Below are positions 1-64,000 of a DNA stretch of 64,000 nt, piece after piece. A program made the translations under genes and the position numbers. A model generated the notes under the pieces. That model had not been told where the DNA came from, ran no database searches, and saw nothing but the letters and a program-made list of their open reading frames with translations. Source of the stretch: Phaeodactylum tricornutum CCAP 1055/1. Its lineage: Eukaryota; Bacillariophyta; Bacillariophyceae; Surirellales; Neidiaceae. Location: positions 532,360 to 596,359 of the forward strand of contig NC_011680.1 in the NCBI RefSeq assembly GCF_000150955.2, in the 5' to 3' direction. Position 1 is the stretch's first letter; every line of letters begins with the position of its first letter.

Positions 1-113
1 AATGCGCGTCAAGTGCTAACGTACAAGGACTTTCTGGATAGCTAGAAACACTAATTGATAAATGCTGGGAACAAAAAAGGATCAGCCTGTCATCAATAGT
101 TGAAAAACGTGGA

Positions 114-3100
114 CTATCCTTCAAACGAGTCTACCTCTTGATCACTATCGTCTCCATAGGCTACTTCCCAGAAATCGTCAGCCTCAGTGACATCGTTTTG
201 GTTTCTCAATCTAAGCGTGCCCCCTGGTGTCAGTCTCGCGTTCATGTCTACTTCGTGATCGTAGACAGTTTCTTGGATTGCGCGACTTCCTTTCAAAGCT
301 TGAGACTTGGTCTGTTTCATCCTTTTACCTTTGTCCTTTCTGGATCGTACTATGGCGCGCCTCATATTCTGGACGTATGATTTGTAGCCGGCCTTGGGTC
401 GGATGTCAACATGTCTTGCGATCAAATCATCCTCGCCGGAATCTGTTCCTTCGGCACAACGTTTGTTGAATTTAATTGCACTTCCAAGATCCATTCCTGA
501 TAGGTTCGCATAGCGACTGCACCTTGTGTCATCTACAACATGTGCCTTTCGTAGATGGGGTCGCAGTGGAGTAGACTGAAAGAGATCATCTTCAAAATTG
601 TTATCCATCGAAGCTGCTTTGCTCTTTCGTTCCCTGATTGGTACAGGTGGCTCGTGAAGAGAAAAGAATTTTTCGCGGCATTCGTGTGCTGTCTTTAGGC
701 CAACACTGTCGGCAATGTCATGCCAAAATGTCTGTGAAGTAGGCTCAGCCGATCGGTGAGCCCTTTGTAGTAGACAAACACGTGTTTCATCCCACCCGTC
801 GTTGAAGTCTTGCATTGTTGTCTTGTTCCTCAACGAACCTTCAAGAGGTCTCCCAGGTGGTCGCAAGGAGACAAGTTGAGCTTCGAACGTCTCTCCGACA
901 TGATTCACGCTCGTTTTTCGATTTTGTCGAGAAAGTGTCCCAGGTGAAGGAGAAGCACTGAGTTCTACGTTATCAGCTGCCAAATGTGGCTCTTTATGCA
1001 CCGCTGAAGATGAAGAGATGAAGCCCGCACTCTCGATATCTTTAATCGGTACCCGCAAATGTTTTTGCGGTCCATTTTTCCTGCTCAGCCGACAAACTCT
1101 TGAAGGGATCGTGAGACCAGCTCCTTTTCTCTCCCGTTTCACCTCGGGGACGGTCTGTTTCGGACCAGCAAAGGAAAGGCCACAGCCGTTCGACTTTTCT
1201 ACATTATTACTATCGCTCACTGACATGCTTGCTCTGCTAGGCAGCATTCTTTTCTTTCTCATTCTACCTTGTAACTCAGACGGGGTAGCAAAAACTCCGA
1301 GACGTTTTGTTTGAACCCTGCAACGGGCAGAGCGTCGTTCAATACGAACGGGAGATCCGTTTGATAATGGTGCGTAATTTTCGTCCATGTCGCTACTAAT
1401 GTGGTTTTTGATGTCCCGACTTTGTAACCCTTTAGGAGAACTTTGCTGCTTGTCGAAATCTGTCTGTGATCGAAAACTAGATGATTTTATAAAGGCATCT
1501 TGGTCGCATGGGCACGTAAAATCGCCGCTAGCCATGACGCGTTGGTGAAAGCTCTCAGCCCTTGGGTAATTCTCCGTGGCGGAGCCGAGCGATGCCAGAT
1601 CACGAGTGTCCTCGTCAGCATTCAAGCTAGCAAGTGAAATGCATTCTACTGACTCATTTTGCTTTGGGGCGGCGGCGAAGTCGAGTTCAACTTCTCCAAT
1701 AACGATCTCCTTCCTTGAATTTATCTCACTAGAAGCAATTTTTTCTCGATTGGAGAGGGGGTTGCTGTTTTCGTTTGATAAGACCGGTATGTCGAATCGC
1801 TCGGCTTGAAGAATGCGACCATTGTAGCTTGACTTTCCGTTCAATCGTTTAGCTTCCAAACTTTTATTCATAACTCCAGTGTCCTGCTTTTCTTCAGCGA
1901 AGCGAGTCCCCTTGTCAGCCACTTTCAAACGCTCGATTCGGTGATTCCTACGATTTCCGTTTTCTACTACTCCCGGTGACTTTATCGAACAGGGCCAGAT
2001 TGTTGTATCTCTTAAGACTTTATCTGGCGCTGTGTCTTTCACTTCAACACAGTGAGGATCGGAAAGGCCACGACCCTGTGTCCATGTCGGACTCGAATCA
2101 GCAATCGGCGAAATGGTCTCCAGCGGATCACTACTTGGGATTTTTATTCCCAAAAGATGTTGATCTGAAAACACGGTAGCTTCGATAGTAGTAGCTGCCT
2201 TGCGTTGATCTGATTGTGAAAATGGGGTCGGCGTGTGAATATTAGTAATTGCCTTCCGGGAAGGTTTTAACGATCGCAAATATTGGGGCTTCGATGAATC
2301 ACATTGAACAGGGAGATTTTTTCTTGCAGCTTTCTGATTTCGCCGACGGCTAATTGTGTTTTCGGTCGCAAAATCGACGAGTCCATTGATCAGAGGAATT
2401 TCAGAGCTCTTTCCTCCATCCTCAAGGTGGGCATGAGCCTTGCCTTTTTTTGAAGCAAATCCCTTTTCTGCAGACTCTTCAACAAAAGTCCCGAGCCCTT
2501 TCAACAGTATCTTTGTTGAGTCGTCATTAGTTTTTGAGCTTCCGCGAGGATAACGATGAGGCAGCAAAAAGAACTTCGAGCGACTTGTTTTATCCACGAA
2601 AGCAAGAACGCCTCCTTCTAATGGTACCGGTTTCCCCTTTTTCTGCGCCTGCGACATTGCTGGAAAGTTGCCAAGCGAACAATGGTTGAGTCGCTTTTCG
2701 GTCCCATCCGATGGCTTCTTCCGCTTTGCTTTTTTAAGACTTGGGTCAGTGGAAACACAGTATTGTTTACATATAGAGGCATCATTGTTTGTGCGGCAAC
2801 TGGGAACTCCCCTGAATGAATGATTTTTTAATTTCGTCACTTCCTCGTAGTCCCTGCTTGATTCTAGAAGTCCCGAGCTTGTCACATTCCCTCGACGTTC
2901 CTTCGCCATCCTATTCAACGAGAGGCTCGACAGAGAAAGCAACATCTCGCCTTCCGATGTGATGGACGGCTTTCTAGATACAGCTGGACTTCCAAGGGTC
3001 GCTAAAGTGTCATGGACTTTCAGACGCAGAGAATGATGCATCGGGGTGCGTTTCGAAGGTTTGTCTCGATTGGGGTCCAACGCCATAAGAACCGAGGTCT

Positions 3101-3221
3101 CGTCCTTAGCACGTTTCTTTCTACGATTCGCTTTCACCCCCAAAGATTCACTTGTACAGGGAAGTGAGGGCCCCGAAGAGGGATATGATGAGAAGAGAAC
3201 TTTCCGAACTAAATCATTCAT
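114..3221 (-). CDS. Large basic protein with a C-terminal SANT/Myb-like domain
   Basis: A single uninterrupted frame of 1035 codons starts at an ATG at 3221. Most of the protein is Ser-, Lys- and Arg-rich with little predicted globular structure. The one recognisable unit lies at about residues 807-868, where a Trp, a central FWHDIADSVG and HECREKFFSLHEPP give the helix pattern of a SANT/Myb domain. FW-x2-(I/V)A-x2-VG followed by an EC-x-(E/R)K(Y/F) segment resembles the SANT domain of the centromere licensing factor M18BP1/KNL2. No SANTA domain is evident, so that assignment is inference. The last 30 residues are acidic (DDFWEVAYGDDSDQE). A chromatin role, possibly centromeric, is plausible but unproven. 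It could instead be any unrelated SANT protein. It is divergent from the ferredoxin gene. Confidence 0.8.
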   Translation of the reverse strand: MNDLVRKVLFSSYPSSGPSLPCTSESLGVKANRRKKRAKDETSVLMALDPNRDKPSKRTPMHHSLRLKVHDTLATLGSPAVSRKPSITSEGEMLLSLSSLSLNRMAKERRGNVTSSGLLESSRDYEEVTKLKNHSFRGVPSCRTNNDASICKQYCVSTDPSLKKAKRKKPSDGTEKRLNHCSLGNFPAMSQAQKKGKPVPLEGGVLAFVDKTSRSKFFLLPHRYPRGSSKTNDDSTKILLKGLGTFVEESAEKGFASKKGKAHAHLEDGGKSSEIPLINGLVDFATENTISRRRNQKAARKNLPVQCDSSKPQYLRSLKPSRKAITNIHTPTPFSQSDQRKAATTIEATVFSDQHLLGIKIPSSDPLETISPIADSSPTWTQGRGLSDPHCVEVKDTAPDKVLRDTTIWPCSIKSPGVVENGNRRNHRIERLKVADKGTRFAEEKQDTGVMNKSLEAKRLNGKSSYNGRILQAERFDIPVLSNENSNPLSNREKIASSEINSRKEIVIGEVELDFAAAPKQNESVECISLASLNADEDTRDLASLGSATENYPRAESFHQRVMASGDFTCPCDQDAFIKSSSFRSQTDFDKQQSSPKGLQSRDIKNHISSDMDENYAPLSNGSPVRIERRSARCRVQTKRLGVFATPSELQGRMRKKRMLPSRASMSVSDSNNVEKSNGCGLSFAGPKQTVPEVKRERKGAGLTIPSRVCRLSRKNGPQKHLRVPIKDIESAGFISSSSAVHKEPHLAADNVELSASPSPGTLSRQNRKTSVNHVGETFEAQLVSLRPPGRPLEGSLRNKTTMQDFNDGWDETRVCLLQRAHRSAEPTSQTFWHDIADSVGLKTAHECREKFFSLHEPPVPIRERKSKAASMDNNFEDDLFQSTPLRPHLRKAHVVDDTRCSRYANLSGMDLGSAIKFNKRCAEGTDSGEDDLIARHVDIRPKAGYKSYVQNMRRAIVRSRKDKGKRMKQTKSQALKGSRAIQETVYDHEVDMNARLTPGGTLRLRNQNDVTEADDFWEVAYGDDSDQEVDSFEG

Positions 3222-3805
3222 AGCAAAGGTAAAGGCTCTTTTCGAGCAGCGACTTGCGAGGTTCTAGAAACACCGATGATTGCAAACGGACGGTTGGAGG
3301 AAATTGCAGTAGTGTGAATAAAAGTTATGCGCTGATCTTCCTAAGAAACGGAAGGGTCTGGAATCTACTTGGAATTTGGTTTGACAAGAATCTCATGGTC
3401 GACGAAAGAAGAAATTGATGCAAAAACATGAACTTAAACAGGCGACCGGCGCTCATCTATAACGGTCTATACTTAATTTTAAGACATATGACTATACCAC
3501 TTTGCTATTTTTGAATACCGATCTAAAAATTAATTGTTTAAAAATTGTATGAGTCGACAGAAATCAGTCTGTCGCTGTTGGGGCTCAAATGTCTACCAGA
3601 GGACTCTGACAGTTAGTACCGCCATTGTTCATTAAGGGAACTGAGGATCCAATCTTTCATTCCGTCATATGATGACGTAGGAAAGCAAGCAAACTCTGGC
3701 TCACTGTGAAAAACAACCAAAAATAACTTTCTCCTTTCTTTCTGTCATCACCATAACGAATGCGCAGACTTTTTTGCTAATGTAGAACCGCGCAATCTCG
3801 AAGCA
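3222..3805. promoter_or_regulatory. Divergent intergenic region
   Basis: This 584-bp space separates two divergently transcribed genes and should hold both promoters. An AT-rich patch at about 3470-3550 stands out. I see no coding exon, RNA gene or repeat. Confidence 0.4.
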
Positions 3806-4589
3806 ATGATTCGACCGAGCCTCTTTACAGTTTGCAGGAGAAGCTTGGGAATCCACACTCCTCTCTTACAAAAGAGTCTTTTCCCAAATTCAGTTCAGTG
3901 TTCCCGTGTCACGCTTCCAGAAATCCGTCTGTATTCCAACAGCGGTATGTTCCCTCCAATTCTTATGGTCTGTGAGGGCTATTACTCACTCCCTTCTTTC
4001 GGTAGGAACTCTTTTAGCTGGGACTGTCCCGATCGTTTTTATCGAAGCTGATGGCACGGAGCGGGAAGTAAATGCTGAGATCGGCAAGAACTTGCTCGAT
4101 GTAGCTCACGACAACAACGTGGAGTTGGAAGGTATGGTATGTTGTCGCTGCCGCATAGAGGGTGTTCACATAGTCCCACACAAACTTCTCTACGCGATGC
4201 TTTTTAGGAGCTTGTGGCGGCGAGCTTGCTTGCTCAACATGTCACTTGATTTTTGAGCCTCAGATTTACGCCATGTTACCTGAAAAGGAAGATGACGAAG
4301 ACGATATGTTGGACTTGGCGTTCGAAGTGACTGAAACGTGAGTTCAATTTTTGGATGGCCTAAAATGCTGCAATTTTAAGTTTTTGTTCATATGTAATGG
4401 CTTGCTCTTGATTCTATTCAGGTCGAGGCTTGGATGCCAAATAATTGTACAGGAGGAGTTTGCAGGCACAAAGGTAAGCGTTGGACAGAGCTTTAAGGAT
4501 ATGCACCAACATAAGGCTTTGCATCCAGTAGTCTTATTGTGGTCAATTTTGTGATATTCTAGGTACGGATCCCTGACGACGGCTTTTGA
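3806..4589 (+). CDS. FDX: Mitochondrial adrenodoxin-type [2Fe-2S] ferredoxin
   Basis: Five exons, 3806-3944, 4018-4131, 4208-4337, 4422-4473 and 4563-4589, join in phase to give 153 aa. All four introns are GT-AG and 73-89 bp long. Residues 1-46 are rich in Arg, Ser and Leu with almost no acidic residues, a typical mitochondrial presequence. The mature part starts at about [14 protein letters not shown] and contains [19 protein letters not shown]. Cluster ligands are C87, C93, C96 and C133 (C-x5-C-x2-C-x36-C), the adrenodoxin/Yah1 spacing, and the acidic [20 protein letters not shown] follows. The family passes electrons in the mitochondrial matrix for Fe-S cluster assembly and related reactions. 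The correct exon chain is visible only after splicing: the Cys-rich part sits in exon 3. Confidence 0.93.
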
Positions 4590-4798
4590 CGAGAAGGTCG
4601 ACAAAACTCGTTTGTTTGAATTGCTACTTGACCATCAACTTGTAGTGTAGCGGGACGGCGTTTGAAATATAATTCACATTGGCTAAATTGTGTCAAGAAG
4701 CACGACGCAAGCGCTATTAGTTTACCGTAAATGTCAGACTACGGTAGGCGTATCCAAATAAATGCTTCAGAAATCTTGCAGTCCTCAACCATCACGCT

Positions 4799-7055
4799 TC
4801 AAAACAGAGTAGTCAACCATTTGTTCGATGCCGCTGCCCGCAAGGCAAACTCTTCGTCATTGGGCATCGTGCTCTTGATATGGCCGAGCGGCAAATATAC
4901 GCTGACGAACTGGCCAACCATTGGAAATTCTTGAAGAGGTTCTGCATCCACAATACTAAAAACATCATTCCTGCCTTTGAGGCGGTCCTCCATGGCCTGC
5001 TTACTTTCCTCTGTCAATGGGAGCTTCATAAGGCTGCATTGCTTGATAAGAACTTTGTTCTGTGGGTCAATAGACAGCTCAATTTGGTCTCTTGCTGTTG
5101 TGACGTGAAAAATTATGTAGATCGGAGCCAACTCGTCCCAGGTAGTATCCTTCCCACAATGGACAAATGATTTCATTCCCAACGGCGGACGTTGGAGACC
5201 CCAAAGCGATGTTCTACCTACACCAAGTCCCCTCTTTGGATTTTGACCGGTAGCATTTTGCAAGTATTCGATTAGTAGGATACAATAGCCAAGGACTGTC
5301 GACTCGGAAATGTGATCAAGGATAGCTTGAGTGCTTTTGCCAAAAAACTCACTAACAGAAAGCTTCCTCAGGTAATCCGTCGTGTATTTAGCGTCATACG
5401 AAGGATTAGAGCTTGGAACGACAACGGGGTACTTAGTATACCGAGATAGACTTGCACGCGGGGGGAACTCGCCGAAGCACTCGCCTTCTTGCGGTCGAGC
5501 TTGGCAAGTCATCGCCGGAGGCATCTCCAGCTTGTCAGGGCTTCCAATCGTATAGACAACCATTCCCGTCCTCTCGAACAGAGTTCGTCCCAGTTTGAGT
5601 ACCTGGAGACGAGGACCATTTATTGCCAAAGAAATTGGTTGATTCTCATTCAACCAGACCACCAGGCGATCCAGATCTTCTTCATTCGTCGGGTTGACGC
5701 GAGAAAAGTCCACCGTCACTTTCCGCCAAAACTCTTTGATACCCAAGACAGGCAAATGATCGCTAATTTTTATAAAAGCATCCACGTTCTCGTGACGATC
5801 AAGCCCCGACGGAATCGCACTCCCTTCGTGATTGGCATAAATGCCGTCAAAAAGCTTGTTCTTTACGGCAAACGGTCCATCCGAAATCTCTTTGACCGAA
5901 TCGAATATACCCATTATATCTTCGTCCTTAGTGGACAGCGGCACAACACAATGTCGCAACGCTGTGCACCGTCCTGAACTCTCAATTGTTGCACTCGTTT
6001 TTATTGCTAACCGAACATTCTCGTCCATAGTGGTCGTCAACAAGGTGTTTGGCCCACCAGTACTAGCAATCGTATTAAAATATGATTGCTTGATGGAAGC
6101 TGCCAACTCCCTCGAACATGTTGCGTACAAATTACCAGTGCGATTTTGGCAAGAAGTCGTGATCTCTTCAATTTGATTCAGTGAACTGGACACGAACGTT
6201 AGCATGCCTGGGTCAATACCTTCATTTAGAATCAGTTGTAGCAATAGCTGCGTCCAGCGATACGAATGTTGGGATGTGTCGCTGCGTCCGAGGACAATGC
6301 AGGGAATGCCAACCTCAAGCGATCGCAGAGTTTTTCGCGAAAGATCCAAGAAGTTAGTAAAATTAGACACGCAGCTAACGTAAATGGGTTTTCGACTGAT
6401 TTCCACGACTCCTTCAGCTTCGTCGCGCAAGAGAAAATCATTTAAGCGTCGTTCGATAGTGTTAGCCATGATGGATTCTTCAATTTCTGTAATGCCGTCC
6501 TGTTTTTGAAAGTCTAAACTCTGGTTGCCAATCAAGAATCCAGCGTACTCAGACATGAGGTTTTCTTCCACGTTCCGAATTTCGGTGCGCAAGTCCTTGT
6601 AAGGCGACTCGTACGAGACGATATGCGCTTTAATCTTGTTGACCTGATCCGGTGTGGCTAGTGCTTGCTTACCGTTTACCTTTCCGAGCGCATTTAGCGT
6701 GTCAGCTAATTCAGACCCGCCTAGATTTTCGCCGTTGACCAACGTAGCAATCTTTTGAGCAAATGATTGAAAGGTGCAGCATTGTCAGTTCATCGTCTTG
6801 CTTTCTCTGTTAGTGCTGACGCTGAGGTATACGTACCGGGTCGGTGTACCAGAGTTCCGCGTCAAAGCTATCGAGATAGGATATCGTACTATCTCGCAGT
6901 CGCTGTGTGTCTACAACAGGTAGCCCATGAAAGCAGGCACTATATTCCTTTGTCCCAAAGTGAAAAGAACGGAGTCCTGTGGCGGTTCCGCCTCCTCTTT
7001 TCATTTTTGCTGCAATTTGGGCCGTGCAATGTGCCATTGATTTCAGAGGAGACAT
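4799..7055 (-). CDS. Divergent aldehyde-dehydrogenase-like protein
   Basis: Two exons, 6837-7055 (ATG at 7055) and 4799-6751, give 723 aa; the intron 6752-6836 has a GTACGT donor and an in-phase acceptor. The centre resembles the ALDH superfamily: GIPCIVLGRSDTS fits the cofactor-binding strand, GGPNTLLTT precedes the active-site region, and ESSGRCTALRH places a cysteine at about residue 335 where ALDH has its catalytic Cys. The protein is about 200 residues longer than a standard 500-aa ALDH. A typical glutamate general-base motif is not obvious, so activity is uncertain. The N-terminal 30 residues (Lys, Arg, Thr, Ser) could be an organellar presequence. Substrate is unknown. The gene is divergent from the MRS2-like gene and tail to tail with the ferredoxin gene. 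Confidence 0.65.
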
Positions 7056-7398
7056 GGTGATTTGGTTGCAAGATTTTTTCTCATAGCCAGTGTATGTAGG
7101 CTTCTTTTACGATCGCCTTCGTAATTCCGTATGATTCGCCTCTCCTTTGATGGTATTTGTTCGCTTTCTCAGTGCCTTGCCATACGCTCACACTCACTAT
7201 CAGTCGAACATACGATTTTGTCCGGCAAAAAGTTTGCTGATTCCGACGCTTTCGTTTAGATTATATAATATATTCATGTAGAACGACTTTTAGAAGATGT
7301 TTGTTCAATATGTACAGATGTCGTGATGTCGTCGCCCTACCTGTACCGTTCATTCACAGACAGTTTGCCTCCCGATTCGTTTTTTTCTTCTTGGAGAG
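7056..7398. promoter_or_regulatory. Divergent intergenic region
   Basis: This 343-bp space lies between two divergent genes and probably carries both promoters. An AT-rich run at about 7256-7277 (a TATATAATATAT-like core) is the only notable element. Confidence 0.4.
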
Positions 7399-8991
7399 AT
7401 GTTTCGCAGGTCAGCCGCTTGCCAAGCGCCCCACAGAATTACTCCTTTAGCCATGGCGAGTCTACGTTCATCAGCCGCTTCGCTCGGCGGGAAGATTCAT
7501 TTAATGTCACAAGCAAGAAACGCCTTTGCTCGGCGAAGAACAGACGTTCAGCCATTGAGAATAGCCGCATTCCAACTGGCTTTCACACAATCATTCCCAG
7601 CGAGAACCATTTCTACCGGTGAACACCATCTTGACAAAACGCCCGGCTATGGACACGTCCGAAGAAGTCATCACATGCACGATAGGAGCCCTAGCTTCAA
7701 AGTAGCTCAGATCTTGTACACTGGTACAATAGAGATTGTCAATCTACACACAAGCGAGCTACTACAGAGGATGTATGCTCGCGATTTGTTCTCTCTCAAC
7801 ATTACTTCCCGACAAGAACGCCAGCGTTCTCGACGAGTACGTCGAACACCTCCAGCAATCGTGCCGCGTAAAGGTCAGGTCATCGTCAGTTTTGGTAATG
7901 TCAGGGCGATTGCCGGCTTAGATTCGGTTCAGCTTTTGGATGCGCACAAACCTGTCGTGCGTGATTTCGCCGAGCACCTGGCCAAAGTGTACGCTAAGGG
8001 AGCCGTGGAAGCTGGATTATCGAATGAATTAATTTTCTTAGAGGAAGTACTTCGCGATACGGTGGAGACATATTCTCGACGGTTACGCCTATACGAGCCC
8101 ATCGTAGACTCTTTCTTGGACAAGGTCGCGAGCGAAGTGTATTCGGATACCGGTGTCCACCAGCTGGTACCTCTCAAAGACAGCCTCCAGTCTTTCGAGA
8201 TTCAAGTCAAGCAGTGCGTTGAATGCCTTGCCGAGCTTTTGAACGACGATGACGAAATGCTTTCCCTCCTTTTAACTGAACAGGCAAGTGCGGCTACCAC
8301 AGGAAAGGAAGTAGAATTTGCTCGCCACGAAGATGTCGACCTCCTGTTGGGTGTGTACGCCCGACAGCTTGGCAACATCCTCATGGAGATACAGTACATG
8401 TTGGGTAGACTCCAATCGAAGCAAGAATTTGTAGCTTTGGCATTAGCGGGATACCGCAATCGAATGGTGCGCATGAATGTACACCTCGGTATTGCAACGC
8501 TGTCGCTTGGGTTGGGTACAACAGTGGCAGGGTTCTTTGGTATGAACCTGGTATCAGGCTTTGAAGAATCGCAGACAGCCTTCGCAAATGTTGTTCTGGG
8601 TTCAGGCTTGGCCGGTCTCTTGATTGCTAGTGGGTCCATGAACTATTTAAGTGGGCGAACTATGCAGAAACGTGCCTCTGAACGTCTCGACGAAATTGAA
8701 ACTCTGACAGGCGCTCTTAGCGACATGTGTGCCATTGATTACACTGTCAAGAGCACAGTGGAGCAAGGACAAATACTGGACAAGGATACCTTTCGCCGGA
8801 TTCTAAAAAAATCGCGCCAAGACGGACACATTTCCAATGCCGAGGTCGATTTGTTGTTTGATGTTTTTGACCGTGTCAAAGATGGATACATTCATTTAGA
8901 AGAGTTCTATCCTCCAGCTTTAGATCAGTCTTTGGATCACGGGCTTGGAGAAACATCGGCCCCCTCTAAAGAACCACAAATATCGAAGTAA
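7399..8991 (+). CDS. MRS2: MRS2/CorA-type Mg2+ channel with EF-hand-like C-terminus
   Basis: An intronless 530-aa frame starts at ATG 7399; an in-frame ATG at 7454 is an alternative. The N-terminus is Arg-, Ser- and Ala-rich and suits a mitochondrial presequence. Two transmembrane segments lie at about residues 362-381 and 395-416. They flank the diagnostic Gly-Met-Asn motif (AGFFGMNLVSGF, GMN at 381-383), the selectivity signature of CorA/Mrs2 Mg2+ channels. A long helical stalk precedes them. The C-terminal 80 residues are unusual: they hold a degenerate EF-hand (SRQDGHISNAEV) and a better one (DRVKDGYIHLEEF, positions 1, 5, 6, 8 and 12 fit, position 3 is Val). Expected location is the inner mitochondrial membrane; Ca2+ sensing is inference. 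Confidence 0.88.
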   Translation: MFRRSAACQAPHRITPLAMASLRSSAASLGGKIHLMSQARNAFARRRTDVQPLRIAAFQLAFTQSFPARTISTGEHHLDKTPGYGHVRRSHHMHDRSPSFKVAQILYTGTIEIVNLHTSELLQRMYARDLFSLNITSRQERQRSRRVRRTPPAIVPRKGQVIVSFGNVRAIAGLDSVQLLDAHKPVVRDFAEHLAKVYAKGAVEAGLSNELIFLEEVLRDTVETYSRRLRLYEPIVDSFLDKVASEVYSDTGVHQLVPLKDSLQSFEIQVKQCVECLAELLNDDDEMLSLLLTEQASAATTGKEVEFARHEDVDLLLGVYARQLGNILMEIQYMLGRLQSKQEFVALALAGYRNRMVRMNVHLGIATLSLGLGTTVAGFFGMNLVSGFEESQTAFANVVLGSGLAGLLIASGSMNYLSGRTMQKRASERLDEIETLTGALSDMCAIDYTVKSTVEQGQILDKDTFRRILKKSRQDGHISNAEVDLLFDVFDRVKDGYIHLEEFYPPALDQSLDHGLGETSAPSKEPQISK

Positions 8992-9780
8992 GGTCATTTG
9001 AACTAGATAAATGTTCTATGCTTAACATTGGCAGTGTCTTGTCCGAGACAGATACCTGCACTCCGTAAAAGCACAAAATCAGAACCTAGGCGCAAAGGCC
9101 AGTGAATTTTCAACAGTATCAAGCAGTACGGCTAGTGTACGCAATGATGTTCGTTTTGAACTGACCATGTTCAGTTTGTACTGGGATATACTCAAGGCGA
9201 CGAGGGGACAGCCCTTACAAAACGCAAAATTATACATCACTTTTGATAAGGTTGCTATCATCTCTTCCATTCGTACATCGCAAACTCATCTGGTCAAACA
9301 CTGAAATTATTACCGTCCATAAGAATCTTTGAAAAAACCTAGTGAAAAGGTGTGGATCTAATCTGGGTATTTCGACACTGACAGAGTTAGCAAATATATA
9401 GGAAGTAACTGTAAGGTCCTGTCTAGTTTTGGCTCACAGGTTTCCTGACAGACCGTTTCCTGACAGACGGTCGGTCCAGTTTCATGATTATAGGTTTGTC
9501 CCTTTGGACGTCCTGATATTAACAGCGAATGAAATGCACACTTTTCTCCTTTATATTGTCGGTGAATGACAGTGAAAAACGAGTTTTACCAACTACCTAA
9601 CTGTAAATCTATCTCGTGTTAGGCATCCCGCAGCTTGACAATAAGTGCTACTTTACCAGATGAAGCCTTGCAACAAGAGCGAACGGGAAGCAATCAGATT
9701 TTCTCAAATTCCGCTCGAGTACCTTTCCGCTACAGCGGATCGGGAGGAGCAACAACACAGATCGGGGGCCTCGAGACCCG
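8992..9780. other. Intergenic region with a short direct repeat
   Basis: This 789-bp space follows the MRS2-like gene and leads into the carrier gene. It holds two adjacent copies of TTTCCTGACAGAC at about 9440-9470. A 63-codon minus-strand frame at 9079-9270 has no recognisable features, and I do not call it a gene. Confidence 0.5.
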
Positions 9781-10761
9781 ATGGCCGAACGACTTGAAGA
9801 GTCGATTCTACCAAATGTTCTGGGATCGGCCTGTGCCGGTATCATAGCTCGCATTTCGACGCATCCACTCGATACAACCAAAGCTCGCTTGCAGGCCCAA
9901 AGCGCCCCGAGGTTCCGAGGTCCTGTTGACGCTCTGGCACAGACTGCCAGAGCCGAAGGTATCACCGGCTTGTATCGAGGCTTTGGGGCAGTAATCATCG
10001 GTGGCACACCAGGGACTGTTCTTTACTTATGCAGTTACGATTTCGTTAAAAAAGGGCTTTCGCAAGCTTGGGAATCACGTATGAATCAACCTATGGAAGG
10101 CACGGGTGCAGATTTTGCCGTACATTTTACGGCAGGAATGCTGGCAGAAACAATCGCATGCATCATCTATGTTCCAGTGGATGTTGTGAAAGAAAGAATG
10201 CAAGTCCAACAGGGCTTACAAAGCTCACCATCGGCTTATAAAAGTAGCTGGGACGCTTTTCAGAAGATTGCAAGGTCCGAAGGCATTACTGGAATCTACA
10301 AGGGCTATACGGCTACGTTGGGCTCGTTTGGTCCCTTTTCAGCGCTGTACTTTGTCTTTTACGAAAAATTGAAACGCTCGAGTTGTCAATATGTATCCAG
10401 AGAACCGTATACTATATCTGGCTCTTCGGGAAGAAATACGGAACTTCCTTTTCCTTGGGTGGTAGGTTGTAGCGCTGGTGCTGGAGCACTAGCGTCGTGG
10501 CTTACATCGCCTCTGGATATGGCAAAATTGCGGCTACAAGTGCAACGTGGACATATTGCGCAAAATGCTTCTTCTTTGGCTCCAGTAACGTCATATCGAG
10601 GCGTGTGGGACTGCTTAAAGCAGGCACATAAGCGCGACGGATTTCGTGGCCTTTTTCGCGGTGCTGGTGCTCGAGTTCTCCATTTCGCCCCTGCGACAAC
10701 GATCACGATGACTAGCTACGAAATGTGTCGCTCTCTGTTTGCGGGTATAGGAGGTGCATAG
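9781..10761 (+). CDS. Mitochondrial carrier (SLC25) family protein
   Basis: An intronless 326-aa frame starts at ATG 9781. It shows the tripartite carrier fold: three repeats, each with a P-x-(D/E)-x2-(K/R) signature on the odd-numbered helix (PLDTTKARLQ, PVDVVKERMQ, PLDMAKLRLQ). Each signature is followed by the matrix-loop EG-x2-G-(I/L/F)-(Y/F)-(K/R)-G pattern (EGITGLYRGF, EGITGIYKGY, DGFRGLFRGA). The length fits the family norm of about 300 aa. Such carriers exchange metabolites across the inner mitochondrial membrane. The substrate cannot be assigned from the contact-site residues I can see. The clean reading frame and complete repeats support an active gene. Confidence 0.93.
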   Translation: MAERLEESILPNVLGSACAGIIARISTHPLDTTKARLQAQSAPRFRGPVDALAQTARAEGITGLYRGFGAVIIGGTPGTVLYLCSYDFVKKGLSQAWESRMNQPMEGTGADFAVHFTAGMLAETIACIIYVPVDVVKERMQVQQGLQSSPSAYKSSWDAFQKIARSEGITGIYKGYTATLGSFGPFSALYFVFYEKLKRSSCQYVSREPYTISGSSGRNTELPFPWVVGCSAGAGALASWLTSPLDMAKLRLQVQRGHIAQNASSLAPVTSYRGVWDCLKQAHKRDGFRGLFRGAGARVLHFAPATTITMTSYEMCRSLFAGIGGA

Positions 10762-11366
10762 CGCCACTTGTGCGCGGTCCGGTGATTGCAACGCAGGTAT
10801 CCGTCCCGAATTGATTTTGTCCGTCACAAAAATTGCATAAAATCATCATCAGCAATGTATTGTTAGCTTTTTCTCTGCGAGAATGACTACATTACAGTGC
10901 TCGCGATGCCATCAACTAGACGTGGAAGTATTCCTTTTCGCAATCGAAAGTATGATGACCAGATATGGTTTCTCCGAAGCTTGTCTAGAGGTGAAGGCTA
11001 GCTTTTCGGCTGCTATTGGGAATTGGTAAATTTTTTATATTACACAGAAGGTAACCGGTTCGACGCCCTCTAACAGTAAGCTCGACGGCTGGTTATAGGA
11101 TGTGTCGCAGAGCACTTATATATTAATAGACAAGATACGATTTACCGTAGAATAATTCGATCCGATCCATTTTTTTCGCATTCGTCCGTGGCCAGACGAA
11201 TCAAACAAGAAAGCGCCCAAGGTTTAGGTTTTTCGTAGCTTATACCTTACGGTCACATTATAATTGACTGTGATGAATGGTTGTCATTTCTTCAGGCTTT
11301 TTTCTTTCCCTCTTCCATGAAAAGGAGTAGGTAAACGGCTTTTGCACAGAAAGCAGCGCTGCGCCC
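10762..11366. other. Intergenic region
   Basis: This 605-bp space between two co-oriented genes shows a TATA-like AT run at about 11119-11128 upstream of the topoisomerase gene. I see no exon and no convincing RNA gene. Confidence 0.4.
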
Positions 11367-14300
11367 ATGTCCATGCAATCGCGTTTTACATTTCGCCGGT
11401 CTAAGACTTGGGTGGTGCGATCCAATGCAGCATTCTTACGAGCTTCCCAATCATCCAATCACAGGATCGGCAGGATTCAAATAAATCATACGGCACCATG
11501 TATACATCATAGTCAATGGACTCAGTCATGCCAACAGAGATGCTTTGCGTCGACTGCAGCAGACTATGACGGTACCAAAACTGTGCGAGAAGCAAAAGAC
11601 TTAGCTTTGGAAGACCAATACAGTCGCAAGACACCATTGGAGCACGTCCTGTTGCGACCGAGCATGTACGTCGGCTCGAACGAAAAGGCACAGCCAATAG
11701 CTTGCTGGGTACCCGATCCGATTCCAACCCCACCGACCGAAGAACTTTTAATGAAAACGACAAGCGTTGTACAATATGCAACAGTTCCTGATTATCCCAT
11801 TAAAATGGTCCGGCTTGAGTACGGATTGGTACCGGCTTTAAACAAGGTGCGACACGGTTTGTTTGGTAGGGAAAATCAAGATGTTTACAGTTGCACAAAA
11901 AAATCCTCTAATCCGGTCTCATCATTACCTTTTACCTAGGTTTTTGACGAAATTTTGGTGAATGCTGCCGACAATCTTCAACGTCACCCAGACTCCTGCA
12001 CCCGTATCGATGTGATTATTGACCCTGGTTCTGACAATCGAGATCCCTTTATACGTGTTCGAAATGATGGCAAAGGTATCCCTGTGCAGGTGCACCAAAA
12101 GGAAGGCATGTACGTACCAGAAATGCTTTTTGGGCACTTGCTTACGGGTTCCAACTTTGATGACAATGAAAAGCGTTTGACGGGTGGTACGTCGTCGTTT
12201 TGAATTTGCTTAGTAATTTTCACTTGCCAATGTCTGTGCTGCTTTCGTTTTCTCACCCGCTGCTTGATTTCAACCCAAGGACGACATGGGTTCGGTGCAA
12301 AGTTGACCAACATCTTCTCCAAATCGTTCACGGTCGAAACTTTGGACTCGCGAAAACGGCTGAAATATAGACAGACTTGGTCGTCCAATATGACCAATGC
12401 CTCCTCGCCGGAAATTGTTGAGGTGCCGGCCGATGCTACTGACTATACATGCGTTTCCTTCGTTCCAGATGTAGCTCGCTTGACCAATGATGCATCAGCA
12501 CTTTCAATATCTAAGGAAGACTATGCCTTGATGTGTCGTCGAGTTTTGGATGTGGCGGGCTGCTCGGCAGGAAGGTTGAGGGTGACACTGAACGGAGTTG
12601 ACGTTACGATGGGATCCTTTCCCGACTATGCTCGGCTGTATCGCAAGCAAGATTCACTGCCTGTTTGTTTTGATGCCATCAATTCACGATGGACTGTGGG
12701 TGTGGGCCTCTCGGAGACTGGCTCCTTCGAAATGGTGTCGTTTGTCAACGGTATGGCGACAAGTCGAGGCGGGACGCACGTGAATTCTATACTACAACAA
12801 GTCATAAAGAAAATTCAAGAGAAGATCGAGAAGACTGATCCTGAACTGGTTCAAATGGCTTCCCAAGGCGTGATCCGAAGGCACCTATTTGTGTCAGTAG
12901 CCGCGCTCATTGAAAACCCGACTTTCGACTCCCAAATGAAAGAGTGCCTAACGTCCAGTCCAGCTGATTTCGGGAGCTCCTTCAGCCTGAGCGAAAGTTT
13001 TATCAAGTCTGTTTTACAGAGCGAAGAGGAAGGAGGTCCAGGTATTGTAGAAGAGATTCGTAGGGCAGCTCAGAGTAGACAGCAAGCAACGCTGTTGAAA
13101 GTGATCGGCGGGAAGACGAGCAAGCGCCAGCTCTTGTCGATTCCAAAACTCGAGGATGCCCACCATGCTGGGACAAAAAGCGGATCGGAATGTACCTTGA
13201 TTCTTACCGAAGGTGACTCTGCGAAAGCATTAGCGGTTGCCGGGCTTGAAGTCATTGGTCGAGCCCGGTATGGAGTTTTTCCTCTGCGTGGCAAACTGCT
13301 CAACGTACGTGAAGCAGCAGTATCCCAAATGGCAAAAAATGCTGAAGTAACGGCGCTATGTGCAATAATCGGACTGGATTTCGACAAGACGTACGAGACA
13401 ATTGAAGAACGAAGAAAATTGAGATACGGTAAGAAGCACGGTGTTTTTATTCGTGTTCGGATGCTAAGGGTGATGCTCACACTTCATATTCCTCCAGGGA
13501 AGGTTATGCTGATGACAGATCAGGATACAGGTAAGATATATCTAAAGCAATCCGTGTGTAGCACTTGAAGAGGAGAAACACTAACACTTTGAGTTTTCAG
13601 ACGGCTCTCATATCAAAGGATTGGTCATGAACTTTTTCCGATATTTTTGGCCGAATTTGTTGAAACCGCCCGTGGACTTGCAAGTGAACGATGAGGACGA
13701 AACCCCACCGTTTCTCTCGTCATTTGTTACTCCTCTTCTCAAAGCGAGTAAGAAGTCTTCCAAAACGGGTACTCTCTCGTTTTACTCGATGGCGGAATAC
13801 AAAAAATGGCGAGGATCGATTGAAGCAGAGGATTTCAAAAAGTGGACCGTCAAATACTACAAAGGTTTGGGAACAAGCACACCAGCTGAGGCCAGAGAGT
13901 ACTTTTCTGCCTTCAATGATCACTTCCGTCCGTTTTTGTGGAATTCAGACATCGATGGAGAACTCCTTGACATGGTTTTTGATGGCGAGCGTGCGGCAGA
14001 TCGGCGAGCTTGGATTCTAGATGTCTATGACGAGACTTCCAATTTGTTGAACGATCCGTCTGCGGGAAATAATGTAAGCTATGAAGACTTCATCAACAAA
14101 GAAATGATTCATTTTTCAAATGCGGACAACATTCGCAGCATACCTAGTGCCATTGATGGGCTAAAACCATCGCAGCGGAAGGTGCTGTACGCATGCTTTA
14201 AGAGAAAACTGAAGTCAGAGATAAAAGTCGCGCAGCTCACAGGATATTGCGCGGAGCATACAGCATACCATCACGGAGAGGCGTCCTTGCAGTCTACAAG

Positions 14301-15579
14301 TAAGTAATTATGAGCGTTCGAATTGGGTTCAATCATAATGAGTTCTGAACATATTCTTGTCGTCTCAGTAATTGGGATGGCTCAGGACTTTGTGGGCTCA
14401 AACAACATTAATCTTCTTGTGCCCTCCGGTCAATTCGGGACACGGATTATGGGAGGTGCTGATGCAGCGTCGCCCCGTTACATTTATACGTATTTAGCAC
14501 CAATCGCACGCTCTCTATTCCCGGAAGCCGATGATACTTTGCTATCCTATCTAGAAGACGATGGGCAGCAGATTGAGCCGGAATTTTACTGCCCAATTAT
14601 TCCGCTTTTGGTGGTCAATGGTTGTCAAGGGATTGGTACTGGATGGAGCACATTTATTCCCCCGCACAGCGCCAACGACGTGCTGGAATACATTCTTGCT
14701 AAGCTCGATGGGGCTGAGAGATTGCCGAAGATCCATCCGTTTGCGAGAGGCTTTCAAGGAAGAATAGAGCCTGACCCAAATGGGAATGGATATGTATCTT
14801 TCGGCCGCTCGTCTTGTATATCCGACAGGACCATTCTTATCGATGAGCTACCTCTGCGATGCTGGACAAACAAATACAAAGGAATATTATTGAAGATGCG
14901 CGACCGAGGAGAAGTCACGAGTTTCGTTGAGAATCACAACACGTCGAAGGTCTCGTTTCTAGTTACTCTCAAGTCTGCCCAATTGGCACGAATGACACAG
15001 GCTGGCCTAGAAAAGAGTTTCAAGTTGAAAACGAATTTGCAGACGACAAACATGCATGCTTTTAATAAAGACGGTCAAATCTGCAAATTCGATACTGCGG
15101 AAAGCATTGTAGAAGCATTCTTCCCCGTCCGCATGCAGTTGTATCAGGATCGAATCGCCCTTTTGCAGTCTTTGTTGAACTACGAGGCTTCTATACTTCG
15201 CAACAAAGCTGGCTTCATTAAAGCTGTAACTAGCGGAGACATCGATCTTACGAGCGGTCGCAGATCAAAGCAGGAAACTTCGAAAAAGTTAAAGGAACAT
15301 GGTTTCCTGGACTCAGTCGAGTTGAATGCAATTAAAAATGAAAACGTCCTCTGGAAGAGACGTCAATTTGCCTCTGAAAAGGGGGAGGGCGGTTCCAACT
15401 TAGAACCAATGAACTTTGATTATCTCTTGAACATGCCGCTGTCTAGCTTAACTAGCGAAAAGATACGAGAGCTTGGTGAACATGCCGCGACGAAAGACAA
15501 AGAGTTGGAGGAAATGAAATCTACTACTCCGGTGGACCTGTGGCGGCGCGATTTACAAAAGCTTGCTCTCCTATTGTAA
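11367..15579 (+). CDS. TOP2: Type IIA DNA topoisomerase II with organellar presequence
   Basis: Six exons, 11367-11846, 11940-12186, 12280-13428, 13498-13530, 13601-14299 and 14369-15579, give 1272 aa. The ATPase domain has VFDEILVNAADN and GGRHGFGAKLTN. The TOPRIM domain has LTEGDSAKALA and TDQDTDGSHIKGL, the latter assembled from a 33-bp exon and its neighbour. The catalytic tyrosine is Y907 in ASPRYIYTYLAP. This is the eukaryotic TOP2 architecture, not bacterial gyrase. Residues 1-63 are Arg-, Ser-, Gln- and His-rich with no acidic residues and end in RCFAST, which suggests mitochondrial import; no plastid-type signal peptide is seen. The protein stops right after the cleavage core and lacks the charged C-terminal tail of the second TOP2 at 33-38 kb. 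Its stop lies 48 bp from that of MSH5, transcribed toward it. Confidence 0.92.
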
Positions 15580-15627
15580 ATAAACCATAGAACAGCCAAC
15601 CGCTTTTCAGTGAAAGAGAATAAGACG

Positions 15628-18600
15628 CTACATCCTTTCAGTTATAGAAAAGAATGCATCAATTTGATCGTCGCTAGCATCCCTCCAACTCGTGCTGACG
15701 AAGGATCTGATGGCATGCTTCGAGTCGAGAGTCATGTGTATATCATTGCGCAAAAGTTCAGCAAGCGGATGGACCTTTTGACGTTTCTTGATTGCCTTAA
15801 TTATCTCGTAGGCGCGATCGACGATGGCTTTTTTTACGCCAGCCATTTTCGCGCAAACGAGTCCAGCGGACGAATTTGCGATCCCGTGCTCCATTCGGAA
15901 TAGTGGGACAGCACTATCATTGGCCGTCTCAGGGACATGCACAGTCATATGCATCGCGGAAATTCCATTCTCAGAGTCCACAAGCAATCCTATTGAAAAG
16001 ATCTCTAGGAAATGAGTCGTGCAGATTACTTTCGAGCGATTAGATACCAACTTTTGCAGAGCCGCCGTGAGTAGGGAGATTCCTGATGCCGGGCTTGTAC
16101 CTTGTGCGGATAATAAGCATGTCAGCTTCCACTGAATTTCTTTTATGTGCTTCGAAATCGAACCTTACCTTTCCCAAATTCGTCAATCAAAACCAGCGAA
16201 TGCTGACTCGCTCGACGGAGAATAGCTCCCATACGGCTGAGATCAAGTTGGAAGCTGCTTTGAGGGACAGCACATGTTTCAGTAGAGCTGAATTGTGTGA
16301 AAATTTGATCTGTCAGCGAAATACGTGCTTCATCGCAGGGGAGAAAACAGCCAATGTGTGCCATATAGACGAGTACTCCGACTTACAAGGTACAAGGAAT
16401 AGAATAGTCAGACAACGCCGAGAATTTTTTTTGGCAATCGCAATTAAACCCTCACTCAAGAACTGACCTTGGCGAGCAAAGCAACTCTTGCCACTAAAGT
16501 TTGGGCCTGTGATTACGGTTACACGACTTGTCGTGTTCATAGTGGTATCGTTGGGTACAAATGCTGTGTCGAGAACAATTTCTTGCAAAGGATGGCGGCC
16601 CCGGCTTATCTCAACGCACTGTTCAGACGCCGAGACAACGCGCGGGCGCACGAAATCTAAGTCTGCAGCAGCACCAGCGAAGGAGAGTATGCAATCCAGC
16701 TCGGCCAGGGCGATGAAGGTCTCACGGAGCTCCGATTCGTGGTCCAGGATTTCGTCCTCCAATTCTGCAACAATCAATGTTTCCGCATCTTTGATGAAAG
16801 CATCGAGGTCACCAATATTTTGATCAAGTTGACGCATCTCCGCACTCTTGAAGTATGAGAGCGATTCCGAAAATACGTATTCGAAGTCATCAGGCAAGGC
16901 GCCGTTCTCCATCCACTGGGGACTTGGTGGTAGTGCGACAAGGAAGCCAACCTAAATGTGTCACCCTTGGTGAGATTCAAGGTTTTGTTAGTTCTGTATA
17001 GAAGAGGAGTAGACTTACTTGAGGCATAAACATCACTTTCAGTACATCTCGCAAGAGAGGATATTGGTCACCCAGCGCCGTCGCTACGTCTTTCATTATT
17101 TCTATGTAAGCCAACAGGAAATGTGAGCAGAACTGCTAAAATATCAGTTGGCATTTTCCTTTGTGTTGAAAAACTGGGTTGCATACATACCGTCCAATCC
17201 ATCGTACTGTCTCTTGTATATATCCAATCGCTCGTGAAAGCCAACTCGAATAACCACAGATTGACATTCGCTAGTCAATTCTTCGTCCACTATGGATGTA
17301 ATTCGCTCATGTATTTCGTGAATTATATCAATGTGGCAATTGCGTAAAATACTGGCCACGAAATTCAGATAACGAAGAACAGCTGTCTCGACTCTAGCCT
17401 CCTCTATTGAAGGTGGCTCATTTATACATGGAGCAGTTTCATCATCTGTCGTATGCCCTACGGATATGCGCTGTAGGTTCCACAAAATGTCTTGTTGCAA
17501 ATTACCACAGATTGCGATGCCTGCTGCCAATGAACGTGTCAGGACTAGGAAGTCGTTCGGCTTGGCACAGCACTTTTGAATTCGGACCAATATTTTGTCG
17601 ACGGCCCCTACCTTTCCAAGCAAGTTAAGTATGGAACCAACCGCCACCTGTAAGTCTTCTTGCATAAATAGTTCCACGCCATCTTGACGCAAACGAATGG
17701 CGTCCACATCTAGCAATGGCTTCAGCATCCAGTCCCGGAGTCTTTGACGACCCGTTCTGGATTTTGTCCTGTCCAGCAAGGAAAACAAACTGAAGCCCTC
17801 CTTGGAGTTGCTTGCTCCTTTTGCAGCAGCAAGTGGGTGGTGTTCAGTGTTGAAAATATGCAAGGTTGACAGAGTAGTCGGTGATATGGTCATGTACAGG
17901 GAGGCCTTGGCGGGAACTAAGTCGTTGACGGTAATAAAACCACCCTGTTCCAACCGAAAGACCGTTGTATGCAAAAAAGACAAGAGAGATCCAAGCGCTT
18001 GCACTTGGACATTAGAATCGAAGTCGATAATAGATGCCAAGGCATGGTAAGCCGAGACACCCAAGGAGCGATTTTGAGGCTGATCAACAGTAAGAGGAAA
18101 ATGACGATTTGCCTGCTGGCCTGCTACACCGCGTCCCAAATCTTTATATAATTGCCGCATCAAGGAACGGACTCTCAGTTTCTGTGTAATTATTGTTTTA
18201 GAGTTGCGAATGTCAAAGGAGGCTGTCTTCATCATCCTATACGGAATGGAACGACGTCTTGTCGGGGACGGCTGAGCCAAACCGCTGTCGTCTATGCTTT
18301 GAGAAAGACCATGCGCCGCCTCGTTCGTGTCCAGAGGGTCTTTCGCGTTCTTGGTACCCTGTGCTAATTGTATAGGAGGCGTCGTCAACAGCTCCAACAA
18401 GTTATCATTGGCAACAATCTTGTTGGAAATGAGTATTAGAGTCGGCCGTATGACGGACAAGACACGCTCCACAATATCTTGGGTTTCGTAACCGTCGACC
18501 ACAGCATATTCAACGATAATGCAATTGAGATCTTCGTTGTAGGCGGCAAATGCAATCCTTGGACCATCTTCGACAACGGACATGCAAACCATCCCCGGAT

Positions 18601-18676
18601 CCAGTGGTGGTGCATCTTGGTGCCCCTGTAGAGTTGCGCCCGTGACGTCGGTTTGGCCCGAAATCTGGTCATTCAT
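15628..18676 (-). CDS. MSH5: Meiotic MutS homologue MSH5
   Basis: Five exons, 17191-18676, 17019-17101, 16468-16951, 16169-16381 and 15628-16100, join in phase to give 912 aa. The N-terminal mismatch-binding domain with its Phe-x-Glu motif is absent, as in MSH4 and MSH5. The lever and clamp regions follow. GRHPLQEIVLDTAFVPNDT matches the MSH5-type segment just before Walker A. Walker A is TGPNFSGKS at about residue 672. VLVYMAHIGCFLP follows directly after splicing, and Walker B is VLIDEFGKGTSPASG at about 750. The C-terminus holds the MutS dimerisation region. MSH5 works with MSH4 as a clamp that stabilises crossover intermediates in meiosis. MSH4 itself is not in the window. MSH5 rather than another MSH is favoured by the missing first domain and the HPLQEIV/FVPND block. 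Confidence 0.88.
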
Positions 18677-18933
18677 ACTCCAACTTCTGAAGTTCTTATG
18701 GTATCACAGTATTTTTTCCAACAGAGTGTCCACGGATGACCAGAGCAGTCGCTGCTGAAAAGGCAACAAATAAAAAAATGCGACGGACCAATGATGCGGA
18801 AACGTTTGTATTCGAGCGGTGGGAAAATCCATTCAGGACCCGGAAAGCGGCTCAAACCCTAAACCCTGCTAACATGGAATGCAGAAATCTAAATGTAAAC
18901 CCAAAACTCATGCATAATTTCCAGTTGTGAAGT

Positions 18934-20070
18934 TCACTCTGGCAAACCAAGAGTCGACTTCAAAATGGGATTACAAATGTGTGAAGAGACAAGTAGTAGC
19001 CGCATGGATGCCACCGGTGTTTCCAGGTGCGTCTCTAAACAAGCTTTATGAGTTGTCCGCAAGCCAATATTGGAGACTTCCAACCGGACTTGGGTACGCG
19101 GTTCGGGTTCTTGGTCTTTGGTGTCCATAGTGCCCAACCACGGCGAACCGGAAAACCGACGACGCGCAACTAGTCGAACACCTAAGCGAGTATTCAATTG
19201 CCAAGGAGATTTGATCCACAGATTATTGAGAGACTCCATGCACCCTGTAGGGTCGATGGATAGGTCCGGAATCCATGTCCCCCCATTGAGCAAGTCGGAA
19301 ACAGATGGCAACGTGTTCCATAATTGCGGGGATCCCAATGGATACATTGGCTCGTCAAAGTAGACACTGACAGGTACAGTCAGCTTTCCATGCCATCGAA
19401 ACCGGTTCGAAAACGGCAATTGTAGGCAAGTGTCGACGTTTCCATTCGAGTGCAGCCTTCCCGACAGACTAAGTAGCTGCTGACGTTTCTGAAAATCTAG
19501 ACACAGCCACTGCAGTTTAATTTGCACTGCTTGAAGAGGATGGTATATGTGCAGGTCGTCTTTCTTCAAATCCTTCCCGAACGAAAGGTCATAACAGCTC
19601 GGGCGCAGAGACGGTTGCAATGACAAGTCGTTCATTTTTCTCCGTGGTTGCCATCGGAGTAGCGTCATCCAATGGTTCACACCGTACCATCGCTTTCCAA
19701 AATCGTAACGTACGCCCATAATCCAGGTCGGCATTCCAAGGGAATGCTTATCACTCGTCGTCCAGAAAGGCGTAACGGAGTCGTCCCCGTTTGGCGGGCC
19801 CAAAACATGACAGTACGCGTTTCCAGATAGATTGACACGCAAAACATCGCCAAAGTCCTTCGGGTTAGAGCTTTGCTTGTTAGATTTCAACATCGACGTG
19901 GGCGTATTCATGGCGTCGGCCGCTTCGGCAGATTTTTCCTCGTTGGATCTTATAAACCTGGATAGAATAGTGCTTTTAAGGTTCAAATGAACGACAGCGT
20001 CCGTGATTTCGCAAAAGAAAGCCCAAACATAAATCAAGGAGATGACCGTATGGGGTCTTTGGCGACTCAT
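18934..20070 (-). CDS. Protein of unknown function, 5' end unresolved
   Basis: I do not recognise this protein. The frame gives 378 aa from ATG 20070. It is rich in Trp, Leu and alternating polar/hydrophobic stretches that look beta-strand-like (for example LNTRLGVRLVARRRF). The first 25 residues from ATG 20070 contain a hydrophobic run (TVISLIYVWAFF) that could act as a signal peptide. An adjacent coding-like frame overlaps it upstream (to 20386), shifted by one base. The gene may therefore be longer and join that frame through an intron I could not define; no phase-matched consensus GT-AG pair was found. Alternatives are a simple 378-aa secreted or plastid-directed protein, or a frameshift in the assembly. 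Confidence 0.5.
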   Translation of the reverse strand: MSRQRPHTVISLIYVWAFFCEITDAVVHLNLKSTILSRFIRSNEEKSAEAADAMNTPTSMLKSNKQSSNPKDFGDVLRVNLSGNAYCHVLGPPNGDDSVTPFWTTSDKHSLGMPTWIMGVRYDFGKRWYGVNHWMTLLRWQPRRKMNDLSLQPSLRPSCYDLSFGKDLKKDDLHIYHPLQAVQIKLQWLCLDFQKRQQLLSLSGRLHSNGNVDTCLQLPFSNRFRWHGKLTVPVSVYFDEPMYPLGSPQLWNTLPSVSDLLNGGTWIPDLSIDPTGCMESLNNLWIKSPWQLNTRLGVRLVARRRFSGSPWLGTMDTKDQEPEPRTQVRLEVSNIGLRTTHKACLETHLETPVASMRLLLVSSHICNPILKSTLGLPE

Positions 20071-20386
20071 CTTTGAAGATCGAAAAGGGAATCGATGCTG
20101 CTCCGGATCTGATCGAAATTTCAGCAGGAACCTGACTTATGTTGACGACGGTTTGAAGCGATCGGAGGTGGCCATCAAGGTCGAAGTCATGAGCATAATC
20201 CACAAACATGGCATGTCCATTTTCAGATGTCATGTGCGATCGGTGGATAAACACATCGAAGACGGACCAAGACGGACACAGTACTGATCGGAATCCACAT
20301 CGATAATAGGATTTTGTAAAGATTTGCAAGACAAAAGACCCGGATTCTCCCTCCCACTGGTCTGGACTTTTACCGGGAGTGGACAC
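19976..20386 (-). other. Coding-like open frame overlapping the gene downstream
   Basis: This open frame begins at a GTG, not an ATG, so a real product would need an upstream exon. Its composition looks protein-like (HAMFVDYAHDFDLDGHLRS, SQVPAEISIRSGAASIPF). It runs over the start of the 378-aa frame in a different phase. It is probably the 5' part of the same gene; the junction is unresolved. Confidence 0.35.
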
Positions 20387-20554
20387 TCACAATCACGATT
20401 GTCAGTCGACCGTCGATAACGTCCAAACCGTCCGTGAATGACACCTTGTCGCAGTCAGGGTTGTGACGTGTTGACCGATGAATTCCATTCCGCCTTGAAG
20501 CTGAAAAATTGGATGTGGACCGAGCGAGGCCCTACCATGATGATCGGACCAAAC

Positions 20555-20700
20555 CTTCGTCAATTGCAGTGAGTCTCTCCTTGCTGGTAATAATCAGTTC
20601 GCTTGTTACGCAGCAGAGAGCTTCATACTTCGTCAATTGCAGTGAGTCTCTCCTTGCTGGTAATAATCAGTTCGCTTGTTACGCAGCAGAGAGCTTCATA
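20555..20700. repeat. Perfect 73-bp tandem duplication
   Basis: Positions 20555-20627 and 20628-20700 are identical over 73 bp and directly abutting. The pair ends 6 bp before the ATG of the plastid-targeted protein, so it sits in its promoter or 5' UTR. Each copy carries a GTGAGT (first at 20569) and an ATCAG (second copy ends at 20670). Confidence 0.95.
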
Positions 20701-20706
20701 CGTCTC

Positions 20707-22488
20707 ATGAATTTCATGCGTCTCTTCGCTGCCACCTTGGCAATGATGGTGTGCACCGCCTTTTCTCCTGGTCAGTTACATCGTCGTCCTCGGGCCCTTA
20801 CCCAACTCTCACGTTCTACTCGTCTGTCGGCGTCTACTTCGTCGCTGGTGGTAATTTCGCCTCCGGGGGGGATTGGCGAAGTATCGGCGGTTAAAGCCGC
20901 CGAGATGGGATCTGCAGTTCGCTGGTTCGTCGTATCCTCTGGGAGTTCTAGAGAAGTCATCTTATCGCAAGAAGTACTGGCTTCCATAGCCGCGGCTGGG
21001 GGAAGTGTGGAACTAGCCGGCGCCGATGTTCCCTCCCTTTTGCTACCTCCAGAAGACCCTAATTCAGCTGTAACGGCTGTATCGGCTTGGTGTGGTGCGG
21101 CCGAAGCGATTGTATGCACATTTGATGGTTGCGAGACGAGCCCTGCCGAAAAAAAAAAGCTCAAACTGGACGATGAGGATCCTGAATTCGCGTGGAAAAA
21201 CGCAATCAAAATCGCCGCACAACAGGCTTCTTCTAAAATTTCTGGCACGAAGCTCGCCATTTTGTCGGCGAACGGAGATATGGACGATGACTTACAATCC
21301 GTATCGTCCGGAATTGGAGGTTTCGTGGGTAGTTTGCTCAAAGGCAAAAGGATGGAGATTCCGTCCTCACTCACGCAAGCTATGAGTGGCATGTCTGCTG
21401 GTTTCACTTCAGCCGCAGCCAAGATTGCGACCTTACGTCACGGTGAGCTGTTTGGCACTCCTGAATCTTCACCTAACTTTTCGGCTTTGGTTGGTGGCCC
21501 CCGACGTGATCCGGAGCTTTGTGAAGAGTTCCAGTTTCGGGATATCCGTGTGGACCCCACACTATCACTAATGGGTAACTTTATGATGGGAAAGACAACG
21601 CGATCGTCTCGCCACGTCATTGGCCAAGCCGCTGCTTTGTTGGTGCTTGGTAAGGTTACAGTAGTGCCTGGACTCGATATTTGCGTTTCTTCCCAGCGAG
21701 GAACCGATGTCGTTACGATGGAGCAATGGGAAAAGGAATTCTCCCGGGTTGCCGAAGACTTGATGACGGCGGATTCTACTGGTGGTGGAGCTCAGTTGTT
21801 TTCGGTCGACTTTGCCTCCGTCCCAGATGTCGAACGCCTGGCCGATTGGTTGGCCACAAAGTGGGCTCCGGCCGTGTTGCGTACCTACGACATTGCTGCG
21901 ATTCGAGTTGGCGCTCGACCCGTCTACACCACCCGGACTTCCCCTGGAACCTTGCAAATTGACTGGCAACAGCTAGTCGATTTTGAGTCCGTCACGGTGG
22001 GTAAAATGGAAATTGTCGTTACCGACAAAGGCTTAAAGGCACTGCGACTGGCTGGAGACGCATCAAAGGGATTTGGTTCGGTCTCTCGCATACCGCTGAA
22101 TGGCGAAGACGTTTTGGTACGTCGTCTAGCGGAAGCAAGTTCGCAAGCGATTGAAAAAGGTCTTGCGAAAAAGGTAAGTGGTAAAGGTTGGGGCACGATA
22201 CTACAAATACATAAAGCAGTCTCCCAGATGCCTCACATTATTTCCCTTCCACAGGCCAAGGCTGTCAAAAAGGCAGTTGAAGAATACAAAAAGCCCGAAC
22301 CCGTGGTAGCGGCGGCACCAGTAACTTCCATTCAATCCTCAGGTACTGTAGAAGCGTCCATCGCTGCAGCTTCCTCTGGTCCACGTCAAGCAGGAGCCCG
22401 GAGGTCGACAGAAAGAGCTCGGGGCAAAAGACGAAAAACAAGTACGGAATCCAGCAACGGCGGCTCTCCGACGCCGACTGAAGAGTAG
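20707..22488 (+). CDS. Plastid-targeted protein with NAD(P)-binding-like fold
   Basis: Exons 20707-22173 and 22255-22488 give 566 aa. The start at 20707 is chosen because it yields a classic diatom plastid presequence: Met, a hydrophobic signal peptide (LFAATLAMMVC) and a cleavage-site phenylalanine in TAFSPGQ, followed by an Arg/Ser-rich transit stretch. The mature part opens with LVVISPPGGIGEVSAVKAAE, which looks like a Rossmann-type nucleotide-binding strand-loop-helix. The remainder is unrecognised. The tail is basic and Ser/Thr-rich (RARGKRRKTSTESS). The intron 22174-22254 is 81 bp, a multiple of three, and has no in-frame stop, so retention would add 27 residues. Plastid stroma or thylakoid is the expected location; function unknown. 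Confidence 0.8.
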   Translation: MNFMRLFAATLAMMVCTAFSPGQLHRRPRALTQLSRSTRLSASTSSLVVISPPGGIGEVSAVKAAEMGSAVRWFVVSSGSSREVILSQEVLASIAAAGGSVELAGADVPSLLLPPEDPNSAVTAVSAWCGAAEAIVCTFDGCETSPAEKKKLKLDDEDPEFAWKNAIKIAAQQASSKISGTKLAILSANGDMDDDLQSVSSGIGGFVGSLLKGKRMEIPSSLTQAMSGMSAGFTSAAAKIATLRHGELFGTPESSPNFSALVGGPRRDPELCEEFQFRDIRVDPTLSLMGNFMMGKTTRSSRHVIGQAAALLVLGKVTVVPGLDICVSSQRGTDVVTMEQWEKEFSRVAEDLMTADSTGGGAQLFSVDFASVPDVERLADWLATKWAPAVLRTYDIAAIRVGARPVYTTRTSPGTLQIDWQQLVDFESVTVGKMEIVVTDKGLKALRLAGDASKGFGSVSRIPLNGEDVLVRRLAEASSQAIEKGLAKKVSGKGWGTILQIHKAVSQMPHIISLPQAKAVKKAVEEYKKPEPVVAAAPVTSIQSSGTVEASIAAASSGPRQAGARRSTERARGKRRKTSTESSNGGSPTPTEE

Positions 22489-22555
22489 AACGGGTAAATA
22501 CGGAAGAAAGGCCAAAGTTTCTATTCCTTTTATTTACAATTTGCTTGTAATCAAG

Positions 22556-23435
22556 TTATGGTTCCAGGATCAAGTCATCGACGTATCCGCTCGCCAGTAG
22601 TCTTTGCAGTCTCTCCTCCCAAATGCTTCCGTACGGCGTCATCGTCAGGTGACGTAGTTTGTCTTCGGTATCCACATCTTCCACAGTGTATTCGCTTGGA
22701 ATTGTAATGTGCACTTCCAATCGCTGTGGAGGAATTTTATCTCTTCCTAATCGTATTGGCCACTCAATTAACGAGATGCCATTGGATAAAGCTTGATCCA
22801 AGTTGAGCGGCATTAAGTCCTCGGGATTTTCAGACAAACGGTAGAGATCCATGTGGTGAATCCTGTTGAGAGAAAACGTGAGTTGCAAAGCGCTGCGTGC
22901 CACTCCCTAATCCATAGCAAGTCAAAAGCTATACTTACTCGTATCCTCGGCGCAGTGCGTAGGTATTCGATAGTAAGTAGGTTGGGGAGGTCACACGAAG
23001 GACTGGATCGCCAATCGCCGCGCGAACAAAACCACGGGCAAAGGCTGTTTTTCCGGCACCCAAGTCGCCATCCAAAAATACAATGCTCCCTCGGGGCCAC
23101 GAGCCTTCATCGATCAATAAAGTAGACAAAACACCACCGATATCTTCCATGTCTTCGGCAGTCGGAATCTCCAACCGAACTTGCCGGGTCGTATCGCCAA
23201 CTTCGGTGCATTTTAAGGTAGAGTTTATCAGCCAACGTCGGTTTGCGCCGCCAAAATGAGAGAGGCGTATGCGATCAGAACACTGGAAGAATCTGCCCGA
23301 TCTTTTTATGGTTAATGGGAAGGAACGCGATAGGGAACTAACACCCATATAGCCAGCTGCTGCACAGAATGCCATGACTCTCTTTGCAATCAAGAGGACG
23401 AGAACAAAAGGGAGCAGTCGACGACTCCCCAACAT
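22556..23435 (-). CDS. TSAE: TsaE-type ATPase for tRNA t6A, probably plastid-targeted
   Basis: Exons 22939-23435 and 22556-22862 give 267 aa. Walker A is GDLGAGKT at residues 123-130, preceded by SIVFLD. The diagnostic TsaE segments follow: VTSPTYLLSNTY, then after the intron IHHMDLYRL and ISLIEWP. TsaE (YjeE) is the ATPase partner of TsaB/TsaD in the bacterial-type pathway that makes N6-threonylcarbamoyladenosine at tRNA position 37. The N-terminus is a hydrophobic signal peptide (LLPFVLVLLIAKRVMAFCAAAG) with an AFCA motif resembling the diatom ASAFAP signal, so plastid import is likely. About 60 further residues precede the ATPase domain, as expected for a transit peptide. It lies tail to tail with the previous gene, with 67 bp between the stops. 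Confidence 0.9.
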
Positions 23436-24409
23436 CCAAGGTTTAAATCGCTTTCTTTCCAGAACAAGAATGATTGGTTTGCTTATACTTTATATGGAAA
23501 CGAAAAAGCAGCTTTCGCTCGAATGCACAATTTGAGCTGGTGCTATGGTATTGATGACATTGACTGACAGAAGAGTGACTGAGACTGATGTGTGCTATTG
23601 GATTTGAAAATCAGTTACTGTTTGCTCACTGCAGGTTTCTGATTCTCGTCGTTTTCGTAACTGGTAGTAATGAAAGATTGCGAACGAAAAGGAGACGACA
23701 ATTATTGTACAGGGTTAGAGTTATTTCCCGTCTGTCTCTCGTTCGTTTGCATTTGGAATCGTTGTCTGCCGATCGTACGATTTCCGTGCCATCGACTCAT
23801 GAAATCCCCCAGAGGCAATCTTCTACCTATACGGGGTTCGTTATCCCTAACAGTAAGTCCATCAGAGTATCACAATCGGTCACAGTCAATCGGGCAGTTC
23901 TTTTGTTTTGCCTCCGAATGTAGCTATAATTGAATCTGCAATCCTTTGGTTCCTTTTAGCATGATTCTAGCCCATTATCATAGTACTTTAGCATGCCGGC
24001 ATGGTCAAAGGACTGCTGCTTTGGTTAGACCATGCCTTTGTCTAATCCTAGAGGTCCAAATAATAATCAAGTAGTAGCAACCGGAACGAAACACTCTGCT
24101 TGGTGGTTAACTGCAAATATACCAGAATTCAAACATGATTAGGGCAACCAAAGCTTGCTGGGTCTAAGGAGTCTCTGTATCGGATAAAGACACGGGTGGT
24201 GGAAAATTTGGTTTGTGCTCCCACGCATGTGCATGCTGGGTGTGGCCCATATTGACTTCATAATACAATTCACTGTCACAGTACAAAAAGCTTCATTTCG
24301 ACAAATTTGAATGTGGATGTTGGTTTCAGACCAAGGTCATTGCTTTCCTTCCCAGACTGTCGACCCACATACTTCTGTTGACGCTTCCCATTCTGATTCG
24401 CCGCTTTCA
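23436..24409. other. Long intergenic region with a short hairpin
   Basis: This 974-bp stretch upstream of TSAE shows no convincing gene. It contains an inverted repeat with 7-bp arms, CATGGTC at 24000-24006 and GACCATG at 24028-24034, and two TTTAGCATG copies at about 23956 and 23988. A plus-strand frame at 23588-23923 looks random. Confidence 0.45.
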
Positions 24410-25699
24410 TTAAAGTTCGGTATCAGCTGACGACAACTCCGCCCTTTCCAGTTGCATGGTTCCGTACAAAAACGTCAGATTGATACGTCGGTTTCGGTAG
24501 CCTTTGCGAAAGCGAAAGGTGTCAGTTTGATGAAATAGTGCCGAATCGAACAGAACCATGCGATTGGACCGGTACGGGATTGTGACGTTGGCAAAGTCGG
24601 TGGGAGCGAGGAGTTGTTCCACCACGGCTTGTGTGTTGGTATTGTAGGCGGTAAAGTCCATCGTGGCGTCGGGCTTGGCCGTAAATACCACGAGACCCCC
24701 GGATGTGGGGTCCAGATTGGCCTCATCCGGTGTAACCCAGAGATTGACATTGACCGCTGCTTGGTCCGCGTGTAGATTAATCCCGGTATAGTTGGAATCG
24801 TACTTGTAGGCCCACAGATAGCGGAGTGGATGGGATTCAAAAATGCGGGGCAACGCGCGGGCCAGTTCCCGTGCGAGTTGGAGGAGGAGGCGGTCGTGTA
24901 AGCCGTCATCAATGTAAGCACCAACGTAGCCACCAAATTGCAGCGGCAGCTTGGTTTGATACCAAATGGTGGAATCCCACAGGATACGGCGAATGGCTTG
25001 GAGGGCCGATTCGGTCAAGACGTCGTCGACGACCAGTATACCAGGGTGGGGACGGTTGTCGGAGGATTTCGTCGGGATACCGAGCCACTGCTGTTGCAGA
25101 GAGTTTAATAGTAAATTGGGATTGAGGAGGGGTTTCGGCCTGCCTTGGGCATCCAGCGGAAGGGATTCATGGACGTTGGCTTGGTGCCAGGCTTTGTTGT
25201 AGATGGATCCGACCGTGTCGACATCGTCTGGTGAAAAGGGGTACAAGCCACCGGTGCGGGTCAAGGATTCCAGTGGGGGTATCCGATCGAGTACCTCTCT
25301 GTATTTGGGAACGACGGTGTGTTGGAAGAAATACGCCTGTTCGGGATCGGCCAGAGTCTCGGCCAGATACAGTGCTTGTTCGAGATCGTGTTGGAGTTTG
25401 TAGGCGGTGGTGTAGGTCGACCCGCCACCCCGCGCGACGAGCGTGGCGGGGAGTTGCTCCCCTCCGCGTCGAGTCGCGTTGGGGTTCCGGAGGGATCGTT
25501 GAAAGACGTTGGTCAAGGCCCAGTGGAGACCGTCGAGGTCGTCGTTTGCGAAAAAGTAAGCCACGTCGTCCGGGTCGAGCAACGGAGGGAAGCCGACCTC
25601 TCCGGATGAGTCCGTCGGTTCCGCAACGACCCATCGCGGTGGGATGACTGTCCCGCATGCAAGGAACGAAAGCACAAAACGAACAGCGTTCACTTTCAT
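24410..25699 (-). CDS. Secreted 2-oxoglutarate/Fe(II) dioxygenase-like protein
   Basis: An intronless 429-aa frame starts at ATG 25699. The first 26 residues form a signal peptide (FVLSFLACGTVIPPRWVVA). The C-terminal half shows the double-stranded beta-helix oxygenase pattern: GINLHADQAAVNVNLWVTP gives the His-x-Asp pair (H310, D312), SALFHQTD gives the distal His (H390), and YRNRRINLTFLYG supplies the Arg expected to bind 2-oxoglutarate. PGILVVDDVLTESALQAIR at about 219-237 matches the start of prolyl-hydroxylase-like domains. The enzyme probably acts in the secretory pathway or outside the cell; the substrate is unknown. The N-terminal 200 residues are helical and unassigned. GC content is visibly higher than in neighbouring genes. 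Confidence 0.75.
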   Translation of the reverse strand: MKVNAVRFVLSFLACGTVIPPRWVVAEPTDSSGEVGFPPLLDPDDVAYFFANDDLDGLHWALTNVFQRSLRNPNATRRGGEQLPATLVARGGGSTYTTAYKLQHDLEQALYLAETLADPEQAYFFQHTVVPKYREVLDRIPPLESLTRTGGLYPFSPDDVDTVGSIYNKAWHQANVHESLPLDAQGRPKPLLNPNLLLNSLQQQWLGIPTKSSDNRPHPGILVVDDVLTESALQAIRRILWDSTIWYQTKLPLQFGGYVGAYIDDGLHDRLLLQLARELARALPRIFESHPLRYLWAYKYDSNYTGINLHADQAAVNVNLWVTPDEANLDPTSGGLVVFTAKPDATMDFTAYNTNTQAVVEQLLAPTDFANVTIPYRSNRMVLFDSALFHQTDTFRFRKGYRNRRINLTFLYGTMQLERAELSSADTEL

Positions 25700-26351
25700 G
25701 GGGGGACGAGAAAATAGATAGGCTGTAGTGGTGCCTGTATAGAATAGGGAATAATCGTAGAGCCTTGCGAGAGGGACCCGTTCCTCGTCGCCGCGCTCTG
25801 GAAATCTATGCGAAACCTGGCTGTGATCTATCCGACGATGATGGTCTACGCTTTTTCCACTGGATACCGTGCCACCCCGCAGTTTGGGACGGCATCGGTT
25901 TCACACGGCACTCACAACTTCAGAAATATAAATGTAAGGGAATGTTAGAACCGTAGGAAACCATATGCTCGGATGTTCAGTTAGTTGAGATTTCAAAGGT
26001 TGTCACAGAGTATAGTACTTCTTAAGTATAGGGAGTTTGTATTAAATCATCGAAACCGACCTGCCGCCGCGCCAGCCTGTCTGAGTGCCAATCATATGTC
26101 GCGCCGGCGCACGCGGCAGAAAGGTATCGGTAGGATGCCGGGGGTGAGTGTGAGTGTACCCAGCGAACGGTACATCCTCAGTTCGAAGCGCTGTGGGCAT
26201 TGGGGCAAGGAGTCGGATCTGTGAACAAGCTTGTGCGCCGTACTGTAAATGACAGTGAGTCGTTCAAAGTTGTAGCGTCCCAAGTTGATTACAAACGTTA
26301 CGTACGGCACCGCAAGGCAACGGCGACCCCGTTGAGACCCATCGTTCCATC
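25700..26351. promoter_or_regulatory. Divergent intergenic region
   Basis: This 652-bp space separates the oxygenase-like gene from the coiled-coil gene and should carry both promoters. Short open frames here look random, and no repeat is evident. Confidence 0.4.
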
Positions 26352-29300
26352 ATGTTGGGGAAACTCGCTACGGTAAGTGGACGTCGCGGTAGTTACGCTC
26401 GGTAGTGGATACGGTAGTCGAGGCTTATCCGTCGTCTCACACACGTCCCTCTTTCTCTTACTTATCCCTTACTTGGATATTCTTCTATGTATCCCACTAC
26501 ATATTTGTTCCCCCGTTCAGCAATTGGCCCAGCAGCGTCTAATGTTTGTGGAAAAACCCGCGACGGACGACGCGTCGCGACGACCCCGAAGCCACCGTGA
26601 CACGCGGTCTCTGGGCAAACACGCGGCCGTCAAACAGCGCATGAAGGCGCAACAACAAAAGCAAGGACAGACACCATCACCGTCCCAAAAGCGTTTTCGA
26701 ACGGTGCTTAGCATTGAAACGGCCGACGCGACCGCGTCGCCCTCCTTGGCGGAACCCGAGCCGCACACGGAACCCTTGCGGGTCGCCGTGACCGTGGACG
26801 AAGACGACAATCAAGGAGCGGCTTTGCCGACGTCTACCCCCGTTTTGGGTAATAGTGCACCCTCCGACTTGTTCCGGGACGTGGAAGCGGCGCTGCACAC
26901 CGACTGCGATATTCACGTCTCGCTCGACGACGAACCAGAGGTCGCATCGCAGACTCGGGATGGATCCTACTGGGCCATGTTTGGGGATACTCCGGAACGG
27001 TGGACCGGTATTGATATGACCGAAGAAGTCGCCATGAGTCTACTAGACACGTCCCTGATTAGTGTCTCGACAAAAGAGCCGGAGGAGGACGACTACGACG
27101 GCAAAGATAGTCACGGTGACGACGCCCCAGCCACGGTCAACAAGACAATTACCGCTGCCACGGACACGACGCCTTTGCATTTTTGGAAAACCTGGCGATC
27201 GCAGCCAGTGACTCCCGCATTGGTCCGGATTCAGTCGCCGTCGTTCACTGCTGAAGGGGCTACGCCCGACGACCCCGAACGGCATTTCCGCAACGTAGAC
27301 AGCGAACAACCTCTGTACGCTGCCGATCGGGTAGCCTTTACCACCTTTCGGCAAAATTCCACACAGATTGCCTTGCAGGAAAGCAAGACCTATCTCGATC
27401 GGATCGCACAATTGGAAGAGGCCTTGGCCAACGCCGAGTACGAACGGGATTGTGAAACGCAGCGGCGCATAGAAGCGGAATCTACCGTGTCGGTGCTGCA
27501 GTCGCCGTCGTCGTCGGTTCCCAACCACCCGGCACCAACCCCCAAGGCAATGCTCCATCCTCCGGTCCCATCCACTCCGTCATCCCTCCCGGATGTGGAG
27601 TCTCTCTGGGAACGCAACAAAACACTCGTCAAGGAAGTACGCTTTGCCGATCAAACGTGTATGGAATTGTCTTCCGAGAAGACGGCCTTGGAACAGAGGA
27701 TCGAGCACTTGAGCGAGAACATTACACGGTTGGATCAAGAAAACACATTGTTGCGCGAGCAACTCGGACGGGCCGAAGAGACGGTACGGCAGGTCAAGAC
27801 CGACACCGAAACCGACAATGCCGCCTCTCCCTCAGACAAGGATCGTACACGACGGGCCTTGGAAGAGTTCCCTCGTCCAATCGATCGTAAGGAAGGAATG
27901 GGCCCGTCCCTTGGCGAGCACATCGCGAATATGGCTTCCCGAGAACCGTCCACGATGGAGAACCCGTCCGATCGGTGTCACACTGCCCAGTCGGAGAATC
28001 CATCGCTACGGGAACGGTTGGAGGTCACCTTGGAAGAGCGAACGGCGGCGCTTCGCCAATGCGAAAGTTTATCAGCCCGTGTCTCGGAATTGGAGGCATT
28101 GGAAGGCCGTCACCACAGAGATTTGGAAACGACAGCGGCCCGGTACGATGATCTCTTCCGACAGCTTGAAGAGGCTCACCAGAAGTTGACTGTGGCCAAC
28201 CAAACGATAGTCGAGGGTGACGAGTGTCGGGAATTGCTGCAACGCCGATTGACGAGTGACGCCCAACGGACTGACGAACTAGAGCAGTCGCGCTTGTTAT
28301 TGCAAAAAGCCAACGACGACGTGGCTCTTTGGAGGACCAAGTTTGCAGACGGCGAGGGGGAAATTCGCTGTTTAGAGGGTCGCATTCGGGAGCTCACCTC
28401 CAGCGGTCACGACAGCTCAAGGGCTGCCGGCCTGCTTCGAAAGGAATTGGGAAAGGTTGCGGAGGAAAAACGCGAGCTGTTGGTCGAGCTGGAGGCGGCC
28501 AACGAGAAACTCGCTGTATGTGAGACCAAATTGGAACAGTTCGAAAAGGATGGGCAGGAACTCGAGGCAACGCGAAGTGAGCTTGATGCCCTCCGTAACG
28601 AAGAGACGTTACGAAACGAGCAACACACTGAACGGGAACGTCAATTCTCATCAAAACTCGCCGATACCCTCTCGCGGATCGAGACTTTAGAGCTAGACGC
28701 TGCATCTGCGATTAAACAAAAAGACGAACAATCGCAAGAGCTCGATGCGGCACTTGGGCAACTCGATTGTTTAAGAAGAGAAATTGACGATCTAAAGGAA
28801 GCACGCTTGAGTGATGAAAACTTGTTCCAGCAGAAGCTGAGTCGCGCTAGCTGTGATTTGGAAGTAGCCCACACAGATATTGCCGTTGCCCGAGACGCAT
28901 GGCGCCAGAAGGAAAGCGAACTGTTATGGGCGGTACAGAAGGTAGTTGCCCAGACCGAGAGCCAGGCCACTATCTTGGAAGAGAGACTTGTCAACCGTCA
29001 CGGAGAACTCGTAGCTCGAATGGGTCAGGCAGTGGAGGCAGTCTCGTACGTGAGAGAATCAATCATTTTTGGAGACAGTACTACTGCTGTCGATACTGTG
29101 AGTGCTGCCCATGGGCTGGCGGAATCGGCACCCGCGACACCACTTCCTAGTGACGGTGCTTTAGATGCAACATTCGATAATCCCGGAGGCGCATCGACAG
29201 ATCTAGAGTTAATGGAAGAAGCTAGGCCTCATGGTTTCGCCGAGTCGTATGGCGTCCACGAGACCGAATTCGATTTTACCGTGTCACTACCGCTAGACAC

Positions 29301-31929
29301 CGACACGATGTCTAGCATTGCCGGTATTTCTCATTTGTTTTCTTTATCGCCGGTTTCTATCGATCAATCCCCCATGGAGAATACCCACAATACCACAACT
29401 TTACTGCGCCCGCGAGGCAAGGAACTCCAGAGCCCGAGGCGACGGATCAACGAATTGATTTGCCGTACCTCGGAACTGGAAGAACAGAAAGAGATTGCAC
29501 TGCAGGACGTCATCGTCTTACAGCAACGGGTGGAAGAACTCGAATCGGAGCTCCATGCAATGGCCAAGGATCTCTCACTAGCATGCAAAGAGAGAAACGC
29601 CGTAGCAAAAATCAGCAATTTTCACAATGGCTGCATAGAAGCAACCCTGAAAGAAAACGACACAAACCTTTGTCAAGTAGAGAAGACCGACTCTGATACC
29701 ACTGCATCGGCAGTTTCAATCCATGTCAACGAGGTCATAGAAAGCATTTTCTCTCGCAAAGGAGAGACCTTTATCTCCGAGTCTGAAGTCGCCGACAAGG
29801 TTTCCCGAAGCGAAAGAGACATCGAGGGACTTGGATTGGACCGAAGCATTTTGGATCAGCGCCTAACGACAACCAATGACAAGAAAGGAGAGATAGCGGT
29901 TGCATTGGTGGCTGACAACGAACAGATCGACGATAATACCTCTGAGATTGTGTCGTTGAGATTGCATTGTGGATCTCTTTCGAGTGATACGGACAAAGTG
30001 GTGGTGCTTCGGAGATTGGAAGACTTGGAAGCCAAACGTGACAGTATGCGGGATTCATTTTCCAGCATCCAAGATTTACCTAAAAGGAACGAGAGGAAAT
30101 TTTTTGAATCCAGGTTTGAGTCAATGACGAATGATTGTGCGAAGGCTAAGGAGAGAATCGAAGAGCTTGAAGCACTGCTAGGGGAAAAGACAAAGCAATG
30201 CCAAGAGCTCGAGGCTCACATTGCTACAATTCAAGAATCGTATGCGGATGCCAAAGTAGAAAAGCAAATCATTCAAGAGTCGATGGAAATAAGTCTGTCT
30301 CAAAAGATAGCCGAGTCGCAGCAGGCAGCCCAGATACGACTATCTGCATCGGAAGAACAGCTTGCCATCGCTCGAGATGAAATCGCTTTGCTTCATTCGC
30401 TTCACAAATCGGTCACATCAGAGAAAAAGGAAAGTGCCACTAAGATTGCAAGTCTGCAGGAGGCTTCCAGCAAGCAACTGACCGAATTGAAGAAGGCGAA
30501 TGAATCTTTAGACATAATTGGCCAAGAACGAGATGACTTGTTGAAGAGCTTGTCGAAGCTTCAGTTCGAAAATGCCGACGCCAACAGCGAAATGGAAAAA
30601 CACCAGGAAGCCCTCTTCGAGACTCAAGAAAGCCTTACCGAGTGCCAGCTGAAATTATCCGTCCTAGATGCCATCACCACCGAAAGAGACTCCTTGCTCA
30701 ACAAAATTACTGAGCTTGAGCTGGAATGCACTGGGCTGAAAACTACTATGACTGAAAGTTCGGCTACCGAACGCAAGTCTTTGGAACACACGCTCTCGTC
30801 ACTAGAAGAAATTCAGGTCGAAAGAAAATCTCTTCTGGAAAATTTGGATTCCGCGAAAATCGAAAATGGACTCGTCAGGAAACAGCTAGATTCTATGAAG
30901 GCTGAGCTTGAAGACGACAAGCGAACGAGCGCTAAACTTCGCGAATTGTACGAGCAGCAAGTTGAAGCCAACGCTGAATTGCGAAGGGAAGTCTTCCACT
31001 GCAAAGGTCTCGTGGACGATTCTGATTTTGCAATGCAGGATCTCAAAGAGAAATACCTCGAGTGCAATGAGAAGCTTGCGAATTTTTGTTTTTTACACAA
31101 TTCTAATGAAGAATCCAAGCTGATGTATGATCGTGCTCGTGAATCCGCTGAAGGGCTTGCAATCGAAAGCCAAAGGCATCTCGCAAAAGCCCGGGAAGAC
31201 CTGGAAACAGCACTTTCCGAAAATGGCAAAATGCAAGCAGAGTATGAAAAATCCCAAGAGGTCCTCTCCGATGTCCGACGAGAGCTAGCAGAGCGAAAGG
31301 AAGCTATCAAGGATTTAGAAGTGTCGCGAGAAGCAGCTATTATGGGGCTTGCTGAATACAAAGAACAACTCAATTCGCTGGAAATTTCTCTCGATAAACG
31401 GACGCAGACTGTGAATCAGCTCCAAGCCGACGTTAAGGAACGTGACGACGCTCTTTCGAAGTTGGACCAACATAATGCTGAAATCAACGTGTGGGAGAAA
31501 CGCATACAGGAGTCAAACGATGCTCTTTCCAGACTGCAGGATCAGCTTGACGAAAGCACGGCATCCCTGCGTACTATGACTAACGAATTCAAAATGGCAT
31601 CGACGCGAAGCGATCATTTAGAACTAAAGTGTTCCCGTCTTCGAGACTACATTCGGAAGGTGACTGGCAAGTGTGACCAGTGGGAAGACTTTTACGATCG
31701 ACAGGCTGAGGTTGTGGAGGGCCTGAAGCGTGCCAATGAGCGGACTCGTCAAAAGACTGCTGAGCTCGCTCGTCGGTACCAGGAACGAGACCAAATTCAT
31801 GACAAAGAGCGTGCCGTTTGGACAGCGCAGAAGTGCAATCTGGACTTTATACATTCGCAGCTAGAAGAAGAGTTGCATGGGATCGCCAACGAGCTAGCGC
31901 ATGTCGAAAGCCGGCCAGTTTCGAGTTAA
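26352..31929 (+). CDS. Giant coiled-coil protein
   Basis: Exon 1 (26352-26372) encodes seven residues and is followed by an intron of 148 bp with a GTAAGT donor and a pyrimidine-rich acceptor; exon 2 is 26521-31929. The product is 1809 aa. This start was chosen because the long open frame has no ATG of its own before the acceptor that is better placed, and MLGKLAT joins in phase to QLAQQRLMFVEKP. Residues 1-290 are basic then acidic and look disordered. Heptad-rich coiled coil runs from about 290 to 865 and from about 980 to the end, with a Ser/Thr/Pro-rich break between. No head, motor or zinc domain is visible. Golgin, spindle, basal-body or chromosome-axis roles are all possible; I cannot choose. 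Confidence 0.85.
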
Positions 31930-32503
31930 TGCTTAACTGTGAAGTCAAATGATTACCTAATCTCCAGCCCAGTTCCGCTGTTTAAAAATTGTTGCCCTCC
32001 TTCGAAATGAATGACTGTTGAGTAGGTAGATTAACCTAATTTTGACTCTATGCGAGAGAAGGTTACATTAGAAGAATTGCTTTCTTCGTTCCTGTTTTGA
32101 TCCTTTATAATTCTTGGTACCACGACGCTTGCTTCTCCGACAGCTTACATTCAATCAGACCGCTCTGAGACTTCTGCCGTCAGCATGGAGGGTGATAACG
32201 TAGGGTCGATGCGAAAAGAATTTCGCGCTGACTGTGAATTGATCTTTGACTCGCAACTCCAGAAAGCCGGGAGGGAGGAGGGTGTGTATTTGTTCCACGT
32301 ACACTGTATTGCGATTCAATAATTTACAGAATTTCGCTCAGCATGCACCTCCAAAACGCGTTCGGTGGTTCTTTTAGTTTCAATGGCCTTTCCACCGCCA
32401 TGCATGCCACAGAAAAATACGGCTTACAACGTCGAAAGGCATTGAAGCGCAAAAGAAAAATAAATGTTGAAGAAAATACATTAATGAAACGTCGTTAAAT
32501 TCT
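31930..32503. other. Intergenic region between converging genes
   Basis: This 574-bp stretch lies between the 3' ends of two convergent genes. Nothing recognisable is seen; it should contain both 3' UTRs. Confidence 0.4.
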
Positions 32504-32994
32504 TTACTCATCCCGGCCAAGAGCATTTTGCACTTTGGCAATTCCGTCGTTCCAAGTTTTAGTCAACGAGAAATTTCTCATTCCTTGAACCTGGCATAAA
32601 TGAATTTACGAGGCGAACAGTGGTATGAGAGGAGTATCCCACCTGTGAAAGGCTTGATTCGGACCGCAGGAGGCGGTTGCTCATCCGTTTCTGGATTTCC
32701 CACACCTCAGTGGCGCGACACACTTACATTTCGAGTGTTGGATTGTTCGTCCCTTACAGACCTCGCTTTTGCCAGAAGCTCGCCGCATTTATTTTCGACG
32801 ATTTCTAAATTGCAGTAAAAAATATCGAAAAAGCGTGAGACGTCATATTGAGCAACGACGAATACGATTGACGACTTACCTCGCAGTTTCCACTTTTTGG
32901 AAAGCCGTGTACGATGAGATAACTGTTCGTGTACAATCAAAAAGGCCGTTCCTGAGACAATAGAGCCAACGAGAAAGGATGGAAGATGCGGCAT
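32504..32994 (-). CDS. Small single-pass membrane protein, MICOS Mic12-like (tentative)
   Basis: Three exons, 32880-32994 (ATG at 32994), 32728-32804 and 32504-32590, join in phase to give 92 aa; no single frame shows it. The protein begins MPHLPSFLVGSIVSGTAFLI, a hydrophobic segment near the N-terminus, followed by basic SHRTRLSKKWK, a helical stretch (EIVENKCGELLAKARSVR) and a C-terminal TWNDGIAKVQNAL. That order (one membrane helix, basic flank, Trp-Asn motif) resembles small MICOS subunits of the Mic12/Aim5 type. The resemblance is weak and inferred. The second intron may instead use an acceptor at 32643, giving a different tail. The gene is divergent from the nuclear-type TOP2. Confidence 0.6.
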
Positions 32995-33373
32995 GTTCAA
33001 AGGATATCGCCTTGAGCCTATTGTTTTCTTGATTTACAGTTACTTTGATTTTATCCTCATGGTGGGTGTGTTGGTGGTGGTGGCAAGTTCGCAATTCCCA
33101 GTCACATGCAATCTTGGCATGTACTTGGAAGACCCGGATATTGTTTAGGTCACGGACCTAAACTGCAAATGAGGCGGTTTCTTATACGCTCTACGAGTCT
33201 TTATACAAAATTATAATCAGATTCTTTATTTGAAATATTTCGAATAATAGTTCTGTTTCGTCGTCATTTCTGATTGGTTCGCGCCTTTTTTCCTGTCGTT
33301 GTCAACAACCGCCACTATCTCGAGATTTTCCCGGTTTTATGGCTTTGGTTTCTCTTTCACTTCACTGTTTTGG
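32995..33373. promoter_or_regulatory. Divergent intergenic region upstream of TOP2
   Basis: This 379-bp space probably carries promoters for both the 92-aa protein and topoisomerase II. It includes an AT-rich run at about 33205-33250. No other feature is seen. Confidence 0.4.
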
Positions 33374-36300
33374 ATGAGCCAAAAAGAAGTGGAGTATATA
33401 TTGGAAGGTTTGCAAGAGAAGTATTGTCAAAAAGGAATGATGGAAAGCGACGCCGATGTGTACATGGATGATATGGTCAGTGACTTTAGCGACGGAGATG
33501 TTTCGTTGGACGATAATTCCTTTGCGGCCGAAAACCGGGCCCCGGTGACAAAAAAGAGCAAGGCAACGGTTACCAAAAAGACAACGAAGAAAGCTCACAA
33601 GAATGCTGAGGACGCCCAGTCCATTTCCGTTCTTACTTCTACGGAGAATCTGGCCAATTTGCCAGCTCCCACTTTAAAGGCAGCTGCGGGGAAAAAAAAG
33701 ACGGTCGAGGAAACTTATCAGAAAATGTCGCAGCTCGAGCATATCCTCATTCGTCCCGACACCTACAGTACGTATACATCTGAAGCAAAAATAGCCATAC
33801 GCTTGTTTTTATGTTGCTTATTCGCTTACTCGTATTTTTTGAAATACCTTTAACAGTCGGCTCAGTGGAGCCTCACACCAAGCTCATGTTTATCTTGGAG
33901 GACGATAAGATTATCGAAAAAGAAATCACCTACACTCCAGGTCTTTTCAAGATTTTTGACGAAATTGTTGTCAACGCAGCAGATAACAAACAGCGCGACC
34001 CGAACATGGATAAGCTTGATGTGACTATAAATGCCGAAGAGAATGTCATTTCTATTCAGAACAACGGAAAAGGTATTCCAATCGTGATGCATAAGGAACA
34101 CGGCATTTATGTGCCAGAACTCATTCTAGGACACCTTTTGACGGGCTCCAACTTTGATGACGGAGAAAGGAAAACAACAGGTAAGTTTAGCATGCAATGG
34201 AAACCATCCCAAAGATCCTTGCCAAGTGAATAGACACTCACCTATGGCATTATTCCAAGGTGGACGAAATGGATATGGTGCCAAATTAGCGAACGTATTT
34301 AGCACGGAATTCGTCGTAGAATGTGCGGATACGGAAAACGGGCTCAAGTACCGCCAGGTATTTCGAGAAAACATGAAGCAAAAGGACAAACCAGTAGTCA
34401 AGGCGCTCACAGCCAAAGAAATGAAGGCTGCGGACTACGTCAAAATCACCTTTAGTCCCGATTTAGAGCGCTTCAAAATGGATCGTTTGGACGAAGACAC
34501 AGTCGGTCTCCTGTCCAAACGTGCCTACGATATTGCGGGAACCATGTCTCAGAGCAGTGGCAAGAAACTTCTCGTCTCCCTCAATGGCAAAAAACTTCCA
34601 ATTAAGTCTTTCAAAGATTTCATAGGCGTATTTGAGGGAATTAACAAGCCGTCCGCGTTCGAAACGGTACGTCTTGCAAATGTAGTTCGCTTCGAATTTG
34701 GGTGCCCTTCAGTATCTCACCTATGCGATTCCTTGTGGATAGTCTGATCGCTGGGAGGTTGGTGTTGCCGCTTCCGACGATGCGGCGATGAAACAGGTTT
34801 CGTTCGTCAACTCGATTTCGACGTCCAAAGGAGGCACCCACGTTCAGTACATCGCAGATCAAGTGGCCTCTCACTTGGCCAAAGCCATTACCAAGAAAAA
34901 CAAGAAAGGTGGGGAGGTGAAGGCGTCGTTTATCAAAAATCATTTGGCGATTTTTGTCAACTGTTTGATAGAAAATCCCGCCTTCGACAGCCAAACCAAG
35001 GAATTCATGACGAGCAAACCCAAGGACTTTGGTTCCACCTGTAAGCTCTCAGACAGCTTCTTGAAAAAGCTCGAGAAAAGTGCAATCGTTGAGAATGTAC
35101 TAGCATTTAGTCAGTTTCGGGATCGTCAAGCCTTGAAAAACAAAAGCGGTAAGAAGAAGGCCAAACTCACTGGTATCGACAAGCTCGATGACGCCAACTT
35201 TGCAGGGACGGCAAAGTCAAAAGATTGCACTCTCATCATCACAGAGGGAGACTCAGCCAAGTCGTTGGCCATGGCGGGCTTATCAGTCATTGGACGTGAC
35301 TATTACGGAGTCTTTCCCCTTCGTGGGAAACCATTGAACGTCCGTGATGCTCCCATCAAGGCCGTCACCAGCAACGAAGAGATCAAAAACGTGGTTGAGA
35401 TAATGGGTCTAAAGTTTCAGACAGTGTACGATGAAACGAATATCAAGCAACTCCGTTATGGACATTTGATGATTATGGCGGATCAGGATAATGATGGGTC
35501 ACACATCAAGGGTTTGATCATTAATTTTATTCACAGTGAGTGACTGTTGCTCTTCCAAAATTTTGCGGGTGTCGTTTTCTCACTCGAATTCCGTTTCTTG
35601 CTAGACTTTTGGCCGAGCCTGCTCGATATTCCTGGATTCCTCCAACAGTTTATCACACCGATTGTCAAGGTATCGAAAGGCCAAAAATCCCAGTCGTTTT
35701 TTAATTTACCAGAGTACGAGAATTGGCTGGAATCAACGGGAAAAAACGGACACGGATGGAAAATCAAGTACTACAAAGGGTTGGGAACTTCAACGAGCGC
35801 TGAGGCAAAGGAGTACTTTTCCAATTTAGACCTTCACGAAGTTCACTTCGGGATGCTCTCTAACGACAAGATTGAGGTAGCTATCGATGACGATCTGCAG
35901 CAGGTCCTTCCAGACACAGTGCAGTCTGGCAATGACCTCATCGACATGGTTTTTCGCAAAAATCGTGTGGAAGATCGCAAACAATGGTTGAACGCCATTG
36001 CTAAGGATACGTTCCTCAACTATTCGGAAGTATCCAAGGAAGGGGTAATGTATTCAGAATTTATCAACCGTGAATACATTTTGTTTTCAAAAAGTGATAA
36101 CGAACGCTCTATACCTCATCTATTGGATGGCTTTAAGCCATCTCAGCGCAAAATCCTCTTCGCATGCTTTAAAAGAAAGCTGAAAGGCGAGATAAAAGTT
36201 GCCCAGCTCACCGGCTATGTCGCCGAGCATTCGGCGTATCATCACGGTGAAGCGTCGCTCCAAGCCACAATAGTGAACATGGCTCAGAACTTTTGTGGTT

Positions 36301-38343
36301 CTAACAACATCAATCTTCTCACGCCGTCTGGTCAATTCGGTACGCGTCGAATGGGTGGCAAGGATGCTGCCTCGGCTCGATACATTTTCACCAAACTCGA
36401 GCCAATCACAAGAGCCATCTTTCATCCGGACGACGACGAGCTCTTAAGCTACATAAATGACGACGGTGTGACCGTCGAGCCAGAGTATTATGTACCCGTC
36501 ATCCCCATGATTCTCGTCAACGGAGCTGATGGAATTGGTACGGGCTGGTCCACGTCAGTCAATAACTATAATCCAAGGGAAATTGTACGCAACCTGCGCC
36601 GTAAGATTGCTGGTGAAGATTTTGTCGCAATGGCGCCCTTTTACAGTGGCTTCAAAGGCGAGGTATGATGCTTAATGACCAGGAGAATGATATGAGGGTA
36701 GTACTGATTGTTTCTCACATCTCGCTAAACCTTGCTCATCTCAGATTATTCCTGTTGATTCCAACTCCCGCCGATCTGGATCGTACGATATGCTTGGCAA
36801 AGTCGAACGCATCAATGACACAACGATCATTATCTCTGAATTACCCGTTCGGAAATGGACTCAAGACTACAAAGCCTTCCTTGAGATCATGTTGACTGGC
36901 GACGGGAAAAAGAAACTACCAGAGATCAAGGATTTTACTGAGAATCACACTGAGACAACTGTCTCATTCACCATCATTGCCGAGAAAGAGAAAATCGACG
37001 AATTTGAGAAAGAGAAAGCCGGCTTGATGGGTAAATTTAAGTTGACTGGGTCGCTCTCTACTTCGAACATGACGCTTTTCGATGAAAGAGGAAGAATCAC
37101 AAGATTCGAAGATCCTGAATCGATTATGAATGCTTTCTACGATATCCGTCTAGACTTCTACGATAAACGAAAGAGGTTGCTGGTCAAAAAGCTGAAAGAG
37201 GAACAACGAAAACTCTCCAACAAAGCCAGATTCGTGGAGGAAGTGTGTCGTGTGGAACTTGTTGTCAACAATCGTAAAAGACAGGACATTCTACACGAGC
37301 TTCGAAATCGGGGCTATGAGACTTTTGGGGCAGATGCACGTTCGAAAGAGACTAGCGACAGCGATGGCGAGGAGGATTCTATCAATGAGAGCCAGTCCGA
37401 CGCTGAACTCGCTCGAGGGTATGAGTACCTCCTTGGAATGAAAATTTGGTCGCTGACCTTCGAGAAAGCTGAGGAGCTGCGACGTAAGCTTGGTGAAAAA
37501 ACTACGGAACTCAACGCGTTGCAGGGTACTTCACCTTCTGAGTTATGGTTGAACGACCTGGATGATGTTGAGGCTGCACTTAATGCAAGGGATATCGATC
37601 TTGAAGAAGCGGAGGTGAACGAGCGTAAAGCGCAGAAAAAAAACCAAAAGCGCCGTGCCAAAGCCGCGAAGACAACTACTCGAGGCAAAAAGAAGGATGA
37701 ATGGGACTCGGAACTGGAGTCTTCCGATGGCAACGAATCAGATCGTATTCCAATCGTCCACAAGATAAATCCTCGACAGCAACCAATACCTAAGAAAAAA
37801 TGCGTCGTTGGCAAGCCTGCCCTTTCCAACTCGAAGTCTATTTTAAAAGTATCGGCGGCACCAGCGAAACTTCCTAGCGCGAGGAGCAAAGATTCAGACT
37901 GCGATAGTGAGGATGATGGTTTGGGAAGATCTCTTATTGAACGGATGAAGAGCAAGTTGCATGTCTCCCCGCAAAAAGTTCCGGCACGCAAAAGAGCTGT
38001 CCTTAAGCAAAAAGCGAAGGATAAAACCAATGCCGCGCTGGCTTTCGTTTCTAATGGTTGTGACTCCTTGACATCGTTGAATGCTTCCAAATTCGTTCCG
38101 GCCTCATTGACGCCCGCGAAACCTCATGTGCCCAAAGTGAACAACGAAATAGCGAGCAAAGGGAAAAAAGCCAAAGTGAAAAGTTTCGACGACACAGAAT
38201 CGGATGAATTGGAGTTTGATTCGGAAAAAGAAATTCCGAGCAAAAGCAGTACTGTTGTGGGCCTGTCTCGCACCGGGCGGACTACCAAACGTGTGGCCTA
38301 CGCATATAGTGATGACGAAGATGAGTCTGACTCGGATTTCTAG
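33374..38343 (+). CDS. TOP2: Nuclear-type DNA topoisomerase II
   Basis: Six exons, 33374-33767, 33857-34180, 34260-34666, 34743-35535, 35605-36662 and 36745-38343, give 1524 aa. ATPase motifs include IFDEIVVNAADN and GGRNGYGAKLANV. The TOPRIM domain has ITEGDSAKSLA and DQDNDGSHIKGLI. The active-site tyrosine is Y899 in ASARYIFTKLEP. Homology to eukaryotic TOP2 is continuous through the core. A C-terminal tail of about 300 residues, rich in Lys, Asp, Glu and Ser (for example KAKVKSFDDTESDELEFD), matches the regulatory tail of nuclear topoisomerases II. The start at 33374 gives an acidic N-terminus without targeting features. The enzyme passes one DNA duplex through another to untangle chromosomes. 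It is a paralogue of the gene at 11-16 kb. Confidence 0.95.
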
Positions 38344-38485
38344 TGCTGCTGACTTAAGATGTCGAAAACTGTAGAAGGCATTGTGACCATGGCACAACAG
38401 CAAATCAAAAGATTAACCAGTAAATGTGATCAGAGGCAAATATCGCACCAGTTAGATACTTACGAGGAAAATGGAAAGTTTGCAG

Positions 38486-39089
38486 TAGGGCTGGTACCTT
38501 AAAAGGACTACGATTCAGGTGTGGGTCGACTACGTGACGTTGCTAGAAAGACGAGCGTAACAGTCACTTCACTATCAGGACCTCTCACATGTAAGCGTTG
38601 TTGGCGAAATTCATTCCAAAGATCTTCTGCAATGGAATCGACACAAACGAATGTCCTTCCGCAGCGACAGAAATCGGCCCTGTGGAAGTCACAACAATAG
38701 GAAAAAAATTTCCGCAGCGTCAATCATTCCAGTACGAGCAAATTCCATAGTACTCTGAATGTAGTTGCTAGGGAAAGGGCTAAGGAAACGATTTGGCGTG
38801 TTCTGCTTTCCTTCTTCGCGTTCTTCTCCGATTTTGCTGAAGAGAGTAGATCTGAAGATTGACAGACACACACCGTGTTGCATTTGTTCCCAGCACAGGA
38901 ATCAATTGGAATAAACGAGGACTCTCTGCGAAGGTGGGGCCCGGCGGATTCAAATAAAGTAACCTGCAGAGCAGTTAGAGAATATCGCATAAAATTAAAG
39001 GAAAAGTAGGTACAGAGAGATCAATAGGCCTGCATAGCGTAAAAGAGTGGTGTTACTTTTCTACCAACGCACATAACGTTTCAAATACC
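38486..39089. repeat. 604-bp tandem repeat unit, copy 1
   Basis: The unit has two parts. Part A (38486-38838) is repeated at 39091-39430, and part B (38869-39089) is repeated at 41208-41427, with scattered substitutions and small indels. In this copy A and B are separated by 30 bp. On the minus strand part A holds a short coding-like frame (VDSIAEDLWNEFRQQR). Part B begins with DNA resembling exon 3 of the sulfotransferase gene (a CAGCACAGGAA-x-ATTGG stretch). Confidence 0.8.
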
Positions 39090-39430
39090 TGTAGGGCTGG
39101 TCCCGTAGAAGGACTACGATTCAGGTGTGGATCGACTAGAAAGACGACCGTAAGAGTCACTCACTGTCCGGACCTCTCACATGTAAGCGTTGTTGGCGAA
39201 ATTCATTCCAAAGATCTTCTGCAACGGAATCAACACAAGTGAGTGCCCTTCCGCGGCGACAGAAATTGGCCCTGTGGAAGTCACAACAATAGGAGAATTT
39301 TTTCCTCAGCGTCAATCATTCCAGCATGAGCAAATGGCATAGTACTCTGAATGTAATTACTAGTGAAAGGGCGGAAGAAACAATTTGGCGTGTTCTGCTT
39401 ATCTTCTTCGCGATCTTCTCCAATTTTGCT

Positions 39431-41157
39431 CATGATGTCGCGAAAGCGTCCGCGCCTGCCGTAAAAGACTTAGGCGGAGCCTTGCATTGAGGAAGGGGAA
39501 GAACTCCTCAAGGGAGTTAGTCGGTCGTGTTGAGCGACAGAATGCATCAGGACCAACTATCCTAGAGAAACAGACCTTTTGGTTTGTGTAGATCCTAGAA
39601 TCATAAGATTAGTTGGTGAGGCTAGTTTGGTGAAGGCTATTGAAGAACACAAAACGACGATGAAGATCGAAGTCAGGAAAACGATGAACTACGAAGATTA
39701 TGAGTCTACAATGTACTCTTGGATATTCGTAGGGACTGTGGGGCTGTGATTCGTGGTGTGTGGGACGGAAGCGACTTGGAGTTTAGCAGTAGGCGATTGA
39801 ACTTCTGGTAAGACGCTGTCCTTACCAGGAGTTGGATCAACACACCCTCGCTGCAAATGAGAAGTTGCTATGTCATTGGTTGATGACTGTTTGAGAAGGT
39901 AGTGCGAGCGCATTTTGCGATGATGTGCGGGAGAATGATGCTTGGAGAAATAGTCGGCCAAATTTGTGAGGCCGGGTCGCCAGTAAATAATAAACTGTTT
40001 TTGCTCGACGCGGTCTTTAACCCAGTAGAAACTCATGTCAATGGCTTTAGAACGTCGTTGCTTGATGGTTTCGTTGGCAATGCCGGAGGCACAAGCGTTA
40101 TCGGTCTGAATAGGGGTAGGTGGCTGATTGTGGCCAAGCTCGTCGAGAGTGACCCGGAAAGCGGTGGCGTCCTTGGCGTTGTAAAAGAGGGCACCGAGTT
40201 CTGCTTTGGTGGCCAATGAAAGAACAACGGACATGATGGAACTATGCGTATGAATAGCACCATTATTGGGAGGGTCCGGATCAGTCGGAGCGGGAGCAGC
40301 ATTGGGATCTTGGGGTCGACTGCTGAGGAAAAAATGACCTGCAGCACGAGAACGGGCTTTCGACTCAGAAAGGTAGGAAGCGTCACTATGAATGTGTAAA
40401 CACATGTTGCTAGCCTGAAAACGTACTGTAGTGTTGGGGTGAGTGGCACAGTAATCAAGTAAATGTTTGGCGGCGTGAAGGGTCGCTTGGGTTGCAGTTG
40501 ACTGTGCCGAGGCCAGAGTGCCGAGAGCCACGAGAATGGTCGAGTCGACAGCCCTAGCGTAATAAAGTAGGGTTCCGATGATTTCTTGTAGGTGGGTCTT
40601 GTCGGATGCATTGAGAGGCTCAGTGGTATCAGGGACTGGTGTGAGTTGGGTTGTAACGCCATAAGTTGGAGGGGTCCAGGCGTAAGAGGGGGCAATTGTT
40701 GAAAGCGGGTTAGGGCTTGGTCAATGTAGTCGGGCATGGACATGTCGAGGGTGCGTTGCTCATAATCCCAAGCAAGTGTAAGTCCGAGATAACGAGTGCC
40801 GTCCCAGTCAATGGTGATGGTGTAAAGTGATTGGAGAGTGTTGATAAGGTGCTGGGCGTGTTCGTTGCCAGTGTATTTCACTCCAAAGTTGTCCACAACT
40901 AGGGTAAACTGAATAGGGTGCGTGATGTGTCAAAATAGGCCAGCGGTATGCTTTGTCTTAACGTAGCCATGGGCAGCAAGGTGTTCAACTAGACGGTTGT
41001 GGGCAAGAATGCCGGCCTGGGGAAGGCCGTACATACCTTTGCGAATTTCGACGGTAACAGAGTTGTTGTGAATGAGCGGAGCTAACTGGTAATGAGCCAT
41101 GATGGTGGGAGGAATATCGGGAACCGGGATGCACATGTATTCGTACCAAGCCATGGG
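39431..41157 (-). mobile_element. Broken Ty1/Copia retrotransposon (diatom CoDi-like)
   Basis: On the minus strand, reverse transcriptase starts at the gap edge (41157) with VEIRKGMYGLPQAG and continues through LVVDNFGVKYTG. The connection and RNase H region follow (LHIHSDASYL, SLATKAELGALFYNAKDA, QTDNACASGIANE, KAIDMSFYWVKDRV, KQFIIYWRPGLTNLADYFSKHH) to about 39760. An in-frame TGA at 40930 and a frameshift near 40690 break the frame. The segment 39431-39700 downstream may be the 3' end and LTR, but I cannot define LTR borders. Gag, protease and integrase are absent. The usual second Asp of the RT active site reads Asn. The copy is dead. Confidence 0.85.
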
Positions 41158-41207
41158 NNNNNNNNNNNNNNNNNNNNNNNNNNNNNNNNNNNNNNNNNNN
41201 NNNNNNN
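41158..41207. other. Assembly gap of 50 Ns
   Basis: Fifty consecutive undetermined bases lie exactly where the retroelement should meet repeat part B'. The true length and content of the missing DNA are unknown; open frames drawn across it are artefacts. Confidence 1.
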
Positions 41208-41700
41208 CACACCATGTTGCATTTGTTCCCAGCACAGGGATCAATTGGAAAAAACGAGGACCCTCTGCAAAGGTGGGGCCCGGCGGATTCAAATGAAGTA
41301 ACCTGCAGAAAAGTTAGAGAATATCGCATAAAATTAAGGAAAAGTAGGCACAGAGAGATCAATAGGCCTACATAGCGTAAAAGAGTGGTGTTCCTTTTCT
41401 ACCTACACACATAACGTTTCAGATACCGATGCTAGCTCCGGCATGATCATCCTTTTGTACGACCCGGCACAACTCGGGACAGGGACCAAGACCGCTCAAC
41501 AATCTTTTCAGAGGACATACAAGACTTCCTGCACGTCACGGAGCCATTCCTTCCGACGGTGACAGAGCCCCAGAAAATCAAACGCGATAAGATTTTTGTG
41601 ACGTCGATTTAACCATTTACGCGAGGTGTTTGTGATTAATAGAGCGAACTCATCGAAATGGAACCGGCGCACAGTAAGAAAGATCAAAAGTTGTTGGAGA
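41208..41700 (+). pseudogene. Degenerate sulfotransferase exon-3 relic
   Basis: The plus strand resembles exon 3 of the intact sulfotransferase gene at 42915-43519. Matches include the CAGCACAGG-x2-(T/A)C-x-ATTGG start at about 41230. Further on are CTTTTTGTACGACC (41450 region), ACTTCCTGCA-x-GTCAC (41523 region) and TTTACGCGAGGT-x-TTTGTG (41607 region). The reading frame is destroyed by substitutions and indels. The first 220 bp are shared with repeat part B at 38869-39089. It is a third, older copy of the family, immediately upstream of the intact gene. Confidence 0.6.
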
Positions 41701-42134
41701 GCAAAACCTTGATAAACCACAATTCCCAGACAAGCTTAGCCCTGTCAGAAAAGCTAAGGCTCTACAATGATTCTCGAAGTAACCTACCCACCGACTGTAC
41801 ATAGTTCATTCTCTCTACAAGAAAGGAGGCTGGTTATAGATTTGTATGAAATTTCTACATTCGAAATTCGTCTAGACATAGTATATAGAATTTGAAATTG
41901 GTTTTGAACATTCTTCTTAGGACACTTCCAGGAACCTGTCTTATCATTGGCATATATTGGTTCGTTTAAAATTTATGTATCGCCAAAAACATAGGTATTC
42001 GTTCTTCTTTCTAGCCAATCGTCCTCGTCGTTGTAAAATCCTATCGAACAGTAAATGATCGCGAGTTTTTTCGTCAGTTGTTCCTGGAGATCTCATACTT
42101 CGAAACAACAGCAGACAACCATCAATCAAGTGTG
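41701..42134. promoter_or_regulatory. Upstream region of the intact sulfotransferase gene
   Basis: From about 41953 to the start codon this sequence is similar to the upstream region of the inverted copy (57610-57790), including ATCGCCAAAAACATAGGT and TTTTTTCGTCAGTTGTT. The promoter was therefore duplicated along with the gene. Nothing else is seen. Confidence 0.5.
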
Positions 42135-43519
42135 ATGATCATGAGCTTGAGAAGCATTCCACCCAAAGGGAGGATCCAGAGTCTATTAGTGATAGCAATG
42201 GCCTTCACATTTGTTTTACAAGTGTACGTTAGCACAAACGAAATAGCGTTTGTTTACCAGCCAATACCTATGATTGGCACGCGGTTTACTGCGTCAGAGT
42301 CCCGTATAAAGACAGACGACACCTGGCGCGCTACTCGCAAGCATTCCAAGCAAGCAATAGAATACATTGCGTCGGAACCAGTTCCTCGACCTTCGATCGA
42401 AACTCTCGTTACTAGACAAAACGTTACGGGGGACGTTGCGTGGCTCCTAAATTTGGCCGTGGTGGGATTCCCCAAGTGCGGCACATCCTTCATGATGCGC
42501 TATCTCGGTCGACACGAAGAAATAGCCATGCTGACTGACGGTGAACACTGCGAGTTGTCGACGGGTACACAAGACTCTGTCCTTATCAAGGCCCTGATGG
42601 ATGGGCTTCCCAGCGGTAAGATAGCGCGCGGCTTGAAATGTCCGCGCCAGTTGGAAAGCCCCAGGGCCATGCTGAGCCTCTCCCGGTACTTCCCGAACAC
42701 AAAGATAATTGTTGGAGTCCGACATCCTGTCCTTTGGTAAGTAGTATGCTCGAATACAAGTATCGATATCCGGAAAGGGCTCTATCCTGATTTCTTCTTT
42801 TGATGAAATTGGAACAGGTTTGAATCCTTCTACAACTGTAAGTGAATATGTGCTGAATCCTTCTTTCGGGACTGTCTTTGTACGATAACTCTCATCCAAC
42901 ATATTTGTAATCAGTTCGCCAGCAACGCACTTGGTTCAACCTGCTGCCAGCACAGGAACTGATTGGAAAATGTGCGGATTTGGGGCCCTTTGAAAACGTG
43001 GCTTCGGTCTGTACCGAAAGAGCCAACTTCCACGAGCCTTTGGCTCGCTTGGGAAAGACGAGCATGCAGAGCGCAGATGAGCAACAATACTTTTCGGCCG
43101 ACGCGCAGAATGTTTCAGACAACGTTGATTTCTCCGACAAGAAGATCTTTTTGTACGACCTCGCCCAGCTCCAGGACAAGGACCAAGATCGTTCTCAACT
43201 GCTTCTACAAGACTTGCAGAACTTCCTGCAAGTCACAAAGCCCTTCCAGACGATGGTGGCAGAGCGACAACCAGTCTCAAACGTAACACGCATTGATATT
43301 TGTGACCCCGAGTACAACCGTTTACGCGAGGTACTTGTGGATACTGGAGTGAAGGCGTCGAGATGGATTCGGCGATTTTTTTTTCATGCCAAAGGTGTGA
43401 CGGTGTCGTCTCCCAAATTTTTGGACCAGGTGTTGGCCAAGTGGGAAGAAGATCCGTGCGAAGAGCGCCGGGCCAAGAGCAATTCCGCCCTGTCCCCGCC
43501 GAATCGGACTACCTCGTAA
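42135..43519 (+). CDS. Type II membrane sulfotransferase-family protein
   Basis: Exons 42135-42736, 42818-42837 (only 20 nt) and 42915-43519 give 408 aa. ATG 42135 is the first in-frame ATG. An N-terminal signal anchor (IQSLLVIAMAFTFVLQVYV, residues 14-32) predicts a Golgi type II protein. The 5'-phosphosulfate loop is GFPKCGTSFMMRYL (residues 111-124) and the 3'-phosphate segment is SRYFPNTKIIVGVRHPV. After splicing the microexon this continues as WFESFYNFRQQRTW. These are the PAPS-binding signatures of sulfotransferases that modify glycans or proteins; the acceptor is unknown. A frameshifted inverted copy lies at 56253-57609 and a relic just upstream. Confidence 0.85.
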
Positions 43520-44043
43520 AGTCATAGCAGTCTTGACTGTATGAACCTACGCAGCATTGTTTTTTGTGGTAGGTTGTAGAGATGGTGGTACGGAATGGTA
43601 TTGCCTGTCGTTTCGCTTGAGTTTCTAACAAAAAAAGTACCGTACATCACGTCAGAGAAAAGTTTTCAAGTTAGCTTACTTATGAACTGTGACTAACAGT
43701 AAGTAAATTTACTATAGAGAGGATTCCACTTGTCCGTCTTTCCTTCGCTCCTCTCGAGTCGTCCGCAAAACAGATTCTACCGTCTGTTTCTGTACGGAAA
43801 TGGATCGTGTCGGCAACCCAACGAGATAAACCGTTGGCGTTTTCCTCGCCTCATTGCGAGTACCAAACAAATAAACAAACAACAATCTCAATTGGCTACG
43901 CGTGGGAGATTGGGCACGGTTTTCCACACCTCCTCGTATTCATAGTCCGTAGTTAAGAGCGTTCGTTGGCTGCCAATCCAATACGACTCTCCTTACATAG
44001 CACCAGCAACAGCCACAACCGGAAACGATTGACACACAACAGC
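43520..44043. other. Intergenic region
   Basis: This 524-bp stretch between the sulfotransferase gene and BRR2 contains no recognisable gene. It must hold the promoter and 5' UTR of BRR2. Confidence 0.4.
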
Positions 44044-47000
44044 ATGGCGGAACGTGAGGAACTCCAAAAGCGCTACGCGTACCATGCCATGTCCAACAAA
44101 GTAGAACAGGCCGATCGGTCGTCTCGACGGGTGCGGGGCAGCGAAGGCACTGGTGAGGTCGAAACCTTACGCGGACGGCGGGATATTGGACGCATGGGCG
44201 ATCGGGTGGAGGAGGGACAACCGCCCCCGCCGCCGACGAAAAAAGCCAAACACGTACCTTCGGGACCCCCGTCCAGAAGGGTCGCTCACGGAAACGAGAC
44301 TATTCTCGATTTGGGCAATCTCACCGGTTATCAGCCAACGACGGAACAAGCCAAGGCGGCGTACGAAAGTATTTTGACCATCATTGGCTCCAAGGCGTTG
44401 TTGGGGAATCAGGGACCGCAAGTGTTGCGGGACGCTGCCGAAGAAGTCCTCGCGACACTCAAGGATCCCAATCTACGGGATCCGGAACGTCACGAGACAA
44501 TATCGGTCCTGCTCACGGGTAAGAGTCCGCGGTTATCCGGGGGACTTTCCACCGAACACTTCACGGCCTTGCTGCAGTACGGTAAACAATTGGATGACTA
44601 CAATAAGGACCAACAGCTGAAGGATGATGACAAGGTGGACGACGAAATGGGGGTCGCTGTGGTCTTCGACGAATCCGAAGACGAAGCCAACAAACATGAC
44701 GACAGTGAGATCGATCAGAATGTGGTCGTTGACACATCATCGTCCTCTTCTGAAGACGAGGAGGAGGGCCCGGAAGCGGAGGAGGATTCCGAGGCGTTCC
44801 GAGACGTGGACGAGGAGATCATAGTCCAGGGCGCCGATGACGTAGGGGCCAAGAAGCAGAGTCGTGCAGGCGACCGCATATTGTCGGTACATGAGATTGA
44901 CGCCCACTTTTTGCAGCGTCATTTGGCCAAGCACGTTGACGATGCGGACGAATCGGCCAAGCTGGCGGCACAGGTTATGGGAATTATCGATTTTCGTACC
45001 AACTCGGACATGCGGGAGTGCGAAAATCGACTGCTCGTACTCCTCGGCTTTGATCTTTTTGATACCATCAAGCTCATTCTCCGTAACCGTGTACGAGTTT
45101 GGGCATGCATTTCCATGAAACGCGCACAGTCGGACGAGGAACGTAAAGCAATCGAAGAAGCACTGGCGAACGAACCGACCGGTGAGGGGAAGTGTGTCTG
45201 GGAAGAGCTGCATTCCAAGGGAAGAGCCGAAAACTGGACGCGCGATCGTATGAAGGGCCTGGCGGATGCATTCAAGAGTGAAGCTACAGGGGATCTTACC
45301 AAAGCAATCGACTCGGTGGGAGTCAAGCAAGAAGACGACGAGACTGCAATGCAGGTCGAAGTAAAAGAAGAAGCAAACGAGTTGGATCTTGACATTCTAG
45401 CATTCCCAGAGGGAAGCCACACAATGACTAATAAGAAGTGCGACCTTCCCGATACATCCTGGCGGGCCATGAAGAAAGGTTACGAAGAAGTCCATGTTCC
45501 TGCGGTCCGGAGTGTCATTCCCAAGGACGAGCGACTTATTCGTATCGACGAGCTTCCGTCTTGGACGCATGCCGCTTTTAAAGGAATGGAAAAGCTGAAC
45601 CGGGTACAGTCCAAGTTGTGTGACGTAGCGTTGCGTTCCTCGGAAAATTTGCTACTGTGCGCCCCAACTGGTGCTGGAAAGACCAATGTGGCGTGTTTGA
45701 CCATGATGAACATCCTGGGCCAGTATCGTCGAGACCGTCAAGTCGATGACGACCCCGACGCGAAGGACTCGTTTGACTTGAGCTCTTTCAAGATTGTGTA
45801 CGTCGCACCCATGAAAGCGTTGGTGCAAGAAGTTGTCAAGAATTTTTCCGAAAGGCTTGAGGATTACGGAGTAACGGTCAGAGAGCTTTCGGGTGATAGC
45901 AGTTTGTCGAGACAGCAAATTTCTGAAACGCAGCTTCTAGTGACTACACCTGAGAAGTGGGACGTTGTTACGCGCCAAGGAGAAGGAAGAGCTTTTACGC
46001 AACTCGTCAAGCTTGTCATTGTGGATGAGATTCATCTTCTGCACGACGAACGTGGACCAGTCCTTGAAAGCATTGTAGCGCGAATTATTCGCCAAGTGGA
46101 AACTACATCCGAACCTGTACGCCTTGTAGGCCTTTCGGCAACACTTCCGAACTATACCGACGTCGCTACTTTTCTTCGCGTAGACCACAATAAAGGTCTC
46201 TTCTTTTTCGACCATTCGTATCGGCCCGTTCCTCTACAAATGCAGTACATTGGATTGACGGAGCGGAATGCATTCCGGCGATTTCAGTTGCAGAACGAAA
46301 TCTGCTATGAGAAGGCTATTGAGCAGAGACGCAATGGAAATCAGATGCTGATTTTTGTTCACAGTCGCGCCGAGACTGGAAAAACTGCCAAAGCGCTGCG
46401 GGATCTTGCTCTGGAACGGGATGAGTCGACTAATTTTGTCCGGGAGAAGGGGGCAACACAGGAGATTCTTCGAGAGGAGTCTTCGGCGGTGAAGAACGCC
46501 GATCTTAAAGATGTTTTACCTTACGGTTTTGCGATTCATCATGCTGGAATGGCTCGCGAAGACCGAGAGCTTGTGGAAGATCTTTTCGCGGACCGTCACA
46601 TTGCCGTATTGGTTTGTACCGCGACTCTGGCTTGGGGAGTCAACTTACCTGCGCATGCTGTCATTATTAAAGGTACACAGATTTATGATCCGTCCAAGGG
46701 CCGCTGGGCCGAACTAAGCCCACTCGATGTGTTACAAATGCTTGGCCGGGCAGGACGCCCCCAGTACGATAGCGAGGGCGAAGGAATTATTCTTACGCAA
46801 CATAGCGAATTACAGTACTACTTGTCGCTCACAAACTTGCAGCTTCCGGTCGAAAGTCAGCTCATCAAGACTCTTCCAGACCACTTAAATGCTGAGATTG
46901 TGTTAGGAACGATTCAGACCATCTCCGAAGCTGTCGATTGGCTAGGTTACACGTTTCTTTTCGTCCGTATGCTGCAGAATCCAAATCTCTACGGAATATC

Positions 47001-50000
47001 AGAGACCTCGTTTCTAGATGACCGCACTCTGAAGAAGCGGCGGCTTGATCTTGCCCACTCTGCCGCGTCGATTCTTGAGAAAAGTCATCTCGTTCGCTAC
47101 GACAGGAAAAGCGGCGCGTTGCAAGCAACCCCCTTGGGCCGCATATCAAGCCAGTTTTACATTTCACACTCGTCTATGGCTGTGTACAGTCGACACATGA
47201 GATCTAATATGTCTGATATTGAGCTTCTTCGTTTGTTCTCGCTTAGTGGGGAGTTTCATCACATAACTGTCAGAGAGGAGGAGAAATTGGAGCTCACTAA
47301 ACTTTCCGGGCGTGTCCCAATTCCAGTAAAAGAAAGTCCAAACGAAGCTTCGGCCAAAGTTAATATTCTTCTGCAAGCCTACATATCGCGGCTTAGACTC
47401 GACGGCTTTGCCCTGGTCGCTGATATGGCCTTCATTCAGCAATCAGCTGCACGTATCATGCGTGCGTTATTTGAAATTGCCCTTCGGAGGAATTGGTCCT
47501 CTCTCGCTAAGCTTTGCCTTGACATGTCGAACATGGTGTCGTATCGGATTTGGAGAAGTCAGTCTCCTTTGAGACAATTTAAGAACGTCCCGGAAGTTGT
47601 CGCGAGGAAGCTTGAGCGTAAAAGTGATATAGAATGGGCGAGATACAACGATCTGACCTCAGCCGATCTCGGGGAGCTCGTCGGCGTTCCTAAAATGGGC
47701 CGTGTTTTGCACAAACTTGTTCAGCAGTTTCCTCGTCTCGAATTGTCGGCTCAGATTCAGCCACTAACGAGATCTATGTTACGCATTGAGGTGACCCTAC
47801 TGCCATCGTTTAATTTCGATGTGACGATACACGGATATGTGCAGCTTTTTCATGTTATAGTCGAAGACGTCAACGGCGATACAATTCTGCATCATGAGTT
47901 ATTTTCGCTGAAGAGCAGCAATGCAGATGAGGAGCACGTTCTACTGTTCTCAGTCCCAGTGCTAGAGCCGCTTCCGCCAGCATATTTTATTCGTGTAATG
48001 TCGGATAGGTGGCTTCATTCCACAGCTGTGCTTCCTGTTTCCTTCAGCAAGATGATCCTACCTTCAAAGTTTTCTCCTCCAACCGAATTGTTGGATTTAC
48101 AGCCTCTTTTACCATCAGCTCTTGGAGTTTCTGCTTTGTCGGAGATTTTCGCTTACAAAGAGTTCAACCCAATTCAAACCCAAGTATTTCATGAACTGTT
48201 TAAAACCGACAAGAATTGTCTAGTTTGTGCACCCTCTGGTGCGGGAAAGTCGACTTGTGCTGTGTTCGCTGTTTTGCGTATGCTGACAACTAACGCTGAC
48301 GGTGTGTGTGTGTACATTGCCCCAACTGACGCGATCGCAGACCGAACGTTCACGGAATGGAGGCTTCTTTTTGGTCGCATCCTTCCAAGCAGTTCTATTG
48401 TCCGACTGAGTGGGGAAACAGGTCCAGATCTGAAGCTCCTCTCTCAAGGAAAGGTTGTTGTATCGTCGGCAAAGCAGTGGGATATGGTCAGTCGCCGCTG
48501 GAAGCAACGAAAAGCAGTGCAGAATGTTGCCCTAATGATCTTCGATGAGCTGCATTTTCTTGGAGGTATCATTGGACCGACGCTGGAAGTTGTAATATCT
48601 CGAACTCGTTATATGATCGGGCAGAGCGAAGATGGCAAGACTGTCGCAAACATGCGAATTGTTGGTCTCAGTGCCTCGCTTGCAAACGCTCGAGATGTGG
48701 GGGAATGGATGGGCGTGTCTGGAAAGAGTTTGTTTAATTTTTCTTCAAAGGCGAGGCCTATGCCACTCGAAATCTTTTTTCAGTCCTTTGAACAAGCGAA
48801 TTACTCAGCGAGGCTTATGGCGATGGCCAAGCCTGTTTTCAGTGCCGTCGAGAGGCATATCGGGGAAGGAACGGCAATTGTGTTTACCCCGAGCCGTAGG
48901 CAGGCTCAACTTACTGCGATTGATCTTATGACATTTCGAGATGGACAAGGGCTTGGGTCTTACGTTGGCAAGTCTGTAGATACGCTTACTCTCGCAGAAA
49001 TCGCTTCAACACTGCGAGAGCCTGCCTTGCAACAGGTTGTGACGAACGGGATTGGCTTCCTTCACGCAGGAATGATAGATAGCGATTGGAATACAGTAGT
49101 GGATCTCTACAACTCTGGGGCATTGCGGATTCTGGTTTGTCCTACAGACGTATGCTGGAAGATTCGTTGTGTGGGGCGACTGGTCATTATTATGGGCACG
49201 GAAGTTTACGACGGTAGGGAGGGTCGACACCTTGACTACCCGGTCATGGACATTCTTCACATGATTGGACGTCATGATCCAAGATCGAGTGGTAAATGCG
49301 TTCTTCTATGTCACGCCCCCAAAAAAGACTACCTAAAGAAGCTGATATACGACCCAGTGCCGATCGAAAGCCATCTTGATTCATACCTGCATGATCCACT
49401 GAATGCTGAAGTTGTAACTAAGACAGTGTCGTCGATGCAGGATGCAATCGATTACTTGACCTGGTCTTTTCTCTATCGCCGTCTTCCTCAGAACCCGACA
49501 TATTATGGACTGCGGGGTACTTCAAATGTTTTCCTTAGCGAATACTTGAGTGAGATGATTGAAACAGTCATTGGCGATTTGGAAGAGAGCAAATGCTGTA
49601 GCATGTCGGAAGAAGGTGATATATCTCCGTTAAACTTGGGAATGATCGCAGCATACTACTATGTTCAGTACCGAACAATCGAGCTCATTGCCTCGTCCGT
49701 AACGGAGAAAACAAAAATTCGGGGTATCATGGAAATTTTGTCGGCGGCTTGGGAATTCTCAGAGTTTCCTATTCGTTTCGGCGAAGACAGGACGTTGAAA
49801 TCTCTCGCACGAACCCTGCCGTATACGCCTCCAGACGGTGCGAATTACGATGCAAACACGAAAGCCTTGATTCTTTTGCAATGTCACTTTAGTCGTAAGG
49901 TTATTGGTGCTGACCTGCGATCCGATCAGAAGAGCATGCTAAAGGAGGCCGTCAATCTCGTACAGTCCATAGTAGATGTAATCAGCAGCAACGGATGGCT

Positions 50001-50649
50001 AAAGCCTGCGCTCGCCGCCATGGAGTTAAGTCAGATGCTCGTGCAAGGACTTTGGAATAAAGATCATGTCTTGAAGCAAGTGCCCCACTTCACGGAAGAA
50101 ATCATAGGACGTTGCCGAAATCACGACGAACCTGTTGAAACAGTGTTCGATATTTTGACGATAGAAGACGACGTCCGTAATCAGCTTTTACAGCTCCCCG
50201 ATGACAAGATGGCTGACGTTGCGGTATTTTGCAATACATACCCAAGTATCGAGGTCTCATTCAAAGTACATGATGTCGAAGACGTTGCCGCAGGCAATCC
50301 GGTACAAATCGTGGTCGAATTAGAGCGCGAAGTTGACGAAGATGACATGGACGAAGCCGAAATGGAGGCGCTTGGAACAGTTGCGGCACCACTGTTTCCG
50401 ATTGCAAAGAAGGAAGGATGGTGGGTTGTTGTTGGGGATACATCCACCAACTCATTGCTATCCCTGAAACGTGTCAACTTGCGACACAAGCAAAAATTGT
50501 CTCTAGATTTTCTCGCCCCAGATGAACCAGGCGATTACGACTTGACCCTGTTTTGCATGAGCGACAGTTACCTTGGATGTGACCAAGAGTACAGGATTCC
50601 CTTGAGTGTTGCGGCTGCAGAGTCTGACGAAAGTGAGGAGGACGAGTGA
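44044..50649 (+). CDS. BRR2: U5 snRNP RNA helicase Brr2 (SNRNP200)
   Basis: A single uninterrupted frame of 2201 aa starts at ATG 44044. The N-terminus MAEREELQKRYAYHAMSNKV and the following QADRS and TGEVETL segments match the conserved start of Brr2. Two Ski2-like helicase cassettes follow. Cassette 1 has APTGAGKTN at about 540, DEIHLLHDE at about 661, SATLPNY and HHAGMAREDRE. Cassette 2 has APSGAGKST at about 1396, DELHFLGG at about 1500 and SASLANARDV. Each cassette is followed by a Sec63 region. As in the family, cassette 2 is degenerate in its later motifs (CPTDVCWKIR replaces the usual helicase sequence), so cassette 1 should do the unwinding. Brr2 unwinds U4/U6 snRNA to activate the spliceosome. 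The absence of introns over 6.6 kb contrasts with its neighbours. Confidence 0.97.
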   Translation: MAEREELQKRYAYHAMSNKVEQADRSSRRVRGSEGTGEVETLRGRRDIGRMGDRVEEGQPPPPPTKKAKHVPSGPPSRRVAHGNETILDLGNLTGYQPTTEQAKAAYESILTIIGSKALLGNQGPQVLRDAAEEVLATLKDPNLRDPERHETISVLLTGKSPRLSGGLSTEHFTALLQYGKQLDDYNKDQQLKDDDKVDDEMGVAVVFDESEDEANKHDDSEIDQNVVVDTSSSSSEDEEEGPEAEEDSEAFRDVDEEIIVQGADDVGAKKQSRAGDRILSVHEIDAHFLQRHLAKHVDDADESAKLAAQVMGIIDFRTNSDMRECENRLLVLLGFDLFDTIKLILRNRVRVWACISMKRAQSDEERKAIEEALANEPTGEGKCVWEELHSKGRAENWTRDRMKGLADAFKSEATGDLTKAIDSVGVKQEDDETAMQVEVKEEANELDLDILAFPEGSHTMTNKKCDLPDTSWRAMKKGYEEVHVPAVRSVIPKDERLIRIDELPSWTHAAFKGMEKLNRVQSKLCDVALRSSENLLLCAPTGAGKTNVACLTMMNILGQYRRDRQVDDDPDAKDSFDLSSFKIVYVAPMKALVQEVVKNFSERLEDYGVTVRELSGDSSLSRQQISETQLLVTTPEKWDVVTRQGEGRAFTQLVKLVIVDEIHLLHDERGPVLESIVARIIRQVETTSEPVRLVGLSATLPNYTDVATFLRVDHNKGLFFFDHSYRPVPLQMQYIGLTERNAFRRFQLQNEICYEKAIEQRRNGNQMLIFVHSRAETGKTAKALRDLALERDESTNFVREKGATQEILREESSAVKNADLKDVLPYGFAIHHAGMAREDRELVEDLFADRHIAVLVCTATLAWGVNLPAHAVIIKGTQIYDPSKGRWAELSPLDVLQMLGRAGRPQYDSEGEGIILTQHSELQYYLSLTNLQLPVESQLIKTLPDHLNAEIVLGTIQTISEAVDWLGYTFLFVRMLQNPNLYGISETSFLDDRTLKKRRLDLAHSAASILEKSHLVRYDRKSGALQATPLGRISSQFYISHSSMAVYSRHMRSNMSDIELLRLFSLSGEFHHITVREEEKLELTKLSGRVPIPVKESPNEASAKVNILLQAYISRLRLDGFALVADMAFIQQSAARIMRALFEIALRRNWSSLAKLCLDMSNMVSYRIWRSQSPLRQFKNVPEVVARKLERKSDIEWARYNDLTSADLGELVGVPKMGRVLHKLVQQFPRLELSAQIQPLTRSMLRIEVTLLPSFNFDVTIHGYVQLFHVIVEDVNGDTILHHELFSLKSSNADEEHVLLFSVPVLEPLPPAYFIRVMSDRWLHSTAVLPVSFSKMILPSKFSPPTELLDLQPLLPSALGVSALSEIFAYKEFNPIQTQVFHELFKTDKNCLVCAPSGAGKSTCAVFAVLRMLTTNADGVCVYIAPTDAIADRTFTEWRLLFGRILPSSSIVRLSGETGPDLKLLSQGKVVVSSAKQWDMVSRRWKQRKAVQNVALMIFDELHFLGGIIGPTLEVVISRTRYMIGQSEDGKTVANMRIVGLSASLANARDVGEWMGVSGKSLFNFSSKARPMPLEIFFQSFEQANYSARLMAMAKPVFSAVERHIGEGTAIVFTPSRRQAQLTAIDLMTFRDGQGLGSYVGKSVDTLTLAEIASTLREPALQQVVTNGIGFLHAGMIDSDWNTVVDLYNSGALRILVCPTDVCWKIRCVGRLVIIMGTEVYDGREGRHLDYPVMDILHMIGRHDPRSSGKCVLLCHAPKKDYLKKLIYDPVPIESHLDSYLHDPLNAEVVTKTVSSMQDAIDYLTWSFLYRRLPQNPTYYGLRGTSNVFLSEYLSEMIETVIGDLEESKCCSMSEEGDISPLNLGMIAAYYYVQYRTIELIASSVTEKTKIRGIMEILSAAWEFSEFPIRFGEDRTLKSLARTLPYTPPDGANYDANTKALILLQCHFSRKVIGADLRSDQKSMLKEAVNLVQSIVDVISSNGWLKPALAAMELSQMLVQGLWNKDHVLKQVPHFTEEIIGRCRNHDEPVETVFDILTIEDDVRNQLLQLPDDKMADVAVFCNTYPSIEVSFKVHDVEDVAAGNPVQIVVELEREVDEDDMDEAEMEALGTVAAPLFPIAKKEGWWVVVGDTSTNSLLSLKRVNLRHKQKLSLDFLAPDEPGDYDLTLFCMSDSYLGCDQEYRIPLSVAAAESDESEEDE

Positions 50650-50818
50650 TGAATTTGCTCTGCAGTGCGATTGCAAGACCGGTCGTATTCGCTTGCAATC
50701 GATAAAAAGGGATACTTATTCCGCCCTCGTAGTATTTGTACGGCTATAGCTAGAGAAAGGCCAAATCGTTACTGCTTACAATGAGTTAAAAATATAGAGA
50801 AGGTTTTGAAAAGAAAAC

Positions 50819-52364
50819 TTAATCTGGGTACGGAGAAGGATAGCAGCCGTATGAATATGTTTGTGAGAAATATTTGCTCGTAGTTTGGGACTTTTTGACT
50901 TCGTCACGCGTCGTTGGAGTTGATGCGTAAGTCTCCGAAGGCATGGAGTGAGAGTAAGGATTGATTCCTGCAGAGGGATTGTAGAAGTCGTGAACGAAAG
51001 CTCGGCCGTTTGGCGAAACCTCTGTTGATACGCAAATGTGAGAAATATGAAAAGCAGTACTTAAATCGCAGGATCAAACGAGCTACTCACCATGATCATA
51101 CAAGGGGCGGAACGGTTGTTGATAATTGTTCCCAAACGCCCGAAATCCCCCTTGACTCGGTATCTTGAAGTCGCGCTTCGTCATCAATGTTTCTTCTCTA
51201 TTGCTTGGGCGGAACGGAGTGCGTGCCCCCGATTTCTGCACAGGGAGAGCTGGACGAAACGACTGCCCATAAATGTGCTGGTCTTGTCGGTGGATCGGAG
51301 ACTGCTCCGAAGAATCTCGCCACGTTTCATTCCTCGACAAGGGTCTGTCTCCTCCCGTAGAACTAGACTGAGTGACAGCTAACGTAGGCGAATGATGACG
51401 GCTGCTGGACATCCGCTGATCCGCCTTGTTTATAGCATCATCGACCGATTGAATTCGAAGCGGTTCAAAATTATGATAAGCTTGAGGATCTTCAAAATAG
51501 GACGGCACTGGAGTCATCGGAGCAGGAAAGTCACCGATGTTGCTGCAGGTCAAGACTGCATCGTGACTGGTTCTTGTATCGGCATCCATCCGTGCCTGAC
51601 TCTGGCGCCACCGCTTTACCTCTTCTTTGTACTGTGCCCGTTCCTCTTCTTCAACTTCTACGTACGGGGCTCGTTCTGTTTTACTTGCATTACGCCACAT
51701 TTCTCCCAGGAGTCGGGACACGTCCGTGTTGCTGTAAAGAGGAAGGTTGTGAGGTTAATTCCAGCAATCTTGATAGACGGATCCTGCCCTCTCCGGCGGT
51801 GACTTGCCTCATATCGGGATTCTCTTCCTTGACCTTAGCCCGACGGGTTTGCGAGTATTTGAGGAAGGCTGACATGGGCCTCTTGGGCGCCAGGGGATGC
51901 TTTTTGGCCCGACGTTTGGGAATAGTCCAAACACCCTTGTATTCCGCCTTTTCCCGGACAAACCTGTAAACGCAAATACAAGGAACAATCTCAACAAAAT
52001 CAGAAAGCGATTTCGACATCTGCTACAGTCAGGTCGCGAATTCCTTACCTCAGCTTGTCGCTTCTAGCTTCTTCGTCCCAATACGCTCGTTCGCGGCCGC
52101 TGAGTTTCTTCCAAGCAGTCGCCACGAGCTTCAAAACTACATATGAGTTCTTTGTTAGAAAAGAAGGGATTTTCCGGCCAACGAAGCTTCTTGATTCTGG
52201 TATAGACGCAAATTTCCTGTTTGTTACCTACCATCTGCATTTTCCTTCACTTGATGCTGTTCCATAAGGGCTTCTTTTTTGTTGTCGGTGAAACACATAA
52301 AGGCGGAGCGGGGTGCCTTTGGGGGTGGTTTAGTGGTAGTGCCATTATCGACTCGATTTTCCAT
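50819..52364 (-). CDS. Two-HMG-box protein
   Basis: Five exons, 52232-52364, 52049-52136, 51808-51963, 51091-51731 and 50819-51021, give 406 aa. ATG 52364 is the first in-frame ATG. HMG box 1 runs from about residue 12 (KPPPKAPRSAFMCF) through VATAWKKLSGRERAYWDEEA to 75. Box 2 starts at about 94 (HPLAPKRPMSAFLKYSQTRR) and ends in SNTDVSRLLGEMWRNASKTE and YKEEVKRWR at about 163. The third intron (51732-51807) begins with GC instead of GT (ATGAG|GCAAGT); only this junction restores the conserved NPDMSNTDVSR. The tail is long, Ser/Pro/Gln-rich and probably disordered. The protein should bind and bend DNA in the nucleus. It converges on BRR2 with 169 bp between stops. Confidence 0.9.
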
Positions 52365-53180
52365 CGTCGGCGATGTGGGGAAGTAGACGGTATTCTGTTT
52401 CGAAGCACCAAAGATTGACACCGTTCAGCAAAGAGAGAGAGTGGAGAAGGCAAATCAAAGACTGTGAGGCAAAGAACGATTGCAATAGACAAGTGTTCCT
52501 GTCTCGCTAGGAAAGACAGATCCATGCAGGTATACATTGTTTGGCAAAAAGACAGGGACATACCCCTCTCGGTGAATAGGACATGTTTTGGTTTTATGAA
52601 AGTGGAGAAAGCCGTCAGGTTGGGTTGGGACGACCATCAGCATCGTACTGGTTCGGCTCCACTTCCAGGACCGCCCTGGATTCAATCTCGAAGCCGATGG
52701 TGCGTTGTAAGTTAGAAATGGTTTAAGTGGAACGCTCCAGTCGGAATGAGACTCTATCCACATCAATTTCACGGGAGACGTAAGTTGCGTATCGAAAAAG
52801 TGGTGCAAAAGAAGGAACCACTTCTGTTCATATCAGGAAAAACACATGAAGGTTCGCATCAATCACGCTAGCGGGCTTCCCAAACCGAATTTACATATAC
52901 ACAGCTGCGAGCATAATCGTGTGTCGGACAAACACATTAACAACCTCATATTGCTTGACCGATAACTGAAATCTTTGAGATAAGCACAATCGCCTCTTTC
53001 AAGCGTTGCATGGTCGGCCCCTCGACCGTGATTTCACCTATCGAATTCAATATTTCGTATTCTCTCTCTGCTTAGTAGCTGGTAGAGTGAATGAAACGTT
53101 CCTGGCAGTGAGTGTTGTTTTCCATTCGAATCGGCATTCTGTTGGCATTGGTGTAAAATTTCATTGCTGTCTCGGCAAGA
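52365..53180. promoter_or_regulatory. Divergent intergenic region
   Basis: This 816-bp space lies between the HMG-box gene and PCH2, transcribed away from each other. Short frames on both strands look random. An additional 5' exon of the HMG-box gene cannot be excluded. Confidence 0.4.
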
Positions 53181-54503
53181 ATGAGTCTCTATTTGCACGA
53201 CAATGTGGACGACAAGCCCCTGGTTCACGTGGAAATCGCCATTGCACAAACCTGCGCCACACCCTTGGCAGTCTTGCGCCAAACCTGGCAAGAGTACCTC
53301 TGTCAGCGTACCGATCCACTCCCACTCGGTAACGGTGCTGCTCTTGCCAACAGCCCAGACACACCAGATCTCTTGAGATCCAGTTACGGGGGAAGTTTGC
53401 TCGTTGTGTTTGAACAACAACACGACGACTCCGCCATAGCGTCGATAACGAGTCTGGCATTGTCCGTTGATGCTGCCTACTTCCTCCACGTGCACGTGTA
53501 CGTTTTGAGCACGGAAGAAGCGCACCTGGAAGAAGTGGAGCCCGGAGAAAGCGACGGCGATTGGACAGCGGCGTGTGAAAACCTCGCTCTGCCGCACGCA
53601 TCCCTGCACGGCGTCTACGAATCCCTCATTTTTGAAACCGACATTGGCCAAGATTTACTTTCTTTCGCTTCTTCGGCCTCGTTATTCGCCGACCAACACG
53701 TGCAAAGCCACGTGGTGCACTGGAATCGGCTTTTGCTGCTCCACGGGCCGCCGGGTACGGGTAAGACCAGTTTAGGTCGCTCCCTGGCGCACAAGCTCGC
53801 GATACGTACTTCCGCACGATTTCCAAGAGCCAACCTGCTCGAGATCCACTCACATTCGCTCTTTTCCAAATGGTTCTCCACGTCCGGTAAACTTATTCAT
53901 CGAGTTTTTGAGCTTATTCGAGATATGGTGCAGGATGACCCGTCCTGTTTGGTTTGTGTGTTGATTGACGAGATTGAGAGCCTGGCGGCAAGCCGGTCAG
54001 CTTTGACCAGTACTGGGGAACCGTCGGATGCGCTCCGGGCCGTCAATTCTTTGTTGACCAGCTTGGATCGACTACGATCCTTACCCAATGTATTGGTGAT
54101 CGCCACCACCAACTTGACCGCCTCCGTGGATGCCGCCTTTTTGGATCGCGCCGATCTCAAAATATACATCGGATTGCCTTGCCTCCAAGCCCGTTACGAA
54201 ATTTTGCGATCCTGTTTAGACGAACTTGCGCGGGTCGGGATACTAACAATATCGAATCCTTCTTCCGACGCATTGCTTGCCTTCCGAGACATTGCTCGGT
54301 CGGACGAGAGCCAACCGAGCACGGTATTGGTGTCGTTGGCGGGGATGGCCGAGGGCTTGAGCGGACGCAGTTTGCGTCGGCTGGCCTTGCAAGCACACGC
54401 CCTGTTTGTCCGTCGACCCCAAGCCTCGCTCACGCTCTTTTTGAGCGCATTGCAGCGAACCATCGAACGAGAAATTGGCAGCCTTCCGTCTCCGCTGGTG
54501 TAG
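53181..54503 (+). CDS. PCH2: AAA+ ATPase Pch2/TRIP13
   Basis: An intronless 440-aa frame starts at ATG 53181; human TRIP13 is about 430 aa. Walker A is LLHGPPGTGKTSL (about 188-200) and the family-specific INSHSLFSKWFS-like segment appears as IHSHSLFSKWFSTSGKL. Walker B is VCVLIDEIESLAASR at about 258-272. VLVIATTNLTASVDAAFLDR gives sensor 1 and the arginine-finger region, followed by the family's DRAD-x-K-x-YIG (here DRADLKIYIG). EGLSGRSLRRLALQAHAL marks the sensor 2 helix. Pch2/TRIP13 remodels HORMA-domain proteins such as meiotic Hop1 and the checkpoint protein Mad2. It could serve the spindle checkpoint, meiosis or both. It ends 199 bp from the convergent CSN4 stop. Confidence 0.95.
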   Translation: MSLYLHDNVDDKPLVHVEIAIAQTCATPLAVLRQTWQEYLCQRTDPLPLGNGAALANSPDTPDLLRSSYGGSLLVVFEQQHDDSAIASITSLALSVDAAYFLHVHVYVLSTEEAHLEEVEPGESDGDWTAACENLALPHASLHGVYESLIFETDIGQDLLSFASSASLFADQHVQSHVVHWNRLLLLHGPPGTGKTSLGRSLAHKLAIRTSARFPRANLLEIHSHSLFSKWFSTSGKLIHRVFELIRDMVQDDPSCLVCVLIDEIESLAASRSALTSTGEPSDALRAVNSLLTSLDRLRSLPNVLVIATTNLTASVDAAFLDRADLKIYIGLPCLQARYEILRSCLDELARVGILTISNPSSDALLAFRDIARSDESQPSTVLVSLAGMAEGLSGRSLRRLALQAHALFVRRPQASLTLFLSALQRTIEREIGSLPSPLV

Positions 54504-54702
54504 TGACTGGCGCACGGGGAGCTCACCAGGACGAATGGACGGCGGGTGTGGCAAGATAGATGGGGTTGAAGGAAAGGTTGGTATACTCCTAGCTGGAATC
54601 GTATGGCAAGCCTTCTACACTACTGCCAATCATATGATGGGTGCGTATTTTGCAATTAGTTGCGGTGTACATTGGTAAAATAACATTACTATAAAAGTCC
54701 AT

Positions 54703-55920
54703 CTACAATCCTTGTCGGGATCGAAAACCTGTGATTTCCTCCGCCACTTGATTGAGTTCAACGCACAGGCTGGTAATATTTCGATCCCAGCGTTGGGTCG
54801 GTGGTTCGGGTGTTTGAAACTCCAGTAATCCTTCTACTTGGTCCAAGCAGGCTTTCAAGGATCCGTCCGTGATCATTTTGGCGGCCAAGGCTTCGGCTTT
54901 GGGTACCGGTAAATCCAAAATGTGCGCGAGCTTGTCCATGTAAATAGTGCGGTAAAGTTTCGAAACGGCCATCATGTTGTGCTCGACAACACCCCGCTCC
55001 ATAATGGTGAGACCGTCCCCCATGATGGCCTTTTGGTGTTCCGCCAAGGATGCTTCAAAGGTTTCGAGTTGGGCGCGGGGGAGAATCTGGTGGCGGCACA
55101 TTTTTTGCAGAATCGTCCGGTGCGTGGCAAAGGCATCTATTTGATCCAGTTGCGGTAAACGGGGGTCTTCCACAATATGCGCGAGCACGCGCTGTCGTTG
55201 CGGACCGTTGGGAGCGAGAATGGCGCAGGTAACGGCCCGGCCGAGGAGCTGGAGTAAGTCGTCGGCGTCGATCAAATCCCCCCCGGATTGACTCAATTCG
55301 TGATACCGTTGGGCAGCAGCTAGGAATTTTCGGTTGGCGTCTAGTACTCGGACGTACGTACTTTTGTAGCGCAGGAGAAGTGCTGTGTGTGCCGCCTTGT
55401 CCGGGATGGCCTCGGCCACCGTGCCGGCCTTGGTGACGGCAGCGTCCGCCTCCACCACGTGGTCTTCGGCGAGGAAACACTCGGCAATCTTGACGTACAC
55501 ATCCGTCCGTGCCGAGGCTGTGAGGTAGTAGATCGACTGCGGATCGTCGTCCATCCGCATGCCCGCCAGAATTTGGGCGGCGCCGACGTAGTCGACGTCG
55601 TCTCGATTGATCTTGGCGTCAAAGAGCCGCTGCCTTAGTGTATTGTCGGCGGCTCGGTCGACCGTCGCGGGTAAATGATTCAAGGCTGCAATCATGAAGT
55701 CTTCTACACTTATACTGTTAGTACTATTGGAGAGGGCTTGGACGAGAAAGGCTTCGTTCGCGACGACTGCTTGGACAAAATGGGCCGCCACCGAACGTTG
55801 TTCGCCCTGCCCGACGGCGTGCCAGGAATCGGTGGTGCCACGATCGGAAAAGACGCTCGCTAGCGTCACAAAGTCGCAATTGACTATCGCCGTATCGATG
55901 GTACGCACCAAGGCTTCCAT
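54703..55920 (-). CDS. CSN4: COP9 signalosome subunit 4
   Basis: A single-exon gene gives 405 aa from ATG 55920, close to the roughly 406 aa of other CSN4 proteins. An upstream in-frame ATG at 56007 would add 29 less typical residues. Helical repeats fill the first half (RTDVYVKIAECFLAEDHVVE). The C-terminal PCI domain has AVTCAILAPNGPQRQRVLAH, then LAEHQKAIMGDGLTIMERGV and VEHNMMAVSKLYRTIYMDKL. Next come KAEALAAKMITDGSLKACLD and a final WDRNITSLCVELNQVAEEI helix, all in the order of CSN4. The COP9 signalosome removes NEDD8 from cullins. Proteasome subunit Rpn5 is the nearest alternative, but the HQKA...DG-x2-(I/L)-x-(E/D)R block favours CSN4. Confidence 0.92.
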   Translation of the reverse strand: MEALVRTIDTAIVNCDFVTLASVFSDRGTTDSWHAVGQGEQRSVAAHFVQAVVANEAFLVQALSNSTNSISVEDFMIAALNHLPATVDRAADNTLRQRLFDAKINRDDVDYVGAAQILAGMRMDDDPQSIYYLTASARTDVYVKIAECFLAEDHVVEADAAVTKAGTVAEAIPDKAAHTALLLRYKSTYVRVLDANRKFLAAAQRYHELSQSGGDLIDADDLLQLLGRAVTCAILAPNGPQRQRVLAHIVEDPRLPQLDQIDAFATHRTILQKMCRHQILPRAQLETFEASLAEHQKAIMGDGLTIMERGVVEHNMMAVSKLYRTIYMDKLAHILDLPVPKAEALAAKMITDGSLKACLDQVEGLLEFQTPEPPTQRWDRNITSLCVELNQVAEEITGFRSRQGL

Positions 55921-56252
55921 GGGTGAACTAGCGAGAAGGGGGATGACGAGATGAAGGGTTTCGATCGTTCGAAAGGACGGCCCGAGGCAGTAGACCGACG
56001 GGTACATAACAGTAATGTTGCGAGACAAAGGGGTCGGGAAAAAGGCCAGTACGAGGAGGGACGCAGCCCGATCTCAAAACCCTCCCCTGTTTTACTATTC
56101 TTGATTTCGAGTTACTGTTAATGTAAAATAATACGATACTAACAAAACGCAAACGCCACAACTATAGAAGTAACATGATGCGTACCGGTCGAACAATACC
56201 TGCATAATTTATCAACTGGACGACTCCTACAACTTGTACATGGCAATCTGAT
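55921..56252. other. Intergenic region
   Basis: This 332-bp stretch separates CSN4 from the frameshifted sulfotransferase copy. The open frame extending upstream of CSN4 to 56028 begins at a TTG and is probably 5' UTR. Nothing else is seen. Confidence 0.4.
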
Positions 56253-57609
56253 TCAAGGGGATGGGGCGGAGCTCTTCTCGGCCCGGCGTTCTTCGCACGG
56301 ATCTTCTTCCCACTTGGCCAACACCTGGTCCAAAAATTTGGGAGACGACACCGTCACGCCTTCGGCATGGACAAAAAATCGCCGAATCCATCTCGACGCC
56401 TTCACTCCAGTATCCACAAGTACCTCGCGTAAATGATTGTACTCGGGGTCACAGATATCAATACGGGTTCCGTCATGCAGTCTTTTGGGCTCTACCACCA
56501 TCGGCTGGAACGGCTTTGTGACTTGCAGGAAGTTCTGCAAGTCTTGTAGTAGGATTTGAGAACGGTCGTGGTCCTTGTCCTGGAGCTGGGCTACGTCGTA
56601 CACGAAGATCTTTCATACCGGAGAAAGCATCGGTGTCTGAAACATTCTGCGCGTCGGCCGAAAAGTATTGTCGCTCATCTGTGCTCTGCATGTTCGTCTT
56701 TCCCAAGCGAGCCAAAGGCTCGTGGAACTTGGCTCCTTCGGTACAGACCGAAGCCACCTTTTCAAAGGGCCCCAAATCCGCACATTTTCCAATCAGTTCC
56801 TGGGCTGGCAGCAGCTGGGTCTTACCGTCTCGATGCCGATCTGAATACAAATATGTTGGATGAGAGTTATGGTACAAAGACAGTCCCGAAAGAAGAATTC
56901 AGCATATATCCACTCACAGTTGTAGAAGGATTCAAACCTGTTCCAATGTTATTAGAAGAAGAAATCAGGATAGAGCCCTTTCTGGTTGCTCATGTGTGTT
57001 CAAGCATACTACTTACCAAAGGACGGGATGTCGGACTCCAACAATTATCTTTGTGTTCGGGAAGTATCGGGAGAAGCTCTGCATGGCTCTGGGGCTTTCC
57101 AAATGGATAGGACATTTCAAGCCGCGCGCTATCTTTCCGCTGGGAAGCCCATCCATCAAGGACTTGATAAGGGCCGAATCTTCATTGCGCCTTGTCAGCT
57201 CACAGTGTTCACCGTCAGTCAGCATGGCTATTTCTTCGTGTCGACCGAGATAGCGCATCATGAAGGATGTACCGCACTTTGAGAATCCCAGCACCGCCAT
57301 ATTCAGGAGCCACGCAACGTCCCCTGTAACGTTTTGTCCAGTAACGAGAGTTTCAATCAAAGGTCGAGGAACTGGTTCCGGCACAATCTCTCTCATGGAA
57401 TGCTTGCGGGTAGCGCGCTTGGTGTCGTCTGTCTCCACACGGGACTTTGACTCAGTAGACCACGTGCCAATCATGGGTATTTGCTGGTAAAAAGACGCAC
57501 TTTCGTATACACCAACGTACATGTGCAAAACGAATATGAAGGCCGTCGCTATCACGGCTAGACTATGGATCCTCCCCCTGGATGGGCTGTTTCTCAAGCT
57601 CATGATCAT
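56253..57609 (-). pseudogene. Frameshifted inverted copy of the sulfotransferase gene
   Basis: The gene layout repeats that of the copy at 42135-43519: exon 1 57017-57609, a 20-nt microexon 56918-56937, and exon 3 56253-56840. The signal anchor, the phosphosulfate loop (here GFSKCGTS, with Ser for Pro) and YFPNTKIIVGVRHPV are kept. In exon 3 one extra base near 56611-56618 shifts the frame after ADAQNVSDTDAFSG, and the homologous frame resumes at about 56603 (VAQLQDKDHDRSQ). Without the shift the homology runs to the end. The membrane anchor and PAPS-binding core are still encoded, so a truncated or altered product may be made. A sequencing or assembly error is the alternative. Confidence 0.8.
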
Positions 57610-58224
57610 CACGCTTGATTGATGGTTGTCTGCTGTTGTTTGGAAGTGCGAGATTCCCAACATTCCCAACAACAACAACTGACGAAAAAACTCACAATCA
57701 TTTCTGATCGAAGGGATTGTACAACAACAAAAATAGATTGGCTCGAGAGAAGATTGAACACCTATGTTTTTGGCGATATATCTCGTTTGAACGAACCACC
57801 GTATTCGAAGGATAAGTCAGCTGGTATCTTGAAATATGCCTAACAGTAAGAAGAATATTCAAAAATCCATTTGATAGCCTAAGTAGTCTTGGTATTTTGA
57901 CGGTATCCGTCTAAAAAGTTGAGTAACGCAAACTGTGAGAGAGCTACCTATTCGTTTAGTGTCTGTCCCTTGTACGATACAGAAAGACTGTCCTGATCGT
58001 GTTCTCTTCTTGTAGCCTTCATTACTGGAAGCCCCCACTCCCCCAACTCGCTCCCTTGTCATGTCAAAGTGGGTATCTTCGAAGCTCGAACCGCTTCGAG
58101 ACGGTTCATTTGGTTACTCACAGACAGAAGTCAATTTCGTTCTCAACGCCTACAAAAAGAGAGAGAGAGACATCTCACGGACAACACTCCTTCCTTTATA
58201 CCTGTAGACAATCCACAACACACC
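57610..58224. promoter_or_regulatory. Divergent intergenic region
   Basis: The first 180 bp (57610-57790) match the upstream region of the intact sulfotransferase gene in inverted orientation. The rest leads into the reductase gene and includes a short GA-rich run at 58157-58172. No exon is recognised. Confidence 0.5.
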
Positions 58225-59415
58225 ATGACGGCCAAAACATTCGCTCTAGTGGTGATCTGTCTCGCCTGGGCTCTCCACCGCTACGTTCGCATTCCTCGCT
58301 CGCTGGAATGGCGTCCGTCGCCCCCGAGCGACTCGGCCACGATGAAGGCCGTGCTCTACACCGAACACGGCGACACTTCTGTCTTGCGAGTACATCAAGA
58401 CGCACCGCAGCCGCAACTCCAACCCCACCAGATACTCGTGCACGTCTACGCCTCCTCCATAAACCCCTGTGACTACAAAAACCGTCGCAACGAGGTTCCG
58501 TCATGGGTTGTCCCGAAACCCAAGATCCCCGGCGCGGACGTGGCCGGTGTGGTGGTGGCCGTGGGTTCCGGAGTCGACGTCGAACGCGTGCGTCCGTTCC
58601 GAGTCGGAGACCGCGTCGCTGCCATGTTGCCGCTCCTTCATTCCCGCTGGGGGGCGGCCGCATCGTACGTCGCCGTCGACGCCAATCTCGTGGCCCACGT
58701 CGGACCCAGAGTATCCTTACGGGATGCCGCGGCTCTACCCTTGGTCGCACTCACCACACTGCAAGCCCTGGAATCCGTCACTGTCTCGCAATCACCGACG
58801 GAGGCCCCACGAAAACGCACTATTCTCGTCCAAGCCGGAGCGGGTGGGGTCGGATCGTTCGCGATCCAGTATGCCAAACACGTTTTGCAAATGCGCGTGA
58901 TTGCCACAGCGTCATCGGAAAAGGCCGAATTTCTCCGTAGTATCGGCTGTGATCAGGTGGTGGACTACCGGAACGAGCCGTTTGAAGAGGTGGTACACAA
59001 CGTCGATGTGGTGCTGGATCCCGTCAGTTGGTTGTACGAAGACCGAACTTTGGCGAGCGAGGTGCTCCGACCCGGTGGCCATTATTTAAACATTGTAGGC
59101 TCGGACTGGGCCTTTTCTGGAACGGAACAAGGCAACGGGCCACGATCACTTTGGAACTGGATCAAAGCGAAAACCTTTGGACCGTTCAAATACAGCTTCG
59201 TGGTGGTGGAACCGAACGGTATACAGCTGCAAGCCGTCATGGACTTGCTCGAAAGCGCCACCATTCGGGCCGTTGTGGACCGAACCTTTGCTCTAGACGA
59301 TGTTCGAGAAGCGTACGAGTATCTCGAGAAAGGCCACGCCACTGGAAAGGTGGTTCTCGTGCACGAAAAGGAAGAAGTGGAATCCGGTTCTGCGACTGTT
59401 GCAGAAGAAAGTTAA
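58225..59415 (+). CDS. Medium-chain (MDR) zinc-independent reductase, membrane-anchored
   Basis: A single-exon gene gives 396 aa from ATG 58225 (context CACCATGA). Residues 1-24 form a hydrophobic segment (TFALVVICLAWALHRYV) that may anchor the protein. The MDR core then begins with MKAVLYTEHGDTSVLRV. The GroES-like part has VHVYASSINPCDYKNR and IPGADVAGVVVAVGSGVD. The NAD(P)H-binding Rossmann motif is VQAGAGGVGSFAIQYAK, and VVDYRNEPFEEVVHNVDVVLD follows. The catalytic zinc ligands of alcohol dehydrogenases are missing, which points to the quinone oxidoreductase/enoyl reductase branch (similar to RTN4IP1 and plant chloroplast-envelope quinone oxidoreductase homologues). Substrate is unknown. 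Confidence 0.88.
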   Translation: MTAKTFALVVICLAWALHRYVRIPRSLEWRPSPPSDSATMKAVLYTEHGDTSVLRVHQDAPQPQLQPHQILVHVYASSINPCDYKNRRNEVPSWVVPKPKIPGADVAGVVVAVGSGVDVERVRPFRVGDRVAAMLPLLHSRWGAAASYVAVDANLVAHVGPRVSLRDAAALPLVALTTLQALESVTVSQSPTEAPRKRTILVQAGAGGVGSFAIQYAKHVLQMRVIATASSEKAEFLRSIGCDQVVDYRNEPFEEVVHNVDVVLDPVSWLYEDRTLASEVLRPGGHYLNIVGSDWAFSGTEQGNGPRSLWNWIKAKTFGPFKYSFVVVEPNGIQLQAVMDLLESATIRAVVDRTFALDDVREAYEYLEKGHATGKVVLVHEKEEVESGSATVAEES

Positions 59416-59576
59416 GGACAATGCGCAGCTATAATCTGCAGATTTGGCGTTGCAGCTACGCTATTAGGACTGGTTTTCACGCAACTTGCAACATTTATGA
59501 CGAGGCTATGGAAAGTGCTTGATATCCTGCACTATATTTCACCATGCTTCCCGAATAGAGTTCTTTGCTCCGCATC

Positions 59577-62314
59577 CTAACTGTCAAGATAAATGCGTTC
59601 CACCAATCCCTGACTATTCAGCGTGACGGCTACGAACGCTTCATTCGGTGAGAGACTGGACGACTCGTGTGATGTCTTGGCTTTCTTGGTGAGTGACCCC
59701 ACGGGGACTTTCTTCGCCAAAAGCGTACGGGAACGCTTCTTGTTACCAAAGGCCATGGCACTCGTGACAATCGCTTGGTCGGAATCGATCTCGATCTGGC
59801 CGTCTCCACCCAAACATTTCTTGACGCTTACTATACCTTCCGTATTTTCTTCCATAGCAATCAAAAAGTCCATGCATATGCGACGGCGCTTGCGCCACTG
59901 ACCGGTCATGCTATCAATGCGGCGTTTGGTATGATCCTTTTGCTGTTCGTTGACCTTCAGCTTGCGGCCCGCCTCGACTGCTTCTTGGAGTTTGGTCAAT
60001 GCGGCCTCCTCCGACTCTAGACGGGCTATCGCTTCTTCGTTGGTCGGTTCAGACAAGAGTTGGGTCGTGTTCTTTGTCGCTTCTAAAAGCTGGGCCTTCA
60101 ACGCAGCTTCTTCAGCTTTGGTCTTGTGGAATAGAGAAAGGAGTTCATCACGCTCATCACGCGGGATTCCGTTCCCGCTGTTCTTAAGTTTAGAATGATC
60201 GACATAGTAGAGGCTGGTGTTGGAATTGCGCCCCACTTTGAACGACAGCCCACCCGCATAGGAATCTTCGGCATACTTTGGATCCCTCTTGACCGCTTTC
60301 TCTTTTTTGCCGCCGTCTTCGTCGTCGCTTTCCGCGAAATGGACGTCAGCGTGGTACTGGTCAAAAGCCATATCGTCTAAGCAAGCCTTCAAGACAGGCG
60401 ATGGAACAATCGCTTTCAACCCCTGTTAGCGAGAGTTTGACGCAGCCGTGAGAAACTGTGTTTGGCATCTGGGTAGAAGGTCACGACACATTTTGTTACC
60501 TTGTGAATGTCCGTAATGTTCATCGGACGAAACGCATCGTACATTAAATCAAAAACAAGCTTCTTCGCCATAGGCTTGCTAACAACAATGCGAGCTTCTG
60601 GACCTCCCATGGATTCGGCAGCTTCCTGCCACTTGCGATGTAACGCTATCAGCTGCTTACTTGGCCTAGAGTTTCCCTTCGCGGCACCTACCTTGGTGGA
60701 TTCTGCGGCAGGGCTTGGGGTCACGTTTGCCATGGCTATGGATATTCCATTCTGAACCGTGGAACCATTGGGAGGAGGCGTGAACAGAGTGTTAGTGACG
60801 TCGATTGATTCAGTGTCTTTGACCGGACTTGCCGCAGCGCCGTCAAAATTGGGCATGTCCACATCGCTCCGCTTGGAGCATTGAGATATGAGGAAATGCT
60901 GGTGATCGTCAGTCAGGTAGGTCACGGGAAGCTCGGAAAGGTGATCAGGCCAACCTCCGTAGTCGTTTTCCTATGTCAAGGAAGAGCAAGGTTAGCGCCA
61001 GTGAAGCGATATTTGATGTCTTTCAGACGAAAGAATACGCAAACTTACTTGACAATCGAGGCAAGAATACCACTTCGTACTCGGGGCGAAGTTGGATTTA
61101 TAGATGCACGCCGCCGGAAGTGTACAAGTTTCTGTTGAACATTTGACTGGGCATTCCTTGATATCATGTATCGACATAATCTTCGTAAGATCCCACACTT
61201 CCTCTCCGTCTGGACTTGGCAAGTGAGCGACTCCCAACATCATACCGGGTTTGAGCATATCATCCATGGAGTTTCCAGTACAAATCTCAAAGTTTGGCAT
61301 GTTGACGTTCTCGCTCTTTGAGCAGTGACTTTTCAAGGCATCTTTGTGCTTTTGTGACATTGCTTGGATCGGCAACTCATTCAGCTCCGGCCAACCATCA
61401 TAATCTAATTCCTAGTGACGGAGCAGAGCGATGTAAACGATGTGTCAGTATCTTTGACGATCGAGCACTCCTTGGGTCGTTCAAATTTTCCTGCTACATA
61501 CCTGGCAATCCACACATGTGTACCACTCACTAGCAGGGTCCAAGCTGGAAACGTACAGACAGGCGGCAAGCAAACTGCAAGATTCTGACATACACTTTGT
61601 GGCTTCTGATCCGGTGATATCTTCGATTGACATGATTCTTTTCAGTTCCCATGTTTCTACTGTTTCCTCGTCATTGTCGTCAGGGCTGGCCGCTTCAAGA
61701 TCTGTTGGAGTATCCGTCTTTGTATCTTTGACGGGATGCGAACCATCGCCCGCCTCGAACGGAGACGGTGCCGTTGACTCCTTCGTCTCGGGATCTTCAA
61801 CTCTCTGTTCATCTTCTGTATCTTTTCCTTCACTGTTCTTTGTCAATTCGTCGGAGCGGTCAGTAATGGACGCCAAATTTGTGGTGAGAACGACATCTTG
61901 AGGTTTATCGTTGGGTTTGATTCCTTCGGGCCATCCGCCAAAATCCGCAGCTTGACACGTTTCACAGGTGAGCCACTCCTCATCCGGTTCCAGACTGGAC
62001 ATCCACACTGCTACTGCCTTACCAGGGCAATTTTCGGTAGAACACGGTGCAACCACGCCATTGTCACGTGATGCTGGAAGGATGCGAGCGAGATCCCAGG
62101 TCTCTTCGTCCACGGTTTCTGATGCTTCTTCCGGAGGCACTTCATTGACGGTCGCCTTGCTGCTGTTCTCGTTGTCCTCGTCAAGGTTTTCGTTCCGATC
62201 TTTTGTTTCTGCACTCACGTTGTTGCCATCAATCATCGAGTCCTCTATTCCATCGGAGGAGACCGTCTTGCTGATCCCTTTCTTTGCCATGGTGATTTGG
62301 ATGTGTGCCGGCAT
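59577..62314 (-). CDS. HOP2: HOP2/PSMC3IP-like protein fused to three Cys-rich modules
   Basis: Four exons, 61502-62314, 61049-61411, 60500-60970 and 59577-60422, all joined in phase 0, give 830 aa. ATG 62314 is first; ATG 62290 has a stronger ACCATGG context. The N-terminal half has three related modules at about 71-130, 219-280 and 340-401. Each has E-x-W-(D/E)-L at its start, a C-x4-C pair (C91/C96, C241/C246, C362/C367), W-x2-C-x2-C-Q (C117/C120, C267/C270, C388/C391) and then D-x-GGWP. Modules 2 and 3 also share a 40-residue follow-on ending MPNF. The C-terminal half reads as HOP2: a winged-helix-like region (FRPMNITDIHKGLKAIVPS), a leucine-rich coiled coil and MTGQWRKRRRICMDF. HOP2 with MND1 assists Dmc1/Rad51 strand invasion. 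Confidence 0.8.
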
Positions 62315-62676
62315 TCTCACTCACTGTCAATGCAATGATGAAGGGCACCGATTTTGTGTTTTACCATCCGTGACTCTTTCGGCGGGAAAAATGACAGCCT
62401 CTGTCCGACTGCCGTTACTTCACTACTTGACAGCTACGGATGAATACCGTCTTTCAGTTTTTAAATTTTAAAACACTTATGGTGTACACTTTCACTAATA
62501 TTATAAAAACGCGCAATGGCTGGAAGGTTTTTCCGGAGACAAGCGAGTGATCTGCCCTTGTTTCCTTCCGTACGGACTGGTATGCGTCATACAAGAAGAG
62601 TTCCACAAAAACACGGGAACTATTGCAGCTGTCTCTGTTGTTGTTGTTATTGTCCAACACGAACCGCGCTAAAGTA
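62315..62676. promoter_or_regulatory. Divergent intergenic region
   Basis: This 362-bp space separates the divergently transcribed HOP2-like and RNA methyltransferase genes and should contain both promoters. An AT-rich patch at about 62456-62515 is the only notable element. Confidence 0.4.
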
Positions 62677-64000
62677 ATGTCGGATCAGGCGTCGGAAAAA
62701 AGCCCCACACTGACCGGAAAGAATCTTCAAAAATTCTACGCACAGCACGATGTGAATCTGGAAAGCCTATTGGAAGCCGGAAATGGATGTTTCCCCTGCC
62801 GATTTATACGTTTGAATCCGCGGTGGGATCGGGATGAGACACTGCAATTGCTCAAGGTACTAAGGAAGAAAGCCCTCTGAAACACCTCTAGCTAGGTGTG
62901 TGTTTATGTTTGCTTCTCACACACACGTTTGCAATTCCGGCAGGCTGAATTGCCAACACCGAGTGTGTACCCCATTCCGGTCCCGTGGTTAGACGATGCG
63001 TTTGGTTTTTACGCGTTGCCGGGAGACTTTCCTCTGCAACGATCCAAGTCGTTCCAGTCAGCTCGTGTCTACGGACACGATGTAAGCTCCGGTGCTGCCG
63101 TGGCAGCCTTGTTGACGGATCAGCACGACGCCCACACGCCAATCATTGAGGCGGCGGGTGCACATTCGGAAACGCACAACGGGCAGCCATTGCAGCTACG
63201 CGTTTTAGATTTGTGCTGTTCACCGGGATTGAAACTTTGTGCCATGTCGGACTTTTTGAATCACCAGGGTACCCCGGCAATGGTAATTGGTGTGGATGTA
63301 TCGGAGTCGCGCATGGCGGTGTGCAAAAAAGTCGTACACAAGTATCAATTAATGCACGAAGGCATCACCAGGAGTAGTACATTGGCAACACCAAGCGACG
63401 ACTCACGAATTCGTTTATATCTGGCCGACGGCACTACATTTGGTATGGAAAATCGATCGCTCAACTTGGTTTTTGACTCAGTGGCGGCGAGTGAGGAGAA
63501 TGTTTTGGGGAAGCGAAAACGGATGAACAAAAGTGCCAGGGCCCGTCAACGGAAGCGACTAGACGCACTGATTAGCTTAGAGCAACCCAAACATTGTGAT
63601 TCTTTGCTGTCATCTAGTAATACGCCCATCATCAGCCTATTTGATCGAGTGCTGGTGGATGCTGAGTGCACAACGGATGGGTCGTTGAGACATATTCAAA
63701 AGCTCCTAGAAAAGGGACAGAGCAAGGAACCAACTCAGGATGACATTCCTCGGCTTACCGAACCAGAGCAACTGGTCGAACTGGTAGAACTGCAAAAGCG
63801 ATTAATCGCGTCCGGCTTCCGGTTACTGAGAGAAGGGGGATGTATGGTATATTCGACATGTTCTTTGTCAGAAGACCAGAACGAAGACGTAGTCCGATGG
63901 CTGCTTTCGAAGTATCCGACGGCAAGAATCGTTCCTTTAAAATTTGTCGAGTCGTTAGGTAGGCATGGTCGTATTCGGCAAGGGAACTTGGCAGGAACAA
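62677..64000 (+). CDS. RNA cytosine-5 methyltransferase (NSUN/RsmB family), 3' end beyond window
   Basis: Exon 1 is 62677-62856 (60 codons, ATG 62677). The intron 62857-62943 ends in CCGGCAG, and exon 2 runs open from 62944 to the window edge, so at least 412 residues are present and the gene is incomplete. The AdoMet-binding motif I is LRVLDLCCSPGLKLCAMSDF, followed by VIGVDVSESRM. Motif IV reads FDRVLVDAECTTDGSLRH, with Glu in place of the usual Pro of DAPC but the cysteine kept. Motif VI is MVYSTCSLSEDQNEDVV, with the catalytic Thr-Cys. The family makes 5-methylcytosine in tRNA or rRNA. An insert rich in Lys and Arg (GKRKRMNKSARARQRKR) lies between motifs. Target RNA and compartment are unknown. 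Confidence 0.88.

Follow-up and report, generated by a model that had tools for sequence, protein, structure and literature searches.

A gene on the minus strand of the window (the whole 64,000-nucleotide stretch of Phaeodactylum tricornutum DNA analysed here) encodes three cysteine-rich modules, followed by a HOP2-type winged helix, a coiled coil and a W-R-K-R cap. We consider it likely that this protein is a diverged diatom HOP2 that pairs with MND1 and aids RAD51 in strand invasion, and that its zinc-finger modules dock a protein partner. The HOP2 label has already been suggested in print; what this analysis adds is structural evidence for that label, the layout of the domains, an explanation for the protein having been missed, and the module.

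The gene has four exons and encodes 822 residues, and the coordinates of its parts were verified codon by codon (Table 1). The first-pass annotation of this DNA had placed the third intron to the exact nucleotide (GT-AG, phase 0), but had missed the two further introns that split the second and third modules. Of the 26 other relatives that bear HOP2, 11 begin with MA[KR], and the start at 62290 (MAKK...) agrees with them; an upstream in-frame ATG at 62314 is a possible alternative. The convergent neighbour (58069-59415, plus strand) is a zinc-binding dehydrogenase (PF13602, E 7.4e-28). The divergent neighbour (62896-63999, plus strand), an RsmB/F-type RNA methyltransferase (PF01189, E 6.6e-22), runs past the edge of the window.

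Table 1. Positions in the window of the gene and its parts
Feature	Coordinates	Strand	Basis or remark
Whole gene, 4 exons, 822 aa	59577..62290	-	ATG 62290, stop 59577; same layout in relatives
Exons	62290-61502, 61411-61049, 60970-60500, 60422-59577	-	
Module A, residues 64-122, C-x4-C ... W-x2-C-x2-CQ-x2-DFGGWP	61925..62101	-	module profile; predicted compact fold
Module B1, residues 213-272, split between CQ and E by intron 61412-61501	61385..61654	-	module profile, tree
B1 tail (class B), residues 273-304, fifth Cys (HCSK...MPNF)	61289..61384	-	alignment
Module B2, residues 336-393, split between CQ and E by intron 60971-61048	60944..61195	-	module profile, tree
B2 tail (class B), residues 394-426, fifth Cys (QCSK...MPNF)	60845..60943	-	alignment
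Intron 1, 90 nt, GT-AG, phase 0	61412..61501	-	
Intron 2, 78 nt, GT-AG, phase 0	60971..61048	-	
Intron 3, 77 nt, GT-AG, phase 0, within winged helix	60423..60499	-	
Winged helix of HOP2 type, residues 516-561, with wing 597-615	60201..60577	-	contains intron 3 and acidic insert
Acidic insert, residues 562-596, between helix 3 and wing	60258..60362	-	alignment of halves; common to relatives
HOP2-type coiled coil, residues 616-716	59898..60200	-	HHalign to plant HOP2; helices in P0012 model
Basic W-R-K-R-R-R cap region, residues 717-745	59811..59897	-	counterpart of HOP2's W-R-K-R-K-R; HHalign

Some 5.8 billion proteins were searched for relatives; scoring of the best 7996 word-sharing candidates gave 25, and a second search with the modules alone added two. 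The source names the organism for P0012 (Cylindrotheca fusiformis) and P0008 (Epithemia clementina), and P0005 we take to be Cyclotella cryptica by its prefix CCRYP. The remaining relatives are called diatom on similarity alone.

All three modules match a module profile at i-Evalues of 1e-27 to 1e-29 in the resulting set of 28 proteins, these three being among the profile's 14 seeds. Module 2 as sole query recovers modules 3 and 1 genome-wide at 1.4e-11 and 3.7e-11. The set holds 57 complete modules in 26 of its 28 proteins, with one to three per protein among those having any. They fall into class A (n=24) and class B (n=33), a split with support of 96/94 in a tree of few columns, where 14 of 54 inner branches are starred. 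In that tree P0022_1 and P0023_2 group with class B despite a provisional A label. Class A is N-terminal; class B adjoins the HOP2 half, is longer and has a fifth conserved cysteine, present in 30 of 31 class-B-like tails. The P. tricornutum order is A-B-B, which on alignment and tree replaces the simple triplication proposed earlier: three modules there are, but not equal copies. Introns at the same spot in B1 and B2 point to duplication of one B unit, and P0023 has an apparent read-through intron at the same module place as intron 2. The GGWP ending earlier ascribed to every unit does not hold for module 2, which ends D-Y-D-GWP.

Cysteine occupies the four ligand columns, arranged in two pairs, in 56, 57, 57 and 56 of the 57 modules. 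One exception is a histidine for the last cysteine (P0026); the other is a glycine, by its sequence that of P0022_1, where another cysteine lies two residues ahead. Three modules (P0002, P0009, P0013) have the first knuckle shortened to C-x2-C with both cysteines kept. These counts, together with the Cys-to-His swap, strongly support the zinc binding that had been suggested from the letters, and the modules probably do bind zinc. Tryptophan at columns 2 and 50 (54 of 57 modules) and the D-F-G-G-W-P end are conserved as well. A single module predicted alone folds compactly, with a block pLDDT of 92-94 across residues 31-60 of the model, in the order strand, Cys knuckle, two strands, and a helix starting within the second Cys pair.

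By sequence the module corresponds to no Pfam family. Fourteen modules scanned at E up to 10 gave two chance-level listings and no family beyond these, and the module profile matched nothing among PDB sequences. A fold search of the PDB and viral models returned nothing at E 0.001 or better (best PDB match E 0.85; best viral-model match E 0.11 and prob 0.97, to a protein that is uncharacterised); several of these non-significant matches are zinc domains. The absence of fold matches is no demonstration of a new fold. The CW domain was considered and rejected on sequence: PF07496 matches none of the 14 modules at E up to 10 and is found five times elsewhere in the genome, in keeping with the initial description of the module as only loosely like CW. 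Those five zf-CW matches, all over cut-off, lie at G000:C3:566579-567286, C1:2251231-2251698 and C5:686515-686658; C3 has two neighbouring ones, and C1 also has two.

The DNA signature of the module occurs three times in the genome, always in this gene (the backward control occurs twice), and a module search of the genome gave one further match only, at E 1.75 and with two stops. Neither tblastn nor pattern searches found relatives in viral contigs and prokaryote genomes. The module seems undescribed: the literature searched yielded no account of it.

What might such a module do? The 57 modules have a mean net charge of -3.1 (46 negative, 2 zero, 9 positive), and those of P. tricornutum carry -7, -9 and -3 in an N-terminal half that is strongly acidic. 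The first-pass annotation had suggested that the reading of chromatin or DNA could be linked to strand invasion, an idea that stands as a conjecture. Because the modules are mostly acidic, we favour a protein partner over direct DNA binding, and protein docking is probably their function. Direct, GATA-type binding of DNA or RNA by the modules, which would give the protein a second DNA grip besides its winged helix, is unlikely in our judgement. The predicted order of knuckle, hairpin, C-x2-C and helix is that of a treble clef, many treble-clef fingers bind DNA, and zinc domains figure among the non-significant fold matches listed, but the prevailing negative charge of the modules and of the whole N-terminal half speaks against it. 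We are similarly doubtful that the modules are structural or redox switches for assembly or stability of HOP2-MND1 and not docking sites. That the cysteine columns are among the most conserved in the module, and that copy number varies from one to three, would suit a switch; conservation of the aromatic tryptophans and the D-F-G-G-W-P end is rather what a binding face would need.

The protein-docking reading leads to the following mechanism. HOP2-MND1 is established, in part as described in PMC4647503, to assist recombinase filaments as they search for homology and capture a duplex. Here the diverged HOP2 half, with its winged helix, coiled coil and basic cap, would pair with the MND1 encoded in the same genome, and the complex would help RAD51-coated DNA to capture and invade a homologous duplex; we name RAD51 as the recombinase because diatoms are reported to be without DMC1. 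The N-terminal half would present one to three four-cysteine zinc fingers on acidic, flexible linkers, most likely docking HOP2-MND1 on a protein partner, for example a histone tail or a component of the chromosome axis. A bolder version, to which we give little credence, would make the modules a novel type of reader for chromatin or the chromosome axis. Diatoms are reported to be without DMC1, HOP1 and RED1, and the pairing guidance missing in them would then be built into HOP2; HOP2-MND1 would read a histone mark or axis protein and deliver RAD51 filaments to chosen sites.

The C-terminal half has, by modelling and profile comparison, a putative HOP2-type fold. Against Pfam TBPIP the single P. 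tricornutum sequence scores below the cut-off (E 0.071, 13.5 bits for the whole protein). TBPIP is found in 8 of 24 family members at E up to 1 (best 0.0015), with no full-length sequence seen to reach the Pfam cut-off; it is nevertheless the family matched by most of the 24 members, and Mnd1 is absent among the 25 families listed. An acidic insert is seen in the alignment of 26 halves, one of which ends before it. When the insert was left out of three sequences, Cyclotella passed (23.1 bits against a cut-off of 22.8), P. tricornutum reached 18.3 and P0001 15.1. LZ3wCH was not detected in the whole protein (E up to 10), in two cap pieces (E up to 1) or, for the relatives, among the 25 families listed; the same Pfam library detects it in the MND1 of this genome.

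A PDB search with the predicted model of P0012 gave no match at E 0.001 or better; the Hop2-Mnd1 entry 4y66 ranked first (E 0.022) and the HOP2 entry 2mh2 third (prob 1.00, E 0.12). The winged helix of 2mh2 overlays the model at an rmsd of 1.1 Å over 62 residues, the lowest among the 50 matches listed. With an rmsd of 29.5 across 190 columns, the 4y66 match depends on the winged helix, a fold for which many unrelated proteins reach a similar VIA Z, one of them slightly higher. The family profile found only coiled coils among PDB sequences, at E 1.7 or worse. In the same P0012 model two strands form the C-terminal end (59645-59580, minus strand, in P. tricornutum), for which the aligned halves reaching that far share an ending of roughly F-x-x-V-x-L-x-S-x-G-x-V-x-R-V/I-Y.

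HHalign of the whole half with plant HOP2 gave a probability of 95.4 and a score of 62.9, over coil and cap. Among the controls, none of 30 column shuffles exceeded 28.2, the reversed comparison scored 20.8 and the MND1 of this genome scored 21.3, the last being one sequence and therefore a weaker control than a profile. Coil end and cap together reached 87.1% against HOP2; the winged helix alone reached no significance (19.2 for plant HOP2, 16.3 reversed, 19.2 for MND1). Kept out of the diatom set were P0027 and 7 of 26 halves, of which four contained read-through introns and three were truncated; the canonical set was the 120 listed of 445 proteins found, 4 of them dropped for length, and those with a named organism are plants. 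The whole-half comparison thus beats all controls, and this profile search of the HOP2 half bears out a call that had first been made by eye.

There is only a slim chance that this half belongs to some other protein of winged helix and coiled coil, for example a second MND1-like paralog. Such a reading would draw on the sub-threshold Pfam scores, the generic nature of the winged-helix fold and the equal winged-helix scores for HOP2 and MND1. It is opposed by the preference for TBPIP over Mnd1 among the families listed, by the rank of the Hop2-Mnd1 entry and the low rmsd to 2mh2, by the alignment of coil and W-R-K-R cap with plant HOP2, and by a separate, canonical MND1 in the genome.

The fusion of modules and HOP2 half recurs in relatives. 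A module profile scan of the 28 proteins found at least one complete module in 25 of the 27 that bear HOP2, complete or cut short and with this gene included; the search queries contained modules, so module-free relatives are under-sampled in that count. Of the two others, P0016 has a piece of a module only, beginning where the module intron would be, and P0024 (476 aa, an MMETSP transcript) has the HOP2 half without any module and a Lys/Ser-rich N-terminus instead. The modules would then be dispensable in P0024, unless the transcript is partial. That independent relatives hold both halves in one protein upholds the first-pass view of a single transcript. Moreover, the winged-helix intron is read through at the same place in the gene calls of P0006, P0010, P0011 and P0015, in a stretch running from an initial V to a final Q, the pattern expected of a phase-0 GT...CAG intron; P0023 and P0027 stop short at this position, and the P0005, P0008 and P0012 proteins have no read-through stretch there. 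From this recurrence across relatives the intron is very probably real and old. An erroneous joining of two adjacent genes, for which nothing speaks besides protein length, is hardly credible given the same fusion in the Epithemia and Cylindrotheca proteins and in CCRYP_018637-RB (presumably Cyclotella cryptica by its prefix), whose MAKER quality line indicates, in its QI field, transcript-confirmed splice sites.

One relative carries a module without HOP2. P0025 (981 aa, on a 5400-base contig) combines a class B module with a KOW-like stretch (E 6e-5, under the curated cut-off), a weakly cupin-like region (E 0.03) and a stretch that by eye looks C2H2-like. Outside the module it has a single weak match (E 0.007) in the P. 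tricornutum genome. Its KOW- and cupin-like stretches in place of HOP2 suggest that the module can travel between proteins, and are weak evidence that fits a role in chromatin or transcription.

The proposed partner is present. In the genome searched (27,450,724 bases, 88 contigs) a canonical MND1 lies at G000:C5:169377-169674, with Mnd1 (8.4e-22) and LZ3wCH (2.5e-14) both over the Pfam cut-offs; MND1 is canonical, in contrast to its diverged HOP2 partner. Genome searches with TBPIP or plant HOP2 did not recover the present gene. For a second HOP2 gene, the diatom half as query gave elsewhere only E 1.4 or worse, and plant HOP2 gave only two matches, at E 0.06 and 0.14. Because plant HOP2 and TBPIP miss the gene described here, an equally diverged second gene is excluded only by the search with the diatom half.

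These findings bear on a gap in the diatom literature. Across five genomes of diatoms plus one transcriptome, MND1 was found and HOP2, DMC1, HOP1 and RED1 were not (PMC4647503); that paper left it undecided whether diatom HOP2 is absent, with MND1 working in some other way, or too diverged to detect. HOP2 was also said to be missing in diatoms in a study where SIG7 appears as an unannotated gene induced in sex (PMC6678668). In Seminavis robusta the SIG7 ortholog was noted to carry a Hop2 domain, with the comment that 'more work is needed' (PMC8027222), and marker M3, which is SIG7, is described as a presumed distant HOP2, sex-specific and present in all major diatom clades (PMC12618581). HOP2 is listed for Ectocarpus (PMC6610115) and Pelagomonas (PMC9481584), and the diatom form is on that account probably derived from an older HOP2.

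Diatoms had thus been scored as having MND1 and lacking HOP2, and our evidence favours a HOP2 too diverged to find. As a reason for its being overlooked we offer the acidic insert in the winged helix and the unrecognised cap. P. tricornutum has no reported sexual stage (PMC4647503), and its copy may accordingly act in mitotic repair or lie idle. The altered HOP2 and its module nonetheless provide a concrete handle on meiosis in diatoms: SIG7/M3 is among the most sex-specific diatom markers reported (PMC12618581), and with probable orthologs of that kind the role of the module is testable in species with laboratory crosses.

How does the protein compare with known systems? From its HOP2 domain and single copy, the gene is probably a member of the SIG7/M3 family (Sro587_g171310, Pmu0010180), which we liken to it by description. 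Both have a HOP2-type domain; the family is diatom-wide and mostly single copy in print, and here there is a single gene in the genome. Cysteine modules go without mention in the available portions of the SIG7/M3 descriptions.

The modules recall two classes of zinc domain. The zf-CW domain has W-x2-C-x2-C and then a conserved W-P, as the modules do, with its two Cys pairs in a different order; PF07496 has no match at this locus. A knuckle, a hairpin and a Cys pair where a helix begins are features of the treble-clef or GATA-like family, and the predicted module order is alike. The modules differ from those fingers in their C-x4-C first knuckle, their acidity and the lack of a significant fold match.

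The closest comparison is with HOP2/PSMC3IP (TBPIP PF07106 and LZ3wCH PF18517). Unlike it, the diatom protein is extended at the N-terminus by roughly 490 residues, which include the zinc-type modules; it also has an acidic insert ahead of the wing and a further C-terminal end, and LZ3wCH is not recognised in it. The winged helix, coiled coil and basic W-R-K-R cap come in the same order in both, and MND1 is likewise present in this genome.
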